Of a stretch of DNA of 33,151 nt, positions 1 to 33,151 are shown piece by piece. Source of the DNA: a virus; the IMG/VR virus record IMGVR_UViG_3300017755_000039, positions 1 through 33,151 of that record. The stretch is one strand, 5' to 3'. Both the position numbers and the translations under genes were made by a program. Within the stretch, counting starts at the first letter, position 1, and every line of letters starts with the position of its first letter. Under the pieces are notes generated by a model that was given only the letters and a program-made list of their open reading frames with translations, was not told where the DNA came from and did not search any database.

Positions 1-1
1 A

Positions 2-130
2 TACAGGATTCTGCTTGGAGAAGAGGATATACCTGTTTCAATAAAAAATCCTTACTATAAGAACGAATCATATACTGACAAAGTTATGAACAAGGCTATA
101 GATGATATGATTAAAGACAAAGACAGATAA
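2..130 (+). CDS. C-terminal fragment of an unknown protein
   Basis: An open frame enters from the left edge and ends at the TAA at 128-130. It gives the last 42 residues of a protein whose start lies outside the window. The fragment is charged and lysine/aspartate-rich, ending in MIKDKDR, with no recognisable domain. Its stop codon shares its last base with the start of the next gene (TAATG), the same coupling used repeatedly downstream, which supports it being a real co-transcribed gene. I do not recognise the family. Confidence 0.6.
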   Translation, partial: YRILLGEEDIPVSIKNPYYKNESYTDKVMNKAIDDMIKDKDR

Positions 131-672
131 TGGCATATAACAAAGCTTACGGTAAAACTGTTAGGTCAGCTGGAAAACCAGAATCAAGGAGAAGCTCGGA
201 AGACAAGAGTAGCTCACCATTAAATTTCGATTGGAGTAGTTTAATGGATAAAGGTCAAGTAGCTTTAACCGCTGCAGGTATGATACCAGGTATTGGGAAT
301 ATAGCTGATGCTGCTAATACTGCTATATCTGGTGGTAGAGCTGCTTACGCTGGATACACTGGTGATAACACTGGAGTTAAAAAGCATCTTGCTTCTATGG
401 CTCTAAACGCTGCGGCTGCTGTTCCTGGCGCTGGATTAGCCGTGGGTGCTAGTAAACTAGCTAAAGCAGGTGTGACTGCGGCCAAAGGAAGTAAAGCACT
501 GGCTGCCGCCGCTAAGACTACAGCAAAGTACGCAACTAAAGCAGTTGTTAAAGGTACTAAAAAAGTAGCTGAAGGTAAGAGTAAAGAGATGATAGCTGAA
601 AGCGAAAAAAAGAAGAAAGAAAAAAACATAGCTACAAACAAGTCTAAACAAAAAGAAACCGATTTAGCATAA
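130..672 (+). CDS. Gly/Ala-rich hydrophobic protein with a pre-toxin-like segment
   Basis: A 180-aa protein with three zones. The first 35 residues are polar and Ser-rich. Residues about 43-130 form two hydrophobic stretches, each carrying a Pro-Gly turn (MIPGIGNIADAANT and AAAVPGAGLAVGASKLAKAG). The last 40 residues are very lysine-rich. The doubled 'IPGIG...A...VPGAG' pattern looks like the pre-toxin linker that precedes toxin domains in polymorphic toxins, but no toxin domain follows in this polypeptide. The gene overlaps the next one, a small HExxH protein, by one base (TAATG), and a holin comes after that. It could be membrane-inserting, a fusion partner split from its effector, or a virion protein. 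The hydrophobic architecture is seen directly; the pre-toxin comparison is inference. Confidence 0.75.
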   Translation: MAYNKAYGKTVRSAGKPESRRSSEDKSSSPLNFDWSSLMDKGQVALTAAGMIPGIGNIADAANTAISGGRAAYAGYTGDNTGVKKHLASMALNAAAAVPGAGLAVGASKLAKAGVTAAKGSKALAAAAKTTAKYATKAVVKGTKKVAEGKSKEMIAESEKKKKEKNIATNKSKQKETDLA

Positions 673-1022
673 TGGGATTTAAACTAGGTAGAGAAAGTAG
701 ACAAATTAGAAACTCTAAGAACACACCTATATTTAGAAAAAAACTAGAAGACGGTGTCGTGGGTAAAGCTAATAACGACGGTTCTATAGATATAGATAAG
801 TCTGTGAAACCTGGAAGTGCGTTAGAGAAAAAAGTTATCAACCACGAGATGCAACATATGAGGGACATGCAGTCTGGTAAGCTTTCTTATGGAGATGATT
901 ATGTTAGATATAACGGTAAAACTTATCATAGAAAAGATGGTAAGATTAAGTACAACGGTAAGTGGAGCGAAGAGGGTAGTATGAACTTTCCTTGGGAGAA
1001 GAAGGCTAGAGATAACGAATAA
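672..1022 (+). CDS. Compact HExxH (zincin-like) putative metalloprotease
   Basis: A 116-aa protein with the zinc-protease signature HEMQH at residues 58-62, preceded by a helix-like ALEKKVIN. A C-terminal PWEKKA (about 107-112) has Glu109 placed as in small zincins where a P-x-E-x-x-A motif supplies the third zinc ligand. The region between is short and rich in Tyr, Gly and Asn, with a YNGK sequence occurring twice (80-83 and 94-97). It has no signal peptide or membrane segment. It sits between the pre-toxin-like protein and the holin with TAATG overlaps on both sides, so all three are probably made together. It might cut peptidoglycan cross-links, a host protein, or its hydrophobic neighbour. 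The zincin call rests on motif spacing alone. Confidence 0.75.
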   Translation: MGFKLGRESRQIRNSKNTPIFRKKLEDGVVGKANNDGSIDIDKSVKPGSALEKKVINHEMQHMRDMQSGKLSYGDDYVRYNGKTYHRKDGKIKYNGKWSEEGSMNFPWEKKARDNE

Positions 1023-1414
1023 TGGGTATACTTCAAAAAGTACTTTCAGGTGGAGCTGGTAAACTAATAAAAGACGTTGGTGGAGTTATAGATAGTTTAA
1101 CAACTACTAAAGAAGAAAAGCTAGCTGCTGAACAAAAAATAAAGGAATTAATATCTAACCATGAGTTAGAATTACAAAAGCAAGTAACCAACAGGTGGGA
1201 GGCTGATATGAAGTCTGACTCTTGGTTATCTAAAAATGTTAGACCACTAGTTCTTATGTTTCTAGTTGTATCAACAGTATTAATGATATTTATTGATGCT
1301 GGTGTTATATCTTTTGAAGTAGAACAAAAGTGGACTGACCTGTTACAATTAGTATTAATCACAGTGATAGGAGCCTACTTCGGAGGACGTTCACTAGAGA
1401 AAACAAAAAAGTAA
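1022..1414 (+). CDS. Holin, 3TM gene-transfer-agent type
   Basis: A 130-aa protein with an amphipathic, charged N-terminal half (coiled coil about 28-58) and then a block WEADMKSDSWLSKNVRPLV followed by two strong membrane segments at about 74-93 and 104-122, ending in YFGGRSLEKTKK. The pattern RW-ADM-SDSWLSK-VRP...TM...YFGGRS-EK matches the family of three-TM holins first described for gene transfer agents (GTA_holin_3TM). Such proteins permeabilise the inner membrane at the end of the lytic cycle. No recognisable endolysin (amidase, lysozyme or transglycosylase) lies next to it; the upstream HExxH protein is the only enzyme-like neighbour. A start directly on the preceding stop (TAATG) supports this initiation codon. 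Confidence 0.85.
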   Translation: MGILQKVLSGGAGKLIKDVGGVIDSLTTTKEEKLAAEQKIKELISNHELELQKQVTNRWEADMKSDSWLSKNVRPLVLMFLVVSTVLMIFIDAGVISFEVEQKWTDLLQLVLITVIGAYFGGRSLEKTKK

Positions 1415-1427
1415 ATTAAATATTATT

Positions 1428-1715
1428 ATGGAAGCAACAAAAGAAAAGGTGATCGATTTAAAGCCTAAAGCAGAAAAAATTACTGAGGAAGAGTTGAAAA
1501 ACTTACAAGGAATAGTAGATCAAAATAATGCTATTCAATTTAAGATAGGAGCTGTCGAAACTCAGAAACATGAGCTAGTGCACAAACACGCTAGCATACA
1601 GAAACAGATAGCAGAAGCTCAAAGTGAGTTTAGTAAAAAATACGGTACTTTCGATATAAACTTAGCAGATGGTACTATTAATTATCCTGCTGAGAATGGA
1701 CAGCCACGTAATTAG
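1428..1715 (+). CDS. Small coiled-coil phage protein, unknown function
   Basis: A 95-aa, highly charged, mostly helical protein. Residues about 18-70 look like a coiled coil (QNNAIQFKIGAVETQKHEL onward), followed by a short beta-like tail with YGTFDINLADGTINY. It starts 13 bases after the holin stop, with ATTATG as the start context. Proteins of this shape, helical with a final 'YG...I.L.DG.I' strand, are frequent next to terminase genes in marine phages, but I know of no assigned function. Its end overlaps the following gene by about 20 bases. Candidate roles are terminase accessory or chaperone-like protein; neither can be shown here. Confidence 0.75.
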   Translation: MEATKEKVIDLKPKAEKITEEELKNLQGIVDQNNAIQFKIGAVETQKHELVHKHASIQKQIAEAQSEFSKKYGTFDINLADGTINYPAENGQPRN

Positions 1716-1920
1716 AAAGATCACTGTAGGTAAAGACTATAAGAATGATGCCATGCATTACTCAGTTGGTCAAGACGTTTACGGTGGACATACAATATGT
1801 GATATATTAGAGGAAGAACAGAAGTACTCTATTTATATTAGGAAGAAGGACGTTGTTATCCCTTGGAAGGATTTCAATAAAAATATGGCTATATCAGTTG
1901 AATACGATCTCAATTACTAA
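1696..1920 (+). CDS. Small conserved phage protein, unknown function
   Basis: A 74-aa protein beginning MDSHVIRKITVGKDY and containing HYSVGQDVYGG and WKDFNKNM motifs, predicted mostly beta. An upstream in-frame ATG at 1669 would add nine hydrophobic residues (MVLLIILLR) and deepen the overlap with the previous gene to 47 bases. I prefer 1696 because the protein then starts with the charged, conserved-looking part and overlaps by only 20 bases. The stop shares its last base with the next start (TAATG). The pattern 'HY.VGQ.V....I..I......Y.I.I.....V.WK.FN' is familiar from genes just upstream of large terminases in marine phages, but has no established role. Confidence 0.65.
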   Translation: MDSHVIRKITVGKDYKNDAMHYSVGQDVYGGHTICDILEEEQKYSIYIRKKDVVIPWKDFNKNMAISVEYDLNY

Positions 1921-2522
1921 TGAGACCTGTATCTGATTTTATAGTTAAACCTAGTGGTGATAGATACAACAACTCTACAAAAATAGGTGACGTAGACCTT
2001 ATATTGAATACTGAGATATTTAACCACCAGTATATCAATAGAGTTGGTATTATAAATTCTACGCCCATATACAATCCTATGGGTTTAGTCGAGGGTAGCG
2101 AAGTTATAGTACATCATAATGTTTTTAGAAGATGGCATGATGTTAAAGGTCGTGAGAAAAATAGTAGAAGCTTCTTAAATGAAGACGAATACTTAGTATC
2201 TCAAGATCAAATATTCATGTGTAAAAATGATGGTAACTGGAACGCTATGCCTGGGTATACATTCGTTAAGCCCATAAAATCTCAAGATAAATATAGTCTC
2301 ACACCGGAAAGACCTCTCGTTGGAGTAGTAAAATACTCTGATGGGAGTTTTCTTCCGACTCAGCTAGTTGGATTTAGACCAAGTAGCGAATTTGAATTTA
2401 TCGTGGATGGAGAGAGATTATATAGAGTTATGAATAATTTTATTACAATTGAATATGAATACCAAGGAGACGAAGAAGAGTATAATCCAAGCTGGGCGGA
2501 GAGCAGTAGAAGAGTTAATTAA
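1920..2522 (+). CDS. Putative phage co-chaperonin, tandem GroES-like folds
   Basis: A 200-aa protein. The start MRPVSDFIVKP resembles the GroES opening (RPLxDRVIVKP). It is followed by INRVGIINSTP (about 39-49), VEGSEVIVHHNVFR (57-70), a polar stretch fit for a mobile loop (71-88) and EYLVSQDQIFM (90-100), in the same order as the GroES strands. From residue 112 the scheme seems to repeat: GYTFVKPI, then PLVGVVKYS, QLVGFRPSSEFEF and RLYRVMNNFITIEYEY. This suggests two cpn10-like halves in one chain, as in chloroplast Cpn20. Phage co-chaperonins such as T4 gp31 work with host GroEL to fold the capsid protein, which fits its place by the terminase. The assignment is from pattern only. The last 68 bases overlap the next gene in another frame. 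Confidence 0.55.
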   Translation: MRPVSDFIVKPSGDRYNNSTKIGDVDLILNTEIFNHQYINRVGIINSTPIYNPMGLVEGSEVIVHHNVFRRWHDVKGREKNSRSFLNEDEYLVSQDQIFMCKNDGNWNAMPGYTFVKPIKSQDKYSLTPERPLVGVVKYSDGSFLPTQLVGFRPSSEFEFIVDGERLYRVMNNFITIEYEYQGDEEEYNPSWAESSRRVN

Positions 2523-2730
2523 AGTAGCTAAAGAACCTATAGTAGACTCCGACGATGATATATCTGCTGATAGATTAAAGAATGCTGCTGCTACTAAGAA
2601 GTTAGCTATATTTGATGCTTTCGAGATTTTAACTAGGATAGAAGAAGAAGAGAGAGTACTAAATGATTTAGACAAACCTAAAGATAGTAAACCTAAGTTT
2701 CAGGGATTTGCTGAAGGAAGGAGTAAGTAA
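2455..2730 (+). CDS. Small helical protein, candidate small terminase subunit
   Basis: A 91-aa charged protein, predicted helical, with SADRLKNAAATKKLAIFDAF (about 37-56) as its most distinctive block and a basic end FAEGRSK. It lies immediately before the large terminase and shares TAATG with it; this is the classical place of the small terminase subunit, which recognises DNA and feeds it to the motor. No helix-turn-helix is obvious, so the role is inferred from position. The ATG at 2455 is taken as start; a TTG two codons upstream is in frame but less likely. The first 68 bases are also coding for the end of the preceding gene in another frame. Confidence 0.6.
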   Translation: MNTKETKKSIIQAGRRAVEELIKVAKEPIVDSDDDISADRLKNAAATKKLAIFDAFEILTRIEEEERVLNDLDKPKDSKPKFQGFAEGRSK

Positions 2731-4958
2731 TGTACGAGCAATCATTATATAGGATAATTGAACCTGTTAAACTAACCACTATTAATAGACTTAATAAAGG
2801 TAAGAAGTGGAAGTATGGTTATGATAAAGAGGGAGATGTAATTGTTATATCTAAGTCTGGTCAGATAGGTGAGATATTAGATATACAAGGTTTAAAGATA
2901 GCTTTACCTAAAGTACCTAAAGATGTATTTAGTTGCTCTAAGAAGAAGAGTGAGCAGAAGTGGAGAAAGTTTGAAACACCCGAGGTTTTTAAAAAGATTA
3001 AAACTAGGTTTGATTGGGTTGATTATCCCGAGGAATTTAAACAATCCCACTATGGTTATATAGATCAAGAATTCGACAGGAGAGAGAACGGTTTTTGGTT
3101 TATGAATAACGGCACTCCAACATACGTACCTGGCAGTTACTACATGTATTTGCAATGGAGTAAGATTGATGTTGGTGCCCCAGATTTTAGAGAAGCAAAT
3201 AGATTATTTTTTATATTTTGGGAAGCGTGTAAAGCTGATCAAAGATGCTACGGGATGTGTTATCTTAAAAACAGACGTTCTGGTTTCTCGTTTATGAGTT
3301 CAGCTGAAACCGTTAACTTAGCCACTCTCGCAGGTGATAGTAGATTTGGAGTGTTATCTAAAAGTGGGGCGGATGCTAAGAAAATGTTTACGGATAAGAT
3401 AGTACCTATAAGTATTAACTATCCGTTTTTCTTTAAACCTATACAAGATGGTATGGATCGCCCAAAGTCAGAGCTAGCTTACCGTGTACCAGCTAAGAAG
3501 TTTACCCGTAGAAAAATGGGAGTGCATGAGGAGCAAGATGACATGCAAGGTCTTGACACTACTATTGACTGGAAGAATACTGGTGATAACAGTTATGATG
3601 GTGAGAAACTTTCTCTACTAGTTCATGATGAGAGTGGTAAATGGGAGAGACCAGATAACATCCTCAATAACTGGAGAGTTACCAAAACTTGTTTAAGATT
3701 AGGTGGTAGAATAGTAGGTAAATGCATGATGGGTTCAACGTCTAACGCTTTAGATAAAGGTGGTGATAATTTTAAAAAATTGTTTTATGACTCAGATGTA
3801 TCAAGAAGAAATAGAAATGGCCAGACAAAATCTGGTTTATATTCTCTTTTTATCCCAATGGAGTGGAACTATGAAGGATTTATTGATGAGTTCGGAATTC
3901 CAGTATTTGATACACCAACTGATGACAGGCGAGGACCTCATGGTGAATTAATAGATATAGGCGTAGTTGATTACTGGGAGAATGAAGTTGATGGATTAAA
4001 AGGAGATCAAGACGCTTTAAATGAGTTTTATAGACAGTTTCCAAGATCAGAAGAACACGCGTTTAGAGATGAAACGAAAAATTCTTTATTTAATCTCGTC
4101 AAGATATACGAACAAATTGATTACAACGAGGGTAATAGAAATTCCTCAGTATTAACTACTGGTAACTTTCAGTGGGTCAATGGAGTTAAAGACACACAGA
4201 TAGTTTTCAATCCAGATCCAAACGGCAGGTTTAAAGTTAGTTGGGTACCTGGTAGGAATTTACAAAATAATGTAATAATAAAGAATGGTATTAAGTATCC
4301 AGGAAACGAGCACATGGGAGCTTTTGGATGTGACAGTTACGACATATCAGGTACTGTGGACGGTAAAGGATCTAAAGGAGCATTACATGGACTAAGCAAG
4401 TTTAGTATGGAAGATGCTCCAGCTAATACATTTTTCTTAGAGTATATAGCTAGACCACAAACTGCGGAGATATTCTTTGAGGATGTTCTAATGGCATTAG
4501 TATTCTACGGGATGCCTATACTCGCGGAGAATAATAAACCTCGTCTATTGTATTATTTACGGCGAAGAGGTTATAGAGGTTTTAGTATGAACAGACCTGA
4601 CAAGGTTTGGAATAAATTATCTGTGGCTGAAAGAGAAGTAGGTGGTATACCAAACTCTAGCGAGGATATAAAACAAGCTCACGCTGCTGCAATTGAAATG
4701 TACATTAACGACCATGTTGGTTTGCTTCAAGACGGTACTTATGGTACTATGTATTTTAACGAGACGTTAAACGATTGGAGTAGATTTGACATAACAAAGA
4801 GAACAAAGCATGATGCCTCTATCAGTACCGGTTTAGCTATCATGGCTTGCAATAGACATTTATATAGACCAAATCCAGAGCATAAAAAACAACCAGTTAA
4901 CCTTACAATATCCAAATATAAAAATACAGGTTTTAATTCAACAATAATAAAAAAGTAA
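2730..4958 (+). CDS. terL: Terminase large subunit (packaging ATPase/nuclease)
   Basis: A 742-aa protein of usual size or slightly longer for this family. The ATPase half shows a Walker-A-like KNRRSGFS (180-187), which has Phe-Ser where most terminases have Lys-Thr/Ser; a clear Walker B LSLLVHDE (294-301, D300 and E301); and a coupling motif MMGSTSN (333-339). The nuclease half shows the RNase H-like acidic residues: GCDSYD (D535, D538), a middle acidic pair FFEDV (E584, D585), and a late KHDAS (D695). It would drive DNA into the prohead through the portal and cut the concatemer. The position before the portal is canonical. The N-terminal 150 residues (EGDVIVISKSG, aromatic-rich GFWFMNNG) are an extension typical of TerL in Bacteroidetes phages of the crAss-like kind, as I remember them. 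Confidence 0.92.
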   Translation: MYEQSLYRIIEPVKLTTINRLNKGKKWKYGYDKEGDVIVISKSGQIGEILDIQGLKIALPKVPKDVFSCSKKKSEQKWRKFETPEVFKKIKTRFDWVDYPEEFKQSHYGYIDQEFDRRENGFWFMNNGTPTYVPGSYYMYLQWSKIDVGAPDFREANRLFFIFWEACKADQRCYGMCYLKNRRSGFSFMSSAETVNLATLAGDSRFGVLSKSGADAKKMFTDKIVPISINYPFFFKPIQDGMDRPKSELAYRVPAKKFTRRKMGVHEEQDDMQGLDTTIDWKNTGDNSYDGEKLSLLVHDESGKWERPDNILNNWRVTKTCLRLGGRIVGKCMMGSTSNALDKGGDNFKKLFYDSDVSRRNRNGQTKSGLYSLFIPMEWNYEGFIDEFGIPVFDTPTDDRRGPHGELIDIGVVDYWENEVDGLKGDQDALNEFYRQFPRSEEHAFRDETKNSLFNLVKIYEQIDYNEGNRNSSVLTTGNFQWVNGVKDTQIVFNPDPNGRFKVSWVPGRNLQNNVIIKNGIKYPGNEHMGAFGCDSYDISGTVDGKGSKGALHGLSKFSMEDAPANTFFLEYIARPQTAEIFFEDVLMALVFYGMPILAENNKPRLLYYLRRRGYRGFSMNRPDKVWNKLSVAEREVGGIPNSSEDIKQAHAAAIEMYINDHVGLLQDGTYGTMYFNETLNDWSRFDITKRTKHDASISTGLAIMACNRHLYRPNPEHKKQPVNLTISKYKNTGFNSTIIKK

Positions 4959-4961
4959 ATT

Positions 4962-7355
4962 ATGGCAGAGTCTGCGATAAGTAATTTTCCTTCACAAGCA
5001 GTTAGTGATCTAGAAAAGATGACTAAGGAATATGGATTGAAAGTAGCTAGAGCTATAGAGCACGAGTGGTTTTCTGGTAACAATCATAGATACCATAAAC
5101 AACAAAGTAACTTTCATAGCTTAAGGTTGTACGCTAGAGGAGAACAACCTATACAAAAATACAAAGACGAGTTATCTATAAATGGTGACTTAAGCTACTT
5201 AAATCTAGATTGGAAACCTGTACCAATTGTACCTAAGTTTGTTGACATAGTTGTTAACGGTATGGCTCAAAGAGCTTACGAAGTCAAAGCTTATTCTCAA
5301 GATTCATATGGTGTAAGTAAGAGGACTGAGTATATGGAATCTATGCTTAGGGACATTAGAGCTAAAGAATTTAATGATGCCGCTAAGCAAGGTTTAAATA
5401 TGGATCTATACGAGAATGATCCAGAAAAACTACCTGATACAGAAGAAGAGTTAGCGTTGCACATGCAGTTAGATTATAAACAAGCTGTTGAGTTAGCTGA
5501 AGAACAAGCTATAAATGTTTTGTTAGATGGTAGTAGATTTGATCTAATTAAAAGAAGAGCTTTATATGATTTAACTACTATAGGTATTGGTGCTACTAAA
5601 ACAACATTCGATTGGAGTGAAGGTGCTAAAGTCGAATATGTTGATCCAGCTAATCTAGTTTATTCTTACACTGAATCACCTTACTTTGATGATATATATT
5701 ACGTTGGTGAAGTTAAAGAGATACCTTTAAACGAGTTAGTAAAACAATTCCCTGAGTTAACTGAATCTGATATTAAGGATATTGTTAGTGGGCCAAGAAG
5801 CTCTATGAGAAGTTATCAAGGTCATAATAGAAACTATAACAGTAAAGATAATAATAAAGTTGACGTGTTATATTTCAACTTTAAAACACATAAGAATAAT
5901 ACTTACAAAGTAAAAGAAACTGGTAGCGGTGCTGAGAGAGTTATAGAGAAAGACGATACCTTTAATCCACCGGCTGACATGGAGGGGAACTTCTCTAAGT
6001 TGGAAAGAGTAGTTGAATGCTTGTACGAAGGAGTGTTGATCCTTGGTACTGATAGATTACTTAAATGGGAAATGGCTCAGAATATGCTAAGGACCAAATC
6101 AAACTTTTCTAAGGTTAGAACTAATTATAGCATTGTAGCACCTAGAATGTACAAGGGTAAAATAGAATCTATAGTTAGTAGAATAACTGGTTTTGCTGAT
6201 ATGATTCAGTTAACACACCTAAAACTACAGCAAGTACTATCACGTATGGTGCCTGATGGTGTTTATATGGACGCTGACGGTTTGGCAGAGATTGATCTTG
6301 GCAATGGAACTAATTATTCACCGCAAGAGGCTTTAAACATGTTCTTCCAAACTGGTTCGGTTATAGGTAGATCGTTCACTTCTGAAGGAGATCAGAATCC
6401 TGGTAAAATACCTATTCAGCAAATACAAAACGGAGCAGGTGGTAATAAACTACAGAGTTTAATCCAGACTTATAATTATTATCTACAGATGATACGTGAT
6501 GTCACCGGGTTAAATGAATCTAGAGACGCTTCAACACCAGACAAAAATGCTTTGGTTGGTATACAAAAATTAGCTGCTGCAAATTCTAACACTGCAACTA
6601 GACATATACTTCAATCTATGTTGTTGTTAGCTACTGAAAACGCTGAAGCTTTATCGCTTAGAATATCAGATATAATAGAGTACTCTCCAACTAGAGAAGC
6701 TTTTATACAGGCTATTGGTGCTCATAACGTTGCCACGTTAGAGGAAATGGCAGAGTTACACTTATATGACTTTGGTATATTTATAGAGTTAATGCCAGAT
6801 GATGAAGAAAAACAAATACTTGAAAATAATATACAGCAAGCTTTGGCTCAAAAGTTGATAGATCTTGACGATGCTATAGATCTTAGAGATATTAGAAATG
6901 TTAAATTAGCTAATCAACTTCTTAAGATAAAACGTAAAAAGAAACTTGAGAGAGATCAGAGGATGCAGCAAGAGAATATTCAAGCTCAATCACAGGCTAA
7001 TCAACAAGCTCAACAAGCTGCTGCTCAAGCTGAAATGCAAAAAGCGCAACAGAAAGCTCAGATTGATCAACAGTTAGAGCAAGCTAAAAATGACATGAAG
7101 ATGGCTTACTTAAGAGAGGAAGCTAACGTTAAGAAGGAGTTAATGAACCATGAAATGTTTATTAACATGAAGCTTAATACTATGGATAACGAAACCATAG
7201 ATAGAAGAGACTCGCGTAAAGATGATAGGTTAGATCAACGTGAAAAAATTAAAGCTGAAGCAAAAAATAAGGGTGAATCACTTAAAAGATTTGAATCATC
7301 AGGTAATGATATAGTCGGAGGGGGCCTTGGTTTAGAGAGGTTTAATCCAAGATAA
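4962..7355 (+). CDS. Portal protein
   Basis: A 797-aa protein directly after the terminase. Residues about 85-101 (KPVPIVPKFVDIVVNGM) match the helix found near the start of many portal proteins, and a central block (YSIVAPRMYKGKIESIV followed by MIQLTHLKLQQVLSRM) fits the portal stem and crown region. The final part (about 655-780) is a long Gln/Ala/Lys-rich coiled coil, followed by a Gly-rich end (DIVGGGLGLERFNPR). It would form the dodecameric ring at one capsid vertex that is the DNA channel and the base for the connector proteins. At nearly 800 residues it is long for a portal, because of the helical C-terminal extension, which may form a barrel into the capsid as in P22. No strong ribosome-binding site precedes it. 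Confidence 0.85.
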   Translation: MAESAISNFPSQAVSDLEKMTKEYGLKVARAIEHEWFSGNNHRYHKQQSNFHSLRLYARGEQPIQKYKDELSINGDLSYLNLDWKPVPIVPKFVDIVVNGMAQRAYEVKAYSQDSYGVSKRTEYMESMLRDIRAKEFNDAAKQGLNMDLYENDPEKLPDTEEELALHMQLDYKQAVELAEEQAINVLLDGSRFDLIKRRALYDLTTIGIGATKTTFDWSEGAKVEYVDPANLVYSYTESPYFDDIYYVGEVKEIPLNELVKQFPELTESDIKDIVSGPRSSMRSYQGHNRNYNSKDNNKVDVLYFNFKTHKNNTYKVKETGSGAERVIEKDDTFNPPADMEGNFSKLERVVECLYEGVLILGTDRLLKWEMAQNMLRTKSNFSKVRTNYSIVAPRMYKGKIESIVSRITGFADMIQLTHLKLQQVLSRMVPDGVYMDADGLAEIDLGNGTNYSPQEALNMFFQTGSVIGRSFTSEGDQNPGKIPIQQIQNGAGGNKLQSLIQTYNYYLQMIRDVTGLNESRDASTPDKNALVGIQKLAAANSNTATRHILQSMLLLATENAEALSLRISDIIEYSPTREAFIQAIGAHNVATLEEMAELHLYDFGIFIELMPDDEEKQILENNIQQALAQKLIDLDDAIDLRDIRNVKLANQLLKIKRKKKLERDQRMQQENIQAQSQANQQAQQAAAQAEMQKAQQKAQIDQQLEQAKNDMKMAYLREEANVKKELMNHEMFINMKLNTMDNETIDRRDSRKDDRLDQREKIKAEAKNKGESLKRFESSGNDIVGGGLGLERFNPR

Positions 7356-7376
7356 TTAATTATATAATATTTTATT

Positions 7377-8564
7377 ATGGCAGAAGAAATAGAAAACGTA
7401 ACTGAAGAGGTTACAGAACAACCAATTGAAAACACTAAAAGCGAACCAACGTTTATGAGCGAAGGTGATGACAGTGTGGTTAAGATAGACCTAGACAAAA
7501 TACAGATACCAGATGAAACTACAGAAGCAGAAGCTGACACAGCAGGAATGGTGGGACGCGATGAAACACCCGATGCCCCACAAGAACAAGAAGAAGTACA
7601 ACCGCAAGGAGAAGTACAAGAAACAGAAGCACCAGTATTAGAAGAGGTAGTAGAAGTTGAAGCTGTTGAAAAACAAGTTCAACAAGTAGAAGAGCAAGTG
7701 GCTGAAGCAATAGTTGAAGCTGTAGAAACTGGTAAACCTCTACCAGAGAATATTCAGAAGTTGGTTGACTTTATGGATGATACTGGAGGAGATATAAACG
7801 ATTACGTAACCTTAAATAGAGATCTAGACAAACTAGATGACTCTGAGGTTTTAGATGAATACTATCGCTCAACAAAATCTCACTTATCAGCATCAGAAAG
7901 AAACTTCTTACTAGAAGATCGTTTTGGGTTTGATGAAGACGTAGATGATGAGCGTACAATAAGATCAAAGAAAATCGCTTTAAAAGAGCAAGTTGCTGAA
8001 GCGAAAGCCTACTTGGACGGGCAAAAGTCTAAATATTACCAGGACATTAAAGCAGGTAGCAAACTTACAGGTGAGCAACAAGAAGCTATAGAGTTCTACA
8101 ATAAATACAGTGCGGAGTCTGAAGAAACCCAAAGACTAACACAAGCTAACAAAGATGTTTTTCTAAAGAAAACTGATAATCTATTTAACAACCAGTTCAA
8201 AGGTTTTGACTATAAGGTTGGAGATAAGACTTATCGTTACAATGTGAAAAACGTGGGAGACGTAAAGAATACACAAAGCGACCTCAACAATTTTATCCAA
8301 AAGTTTTTGGATGACAAAAATCAGATGAGTGATGCTGCAGGTTACCACAAATCTTTATTTACAGCAATGAATGCTGATGCTATTGCTCAACATTTCTATG
8401 AGCAAGGAAAAGCAGACGCAGTCAAAACATCTGTAGCTAAAGATAAAAATATTAACGTCAACCCAAGAGGTACACACAGTAGCAAAACTATTGGTGGTAC
8501 AACTGTTAGAGTGTTAGGTAATGATTCTTCTGATTTCAAATTTAAAATCAAAAAGAATAAATAA
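7377..8564 (+). CDS. Probable scaffolding (head assembly) protein
   Basis: A 395-aa acidic protein between portal and capsid genes, the usual place for a scaffold. Residues 1-125 are almost entirely Glu, Val, Gln and Thr in low-complexity runs (VTEEVTEQPIE, EVVEVEAVEKQVQQVEEQV). Residues about 120-330 are charged and helical, with a conserved-looking ENIQKLVDFMDDTGG and YVTLNRDLDKLDD. The C-terminus is basic (SSDFKFKIKKNK), as expected for a scaffold tail that binds the capsid shell. There is no protease motif, so maturation cleavage, if any, would need another enzyme. An internal core protein is the alternative. Confidence 0.7.
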   Translation: MAEEIENVTEEVTEQPIENTKSEPTFMSEGDDSVVKIDLDKIQIPDETTEAEADTAGMVGRDETPDAPQEQEEVQPQGEVQETEAPVLEEVVEVEAVEKQVQQVEEQVAEAIVEAVETGKPLPENIQKLVDFMDDTGGDINDYVTLNRDLDKLDDSEVLDEYYRSTKSHLSASERNFLLEDRFGFDEDVDDERTIRSKKIALKEQVAEAKAYLDGQKSKYYQDIKAGSKLTGEQQEAIEFYNKYSAESEETQRLTQANKDVFLKKTDNLFNNQFKGFDYKVGDKTYRYNVKNVGDVKNTQSDLNNFIQKFLDDKNQMSDAAGYHKSLFTAMNADAIAQHFYEQGKADAVKTSVAKDKNINVNPRGTHSSKTIGGTTVRVLGNDSSDFKFKIKKNK

Positions 8565-8582
8565 CTTTAAAATAATTACGTT

Positions 8583-10085
8583 ATGGCAATTACTGCAGGA
8601 GGTAGTTTAAACGCTGTGCCAGCTCCTGGGCAGCAAACACTATCCTCAAACTATTTAGATTTAGCGTCAGGTACTACTGACTGGGCGCAACAATACATTC
8701 CAGACCTAATGGAGAAAGAAGCTGAAGTTTTCGGACCGAGAACTATTTCAGGTTTCTTATCAAAAGTAGGTGCTGAAGAGGCTATGCAAGCTGATCAAGT
8801 TGTATGGTCTGAACAAGGTAGATTACACCTTTCATATCAAGGTCATGTTCATTCTACAGCTGGTGGTTTAGATTCATCTGCTCAATTTGACATTACTAAA
8901 GATATTGATGGTAACACTGATGTTGCTTCTGGTAACCATGGTGTTAGAGTTAATGACACAGTTATTATAGCTGACAGCACTAACGGTATCAAAAAAGGTA
9001 TAGTAGTAAAAGTTGCTACTGATAGAATTGATGTTGCTATATATGGAGCTGCTGCTCTTACTGGTACTACTGCTAACCAGGATAGTAGATTATTAGTTTA
9101 CGGTTCTGAATATGGTAAAGGTGTTAGTTACTTTAACGCTGCTGGTGATGCAAGCGCTGATTCTAGAGGTGCTAACGAACCTGCATTCAAAACTTACAAC
9201 AACAAACCAATTATCTTAAAAGACTACTACGAAGTGTCAGGTTCTGATACATCTAGAGTTGGTTGGGTTGAAGTTACTTCTGAGGAAGGTGCTTCAGGTT
9301 ACTTGTGGTATGTTAAGGCTGAAGCTGATACTCGTGCACGTTTTACTGATTACTTAGAAATGGCTATGTTAGAAGGTGAAAAAGGTGGTAAGTCAACAGA
9401 TATTACTGAAGAAGCTTATGTGTTAGGTGGTTCAGGTGCTGATGCAGCTACTAAAGCTACTGGTACTGAAGGTTTATTTGCTGCTGTAGAGTCTAGAGGT
9501 AATATGACTTCTGGTATCTCAGGTGTTAACGCTGCTACTGATTTAGCTGAGTTTGATGCTATTTTAGCAGAGTTCGATAAGCAAGGTGCTATTGAAGAGT
9601 ACATGATGTTCATGAATAGAGCTTCGTCTCTAGCTATTGACGACATGTTAGCCTCTATGAATTCTTACGGAGCTGGTGGTACTTCTTACGGAGTATTCGA
9701 CAACGACGAAGATATGGCTTTAAACTTAGGTTTCTCTGGTTTCAGAAGAGGTTCTTACGACTTCTACAAATCTGACTTTAGATACTTAAATGATTTAGCT
9801 ACTCGTGGTGGTATTAATGCTGTTAACGCTGCTGATGCTATTAGAGGGATTATGATTCCTGCTGGAACATCTTCAGTTTACGACCAAAATCTTGGTAAAA
9901 ACTTGAAGCGTCCTTTCTTACATACGCGTTATAGAGCTTCTGCTACAGATAACAGAAAGTTCAAGACTTGGACTACTGGTTCTGTTGGAGCTGCTACTTC
10001 AGCGTTAGATGCGATGCAAGTGCATATGTTATCAGAGAGATGTTTAGTTACTCAAGGTGCTAACAACTTTATGTTAATGAACTAA
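8583..10085 (+). CDS. Major capsid protein (HK97-fold expected)
   Basis: A 500-aa protein following the scaffold-like gene and ended by the strongest terminator in the window. Codon use is strongly biased (GGT, GCT, GTT, TCT), as usual for the most abundant virion protein. The N-terminal part carries YIPDLMEKEAEVFGPRTIS (about 39-57), then MQADQVVWSEQGRLHLSY, a beta-rich insertion (about 100-220), a second core part with RASSLAIDDMLASM, and a C-terminal ATSALDAMQVHMLSERCLV. This layout is familiar from major capsid proteins of crAss-like and marine flavophages. The fold itself cannot be read from sequence; position and codon bias carry most of the weight. Confidence 0.85.
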   Translation: MAITAGGSLNAVPAPGQQTLSSNYLDLASGTTDWAQQYIPDLMEKEAEVFGPRTISGFLSKVGAEEAMQADQVVWSEQGRLHLSYQGHVHSTAGGLDSSAQFDITKDIDGNTDVASGNHGVRVNDTVIIADSTNGIKKGIVVKVATDRIDVAIYGAAALTGTTANQDSRLLVYGSEYGKGVSYFNAAGDASADSRGANEPAFKTYNNKPIILKDYYEVSGSDTSRVGWVEVTSEEGASGYLWYVKAEADTRARFTDYLEMAMLEGEKGGKSTDITEEAYVLGGSGADAATKATGTEGLFAAVESRGNMTSGISGVNAATDLAEFDAILAEFDKQGAIEEYMMFMNRASSLAIDDMLASMNSYGAGGTSYGVFDNDEDMALNLGFSGFRRGSYDFYKSDFRYLNDLATRGGINAVNAADAIRGIMIPAGTSSVYDQNLGKNLKRPFLHTRYRASATDNRKFKTWTTGSVGAATSALDAMQVHMLSERCLVTQGANNFMLMN

Positions 10086-10087
10086 TA

Positions 10088-10120
10088 TAGGTTGGGGCTT
10101 CGGCCCCACCTTATTTTTTT
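10088..10120 (+). terminator. Rho-independent terminator after the capsid gene
   Basis: Three bases after the capsid stop codon there is a GC-rich hairpin with arms GGGGC and GCCCC around a TTCG loop, i.e. the very stable C(UUCG)G tetraloop. The stem extends through AGGT/ACCT with one bulged T. It runs into a T tract (TTATTTTTTT). It would stop readthrough from the capsid gene and protect the 3' end of its mRNA. Confidence 0.92.
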
Positions 10121-10140
10121 AATTTTTATTATATTATATT

Positions 10141-10986
10141 ATGGCTAAAAAGCAAACGAAAGCTACGGTAAAAGAAACTGTAGTAGAACAAGAGGTGGTT
10201 GAAGTAATGGAACAACCCATTGTTGAAACAACTAAAATGGAAATCCCAAAACAACCTGTTAAACCTGACTGGACAATTAAAGATAGAGTTTACTACTTAA
10301 AAGGTGGTAGAAAACCTTTATCTAGAATGATTAAGTCAACTGGGGTTTATTGGTTTGACCAAGAGAAAGGTTACGAGAGAGAACTAAAGTATTGTCAAAA
10401 TCAACAAACTTGTTTTGTTGATGAAATGAAAGGAGATCAAAGGCTATCACATATTATATTTAGAAGTGGTGCTCTGTTCGTCCCAAAAGAAAAGACAGTA
10501 TTACAAAAAATGTTATCTCTTTATCACCCTCATAAAGATCAAATATTTTATGAATACCAACCAGAAGCTATAGCTGAAAATCAACTTGATTGGTTAGAGT
10601 TTGAAATTGAAGCTTTGAGTTTAGCTAAAAATCTAGATATAGATATGGCTGAAGCAATTATGAGAGCTGAAGTTGGATCTGAAGTATCTAAGATGAGTTC
10701 TAAGGAGCTTAAAAGAGATTTGTTACTATTTGCTAGAAACAATCCTAAACTATTCTTAGAATTAGCTACAGATGATAATGTTCAACTTAGGAACTTTGGT
10801 ATTAAAGCTACGGAAGAAGGAATTATAAAACTATCTTCAGATCAACGCTACTTTATGTGGGGATCTACCGATAGAAAGTTAATGACTGTTCCGTTCGATG
10901 AACACCCATATACTGCATTATCCCATTGGTTTAAAACTGATGAAGGTATGGAGATATACACTAATATAGAGAAGCGGTTATCATAA
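10141..10986 (+). CDS. Head-associated phage protein, unknown function
   Basis: A 281-aa protein. The first 45 residues are a low-complexity Lys/Val/Glu/Thr segment resembling the start of the scaffold-like protein. After that comes a folded part with VKPDWTIKDRVYYLKGG, STGVYWFDQEKGYERELKY, DQRLSHIIFRSGALFVPK and LQKMLSLYHPHKD. The C-terminal third is helical, with MSSKELKRDLLLFARNNP and a final aromatic-rich FDEHPYTALSHWF. Proteins with this 'R..GH/SHI.F..G.LFV.....LQK.LS.HP' pattern often follow the capsid gene in marine phages, so a capsid-associated or internal head role is likely but not established. It is isolated between two terminators. Confidence 0.75.
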   Translation: MAKKQTKATVKETVVEQEVVEVMEQPIVETTKMEIPKQPVKPDWTIKDRVYYLKGGRKPLSRMIKSTGVYWFDQEKGYERELKYCQNQQTCFVDEMKGDQRLSHIIFRSGALFVPKEKTVLQKMLSLYHPHKDQIFYEYQPEAIAENQLDWLEFEIEALSLAKNLDIDMAEAIMRAEVGSEVSKMSSKELKRDLLLFARNNPKLFLELATDDNVQLRNFGIKATEEGIIKLSSDQRYFMWGSTDRKLMTVPFDEHPYTALSHWFKTDEGMEIYTNIEKRLS

Positions 10987-10998
10987 CCGTTTCTTTTT
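10971..10998 (+). terminator. Rho-independent terminator overlapping the stop codon
   Basis: Arms GAAGCGGTTA (10971-10980) and TAACCGTTTC (10984-10993) pair over ten positions with one G-T, around a three-base loop TCA, followed by TTTTT. The left arm encodes the last residues of the upstream protein and the right arm begins with its TAA stop codon, so terminator and coding end are merged. Confidence 0.85.
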
Positions 10999-11084
10999 AA
11001 TACTAAATAAGCACAAACCCTAATCCAAAATCCTTAATCCTTAATTCACAAACAATTATTTATTAATTATTAAACATTTAAAAA
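10999..11084 (+). other. AT-rich leader before the small virion genes
   Basis: This gap of about 86 bases has no ORF worth reporting. It holds a short run of AATCC-type repeats (CTAATCCAAAATCCTTAATCC, split over 11019-11041) and then nearly pure A/T up to the start codon. Because a terminator lies just upstream, a promoter for the next gene is expected here, but I see no convincing TAnnTTTG Bacteroidetes -7 element. Confidence 0.4.
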
Positions 11085-11423
11085 ATGGCAAAAAATTTTT
11101 TATGGTTTGCAGAGTCTGATGTTGAGACAACCAACGAAGCTATGATGTTACCAGCTGATCGCTATCTAGGATGTGATCCGGTTTCTGGTGGTGTAGTGTT
11201 GTATTTTCAAGACATCGAAGGTGCTGCAACAAGAGAAGCAGTTACCCTTAACTGCACAAATGGAAATCAAAAAGCTGTGTTAGATGCTTTAGCTGACATC
11301 ATGAACGCGAACCCACATTCAACGGGGTTTCAAGTAGTCGCTGACGCTAACGTAGCAAATGGACAATCAGCAGTTTATCATAAGGCTTTTAATGGTCTTG
11401 TAACTGGTTGTACTATAGCTTAA
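11085..11423 (+). CDS. Small virion protein, first of a paralogous pair
   Basis: A 112-aa protein starting MAKNFLWFAES and containing TTNEAMMLPADRYLG, a beta-like VVLYFQDIEG, and a C-terminal half with ALADIMNANPHSTGFQVVAD. It aligns along most of its length with the next gene: FAE, (T)TEAxM, PAxRxLG, YF, IA/IM..N..PH..G, and ADA in the same order. Tandem small paralogs between capsid and connector genes are often abundant head decoration or fibre-base proteins. The start ATG is embedded in A-rich DNA, and the first codons contain an A6T6 run. Function is inferred from position only. Confidence 0.75.
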   Translation: MAKNFLWFAESDVETTNEAMMLPADRYLGCDPVSGGVVLYFQDIEGAATREAVTLNCTNGNQKAVLDALADIMNANPHSTGFQVVADANVANGQSAVYHKAFNGLVTGCTIA

Positions 11424-11427
11424 TCAT

Positions 11428-11435
11428 TAACTTTG
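11428..11435 (+). promoter_or_regulatory. Possible Bacteroidetes-type -7 promoter element
   Basis: TAACTTTG matches the Bacteroidetes sigma consensus TAnnTTTG. A TTG at 11408-11410 lies at a plausible distance for the -33 element. It is 14 bases before the second paralog's start codon, so the leader would be very short. A chance match in AT-rich DNA cannot be excluded. Confidence 0.28.
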
Positions 11436-11448
11436 TAAAATTATTAAA

Positions 11449-11838
11449 ATGGCAGAAAAATATTTATACTTTGCAGAGGGTGGTGGTGCTGATGCTACTA
11501 CGGAAGCAGCTATGTACCCAGCTTCTAGATTTCTAGGGGTAGAACCTCATGATGCTACTAACACTTATATATACTTTGACTCACCAATGGGTGATGTTGA
11601 TGGCGGTGGTGGTGTTGGAGATATTGTTAAAATAACTCACGCGGACACTCATGCTACAGCAGGTTCTTATCACAGATCTAAGTTAATCGCTAGATCAATA
11701 GCGGAAGCTATAAACTCTGGTCCTCACGTTAGCGGCGTAGTAACTATAGCTGACGCAGATAATGGTGTATATTATGGAGATATTGCTACTATTAAAGACG
11801 ATGCTAGTTTCGGTGTTGTAGTAACTCTTGATTCATAA
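11449..11838 (+). CDS. Small virion protein, second of a paralogous pair
   Basis: A 129-aa paralog of the preceding gene. It starts MAEKYLYFAEGG and carries TTEAAMYPASRFLGVEP, a strand YIYFDSP, a Gly-rich turn (VDGGGGVGD) absent from its sister, KLIARSIAEAINSGPHVSG, and a final AD-rich beta part. It is longer by 17 residues, mainly because of the Gly-rich loop and the C-terminus. It is closed by its own hairpin terminator, suggesting strong and separately controlled expression. Likely a capsid decoration or appendage protein; this is inference from position and duplication. Confidence 0.75.
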   Translation: MAEKYLYFAEGGGADATTEAAMYPASRFLGVEPHDATNTYIYFDSPMGDVDGGGGVGDIVKITHADTHATAGSYHRSKLIARSIAEAINSGPHVSGVVTIADADNGVYYGDIATIKDDASFGVVVTLDS

Positions 11839-11860
11839 GTTTATATTAAACTTAATATTA

Positions 11861-11891
11861 ATAGCCATCCTTTCGGGTGGCTATTTTTTTT
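11861..11891 (+). terminator. Rho-independent terminator after the paralog pair
   Basis: Arms ATAGCCATCC (11861-11870) and GGGTGGCTAT (11875-11884) pair over ten positions with one G-T, around a TTTC loop, followed by a run of eight T. It separates the head genes from the connector and tail genes. Confidence 0.92.
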
Positions 11892-11948
11892 ACCCTATAC
11901 TAACTCTACACTTTACTATGTAACTATATTAAAGTAAAAAAGAATGTT

Positions 11949-12113
11949 ATGAAATCAAAAGGATTAGGAGACTCAATAGAGAAGTTTACTAAAGCTACTA
12001 AGATAGATAGTTTAGTGAAATTAAGTTCCAGCTTTATGGGTATTAAAGACTGTGGATGTAACAAAAGGAAAGCTTGGTTAAATAAGCAATTTCCTTATAA
12101 TTCAAAAAAATAA
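11949..12113 (+). CDS. 54-aa conserved CGC-motif protein
   Basis: A short gene of 54 codons: MKSKGLGDSIEKFTKATKID at the start, then a short linker and IKDCGCNKRKAWLNKQFPY. Its stop codon shares the final A with the start of the next gene (TAATG), the coupling used throughout this window, which argues strongly that it is real. An ATG five bases upstream is in another frame. The layout 'GLGD.I.K.TKATGI...DCGC..R...LN..FPY' is found in many phages next to head or tail genes. The two cysteines in DCGC could bind metal or be redox active, but no function is established. Confidence 0.8.
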   Translation: MKSKGLGDSIEKFTKATKIDSLVKLSSSFMGIKDCGCNKRKAWLNKQFPYNSKK

Positions 12114-12877
12114 TGGTTAGTATAGATAATGTTTATCAAAGAGTTCTAGCTGTATCTAATAAAGAACAGAGAGGTTATGTAACACCTCAGGAGTTCAATT
12201 TGTTAGCATACGCAGCTCAAATGGATATATTTAATTCTTACTTTAGCGATATTAGAGAAGGAGCTAGAGAACCTATGCTTGACGTTAATTTAGGTAATAA
12301 ACGAGATTTAATAGATGATAAGATAGGTCCATTCAAAATATACAAAGGAGCCGTGCTAAAGGGTAACAACTCAGATACTTGGGAATTTAAACTACCACCA
12401 GATTTATACTTCTTAGGAAATGTGTATTACGCTCCAAGATCTGCATGGCATACAAATATTTCACCTATAAGCGTGGAAGATTTTCACCGTGCAGCAAGGA
12501 ATTCTAGAACAAAACCGAACTTTAAAGACCCCGTATACACTAGACCAGGTACACATGAGGGTGATCTTTCTAGTCACATAAGAATATATCCAAGCAACAA
12601 CTGGACTGCCACCGAGGACTTTCCACACTTCTCTATAACTACTATAGAAATTGATTATATAAAAAAACCATCTGATCCTAAGTGGGGGTACGTCGTAGTA
12701 AACAGTAAAGCATTGTATAACGCTTCTACTTCTAATAACTTTGATTTGCATGCTTGTGAAGAAAGTTCTTTAGTTAATAAAATACTAGAATTAGCAGGTA
12801 TAGTTATTAACAAACCAGATCTATCTGAGCTCGCTTTGAGAAACCAACAAATGAACGAAGCTGAAAAAAATAAATAA
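12113..12877 (+). CDS. Head-tail connector (ring/adaptor) protein
   Basis: A 254-aa protein with the opening IDNVYQRVLAVSNKEQRGYV and TPQEFNLLAYAAQMDIFNSYF (about 4-44), a mixed beta middle, and the end FDLHACEESSLVNKILELAG (about 213-232). This combination, 'VY..VL..ANKEQRGY.TP.EFN..A..AQ.DIF' with 'F.LH..EE..LV.KILELAG', is what I remember for the conserved structural protein that follows capsid genes in crAss-like and marine flavophages, where it forms part of the ring stack under the portal. The stop is followed after two bases by the second connector-type gene. Confidence that it is a virion connector is good; the exact ring position is not known. Confidence 0.75.
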   Translation: MVSIDNVYQRVLAVSNKEQRGYVTPQEFNLLAYAAQMDIFNSYFSDIREGAREPMLDVNLGNKRDLIDDKIGPFKIYKGAVLKGNNSDTWEFKLPPDLYFLGNVYYAPRSAWHTNISPISVEDFHRAARNSRTKPNFKDPVYTRPGTHEGDLSSHIRIYPSNNWTATEDFPHFSITTIEIDYIKKPSDPKWGYVVVNSKALYNASTSNNFDLHACEESSLVNKILELAGIVINKPDLSELALRNQQMNEAEKNK

Positions 12878-12879
12878 TT

Positions 12880-13785
12880 ATGGGATTATTAGACGGAACT
12901 TCTCAAAAGAGTTATTACACTGGTACGGATAAAGGTAACTATCAGTTTGTTTCATTAGATGAAATAATAAATGGTTTTATGGTTGTGTATGTTGGTGAGA
13001 GTAAAATTTTAACTACAGTGAATAAAACTGATGTCCAGTTTCATGGTATGAGAGCTATACAAGAGTTATCATACGATGTTCTTAGATCTCATAAAGCTTT
13101 TGAACAAGAGGTGCCGGCAACGCTAGTAATGCCTTTACCTCAAGATTATGTTAACTATACTAAGATAGTTAGAGTAGATTCTAACGGTATAGAAAAACCT
13201 ATATATCCTACTGGTAAAACTTCAAATCCTTTTCCGCTTGATGCAAATGCTACAACCGGTGTTTACACTTACAATGCGGACGGTAGTTTAGATCCTACAG
13301 GTGATGACACTGATGCTACCGAACCTTACACATCTAGAACTTTTGATAAATTTAATTCTATACCATCATCTAACTCTAATCAAGATTACGATGCTTTAGA
13401 TCACAACAGGTTAGATAATAGAGGTAGGAGGTATGGACTTGATCCTCAACACGCTCAAAATAACGGGACGTTTTACATAGACAACTCCACTGGATTCATT
13501 CACTTCAGTTCCGATCTTTCAGGGGAAACAATAACGTTAAAGTATATCAGTGACGGTTTAGGTACCGATGCTGAAATGGTTGTGCATAAATTCTGTGAAG
13601 AAGCAGTGTATAAGCATATTATGTATGGTTTAGTTTCTAATAGAGTTGGAATACCAGAAGGAGTAATTCAAAGATTTAAAAGAGAAAAGTTTGCTGAAAC
13701 TAGAAAAGCTAAAATAAGGCTTTCTAATATAAAAATAGAAGAGTTCACTCAAATATTAAGAGGGATTAGTAAACCTATTAAGTAA
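12880..13785 (+). CDS. Head-tail connector / tail-tube-like adaptor protein
   Basis: A 301-aa protein. Conserved-looking blocks are FVSLDEIINGFMVVYVGE, RAIQELSYDVLRSHKAFE, LPQDYVNYTKIVRVDSNG, RRYGLDPQHAQ, FYIDNSTGFIHFSSDLSG, LKYISDGLGTDAEMVVHKF and an end RKAKIRLSNIKIEEFTQILRG. It is a familiar companion of the previous gene in crAss-like and marine phages and corresponds in position to the T7 tail tubular A / adaptor proteins. Residues about 130-180 (Thr/Asp/Asn-rich) look like a variable loop. It would connect the portal ring to the long tail protein encoded next, six bases downstream. Confidence 0.75.
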   Translation: MGLLDGTSQKSYYTGTDKGNYQFVSLDEIINGFMVVYVGESKILTTVNKTDVQFHGMRAIQELSYDVLRSHKAFEQEVPATLVMPLPQDYVNYTKIVRVDSNGIEKPIYPTGKTSNPFPLDANATTGVYTYNADGSLDPTGDDTDATEPYTSRTFDKFNSIPSSNSNQDYDALDHNRLDNRGRRYGLDPQHAQNNGTFYIDNSTGFIHFSSDLSGETITLKYISDGLGTDAEMVVHKFCEEAVYKHIMYGLVSNRVGIPEGVIQRFKREKFAETRKAKIRLSNIKIEEFTQILRGISKPIK

Positions 13786-13791
13786 TAGTTT

Positions 13792-16700
13792 ATGCCAGAA
13801 ATTAAACACACGTTTCAAGCCGGTAAAATGAATAAGGATCTAGACGAAAGACTAGTTCCTCAAGGTGAGTATAGAGACGCTTTAAATATAGAAGTGAGAA
13901 CTTCTGATGGAAACGATATAGGTGCTGCCCAAAATCTATATGGTAATCTAGAAAGATTATCGTATGATGAACTTAAAAACCCTATACAACCCACTGTAAA
14001 TAGTGATGGTGAAAAAAGTTATTTTGTAGGATCTATTTCAGATGAGAAAACTAATAACTCTTACTTTTTTGTAGCATCACCTAAAGTTACAAGTATAGAT
14101 CATCCCGCTGAACCAGTTAGGGTTTATAAAGATATGATTATAAAATATAACAGTGACAGTAAGAAGTTGTTTCCAGTGTTTACTGATATATTTAGAGTTG
14201 AAATGCGTGCTGGTATTGCTGAAGGTAGCGTGCATTTAGAAGATATGGGTAGTCAAATCACTCATTATGATCACATAGTCGTGGCTGAAGCGTTAGGAAA
14301 GTACGTTAGGCCTGGTATGTCTATAAATGTGTTAAACGCTACTGGTCAGTCAATCATGGGTACAGATATAGATTTCTATGAATCTTTAAACGGAATGCCT
14401 GGGAGTGTTATTGTTAGAGAGTTCGATCGTAGCACTAGAACAATCTGGTTTGATAGATATGTTATAGGAGACTTAACTCACGCTGCCTGCTTCGTGCTTG
14501 AATCTAATAAAGTTTTAAGATTTTCAAAAAATGGTTTAAAGCAGCATAGTAACTACATATCAGGTGTAAATATTATAAATAACTTATTGCTGTGGACTGA
14601 TAACGTAAACGAGCCTAGGAAGATAAACTTAGATAGATTAAAACAGTCAGCATCTTTTACTATACATTCCGATTTATATATAGATGATCCGTCTACGACA
14701 ACAAATAGTCTTGTAAAACTACAAAACATAGACAAATCCACAGATAGCTCTTACAAAGAAGAACATATAACTCTTATTAGGAGAGCTCCTAGAACCGCAC
14801 CTAAATTGATAATGTCGCAATTTGAGGGTGGAAAAGGAGAATCTTATTCGTCTTCTTGTGTTTTTAATTGGGTTTTAGAGGATGGGGAAAGTTTACCAGG
14901 CATAGATGACACTGTTAAACTTGATACTTTTGATGGAAATGGAAATGCGTTGGGTACCTCTTGTATAGCAGACGGTGATTCATTTTCATCTGGTCAAGTG
15001 TTACAGTTTACTTGTACTACCGAACCTCTAGTAGTAACAGCTGAGGTGCGTGTTACTATGTCTAATGGAGTCCACAGAGTAAAAATAATTAAAATAGACG
15101 ACGAGATAAACAGTTCTCATTTAGAATGGGATATAGAAATTGTTCAAAAGAAATCTATATTTGAAACTACATTTGGTAGGTTTGGTTATAGATATAAGTA
15201 TCAAGATGGAGAATACTCTTCTTTTTCGCCGTGGTCTGAACTAGCTTTCATGCCTAGTAACTTTGATTACTTACCTACAAAAGGTTATAATTTAGGTATG
15301 GTAAACATTATGAGGAGCTTGCAAATAACAGACTTTATTGTAGAGGATTTTCAAAGACCAGATGATGTTATTGCTGTTGATATTTTATTTAAAGATACTG
15401 TATCTCCAAATGTTTACGTAGTAAAATCCATAAGAAGAGGTTACGACGAAGAGTGGAACGATAATGTCGAGGGTAGCGGAAATTCAGGGGTTGTAGATAT
15501 AACTACTGAAATGATACACAAAACTCTCCCATCTTCTCAAACGTTGAGAGCTTGGGATAACGTACCAATAACAGCTAAAGCTCAAGAGGTTACTGGTAAT
15601 AGAATTGTTTTTGCGAACTATGAGCAGAACTATGATACTCTGAGAAAGGTGTTTGTACATCCTACTGTTGAATCCGCCGATCATCCAACAGACTTGAGTC
15701 CTATGAAATCTATAAAGTCTCTTAGGAGATACAAAGTTGGAGTTGTATTTGGTGATAAGTATGGTAGAGAAACACCAGTAATGGGTATAGGTGGTAAGGT
15801 TGTTGGTACGAGAGGCGGTAGTGGTTACGTTCATCTAGGAGATGAAGAAGCTAATCACCATCGAGATCAAACTTTTCCAGACAGCATATCTGTACCTAAA
15901 AATGTTTCATTTAAGGTAAATAAGATTAGTGCTGAGCTAAATTGGGATGGTACTCCTGAAAATTGGATGGAGTATTATAAATATTATATAAAAGAAACCA
16001 GTAATGAGTATTACAATTTAGTTATGGATAGATGGTATCCAGCTGAAGATGGTAATATATGGTTATCTTTTCAATCTTCTGATAGAAACAAAGTAGATAT
16101 AGAAACATATTTAACTTTAAAAAATAAACATGGTAGTGAGGATCCTGTAGAGGAAGATGCTAGATATAAGATATTAGCAATATCAAATGAAGCCCCTAGA
16201 TTTATAAAGAATACTAACAGAATAATAGGTCTTGAAGCGTTATCCAGTGATTCTGGTGTTGATCTAAGTAATACTCTAGGTGTCCAATGTGATTCATGGA
16301 CTGCTTACGATAATACTTTTAAGGATTATAAATTTGAAGGCGTTGGATGGGCTAGAATAGTTGGTACGCTATCAGGTGTTACTAGATTTTCTAAATGGGT
16401 TAGAATAGCTAGACTGCATGATGCAAATAGATCTATAACTGTTGTTGGATCTTTTGGTCCAACAGCTGATATGTCGGGTGATATTAACTTCGGTACTAGT
16501 ACAGGTTTAACTGTTAGCGTAGAGGTTAGAGATTCAGTGGAAGAGAATAGACCAGAGTTTGAAGGTAGATTCTTTGTAAAAGTATTTAAAGATGCTACGT
16601 TAACTAACACTATTTTAGGTACTAATGTAGCAACTTCATCTTATAAAACAGTGTCTTCATATAAAATTGGTTTTGTAGATAGTTCAACAGGGTCAGGTGG

Positions 16701-19700
16701 GTATGGTGGCTACAACCCATCGTCTTGGTCTAGATACCAAGGTGATTATGCGCCAGCTAGTCAGGGTGATGCTGGTATTGCAGATATTAACTATACTACA
16801 TGCGCTGTAGCTGGTGCGGAATGGGGTAGTGGAAACCCCCTTAGTGATTGGTCAAATGCTCTCAACGCTCACAATATACAATCCGGAAATATGTTGGCTC
16901 GTGATCACGGTGGCGCAGGCGCTGAAAACACTAAACAGTTTTGGAAATGGTATTGGAATGTAAACCCTGCGGGTGCTCGTAAGTGGTTTATAGATGGAGC
17001 AAACTGGAATAAAGGAAATAATCAACCTTGTGGAGCTATTAATGGGGATTGGGGTGACGAAAGTGCACTTAATGCTATGGGTACTGAAGGTCCTTTTTCT
17101 GTTGGAGAAGGAGAAATTAATCATATAGCGTTTGGTGCTATGAGAGATGATGAGTGGGATGAAGAAACTTTAGCTTTCCGTGATACGTTAATGCAAGAAG
17201 GTACTTTGTTTAGATTTAAGTCTGATCCCGGTGGTGGAGTAGGTAATGGTGATGGACAGTACACAGGTGACCCCACTATATACGTAGTTAGAGGTACAGA
17301 CATTGACACTGATGATGGTTTTGGACATTCAAAATCAAACTACGGTGGACAACATTCAGGTGGTAACTCGTATTGTCATGAATGTTATGAAGGCGCTAAC
17401 TGGAGTAACGTGTGTAAACGTGGTACATTTAAAGTGTACTTCTCTAGATATGACGACTTTACTAGAGGTTTAGATTTAGATTATTGGGATCCTAGATCAG
17501 CTTTGAGACATGATGGTACTACTATGACCTTTATAGAAATTGTACAATCTAGTTATGACAACACTGATGTACTACAAACTAGTGTTGGTAACGCTATATG
17601 GGAAACCGAACCTAAAGAAGATGTAGGATTAGATTTGTATTATGAAGCAACTAGTGCTTTACCTTTAAAGTTAAATAATTCTAATATACAATCATTTGCA
17701 CCTAATAACACTCCAGTTACATCTGAAAGATTAGATGCTGAAATGACACCGGTATCTTTAGATTACTGCTATATAATGACGCTAGATTTATCAAGTATCC
17801 TCAATAGCGATATCACTATGCCTAACCCTAATTACGTTGCTAAAACTCCAACGGTTAGATATGCTATTAGAGATGTTGTGGGACTAGGTCAAGCAGATGA
17901 TGTGGATGAGGTTACTCGTTATCCTATAGCTATTGGAGATGAATTAAGTTTCAATAGACTTGATGGCACTGTAACTAGGGCTGAAGTTATAGACCACTAT
18001 AAACCTATAACATCATACATTAATCAACAGGCTTACACGGCTATAGAAACCATGGAGGTTGAGGATTCTAATGTTTTTGGGATGTCCAGTGTTCAAGAGG
18101 TGGAAGTTGCTTACCCGTTCAATCCAGCTTCTTATGAGAGGTCATCAAGATACACGTTACAGTGCACTGTTAGTAATTTTAGTAGTCAAAGTATGATAGA
18201 GCTACCTACGGCAGCTTTACCTGACGATTTCAATAGTGACGATGGTAAGATTTGGGAAATAACATGTGAATATCTTGGGATCCGTAAAGGAACTTTTACT
18301 AAAACTATTCAAGATGGAGTCCCAGGTATAGATATTGCTGATTATTATACAACTATATTTTGGCATAATTGCGGTTACAGTGAACAGCAAACCTTAGAAA
18401 GTGGTACTTTTGATATAACATTCAAAGAGGTGACTGGTTATTATAGATTAAATCAAAATGTTTACAACAGTAAAACGACTCTACCTTGGTTTAATTGCTA
18501 TTCCTTTGGTAATGGTTTAGAGTCTGATAGAATACGAGACGATTTTAACGCACCTCAAATAGATAATGGTGTTAAGGTTTCAACTGGGCTTGAAGATTAT
18601 AGAAGAGAAAGAAGGGGTGGTGGATTAATATGGTCAGGTATATATAACTCTACAAGTGGCGTGAACAAGCTTAACGAGTTTAATATGGCTGAAGCTATAA
18701 CTAAAGATTTAAATCCTTCATATGGATCTATACAGGCTTTAAAAACTAGAGATACTAATTTAGTCACATTCTGCGAAGACAAAGTATTGCAAATATTAGC
18801 TAACAAAGACGCTCTATATAATGCAGATGGTAGTTCTAATGTTACAGCTTCTAATGTTGTATTAGGTAATGCTAAGGCGTTTGCTGGGGATTATGGTATA
18901 TCTTCGAACCCAGAGTCTTTAGCTTTTGACGCTTACAGAATATACTTTACAGATAAGCAAAGAGGTAAAGTTCTTAGGTTATCACAAGATGGTTTAACAC
19001 CTATTTCTGATGTTGGTATGTCAAGTTATTTTAGAGAAAACTTAAAACACGCTGATCAGTTGATTGGTACTTTTGATGAAGTAAAAGGTGAGTATAATTT
19101 AACTATTAAATATTTTGACTCATACTTAATATCAAACGAAAATTTAACAGATATAACTGTGTCTTTTAATGAGAAAACTAAAGGTTGGCCAAGTTTTAAA
19201 TCATTTGTACCAGATACTGGCTTGTCTATTAACGCTGAGTATATAACAGCCGCTAATGGTGGTGTTTGGTCACATCACAATAAGGACATACTCCAAACCA
19301 TTAATGGTGTAGAAGAACTAACTGTGCCAGCGAATAATTTTTATGGTGAACAATATAACTCTACCATAGACGTATTATTCAATGAGGATCCTGGAGTTAT
19401 AAAAGGTTTCACGGCTATGAATTATGAGGGTGATCAAGCTAAAACAACTGAGTGGAATCATGCTGGTCATTTAGCTTTAGATGCTAGTGGTGATAGCCTC
19501 GGCTACATTGGAGATGGTGAGTATTACAACTGGCATGGTAAAGATGGTTGGTTCGTAGAGAGTTTTAACACTGATCTTCAAGAATCTTCTGTTTTGGAAT
19601 TTATAAATAAAGAAGGTAAGTGGTTTAGCAACGTTAATGGTATACCTACCACTTTGGATAATTTAGACACTTCTGAATTTACAGTGCAAGGTATTGGTGT

Positions 19701-20739
19701 GGCAAGCGAAGTGGATCTACCCCAAGTTATTGGCTGTATGGATCCTTTAGCATTTAACTATGATCCCGAAGCTACTATTAGCTCAAACAGATGTAGTTAC
19801 GACTTAGAAGGTTGTACAGACCCTAATGCGTTTAATTTCAACGATGCTGCCACTGTAGATGATGGTAGTTGTATAGAGACTGTTTATGGATGTATGGATG
19901 TGGATGCATTAAATTATAATCCAAATGCAAATATTGATGATGGGTCTTGCGAATTCCAAGAGGAAATAAAACGTGGTTGTATGGATGAGAATGCTGACAA
20001 CTATGATGTTAACGCTACTATTCCTTGCCCTGATTGTTGTACTTACACTGCTTATGGTTGTATGGATCCTAATGCTTCTAACTACGATTATTTAGCTCAA
20101 GTAGATGATGGTTCTTGCGTACCTCACGTTGAGGGATGTACCGATTCCATAGCTCTTAATTATGATCCAGAAGCTACCGAAGGTAATCCACTTGCAGACA
20201 CGTGTGTATACAACTCGGGATGTATGGATCCAGACGCTTTTAATTACGACCCGGAAGCTGATACAGAAGAGTTTTGTAAGTCGTATTTTAACGTTGATGC
20301 TAGTGGAATACCTTCTTATAATTGGCAAGCCGCTGTTGACGATGATGATAGTTGCTGCATTCCAGTTATATATGGGTGTATGGATGAAGGTGCAATTAAT
20401 TATGACCCATTGGCAAACACACAAGGATGTCCAGATATAGACAACTTTGGACTCCATGGGTGGGTTGTGCCGGCTGGAGAAACACCTACACCTAACAACA
20501 TCTTGCCTCCTACTTCTCCTGAAGTGGTGGAGCTATACACGCAAGCCGATGGAGTAGAAAATTTCTTGGATGTTTATGATGCTGTATGTAAGTGTATATT
20601 TGAGGTTGGAGGTTGTACTGATCCAACAGCTACGAATTATAACTCAAACGCAACTTTTGATGATGGGTCTTGTGAGTATAAAGATTGGAGTATAAAAATA
20701 GAAGAAATGGGAACACACTTTCCTGATGATGGAAATTAA
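13792..20739 (+). CDS. Giant tail hub/stabilisation protein with C-terminal cysteine repeats
   Basis: A 2315-aa protein. It opens with FQAGKMNKDLDERLVPQGEY and RDALNIEVRTSDG (about 8-40), typical of podovirus tail hub or tail-stabilisation proteins. A conserved core returns late: DKVLQILANKDALYNADG (about 1662-1679), FAGDYGISSNPES, AYRIYFTDKQRGKVLRLSQD, GWPSFKSFVPDTGLS and NFYGEQYNSTIDVLFNEDPG. Between them lies a Gly/Trp/Asn-rich insertion (about 960-1240) with CHEC and a further Cys1208. After the core come nine repeats from residue 1981 to 2296 built on GC(M/T)DPxAxNYxPxAxxDDGSC, two with long insertions. The core probably forms the tail; insertion and repeats are likely surface-exposed host-binding parts, and the DDG turns could bind calcium. 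More than twice the size expected for a T7-like tail protein B. Confidence 0.8.
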   Translation: MPEIKHTFQAGKMNKDLDERLVPQGEYRDALNIEVRTSDGNDIGAAQNLYGNLERLSYDELKNPIQPTVNSDGEKSYFVGSISDEKTNNSYFFVASPKVTSIDHPAEPVRVYKDMIIKYNSDSKKLFPVFTDIFRVEMRAGIAEGSVHLEDMGSQITHYDHIVVAEALGKYVRPGMSINVLNATGQSIMGTDIDFYESLNGMPGSVIVREFDRSTRTIWFDRYVIGDLTHAACFVLESNKVLRFSKNGLKQHSNYISGVNIINNLLLWTDNVNEPRKINLDRLKQSASFTIHSDLYIDDPSTTTNSLVKLQNIDKSTDSSYKEEHITLIRRAPRTAPKLIMSQFEGGKGESYSSSCVFNWVLEDGESLPGIDDTVKLDTFDGNGNALGTSCIADGDSFSSGQVLQFTCTTEPLVVTAEVRVTMSNGVHRVKIIKIDDEINSSHLEWDIEIVQKKSIFETTFGRFGYRYKYQDGEYSSFSPWSELAFMPSNFDYLPTKGYNLGMVNIMRSLQITDFIVEDFQRPDDVIAVDILFKDTVSPNVYVVKSIRRGYDEEWNDNVEGSGNSGVVDITTEMIHKTLPSSQTLRAWDNVPITAKAQEVTGNRIVFANYEQNYDTLRKVFVHPTVESADHPTDLSPMKSIKSLRRYKVGVVFGDKYGRETPVMGIGGKVVGTRGGSGYVHLGDEEANHHRDQTFPDSISVPKNVSFKVNKISAELNWDGTPENWMEYYKYYIKETSNEYYNLVMDRWYPAEDGNIWLSFQSSDRNKVDIETYLTLKNKHGSEDPVEEDARYKILAISNEAPRFIKNTNRIIGLEALSSDSGVDLSNTLGVQCDSWTAYDNTFKDYKFEGVGWARIVGTLSGVTRFSKWVRIARLHDANRSITVVGSFGPTADMSGDINFGTSTGLTVSVEVRDSVEENRPEFEGRFFVKVFKDATLTNTILGTNVATSSYKTVSSYKIGFVDSSTGSGGYGGYNPSSWSRYQGDYAPASQGDAGIADINYTTCAVAGAEWGSGNPLSDWSNALNAHNIQSGNMLARDHGGAGAENTKQFWKWYWNVNPAGARKWFIDGANWNKGNNQPCGAINGDWGDESALNAMGTEGPFSVGEGEINHIAFGAMRDDEWDEETLAFRDTLMQEGTLFRFKSDPGGGVGNGDGQYTGDPTIYVVRGTDIDTDDGFGHSKSNYGGQHSGGNSYCHECYEGANWSNVCKRGTFKVYFSRYDDFTRGLDLDYWDPRSALRHDGTTMTFIEIVQSSYDNTDVLQTSVGNAIWETEPKEDVGLDLYYEATSALPLKLNNSNIQSFAPNNTPVTSERLDAEMTPVSLDYCYIMTLDLSSILNSDITMPNPNYVAKTPTVRYAIRDVVGLGQADDVDEVTRYPIAIGDELSFNRLDGTVTRAEVIDHYKPITSYINQQAYTAIETMEVEDSNVFGMSSVQEVEVAYPFNPASYERSSRYTLQCTVSNFSSQSMIELPTAALPDDFNSDDGKIWEITCEYLGIRKGTFTKTIQDGVPGIDIADYYTTIFWHNCGYSEQQTLESGTFDITFKEVTGYYRLNQNVYNSKTTLPWFNCYSFGNGLESDRIRDDFNAPQIDNGVKVSTGLEDYRRERRGGGLIWSGIYNSTSGVNKLNEFNMAEAITKDLNPSYGSIQALKTRDTNLVTFCEDKVLQILANKDALYNADGSSNVTASNVVLGNAKAFAGDYGISSNPESLAFDAYRIYFTDKQRGKVLRLSQDGLTPISDVGMSSYFRENLKHADQLIGTFDEVKGEYNLTIKYFDSYLISNENLTDITVSFNEKTKGWPSFKSFVPDTGLSINAEYITAANGGVWSHHNKDILQTINGVEELTVPANNFYGEQYNSTIDVLFNEDPGVIKGFTAMNYEGDQAKTTEWNHAGHLALDASGDSLGYIGDGEYYNWHGKDGWFVESFNTDLQESSVLEFINKEGKWFSNVNGIPTTLDNLDTSEFTVQGIGVASEVDLPQVIGCMDPLAFNYDPEATISSNRCSYDLEGCTDPNAFNFNDAATVDDGSCIETVYGCMDVDALNYNPNANIDDGSCEFQEEIKRGCMDENADNYDVNATIPCPDCCTYTAYGCMDPNASNYDYLAQVDDGSCVPHVEGCTDSIALNYDPEATEGNPLADTCVYNSGCMDPDAFNYDPEADTEEFCKSYFNVDASGIPSYNWQAAVDDDDSCCIPVIYGCMDEGAINYDPLANTQGCPDIDNFGLHGWVVPAGETPTPNNILPPTSPEVVELYTQADGVENFLDVYDAVCKCIFEVGGCTDPTATNYNSNATFDDGSCEYKDWSIKIEEMGTHFPDDGN
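19732..20679 (+). repeat. Nine cysteine-rich repeats in the tail protein C-terminus
   Basis: Protein repeats begin at residues 1981, 2007, 2033, 2062, 2089, 2115, 2143, 2195 and 2274 of the tail protein. Normal unit length is 26-29 residues; unit 7 is 52 and unit 8 is 79 because of inserts. The frame GC(M/T)D..A.NY...A...DDGSC is kept in most, with a Cys near each end. At DNA level the core TGTATGGAT recurs in six units, but the rest has drifted. Confidence 0.92.
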
Positions 20740-20750
20740 TATAAAAATAT

Positions 20751-23237
20751 ATGGCGCATGCAATAGAGATTGATGGAGTGTGGACTCAGTCCACTGCTCC
20801 TCACGATGAACTTTTACGACACTGCAAGACAGTTATTGCAAATTCGTTTCCAGTAAGTTATGGTGGAACTCTCCCAAGTGGTATAATTGAATTGTTTATA
20901 GTACCTGACGATGGTTTTGCTATCAATGCATTGGATTTCGAAAACAAGACGTTGTCGACATACAATGATCACCCTGAGTTATTTAATCACAACCCAAGCG
21001 ATTGGTTAATGGTTAATGAAAACACTAACGGTTTTCAAGATGGTGTAAGATTCACTAATACTAACTCGGCAGCTGATTCACCAGGGTCCCAGTGGGTCGC
21101 GGGTAACCAAGTTAAAGCTGAAGTGATGCTTGATAGTTCTTATGTACCCACTAGCGACATGAATCTTCAGTTAGATTTCTATAATAAAAATGCCGTTAAT
21201 TTAACCGCTCTACCTAGAAGTGTAACTATAGCTTTTATAGAGCCAGTAACACTTGCACAAGAGATACAATCAAATTTCTCCGGCCATCCCCGCACAGGCG
21301 TCTTTAATATAGTACCAGCAGAGGGGGTTACTCACTATAGCGCAAGATTACAAGACAATATACCCAGTGAATGGGGAAATCCACGATTCCATAGTCCCCA
21401 AAGTGTAGGCGCGAGTAACGTCTCTTCTATTGACTTGAACGGAGTAGAAACTGATTACACATACCTTTCAGGAAATAATGGTAACCCTTATATACATTAT
21501 CTCACGACAGATGTAGTAGTTGATGAGACAACTCAATTAGGTGAACCAAAAGTTTTAGCTAATATAAGTATAGGGTTTGAGTTAGAGTATCCAAGCAGTT
21601 GGAATGGTCATCAAAGAGTTAAAGATTTCTACTCAAGTACTGTAGCTCCAAATTGGGGTGCTCAATTAGTTTTTGGTTTTGCCAAAGAAGGTGGTACTGA
21701 CGATTTTGAAACCAACCCCGCAAAATGTGTTCAAATACTACCACACGATAACGTTCTTGAGTCCAATAACTACGTTGACGAAAATCACCCGAGTAAGTTT
21801 TCTCAACAAAACATTAAAATTACAAGTACGGTTAACGGCATGAGGTATGTTGGTGTTGGAAATTCAACTAATGAAACTGTGGTAACCGGAATTAGTTATG
21901 ATTTAGTTTTTACGGAAAATTATAACAATTTAAAACCAGAGAATTGCGTGGGTTGTAATTATGATTCTAATTCCACCAGTCTTTTAAATAGTGAACACCC
22001 AATTGGTGGAGATGGTACGCCTGTTTTGCAATACGCTAGTATCAATGGTGGGGATTCATCGTATGATGGATATATGCTTGGTTTCGAAAGTGAGGGGACA
22101 AACGAACCTCAACCTGCCGGATACTGGAACGATAACCTAAAGGGTTATTTTTGGAACTTAAATTATACATGTGGTCAAGGATGGTACACAGATATGTTTT
22201 CAATGTATTTTGGTTCTCCGGCCACCAGGAATAATGATTATGCAGTTCAGGGAGAAAAACAATTTGCTATAAGAAATATTAGAACTAACTTCAATAAAAT
22301 AAGTGGTAGTAAGTCTAGTAACATGATACCATCGGGAGGTGTTGTCAATGGTAGGGGTGAGATCACTGTACTAGGAGATCCCGGTGCCCAATTTAAAGTG
22401 TTACTTAAAGAGGTAGAATCTGGAATCAATGACTCAGACACAGCACAAACAGGTGTGAGCAAGTCGGGTGGGTATGCGACAGCCGATATAACTGCTAGTA
22501 TACTTAATGGTGGTGAAGTTAAAGGTATGCCAACAGGTTTCATTAAAATACCTAGTTCTGGTGCTTATGTAATTAAATTACCTGAAATAGAGAGGTTAAA
22601 ATCTCAAGATGTCTTTAAAGTTTTTGAACTACATTTAGTGGCTAGTTCGAATACAAAGATATTAAATTCAGCCTTAAACGGGGGTGGAGTACTTAAGAAA
22701 CCAACTATACAAGGGTCAGATAGAACCTCTAATGCAAGTGCAGTGTTAATAAACAAATATTATCAATACCCTTTAGTTGGCGTTAAGTTCAATGCTTTAA
22801 ATCATGGAGGTGCTGCTTTTAGCGTGGGTTATAGACCTATAGACATCAAACCTTTTGGTGGAAGGTCAATACTTGCAGATCAAAATAGTTATGGAGCCAA
22901 ACCATTATCTAAATCTGGACAAACTAAAAGCTTTCAATTTAGACAGAGAAAAGGTGGTGCTACTTTTTCAATCAATACAACAGTACTGACACCTAATTAT
23001 GCTGCTGATGGAACAACAGTTGCTTACTACTCTATACCTTCTAAGTTTTTTACTGAATCAATAAGAAACAATGGAGAAAAGTATGTTATACAAGCTAGAG
23101 CACATATTGGCGCTGGATTACAAGATACCTCTTCTGTTGCTGATTGTACTATAGATATTCAGGTTAGGTTGTTAAAATATGGTAAACTACCGCAGGAATT
23201 GACTATTGATTTCAAAGAAATATTTATTGAATCTTAA
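20751..23237 (+). CDS. Probable tail fibre or tail appendage protein
   Basis: An 828-aa protein, predicted nearly all beta with many Asn, Ser, Gly and Thr, as in phage fibres. It has no recognised enzymatic motif. The middle contains ENCVGCNYDSNSTS (about 400-413), a Cys pair vaguely like the tail repeats. From about residue 540 a modular beta unit appears (GRGEITVLGDPGAQFKVLL, then SSGAYVIKLPEI), resembling a small Ig-like module I associate with marine phage tail proteins. The end (LPQELTIDFKEIFIES) is compact. It starts 11 bases after the giant tail protein and is followed 12 bases later by a small tail-associated protein, so the three probably assemble together. Receptor binding is likely but unproven. 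Confidence 0.65.
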   Translation: MAHAIEIDGVWTQSTAPHDELLRHCKTVIANSFPVSYGGTLPSGIIELFIVPDDGFAINALDFENKTLSTYNDHPELFNHNPSDWLMVNENTNGFQDGVRFTNTNSAADSPGSQWVAGNQVKAEVMLDSSYVPTSDMNLQLDFYNKNAVNLTALPRSVTIAFIEPVTLAQEIQSNFSGHPRTGVFNIVPAEGVTHYSARLQDNIPSEWGNPRFHSPQSVGASNVSSIDLNGVETDYTYLSGNNGNPYIHYLTTDVVVDETTQLGEPKVLANISIGFELEYPSSWNGHQRVKDFYSSTVAPNWGAQLVFGFAKEGGTDDFETNPAKCVQILPHDNVLESNNYVDENHPSKFSQQNIKITSTVNGMRYVGVGNSTNETVVTGISYDLVFTENYNNLKPENCVGCNYDSNSTSLLNSEHPIGGDGTPVLQYASINGGDSSYDGYMLGFESEGTNEPQPAGYWNDNLKGYFWNLNYTCGQGWYTDMFSMYFGSPATRNNDYAVQGEKQFAIRNIRTNFNKISGSKSSNMIPSGGVVNGRGEITVLGDPGAQFKVLLKEVESGINDSDTAQTGVSKSGGYATADITASILNGGEVKGMPTGFIKIPSSGAYVIKLPEIERLKSQDVFKVFELHLVASSNTKILNSALNGGGVLKKPTIQGSDRTSNASAVLINKYYQYPLVGVKFNALNHGGAAFSVGYRPIDIKPFGGRSILADQNSYGAKPLSKSGQTKSFQFRQRKGGATFSINTTVLTPNYAADGTTVAYYSIPSKFFTESIRNNGEKYVIQARAHIGAGLQDTSSVADCTIDIQVRLLKYGKLPQELTIDFKEIFIES

Positions 23238-23249
23238 TAATAAAAAAAT

Positions 23250-23636
23250 ATGCCTACTCTTACATTAGAATTCCTACATAATATAAACATCTCGGCTCAA
23301 GTTGGTGACACTGCTTATTTCGTAAACTCAACATCACCTTCACTTTATGATTTTGGGATGCAAGGCCAAGGTTCTGATATAGTAGAACTTGGTCCTATAA
23401 CAGCTATAAATATCTCTACAGCTAACCATGTAACAAAACAAAGCATACAGGTTTTAGTTTTAGGCAGTGTACAACAACCTAATCCTAATCAAAGCTTGAT
23501 ATTGTTTAGTAAAGATAATGCTGTTAACATGTCTTCTCCGCTTGGATATTTTGCTAGAGCAAAAATAGTTAATGACTCGAAAGTAAAAAGTGAGATTTTT
23601 TCTATTGCTTGCGAAGTGTTTGAGAGTAGTAAATAA
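23250..23636 (+). CDS. Small tail-associated protein, unknown function
   Basis: A 128-aa beta-rich protein. Recognisable blocks are NISAQVGDTAYFVNS, ELGPITAINIS, SLILFSKDNAVNMSSPLGYF and a final IFSIACEVFESSK. Small proteins ending '..LFSKDN.VN.SS.LGY.A..K..N.S..K.E.FS...E.FESSK' commonly follow fibre genes in uncultured marine phages. It could cap or chaperone the fibre encoded just before. Function is not established; the call rests on context and remembered pattern. Confidence 0.7.
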   Translation: MPTLTLEFLHNINISAQVGDTAYFVNSTSPSLYDFGMQGQGSDIVELGPITAINISTANHVTKQSIQVLVLGSVQQPNPNQSLILFSKDNAVNMSSPLGYFARAKIVNDSKVKSEIFSIACEVFESSK

Positions 23637-23682
23637 GATAGTATAACTGTGATTATATTAATTGTAAATAAATATATATATA

Positions 23683-24540
23683 ATGATTGGAGCAATAGCA
23701 GGTCTAGCGGGTAGTGCCGTTAGTTATTTTGGTAATAGAAAAAAGCAAAAAGCAGCTGAGCGCGAGCAGGCTAAAGCTAAAGCCGCTATGGAAAAGCAGA
23801 GAGCTGCCTTTGAAGCTACTGATACTAGTAATCCTTTTGCTGGTATGACTAATCAATTTGCTGGCATGGAGAACACTATGGAAGACCTAACTGTTAACCA
23901 ACAAGAAGCTCAAATGATGAATCAGCAGGGTCAACAACAAAGAGCTAATATAATGGATCAAATGAGTGCTAGTGCCGGTGGTAGTGGTATTGCTGCGTTA
24001 GCACAACAGATGGCTCAATCAGGTCAACTAGCTTCTCAAAAAGCATCAGCTAGCATTGGTCAACAAGAAGCTGCTAATCAAGCTAAGATGGCTGCAGAGG
24101 CTGGTAGATTACAAACTCAAGAAGCTAAAGGAGCTCAAGATGTTGCTACTCAAATAGCTGCAGGTGATCAAGTAGCACAACAACGAGAAATGGATAAACA
24201 GTCGACCTTACTAGGCATGGATCAATCAGCTTATGCGGGTGCTCAAGAGAGAACAGCAGCTGCTGAAGAAGCAAAAATGGGTGCGTTAAGTAGTGGGATT
24301 AGTGCTATTGGTGGTTTGTTTTCTGATAGAAGATTGAAGAAGAACATCACGTTGGTTGGTAGATCACCTGGAGATATTAACATATACACGTTCGAATATA
24401 TTAATGATAGGTTTGGTAAAGGTGTTTATCAAGGTGTTATGTCTGATGAGGTACCAAGTGAAGCTATTATTGCGCATGAGTCAGGGTATGATATGGTTGA
24501 TTACTCGAAGATAGATGTAGAATTTAAAAGTATTAAATAA
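23683..24540 (+). CDS. Internal virion-type protein with C-terminal S74-like chaperone motif
   Basis: A 285-aa protein with two unlike parts. Residues 1-205 begin with a hydrophobic Gly/Ala helix (MIGAIAGLAGSAVSYFG) and continue as an Ala/Gln/Met-rich helical region, like ejected internal proteins of podoviruses. Residues 214-280 begin SDRRLKKNI and continue INIYTFEY, GVYQGVMSDEVP and GYDMVDYSKIDVEFK, the pattern of the intramolecular chaperone domain (Peptidase S74) that normally ends phage fibres and endosialidases. In that family the domain helps trimerisation and may cut itself off at a Ser. The next gene shares TAATG with this one. It may be an ejection protein that needs help folding, or a tail needle-like part. 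Confidence 0.75.
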   Translation: MIGAIAGLAGSAVSYFGNRKKQKAAEREQAKAKAAMEKQRAAFEATDTSNPFAGMTNQFAGMENTMEDLTVNQQEAQMMNQQGQQQRANIMDQMSASAGGSGIAALAQQMAQSGQLASQKASASIGQQEAANQAKMAAEAGRLQTQEAKGAQDVATQIAAGDQVAQQREMDKQSTLLGMDQSAYAGAQERTAAAEEAKMGALSSGISAIGGLFSDRRLKKNITLVGRSPGDINIYTFEYINDRFGKGVYQGVMSDEVPSEAIIAHESGYDMVDYSKIDVEFKSIK

Positions 24541-25832
24541 TGGCAGCAGATCAAACGTTAGTACAAGGGGCTAGAGAAGCTCATGGATATTACGGTGGAG
24601 GAATTGATAGGGCTAGAAAAGAGTTATTTAATAATTTAAATCAACAAATAGCAAACTCAGCTCAAAAAAAGCGAGCCGCTCAACAAGAGCAACAAGTTGA
24701 GCAAGGTAAACTAAAAAAGCAAGAAGATAAAGAAGCTAAAGCTTTACAAGCTCAATGGGATAAACAAACCATGGGTAACGCTAATTCTATATTAGCTTCT
24801 GATGGCGATTTAACTGGAGATAATTACAGCGCTTTATACGATGATATAAATGGTGATTTAAAAAATAGATTTATAAATGGTACTCCAAAGGAAAGAGCAT
24901 TAGCATTAAATGATTTGCAGAAAAGAACTCAAGAGGTTAACGGTATGAAAGAGTACTCTGTGGAGAATGCTGCCCTTTTAGTTAACGCTAACAAAAGTGG
25001 TCAACCTTTTAACCCAGATGGTTATTGTTTAGCTTTAGATGATGATGCCTACTCTAAAGAAAAGAGTATACTAGCTGGTCATACTGAGAACAACTCCTTT
25101 AATGTTTCAGATGATTATAATGAAGCTGGGGAGCGTATAGGCTCTAAAGTTGGTTTTAGAGGTGGTTACGATGAAGAGACTGGTGAGTATGCTTTCATGG
25201 GCGGAGAAGAAGCTGTAACATTATCTGACAAGTTCAGAGTTGATCAACAGAGCCAAGCCGAGTTAATGTCTTTACAAAATACAATGTATGATTTAGCTGA
25301 TGAAGGTGATCATACTAGCTCATTCAATGTTAATGCAGCTAAGAGTAGAGTTAAGTCTATAGTAAACGCATCTAATAAGAAGTTATCTTTAATGTACGAT
25401 CCTATGATAGAAGGTAGATCTTTTAAAGATGATTTGTTTAAAGGTGATTTATTAGCGGAGGTAACATATGAACAATTAGGTATATCACCCGACCAGGCTT
25501 ATGCTATGGAAAAAGCAGCTGGTGAGAAAAACCCTGATGGAGTTATAGGTTCAGACAACTTAACAGCAGAAGATCAGAGACTTATATTAAGTCAATTCAT
25601 GACGTCTGGTGATATGGAGGAAGAAAGAGAGAACATGCTAGTAACATACTACACAGATATAATGAGACAGTCTTGGCAGAAGAGACATGGTGAAGTTGTT
25701 AGTGAATACTACAGAGCTAACCCAGGTGCTGTTGCTGCTCAATACACTGAAGAAGAATTAAAACAATTAGCTAGGCAAGCGCAGAAAGGTGAGGTAGAAA
25801 GAGGCGCTGAAAATATAGTAAATATAGGGTAA
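24540..25832 (+). CDS. Probable internal (ejection) virion protein
   Basis: A 430-aa, mostly helical, soluble-looking protein. The N-terminus (about 1-75) is rich in Gln, Lys and Ala and coiled-coil-like (NLNQQIANSAQKKRAAQQEQ). The centre is mixed, with DDDAYSKEKSILAGHTENN, and the end is helical and charged (EEELKQLARQAQKGEVER). No enzymatic motif is seen. Its place between the S74-tailed internal protein and the giant cargo-like protein, with direct translational coupling to the former, points to a protein packaged in the head or tail and expelled with DNA. I do not recognise a family with known function. Confidence 0.7.
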   Translation: MAADQTLVQGAREAHGYYGGGIDRARKELFNNLNQQIANSAQKKRAAQQEQQVEQGKLKKQEDKEAKALQAQWDKQTMGNANSILASDGDLTGDNYSALYDDINGDLKNRFINGTPKERALALNDLQKRTQEVNGMKEYSVENAALLVNANKSGQPFNPDGYCLALDDDAYSKEKSILAGHTENNSFNVSDDYNEAGERIGSKVGFRGGYDEETGEYAFMGGEEAVTLSDKFRVDQQSQAELMSLQNTMYDLADEGDHTSSFNVNAAKSRVKSIVNASNKKLSLMYDPMIEGRSFKDDLFKGDLLAEVTYEQLGISPDQAYAMEKAAGEKNPDGVIGSDNLTAEDQRLILSQFMTSGDMEEERENMLVTYYTDIMRQSWQKRHGEVVSEYYRANPGAVAAQYTEEELKQLARQAQKGEVERGAENIVNIG

Positions 25833-25871
25833 CATTTTTTTTAATAACGGGTAACTAACGAGACAGTCAAA

Positions 25872-28800
25872 ATGGTAAGAAAGAAATTTAAACTTCCCAA
25901 TGATCCTACAGTATACAATGTTAATGTAGAATCAGAGAAGGGGAAAGAGTGGTTAAATAAAAACACTAATGCTCAAGTAGTAGAAGAAGAAGAGAAAGAA
26001 GAGGAAGAGGTTACTGAGCAGGGAAACCAGCAAGATCCTGCACCAAGTGCGACTGCGGGATCGGAAACTGCAGCACAAGATCAAGAGGCGGGTCAGTCTC
26101 AAAACAATCAACAACAAGATACGGAATCAGCATCGGAAGATACTTCTTCGGAATTACCAGAAGCATATAAAGGCTTAGAGGTATTACAGGCTAAACTAAC
26201 TAAGTCTAATGAAGACTTAAAAGCTTTTGACTACGAAGCTCAATTAAAAGATATGAAAGCTTCTATAGACGAAGCTAGAATAATGGGTGATCAAGACTCT
26301 TACGAAAGATCAGTCAATAGCTACAATAATATACTATCTGATTATCAAGGTAAGATAGATTCTCATAACGACATGTATAAAAGTTATGAAAATCTTTATA
26401 AAGACTACGAGGAGTTTGCTAAGCAATCTCAAGCGAAGCCTAAGGAAGAAGATCTTGGGTGGATAGATGGTATAGTAGAAACTGTTAAGAGTTTAGGTAA
26501 CGAAGAAGAAAGAAACAAGTTAGTTGGTAACGTAAAGAATGCTGTAGTATCTAACTTTAAAGAAAGAGCCTCTAGGCAGTTATTAAATACTATGGGCTGG
26601 GCTTTTGGTATGCAACAAAAGAAAGCTAAGTTCTTTGGTCAAGAAGAGGAAGCTAAGGAGATGGAAAAGTATATAGCAGAAGTGTATGCTAAGCTTGATA
26701 AATTAGAGTCTGAAGAAGGTTTAGAAATTAAAACTATAAAAGGAGCCAACCAGATAGCTAAAGGGATGGACGAAAGTCTTGCTGAAAAAGGAATATTAAA
26801 ATTCGAAGACACGGGAAAAGGTTTTGTTAAGGGTATTAAAGGTGGTAGTGCTGCTGATGCGGTAGGTGGTATGGCTAATTTTATTATGGGTACAGCCGAA
26901 TCTGTTATACCTGCCGTATTAACTAGAGGGGCTTCTATATATCCTCAAATGGCAGCTCCTATGGTTGTTTCTTACAATAAGGAAAAAGCCAAAGCTTTAT
27001 ACGGCGACGATCCAGAAGCTATCAGTAAATTACTCGCTGATGATGAAATGGAGATTAGCACGCCAATGGCGATGGGTATGGTTGCTGCTGGATTAGAGCA
27101 TATAGGTTTCAAAGGTATAACTAAGTATGCTGCAGGTAAAGCTTTTGCAAACAAAATAGGTGGTAGTATAGTATTTAGTATGGGCCAAGAGGGTACTACA
27201 GAGTGGTTACAAGGTGGTGTAACAAAATTTAGTGATGCTGTTGGTGGGCAGAAAGAAACTACTGAAGCTTCTAAAGAAGCTTGGGACCATCTATTTAGCG
27301 ACGAAGGTTTAGAAGATTTCTTTTCTGGAGTTATTGGTGGTGGTGCTTTGAGTGGCTCTGGTAGAATTCTCAATAGAGCATTGAGGAATGACGATGACAG
27401 TGTTAACAATGTTAATAGAGCTATAGATAAAATAGCTGAATTAAATATACAGAAGAACAAGACTAAAAACAAAGCGGTAAAAGAGGCTTTACAGGTAGAA
27501 ATAAACGAGATCGAAGGTGATCTAAAAAAATACATAAAAGAAAGTAGAGGTCTTAAAAAGTATTTAACTAAGCAGCAGAGTTCTGAGATGATAACTTTAT
27601 TAGCTAAGAAAGACGGCATAAACGATAAGGTTAAAAATCTTAAGTCTGAACTTGAAGCTGGTAAAATAACTAACAAAGATTATGGGTATGCTATAAGAAG
27701 TTTGAACGCTCAGTCAAAAAAGATTAGTAACTCTATGTCTGCTATAAAACAAGAAGCTTTAAAAGCTGAGTCTAACAGGCAAGCTGAGCAAGTTAAAGAA
27801 CAGATAAAAGTTGCTGGGTTGGATGGTGAGGTTAAACAAATGACCTCTGAAGAGATAGCCGAAGCAGATCTTGGTAAGGAGGTTAATTCTAAGGATGCTT
27901 CTAATCAATATGGTTTTATTAGAGACTTTGGTGATGGAAGTTTTGAGATAATATTAAACAAAGATAAACCAGCTGTTGGTGTTGCTGCTCACGAATTCCT
28001 ACATGCTGTATTAAACAAGACCATAAAAGGAGATCCTAAGGTTGGTAAGCAGTTAGCTGATGCCTTGAGTAAACACGTTGATACTTTAGAGGGTGATCAA
28101 TCTGCTTTTAAGCAAAGAATGAAAAACTACGAAGGCAGCGAAGACATAGGAGAAGAAACTATTACTGTAATGTCTGAGAGTATACTTAATGGTGATTTAA
28201 AATTTGATGATGGTTTCTTTACTAAAGTAGGTGATGTTATTAGAAGATTCTTACAAGGTAATGGTTTGACTGACATACAGTTTAACACAGGTAAGGATGT
28301 TTACAACTTCATAAAAGATTATAACAAGAGTATAAAGTCTGGTAAAACAAACAAAGCTATAATTAAAGTAGCTAAAGAAGGTGCTAAAGGTAGGCTTGTA
28401 GAAGGAGCTGAAGCTAGTACAGGTCCATCTGTTAAAGCTTCTCGTGACGCTAAAATACCTATAGATAAACTAGGTCAAGTGGACGGTGATGGTATGAGTA
28501 TGACTAAACCTGGTATGGGTAACTTCTTGTATCAAGCTGAAGCTGATGAGGTAGTTCGTAAAATAAAAGAAGAAGGTTACTTAGACAACCTCATAGCTTC
28601 TAAATATAAAGTCAGACCTGTACCTCAAGACTTTGTCCAAGATGTATTAGCAGAATTAACACCTCATATTAAAGCTTTTAAACCTGAAAGCAATGATAGT
28701 TTATTTGGTTGGATTCAAAGTCAGATAGCTAATAAAGCTAGTCGCGTGTATAATACTATATATAAAAATAAAGGTCCAGCTAGAACTGTGCAAGCTGACG

Positions 28801-31800
28801 CAACAACATCTGAAGGAGCTCCTGTCGTTCAATTAGAGGCTGATACAGACATCGAAATGGAACGTATCGATGAAATGGGTCTTAATGACGAGCAAACTCA
28901 AGAGAGATCAAGATTTAGACGCGCATTAAAGCTTGATGACACTATGGTTGATAGAGTTATCAACGCAGTTAAAAAAGCTTTTGGTACTAAGTTACCTAAC
29001 ATAAATACTAAGCAGTTTAAACAATCATTAGCTAAAGCTTTTAAGACTGATCTTAAAAAACCTATGCAAGACTTGATGGGTAAAGGAAAAGACTACGACG
29101 CTTTCCTTAACAAGTTTATGCCAGCTATATATAGGAACTTACCAGTTGAAGTGTTGGTTCAAATGGAACGTAATTTAAGCCCTGACCTTAGAATATTCAC
29201 ATCGTCAAGAAGGATAACAAAACCCGTTGAGGTTGATCAACTAATATCTCAAGGTAAACTACCTAAAGATACTAGCAGAACTTCTGGACCGTTATTAAAT
29301 ACTAAACTACCTTACCCTGGTAAAGATAATATATTGGCTTTCTTCCGTGGTACTAACTCTCAAGAGTTATTAGGTTATAAAAAAGGTGCGTCTACATACG
29401 GTACTAGAAAAGACGTGTTAGCTGAAAGAGCTATAACAGAAGTAGCTTTCGACGCTGTAGCTACTGTGATACAAGATCAAGACGTTGCTAGTAAAATAGA
29501 AGACCTCAATATAGCTGGTATAGATAAAGTTGAAAACGATTTAGCTATGGTAGCTAAACAGATAGATAGAGACCCTACTATTAAGTTTTCTAGATCTGCT
29601 ATTGGTGTTAAAAAAGAAAATGTACCTGTATTTAGCTCTAAGTTTAATCAAGTTTTAAACAGAATAAATAGCAATGAGACTTTACCTACAGATAAAAAAG
29701 GTTTAAAGAAAATAATAAAAGATATTTACGAAGGCGATCTTGACAACTCAGAAATGAACGCTGTTGTAAATAAAATAATAAGATACTCTACAGACTTTAT
29801 AGATCAAAAAGCTAAGACTAAAGATTTAGCTTACGTAGATATTAAGCTTACTGATTATATACTTGAGGCTACAGAGAAAGATGTTGTTGATAAATCCACG
29901 TATCAGCTGCTTAGTAAACTACTCCCTAGTGGTTATAAAAACGCCGCGGCTTTTTTCAATGACAAAGCTAGAATAAACAAAGCAAGATCAGCTTTTGCTA
30001 GTTTTGTTCAAGACTTAAGAGATAGTAATCTTACCGAGAATGAGATATTAAGATTACTACACACACAATATAGAGGCATGTATGCTAGTTCTACTAAAAT
30101 AGCTGCAGGCCAGTTTTCTGTAGAGTTTATTGATGGTGCTTACGTTGTTGTAGAAGGTGACGGTAAAGTAGGTACTCACAGAGGGCAAGTGTTCGAGAAC
30201 ACTCCAGACTTTTGGAGGGTAGCTGGTTATCCAAACTATAAAGAACTGTTAAAAAACGTTGACACAAAAACTTTCTCTGAAACTTCTAAAGCTGCTGTAT
30301 CAGATAGAAACTACGAAGGTAGATTAAAGCAAGCTAAAGAAGCTAGACAAGCTGTGTTAAAGATAATGGATTATTACTTTGGTAAAATAAAAAACGGCGA
30401 GTTAGATTACGGCGATCTTCTTATGTTGGCTAAAATGTTTATGTCAAATATGAACTCACCAATGAAGAGAGCTGCTAACTTAACTTACATAGCTGAAGGA
30501 GTAGATAGTATAAATCCTGATGATATGGGTAGGTTGACAGAGTATGAGCACATAGTGCCTACTGGTGTTATGGTACTTAAACTTTTCACTGCTTATGTTA
30601 AAGATGGTAAGGCTTCAGAAAATATATTTGATGGTTACGAAGTTGCTATTATACCTAAGTCTATGGATAAGGTATTAATTAAAAACGGTCTAAGAGACTT
30701 TTTGCCTATAACCTATAAAGAAGGTGATCCTAACTGGAAAAGATATTTTAACAAGCAAACTCTTGGGGAAAACAATTTAGTACCTATAGTTAATATAAAA
30801 ACTGGTGAGGTAGTAGGAGCTGACTTTGTTAAAGCTAGTAATCTATTGAATGCAACAGAGGTTGGTCAGAAAGGCCAACAGTTAATACAGAAAGTATCTG
30901 TTAAGTATTCTAAGTCAAAAGGTATGTCAACGTTTGACTTTGATGAAACATTAATTATAGGAGGTAAGAACTTCGTTGTAGCAAATGATCCAAAGACTGG
31001 TAAGACAGCTAAGATAAGCAGTGAAGAGTGGCCAATCAAAGGTCCAGACTACGCTGACGCTGGTTGGACGTTTGATTTCTCCGACTTTGCAAATGTGCGT
31101 GGCGGTAAAGAAGGACCACTACTTCAAAAGATGAGGAATCAAATAGAGAAGTACGGTAATAAAAACGTGTTTGTATTAACAGCTAGACAGCAAGCCTCTG
31201 CTGGACCTATACAACAATGGCTTAAATCTAAAGGTATTAATTTACCTCTTAGAAATATAACTGGATTAGGTAAGAGTGAAGGTTCTGCTAAAGGTGAGTG
31301 GATGTTACAGAAGTTTGCTGAAGGTTATAACGATATGTATTTCGTTGATGACGCTTTACCAAACGTTGAAGCTGTTAAGAAGGTGTTAGATCAGTTAGAT
31401 ATTAAATCTAAAGTAGTTCAAGCTAAAGTTAAGTTTAGTAAGTCAGCTAGTCAAGACTTTAATGATATGCTTGAGCGTAGTAAAGGTGTTGATGCTAACA
31501 TAGAAATATCTGACATTGACGCTAAACTACGTGGTGCTAAGCGCGACAGGTTTAAACTAAGATTCTTTGTGCCACCTTCTGCTGAAGACTTAAAAGGATT
31601 AGTATATGCTTTTCTAGGTAAGGGTGAGCGTGGTAATAAAGATATGCAGTGGTTTAAAGATAATCTGTTTACACCATTTGCTAAAGGTACTAAAGAGCTA
31701 AACTCTCTAAGACAAAAGATGAGCGAAGAGTATACAGCGTTGAAGAAACAATTTCCTAACGTGGTAAAATCTCTTAACGATAAAGTAGCTAACACAGAGT

Positions 31801-33151
31801 TTACTGTTGACAATGCTATAAGAGTTTATCTTTGGAACCAAGCTGGCTTTGACGTACCAGGTTTGTCAGAGGCTCAGAATAAATTATTAGTAGATCACGT
31901 GGCTAACAATCCTGAGCTAATAGCCTTTGCTGACGTACTCAGTAATATAACTAGAACTGAAGAAGGTTATATAAAACCTAAAGATTACTGGATAACTCAG
32001 AATGTAGGTAGTGATTTACATACGGTAGCTGAGACTATAAACAGAGAAAAGTTCCTAGCTGAATGGCAAGAGAACGCAGATCTAATATTCTCTAAAGAAA
32101 ACTTAAATAAGATAGAAGCTATATATGGCTCTAACTTTAGAGAAGCTTTAGAAGATATGCTGTACAGAATGAGGACTGGTAGCAACAGGCCTAGTGGTAG
32201 AACTTCTGTAGAGAATAAGTTCTTAAACTGGGTTAACGGAGCTGTTAGTGCGGTGATGTTCTTTAATAATAGATCAGCTGCACTTCAAGGTTTATCTATG
32301 GTTAACTTCCTTAACTTTGAAGACAACAACATGTTCAAAGCAGCCAAAGCTTTTGCCAATCAAAAACAATTCTGGGCTGACTTTATATATCTGTTTAACT
32401 CAGACATGTTAAAACAAAGACGTGCCGGATTAAAAATAGATGTATCAGCTTCTGAGCTAACAGATGCGTTTGCTCAAGGAAAAAATAAAACAGAAGCTGT
32501 AATTAAGTATTTATTAGAAAAAGGTTTTATACCTACTAAGATGATGGATAGTTTTGCTATTGCTATGGGTGGTTCTACGTTTTATAGAAATAGAGTTGAG
32601 AAGTTAATTAAGCAAGGTATGTCTAAGACTGAAGCTCAAGACCAAGCCTTCTTAGATTTCCAAGAGATAGCAGAAGAAACTCAGCAGTCTTCTCGACCTG
32701 ATCTTATATCAATGCAACAAGCATCGTCTCTTGGTAGATTAATACTTGCTTGGGCTAACACGCCTATGCAGTACACTAGATTAACTAAGAAAGCTTTGTC
32801 TGACATCATTAACCGTAGAGGTGATACTAAGGCTAACGTCTCTAGAATATTATACTACGGCGCTGTACAGAACATTATATTCGGTACACTTCAAACTGGT
32901 TTAGCCTTCCTAATGTTTGGTGATGATGAAGAAGATAAGAACAGAGATAAGAAAGAACAGAGAGTTCTTAATGGTATGTTAGACACTCTACTTAGAGGTG
33001 TTGGTGTTTATGGCGCTTTAGTTTCAGCTGCTAAAAATACTTTAATGCAGGCTCATGAAGAACTTGGTAAAGGTTACGGTCAGAAGGACTACTCTAAAAT
33101 AATGCAACAGTTGATTAACTTATCTCCACCAATAGGTAGTAAGGTTAGAAA
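25872..33151 (+). CDS. Giant modular 'polyvalent' cargo/ejection protein (3' end outside window)
   Basis: An uninterrupted frame of 2426 codons that is still open at the right edge. It begins MVRKKFKLPNDPTVYNVNVE. Residues 30-100 are acidic Glu/Gln-rich; about 320-445 hold hydrophobic stretches; 690-840 contain a zincin motif HEFLH (707-711) with a later EETITVMSE (761-769) and VGDVIRRFLQGNG. Residues 1685-1831 are a HAD phosphatase domain: DFDETL (1689-1694), LTAR (1769-1772), Lys1801 or Lys1807, and VDDALPN (1825-1831). An EHIVP motif lies at 1559-1563. A long helical C-terminal region has AWANTPMQYTRLTKKA and two hydrophobic segments (about 2330-2350, 2376-2393). K(F/Y)S(K/R)S occurs at 1238, 1678 and 1854. 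Architecture fits polyvalent proteins that phages deliver into the host cell; delivery is inference. Confidence 0.85.
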   Translation, partial: MVRKKFKLPNDPTVYNVNVESEKGKEWLNKNTNAQVVEEEEKEEEEVTEQGNQQDPAPSATAGSETAAQDQEAGQSQNNQQQDTESASEDTSSELPEAYKGLEVLQAKLTKSNEDLKAFDYEAQLKDMKASIDEARIMGDQDSYERSVNSYNNILSDYQGKIDSHNDMYKSYENLYKDYEEFAKQSQAKPKEEDLGWIDGIVETVKSLGNEEERNKLVGNVKNAVVSNFKERASRQLLNTMGWAFGMQQKKAKFFGQEEEAKEMEKYIAEVYAKLDKLESEEGLEIKTIKGANQIAKGMDESLAEKGILKFEDTGKGFVKGIKGGSAADAVGGMANFIMGTAESVIPAVLTRGASIYPQMAAPMVVSYNKEKAKALYGDDPEAISKLLADDEMEISTPMAMGMVAAGLEHIGFKGITKYAAGKAFANKIGGSIVFSMGQEGTTEWLQGGVTKFSDAVGGQKETTEASKEAWDHLFSDEGLEDFFSGVIGGGALSGSGRILNRALRNDDDSVNNVNRAIDKIAELNIQKNKTKNKAVKEALQVEINEIEGDLKKYIKESRGLKKYLTKQQSSEMITLLAKKDGINDKVKNLKSELEAGKITNKDYGYAIRSLNAQSKKISNSMSAIKQEALKAESNRQAEQVKEQIKVAGLDGEVKQMTSEEIAEADLGKEVNSKDASNQYGFIRDFGDGSFEIILNKDKPAVGVAAHEFLHAVLNKTIKGDPKVGKQLADALSKHVDTLEGDQSAFKQRMKNYEGSEDIGEETITVMSESILNGDLKFDDGFFTKVGDVIRRFLQGNGLTDIQFNTGKDVYNFIKDYNKSIKSGKTNKAIIKVAKEGAKGRLVEGAEASTGPSVKASRDAKIPIDKLGQVDGDGMSMTKPGMGNFLYQAEADEVVRKIKEEGYLDNLIASKYKVRPVPQDFVQDVLAELTPHIKAFKPESNDSLFGWIQSQIANKASRVYNTIYKNKGPARTVQADATTSEGAPVVQLEADTDIEMERIDEMGLNDEQTQERSRFRRALKLDDTMVDRVINAVKKAFGTKLPNINTKQFKQSLAKAFKTDLKKPMQDLMGKGKDYDAFLNKFMPAIYRNLPVEVLVQMERNLSPDLRIFTSSRRITKPVEVDQLISQGKLPKDTSRTSGPLLNTKLPYPGKDNILAFFRGTNSQELLGYKKGASTYGTRKDVLAERAITEVAFDAVATVIQDQDVASKIEDLNIAGIDKVENDLAMVAKQIDRDPTIKFSRSAIGVKKENVPVFSSKFNQVLNRINSNETLPTDKKGLKKIIKDIYEGDLDNSEMNAVVNKIIRYSTDFIDQKAKTKDLAYVDIKLTDYILEATEKDVVDKSTYQLLSKLLPSGYKNAAAFFNDKARINKARSAFASFVQDLRDSNLTENEILRLLHTQYRGMYASSTKIAAGQFSVEFIDGAYVVVEGDGKVGTHRGQVFENTPDFWRVAGYPNYKELLKNVDTKTFSETSKAAVSDRNYEGRLKQAKEARQAVLKIMDYYFGKIKNGELDYGDLLMLAKMFMSNMNSPMKRAANLTYIAEGVDSINPDDMGRLTEYEHIVPTGVMVLKLFTAYVKDGKASENIFDGYEVAIIPKSMDKVLIKNGLRDFLPITYKEGDPNWKRYFNKQTLGENNLVPIVNIKTGEVVGADFVKASNLLNATEVGQKGQQLIQKVSVKYSKSKGMSTFDFDETLIIGGKNFVVANDPKTGKTAKISSEEWPIKGPDYADAGWTFDFSDFANVRGGKEGPLLQKMRNQIEKYGNKNVFVLTARQQASAGPIQQWLKSKGINLPLRNITGLGKSEGSAKGEWMLQKFAEGYNDMYFVDDALPNVEAVKKVLDQLDIKSKVVQAKVKFSKSASQDFNDMLERSKGVDANIEISDIDAKLRGAKRDRFKLRFFVPPSAEDLKGLVYAFLGKGERGNKDMQWFKDNLFTPFAKGTKELNSLRQKMSEEYTALKKQFPNVVKSLNDKVANTEFTVDNAIRVYLWNQAGFDVPGLSEAQNKLLVDHVANNPELIAFADVLSNITRTEEGYIKPKDYWITQNVGSDLHTVAETINREKFLAEWQENADLIFSKENLNKIEAIYGSNFREALEDMLYRMRTGSNRPSGRTSVENKFLNWVNGAVSAVMFFNNRSAALQGLSMVNFLNFEDNNMFKAAKAFANQKQFWADFIYLFNSDMLKQRRAGLKIDVSASELTDAFAQGKNKTEAVIKYLLEKGFIPTKMMDSFAIAMGGSTFYRNRVEKLIKQGMSKTEAQDQAFLDFQEIAEETQQSSRPDLISMQQASSLGRLILAWANTPMQYTRLTKKALSDIINRRGDTKANVSRILYYGAVQNIIFGTLQTGLAFLMFGDDEEDKNRDKKEQRVLNGMLDTLLRGVGVYGALVSAAKNTLMQAHEELGKGYGQKDYSKIMQQLINLSPPIGSKVR

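Follow-up and report, generated by a model that had tools for sequence, protein, structure and literature searches.

The window analysed here, a stretch of 33,151 nucleotides of viral DNA, contains on its plus strand an open reading frame (13792..20739) encoding a protein of 2315 amino acids, including an array of cysteine-containing repeats towards its C-terminal end. The assignment of this protein as a muzzle protein of the crassvirus gp44 type was based on Pfam, PHROG and Foldseek matches together with gene order. The Pfam family crAss_MUZ_C (PF25729) matched at 19330..19449 on the plus strand (residues 1847-1886) with 31.1 bits, above its gathering cut-off of 27, and the conserved muzzle core extends past this match to about residue 1975, at a VQGIG motif. 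PHROG 14478 matched the protein with an E value of 1e-110, and the TerL, portal and capsid-block genes lie upstream in the same order as in Cellulophaga phage phi38:1. The AlphaFold model of residues 1539-2315 was poor overall (mean pLDDT 58.8), with values above 70 in much of the propeller part and in units 1-6 of the array; the best solved chains found for it by Foldseek, to be read with that mean pLDDT in mind, were those of the phicrAss001 muzzle (7qok_A, E 3.5e-9; 7qol_P, E 1e-8). Z scores of 15.0 and 15.1 were given by VIA to phicrAss001 muzzle chains, the next being podovirus nozzle chains at 12.5. The match to gp44 came by fold; a profile search of PDB sequences for gp44 gave 0 matches at 0.01.

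We conclude that the product of the open reading frame is a muzzle protein of crassvirus type, which forms the gate of the tail tip, and by analogy with phicrAss001 it would be expected in six copies per virion. In phicrAss001 six muzzle chains are described as forming the end of the tail, with a loop of the propeller acting as gate; the tip of the muzzle is proposed to contact the cell surface, and muzzle length is stated to vary through insertions (PMC10172136). The annotated records nearest to the window phage belong to the Pervagoviridae, the Pachyviridae and Elemovirus, and the phage is referred to here as crass-like only, with no order assigned. Of the solved chains, phicrAss001 gp44 (PDB 7qok, 7qol) is the closest to the propeller part of the window protein, which carries the crAss_MUZ_C domain; unlike gp44, the window muzzle has an array and a terminal strand after its core.

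The array occupies 19732..20673 on the plus strand (residues 1981-2294) and is made up of nine GC(M/T)D....N(Y/F) units starting at 19732, 19810, 19888, 19975, 20056, 20134, 20218, 20374 and 20611. All nine fit the pattern GC[MT]D....N[YF], which is found nowhere in the rest of the muzzle protein, and shuffling the tail 2000 times produced not a single unit; chance or composition was therefore rejected as the source of the array, and the nine GC(M/T)D units of the original prediction are where it had placed them. It had also described the units as ending in DDGSC, which is exact for units 2, 3, 5 and 9, with units 1, 4, 6, 7 and 8 deviating, and had the protein itself ending in repeats, which is incorrect, as a further 21 residues ending WSIKIEEMGTHFPDDGN lie beyond unit 9 (20674..20736, plus strand). 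These residues, here termed the terminal strand, were recognised by comparison of 81 muzzle ends and are present in many relatives, both with and without repeats. An insert of about 29 residues with CC at its end lies in unit 7 (20269..20355, plus strand) and one of about 52 residues in unit 8 (20431..20586, plus strand). The extra-cysteine inserts previously remarked upon in these two units are hence present, but additional cysteines are not restricted to them, unit 4 holding CPDCC. In total there are 24 cysteines in the tail of the window muzzle. No DNA-level tandem repeat was reported in the array region, for which reason the units are taken to be old and diverged.

The canonical unit is 21 residues in length, with conserved cysteines at positions 2 and 21 plus acidic residues, which would be candidates for the disulphide and calcium sites suggested in the original prediction, and a three-unit AlphaFold model built from 71 natural arrays reached a mean pLDDT of 88. 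No family in Pfam, NCBIfam or PHROG credibly covers the array. Thrombospondin type 3 repeats were considered and rejected, there being no Pfam TSP_3 match in the window tail, in five related tails or in the window units. For the three-unit model VIA returned nothing at a Z of 2 or more, and the only Foldseek matches were to the EGF-like hinge of Perforin-2/MPEG1 (6u2j, 6u2k and 6u23; one unit, 48% identity over 29 columns, probability 0.87-0.97, weak E values of 0.4-1.1); the same hinge gave the only PDB sequence matches, at a likewise weak E value of 0.12. This likeness should be treated as a lead and not as proof of homology, and nothing on disulphides of the perforin-2 bead was found in the literature available in text. 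One such unit is also reported in the maize chloroplast protein PIFI (PMC4650667).

Downstream of the muzzle gene, also on the plus strand, lie the genes for d1 (20751..23237), a partner protein of 828 residues, and for d2 (23250..23636), identified by hhalign as a separate gene for the last muzzle domain of phi38:1 and the elemo phages. A profile of the window d2 and its relatives (42 rows) matched the last domain of phi38:1-type muzzles with an hhalign probability of 98.5 (E 3e-15), and the window core aligned to the stretch just before that domain (E 1e-27). Since core and d2 are found back to back on one phi38:1-type protein, the muzzle gene has been split in the window group, and it is at this split that the array and d1 are located. 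The muzzles of phi38:1 (gp97) and of the Flavobacterium elemo phages are homologous to that of the window and lie in a like gene order; however, they are 1324 and 1493 residues in length, hold no repeats, and have a core which continues straight into a contiguous last domain, whereas in the window that domain is a separate gene, and d1 is missing between the muzzle and the next gene in these phages. A frame shift joining muzzle and d1 was considered and rejected, as the frame of d1 opens no earlier than 20745, past the muzzle stop codon at 20737-20739, with no overlap of frames. In Cellulophaga phage phi13:2, gp121 (L286:2992-3714) corresponds to the C-terminal part of a muzzle encoded as a separate gene, as does L287:2992-3795. 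This break lies at a different place from that of the window, and the muzzle gene has been split more than once.

In a comparison of 81 muzzles the end of the core was found close to VQGIG, and many of the proteins end soon after in a short strand, which is found without repeats in, for example, L010 and L044, and after repeats in L009, L033, L047 and the window. As the strand follows the core whether or not repeats are present, the array sits between core and terminal strand in these phages. At the place of the array relatives have short linkers, Thr-rich linkers with one unit (L033) or other domains, and among the 76 relatives in which the muzzle ends inside the locus the tail is under 60 residues in 35, 60-299 residues in 14 and 300 residues or more in 27. 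No gene lies between muzzle and d2 in 15 of the 62 records, window included, in which d2 was found; in 12 of these 15 the tail has homologues among the d1-type proteins that other relatives encode separately, two (L075 and L085) have tails which hold repeats, and the tail of L069 matched nothing. That relatives have the two fused suggests joint action of d1 and the end of the muzzle. The window d1 had no family match, and a whole-length relative of it was found in one record only (L301); BLAST showed no direct homology between it and the tails of L053 and similar phages, in which a d1-type domain is fused; what they share is their position. In L058 and L067 the same d1-type protein as in these fused tails is broken at another point.

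The distribution of the repeats was followed in the best 80 of 168 muzzle loci and on a tree of 59 of 81 muzzle cores, those left out being mostly near-copies. A muzzle was scored as bearing repeats if it had one canonical or two loose units, L085 being scored as repeat on account of its loose units and L051 as none. Scored in this way, repeat tails are found in 16 of the 59 muzzles and the other 43 are without, so that the array must be considered dispensable in the family. About seven gains or losses are needed on the tree, as against 14 in shuffles, and at least four are forced by well supported branches. One clade comprises the window, L008, L009 and L011, with arrays in all of them; the repeats are accordingly retained in the three nearest relatives on the tree, and the original prediction, for which their loss in close relatives would have been damaging, stands on this point. 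Within the sister clade L010, L015 and L018 are without units, and L012 and L021 are without a tail array but hold units in an internal loop (residues ~1390-1450 and ~1400-1455, respectively). This place corresponds to about residue 1425 of the window protein and constitutes a second insertion site; lying between the IWETEPKED motif and the propeller return, the loop is probably part of the IG2 or crass region.

When the window is compared with L008, units 1-8 each match the same-numbered unit and unit 9 does not. The dN/dS ratio between the two was 0.08 for the muzzle core, 0.28 for units 1-6, 0.41 for d1 and 0.58 for the unit 8 insert, which at 36% identity is the fastest changing piece; the unit 7 insert is 52% identical over 21 aligned of its 29 residues. 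The suggestion made at the outset that the inserts are diversifying is supported in so far as the inserts, like d1, change faster than the core, but a dN/dS below 1 is no proof of diversifying selection. A freely length-variable spacer is not seen in this nearest pair, in which units 1-8 pair one to one, although the counts do differ in more distant relatives. The muzzle identity, the terminal strand, the split gene and the separate secreted bead protein of related phages (described below) had not been part of the original prediction, whose receptor binding and mimicry are to be taken as proposals.

A search of a bacterial genome collection returned 96 relatives of the array, of which 78 loci were kept, mostly titled as marine Flavobacteriales. 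The unit was present in every one of the 12 genomes of one family, in 68 of 196 of its order and in 7 of 296 of its phylum; odd single titles (Woesearchaeota, Rhodobacteraceae, Myxococcales) may be binning errors, many of these genomes being MAGs. TIGR04183, the T9SS type A sorting domain, was present in eight of the nine host proteins scanned, these being nine of 41 complete open reading frames on host MAG contigs, which agrees with the earlier claim that a conserved tail protein has been joined to a repeat typical of proteins secreted by marine Bacteroidota. The unit pattern is nearly alike in muzzles (55), separate phage proteins (106) and hosts (924), and the 21-residue unit and spacing in the T9SS cargo of marine Flavobacteriales match those of the window. 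The cargo differs in having a signal peptide and a T9SS sorting domain, neither of which was matched in the window muzzle tail; NCBIfam gave no match for the muzzle at 19720-20736, and the type A sorting domain TIGR04183 expected at the C-terminus of T9SS cargo is thereby not seen in the muzzle itself.

The unit is found somewhere in 32 of the 80 muzzle records (14/40 and 18/40), and in 16 of the 80, including 13 of the 23 that are at least 45 kb long, there is a separate open reading frame of GCxD units encoding 586-1084 residues (L298:7714-9963, minus strand; L299:7334-9583, minus strand; L300:6271-9513, plus strand; and L302-L314). A signal-peptide-like start was read by eye in all 16 of these bead proteins. 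Five of them score over the TIGR04183 cut-off (G002, G012, G032, G034 and G068), ten others end in a shorter tail resembling that of host protein L260 or L278, and in G027 the frame is cut off by the contig end; L047 also exceeds the cut-off, but inside a muzzle tail, and was excluded from the count. Both a muzzle array and a separate bead protein are present in L008, and the window ends before the region where the latter would lie. In the three records examined the bead gene lies in a late cassette, its neighbours (named by eye) being secreted thioredoxin-like, outer-membrane-barrel-like and endolysin-kind peptidase-like proteins. The thioredoxin-like protein encoded next to the bead gene, which is small and secreted (L298:5705-6043, minus strand; L300:5898-6269, plus strand), apparently lacks CxxC, again by eye. 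That units were recently copied from muzzle to bead protein or back within one genome was considered, but is unsupported by the ranks of the own-record protein (4, 2, 1, 1 and 11 of 16). T9SS-domain proteins in phages had been reported before in one crAss-like cluster (PMC6949934), and a phage-encoded T9SS cargo is described for Cryophage (PMC7468147). The related phages studied here resemble Cryophage in encoding T9SS-sorted proteins; the cargo of Cryophage, however, consists of enzymes and a PA14 protein, with no bead repeats reported in the available text of that paper. Three GCxD units were also seen in an open reading frame of Marine virus AG-345-P14 (L289:3586-5140), a member of the Kyanoviridae, maybe in a fibre or other structural protein.

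On balance, we favour the reading that the array is a host-type bead stalk which serves in contact with the host surface at the tail tip, and hold this to be somewhat more likely than not. The muzzle identity, split gene, insertion point, d1-type fusions, repeated gain and loss and second site were all computed, as was the sharing of the unit with T9SS cargo of hosts and with further phage proteins; copy number, outward display, disulphides, d1 docking, adhesion and host are inferred. Cysteine beads would have been grafted at an insertion-tolerant point, after the core and before the terminal strand, which coincides with the split from d2 and with the variable d1, whether encoded separately or, as in relatives, fused. 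Six muzzle chains with nine beads each would project beside the tail tip and touch a Flavobacteriales cell at many points with low affinity. The outer layer of such a cell likely holds T9SS-exported proteins built from that same bead and would offer either the bead itself or its ligand. Such weak contacts would keep the tip in place for the time the crass domain needs to find its trigger, and the beads would separate the terminal strand from the tail, and probably d1 as well. As a virion protein, the muzzle would fold in the reducing cytoplasm, so that its disulphides, if any, would be formed after lysis; disulphides are reported in the tail barrel and fibre hubs of phicrAss001 (PMC10172136). 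Against this reading stand the poor overall quality of the model, the dispensability of the array in the family, the finding that the units in the muzzle are not clearly closest to those of the bead protein of their own record, and, for d1, the lack of a family match and of BLAST homology to the fused tails.

A plainer account, to which we would give perhaps one chance in four, is that the beads bind nothing themselves and form a stiff spacer by which the terminal strand and d1 are kept at a given distance from the muzzle. The location of the array between core and terminal strand is consistent with such a neutral stalk, as are the short linkers, Thr-rich linkers with one unit or other domains which take its place in relatives, and the variation in repeat number among them. 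However, the one to one pairing of units 1-8 between the window and L008 indicates position-specific upkeep, the internal loop of L012 and L021 holds units yet carries no terminal module, and the use of a host-surface-type unit would have to be a coincidence. It is also conceivable, though we consider it doubtful, that one bead system operates on both sides of the infection, in which the bead at the tail tip would make contact with a host surface composed of this same bead and the secreted bead protein, exported late by the host T9SS and encoded beside lysis-type genes, would occupy contact sites on host or debris, thereby freeing progeny or excluding rivals.

Mimicry or cover is considered unlikely: the tail would resemble the host surface or compete with host beads and so escape surface layers or decoys, with the separate bead protein blocking superinfection. 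The presence of the unit in host T9SS cargo and in signal-peptide-bearing phage proteins (16/80 records) fits this, as does the superinfection exclusion proposed for the T9SS cargo of Cryophage (PMC7468147), but in many relatives the separate protein occurs without a muzzle array and in some the reverse is true. Very unlikely is a clamp, in which, once the cell has lysed, cysteine beads would cross-link the six muzzle chains to one another and so stabilise or gate the hexamer; the number of tail cysteines and the disulphides of phicrAss001 noted above would suit it (PMC10172136), but few or no cysteines are found in the tails of most related muzzles, from which it follows that gating needs none, and the two cysteines of the canonical unit would most simply pair within the bead. 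Equally improbable is that the array is a passenger, host DNA picked up by recombination and of no present function, for while the gains and losses are scattered, it has been kept throughout the clade of the window, L008, L009 and L011, the dN/dS of units 1-6 indicates constraint, and units occur at two sites plus a second gene.

The bead stalk for surface contact, as the favoured reading, has a partial precedent in the BACON tandem repeats found near crAssphage tail genes, for which binding to the host surface is proposed (PMC6949934). These resemble the present case in that host-type repeat domains have been taken into tail-associated proteins of crAss-like phages, but BACON is an Ig-like domain as opposed to a 21-residue cysteine bead and is not placed on the muzzle in that account (PMC6949934); no BACON match was found in the window muzzle or tail. 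Host-type tandem repeats near crAss-like tail genes are thus already known (PMC6949934), as is variation in muzzle length. The open-licence literature searched yielded no report of the bead on a muzzle, of a muzzle split here or of such phages encoding a secreted protein made of beads. The muzzle serves as gate in a phage group that ranks among the most abundant, and it is of some consequence for how it may sense a cell that comparison within the family shows where on it surface modules of host type are plugged in and swapped. A bead for which neither Pfam nor NCBIfam has a model links phage tails, phage-secreted proteins and the host T9SS cargo of uncultured marine Flavobacteriales, and provides both a candidate for host contact that can be tested and a sequence signature by which these phages might be linked to their hosts.

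A further muzzle tail among the relatives, that of L056 (L056:11663-14944), is Cys-rich, over 1000 residues in length and bears a Hint (intein-type) domain at its end (PT-HINT, E 1e-9). The muzzle end of L059 resembles it; self-processing of a tail-tip protein, which these Hint ends bring to mind, would be unusual.

Follow-up and report, generated by a model that had tools for sequence, protein, structure and literature searches.

The sequence analyzed here, called the window, is the whole of the virus record IMGVR_UViG_3300017755_000039 of IMG/VR, 33,151 nt in length. A giant gene (2426+ aa) sits in it after the terminase, portal, structural and ejection genes, and the features of the locus are collected in Table 1. 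The terminase, portal and structural proteins of the window match phage families. The closest terminase is that of MW202828 (63%); those of the elemo phages of Flavobacterium (46%) and of phages from Cellulophaga and Tenacibaculum (32-38%) come next, and the gene order of the window is similar to that of these terminase-related phages. MS/MS places gp123, the product of the last large gene of phage phi18:3, in the virion, and the N-terminal region of phi18:3 gp123, phi38:1 gp101 and elemoE gp18 is homologous to members of the giant's family. For these reasons, the giant, whose family occurs in uncultured marine phages, is probably a virion protein of a Flavobacteriia phage, and packaging of the chain itself is suggested by the virion-proven homologue.

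No significant Pfam or PHROG match was found over the full giant chain. Neither the whole chain nor the members of the C-terminal alignment (A1) matched a Pfam family above cutoff, the curated polyvalent/LPD families included, and in a segment-wise scan of the giant DUF2608 alone matched. In tblastn of the giant against phage records no record holding the protein was found, and a segment searched against plasmid records returned nothing.

Three other genes of the window were noted. A GroES-like protein is encoded at 1920-2519 (phrog_13932, E=6e-12), and GroEL and GroES occur in related phages. A large ORF at 13792-20739 carries repeated GCMDPNAFNYDPEAT...DDGSC-like units close to its C-terminus, which we take to be of a type familiar from Bacteroidota proteins. 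Also, a small separate ORF at 672-1022 has the zincin signature INHEMQH.

Table 1. Features of the giant gene and its neighbour in the window (residue numbers refer to the giant protein).
Feature	Residues	Window position	Strand	Evidence or remark
DNA ejection protein-like neighbour gene		23683..24540	+	phrog_4287 'DNA ejection protein', E=9.5e-11
Giant virion-type protein (P0001), probable		25872..33149	+	last ORF; 2426 aa in window; 3' end beyond record
Zincin (HExxH) metallopeptidase domain, predicted	~640-830	27789..28361	+	conserved catalytic residues; AlphaFold model
VKASR, degenerate border motif after zincin	854-858	28431..28445	+	border position in homologues
Helical domain between zincin and motif 1		28446..29582	+	AlphaFold helices
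Border motif 1, KFSRS	1238-1242	29583..29597	+	domain end in most of 10 aligned homologues
Middle region, including EHxxP-containing domain ~1480-1660	1243-1677	29598..30902	+	
Border motif 2, KYSKS	1678-1682	30903..30917	+	~15 pairwise homologies begin at 1674-1683
HAD phosphatase-like domain	1683-1853 (171 aa)	30918..31430	+	DUF2608, E=3.7e-6
Border motif 3, KFSKS	1854-1858	31431..31445	+	S 49/51, F 35/50, K 32/49 across homologues
EISDI, degenerate second linker site, 24 aa after motif 3	1878-1882	31503..31517	+	
Conserved C-terminal helical domain (alignment A1)	1893-2426	31548..33149	+	42-52% identity to four relatives

Domains of the giant protein

The H, E, H and distal E of the predicted zincin site, with its catalytic HEFLH at residues 707-711 (nt 27990-28004), are nearly invariant in 47 homologues, and Foldseek with the zincin model gave weak matches only. 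Within the helical domain that follows, residues ~895-965 (28554-28766), DFVQDVLAELTPHIKAFKPESNDSLFGWIQSQIANKASRVYN, resemble sigma-70 region 2. Several weak Foldseek matches of this part were to sigma region 2 (best 2map, probability 0.47), and a PDB sequence search with the sigma-like region returned nothing useful. A virion-borne sigma-like domain would be notable. In the middle region, the pLDDT of the AlphaFold model exceeds 90 over much of residues 1480-1650, and the confidently predicted domain at ~1470-1645 (30279-30800) contains YEHIVP (EHxxP), possibly HNH-like.

The earlier note had read KFSRS, KYSKS and KFSKS, with a weaker VKASR, as domain borders in a chain with a HEFLH zincin, and had the last two motifs bracketing a HAD phosphatase. 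All five words were found again, beginning at residues 1238, 1678, 1854, 854 and 707, respectively, and the HAD core does fill the interval between motifs 2 and 3. Foldseek ranked mostly HAD structures at the top for this domain, with probabilities up to 0.98 and no E-value below 0.01. In the AlphaFold model of residues 1470-1960, motif 3 is one of three stretches with pLDDT below 50 and sits directly after the last HAD strand, before the next helix. In the model of residues 600-1260, motif 1 lies within a disordered stretch and VKASR forms a short strand of modest confidence, with disordered stretches on either side.

Recurrence and placement of the border motif

The C-terminal domain has 538 relatives in IMG/VR, of which 80 were fetched; these gave a comparison set of 68 proteins and, from it, 45 divergent representatives. 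All proteins above 1700 residues in the comparison set have HExxH. Another 29 proteins, none of them shared with this set, were ascertained through the zincin, and the A1 domain is present in every 3'-complete giant among them. For scanning, a diverse alignment of zincins (A4) proved too variable, and a closer zincin alignment was usable. A further set consisted of 70 HAD loci. The MAG bins that contain the relatives L099-L112 bear labels as different as Flavobacteriales, Aliivibrio and Woesearchaeota, and these relatives are most likely misbinned phage contigs.

The motif is far more frequent than composition predicts. None of 5000 shuffles of the giant reached its three copies of K[FY]S[KR]S (shuffle mean 0.01). 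In the 45 representatives, the parts before the C-terminal domain hold 79 copies of [KQMR][FY]S[KR], or 8.4 per 10,000 aa, compared with 7-11 copies, about 1 per 10,000 aa, for permuted patterns. The 29 zincin-found proteins replicated this result, with 44 copies against 0-6 for permuted patterns (8.3 vs 0-1.1 per 10,000 aa). Among the other ORFs encoded at these loci (n = 460) there was no enrichment (16 copies, 1.3, vs 14-15 for permutations). Chance or composition as the source of the motif was thus ruled out by the shuffles, permuted patterns, other ORFs and replication set, and a general prohead-protease site was disfavoured by the zero enrichment outside the giant.

The family-wide consensus is [IV][KQMR][FY]S[KR]x, in which the Ser is nearly invariant. 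The K(F/Y)S(K/R)S pattern first proposed is recurrent, and its first and last residues are looser than it implied. In the border copies, information is restricted to the four motif residues and a weak preceding I/V, a pattern that fits a recognized short linear motif. VKASR is indeed a weaker copy, since at this border at the end of the zincin the relatives carry QFSK, KFSK, MSK, LSK or ASK. Two more [KR][FY]S words in the giant, KFSDA at 452 and RYSTD at 1304, have no K/R following and are probably coincidental. The linker after motif 3 (residues 1854-1892, 31431-31547) is different in that FN..(L/I)E..(T)G is conserved there as well, and its second site, EISDI in the giant, is FSxA in most homologues (S 50/52, F/Y 47/52). 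Conservation in this linker exceeds the need of a bare linker or a bare cut site.

Placement at borders was tested against independent homology breaks, with borders defined as the ends of pairwise homology and the repeated post-HAD linker left out. The proportion of the 51 motif sites lying within 10 residues of a break was 86%, compared with 38% expected (mean of the permutation test; maximum of 2000 trials 61%; control patterns 11-55%), where the background is already high owing to the many homology ends and a conserved motif can itself stretch an alignment to that point. Stronger support comes from single cases. Homologies to P0001 stop at 1240-1247, right after motif 1; among 10 homologues aligned here, nearly all have this motif as the end of the domain, and many retain it and then run on into unrelated sequence. 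Retention at the borders is strong for motifs 1 and 3 and weaker for motif 2, which precedes the HAD in about 28 of the 70 HAD loci (~40%). The post-HAD border has [FLYM]S[KRE] in 42 of the 70, and several others have FS alone. The motif is therefore absent from some borders in some homologues and is not universal.

The modules between the motifs vary. The relative L034 shares only residues 1676-1859, the HAD as a unit, and the C-terminal part with the giant, and between them lies an additional module that we read as GNAT-like (without a Pfam match). In L085 the place of the HAD is taken by a module resembling ART-PolyVal (E=1.1e-5, under the curated Pfam cutoff), which has a motif at each side. 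A module of L056 starts with the motif in 8 of 8 contigs, and lies N-terminal of the HAD in part of these contigs and C-terminal of it in others. In all, HAD, ART-like, GNAT-like and 'HRxEY' modules have the motif at one edge or at both. Standalone HAD proteins of other phages are without it. Solitary tags also occur, in sequence that is unrelated apart from the tag and has no conserved partner segment close by. Since modules shift position with the motif kept at their edge, the borders are exchange points.

The serine codons indicate the level at which the motif is maintained. Outside the post-HAD linker, 24 motif serines are AGY and 27 are TCN, and both codon types are mixed in 21 of 25 proteins with at least two motifs; P0001 itself has TCT, TCT and AGT. 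Because the motif serines draw on both codon families and modules carry the motif along when they move, selection acts on the amino acids and not at the level of DNA joints. In the HAD-based set the serines after the HAD are AGY throughout (42 of 42), so this site looks inherited, and the other sites seem to have arisen separately. In addition, the residue after the Ser is more uniform within a protein than expected (p=0.0026), and sites with an acidic residue there (FSE) are concentrated in L034 and L084 (p<1e-4). The L034 giant has six border tags (residues 1195-2497), each of which reads FSE rather than FSK/R, as though a recognizer had shifted its preference. Such covariation of sites within a protein fits one recognizer per phage; copying between sites inside one gene may also produce the uniformity. 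The tag is real, family-wide, located mostly at borders and kept at the protein level.

Comparison with other giant phage proteins

The recurrent border motif appears to be undescribed in giant phage proteins, and in the open-licence literature no border motif or cleavage tag was found described for them. The closest parallel is with the polyvalent proteins, for which autoprocessing by the MPTase was predicted without sites being given and among which DdrB of phage P1 was reported as processed (Iyer 2017, PMC5512222). Like these, the giant is very large, lies beside virion genes and joins a zincin to unrelated modules; the module order is variable, an ART-PolyVal occurs in a relative, and self-processing has been proposed (PMC5512222). 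However, no Pfam polyvalent-domain family matches the giant chain, and a text search of PMC5512222 found neither the HAD module nor a recurrent border motif. We infer that the giant is a modular 'polyvalent' protein, presumably delivered with the virion.

Other giants share parts of this arrangement. The proteins phi18:3 gp123, phi38:1 gp101 and elemoE gp18 (Pachyviridae/Pervagoviridae/Elemovirus) are likewise encoded by the last gene after the tail genes and match members of the giant's family in their N-terminal region (E down to 2e-18), but show no motif enrichment and no match to the A1 C-terminal domain. The two Cellulophaga giants among them are also without HExxH, and phi18:3 gp123 has two motif copies against 0.3 expected. 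The vRNAP of Schitoviridae (N4 gp50) is likewise a giant that is injected; linkers join its domains, one of which carries HExxH (PMC12633501). It differs in being packaged uncut, zincin included (PMC5512222), in having one motif-like word and in being built around an RNA polymerase. The crAss001 gp47 resembles the giant in size and gene order and has a C-terminal HEAFH, but lacks the motif and has no significant BLAST match. Overall, the motif was absent or near chance in the N4, RPP1, crAss001, Cellulophaga, elemo and Gundel giants, and a zincin occurs without motif enrichment in elemoE gp18, MW202828, Gundel_1, crAss001 gp47 and N4 vRNAP.

Possible functions of the tag

The reading we favor, at a probability of roughly 45%, is that the tags are processing sites cut by the in-chain zincin, with both the cutting and the cutter deduced indirectly. 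The tag [IV][K/Q/M/R][F/Y]S[K/R] would be a short linear motif in flexible joints between modules, which the zincin would recognize and cut during or after delivery, and cutting would release the HAD enzyme and other modules. This reading is favored because of the predicted disorder of the linkers, the near-invariant HExxH plus E in the chain and the precedent of phage P1. Several points stand against zincin cutting: some borders in some homologues lack the tag, the zincin giants of elemoE, MW202828, Gundel_1 and crAss001 lack the motif, and N4 vRNAP is packaged whole with its zincin (PMC5512222). Also, the presence of the motif follows the A1 C-terminal domain more closely than it follows the zincin, a comparison confounded by sampling through A1, and the recognizer may therefore be something other than the zincin. 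Lastly, the near-invariant residue of the tag is a Ser, and many zincins select chiefly for a hydrophobic P1' residue. A cut by another protease, host- or phage-encoded, would draw on the same motif evidence and would agree with the occurrence of zincins in giants without the motif, but it is unlikely. Apart from the giant, HExxH was noticed in one gene of the window, the ORF at 672-1022, which was rejected as a shared trans protease because it has no relatives in any fetched locus. The 41 loci with at least 3 kb downstream hold no small HExxH ORF, and no prohead protease was recognized among the window genes scanned (a subset of the ORFs).

The main rival to zincin cutting is a docking motif, in which the joints would be bound by another domain (e.g. 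the C-terminal one) or by a virion or chaperone protein and no cutting would occur; we regard this as possible but doubtful. To order, package or thread the chain is a role that such docking might have, and we consider that role equally doubtful. Docking owes its rank to the uncut N4 vRNAP (PMC5512222), to the zincin giants without the motif and to the association of the motif with the C-terminal domain. GroES-like proteins in elemoE, MW202828, phi38:1 and possibly the window phage, and the extra conservation in the linker after motif 3, which goes beyond what a cut site needs, also agree with it. However, the solitary tags have no conserved partner segment, and no partner is known. A purely structural role, in which the tag would close the edge of each domain as a short strand or a cap, for folding and with neither partner nor protease, is quite improbable: the predicted strand of VKASR and the copy directly after the last HAD strand agree with it, but motifs 1 and 3 are predicted to be disordered, unrelated domains have the tag in common and standalone HAD proteins lack it. 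The earlier note had also suggested recombination joints for module swapping. The part of this suggestion that stood is that the borders are points of module exchange, with modules changing position with the motif at their edge and homology breaks clustering there. A short shared DNA sequence as the joint was rejected on the AGY/TCN split, and there is no conserved nucleotide word, which makes this explanation very improbable. Thus, the observation of the earlier note is confirmed and its interpretation is partly supported.

Under zincin processing, the border tag gives exact, testable sites for a self-cleavage that has been proposed since 2017 without sites, and it explains how modules are exchanged without breaking processing. 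The tag is also a way to locate domain borders and unknown enzymes in giants that match no database family. Should the tag instead be a docking tag, it would point to an unknown packaging or delivery device. More broadly, and tentatively, the giant could be an 'effector polyprotein', an injected chain of interchangeable enzymes placed between universal cleavage tags that are read by an in-chain protease. If this is true, new effectors can be slotted between tags, and tag and reader co-evolve, with FSK in most lineages and FSE in L034.
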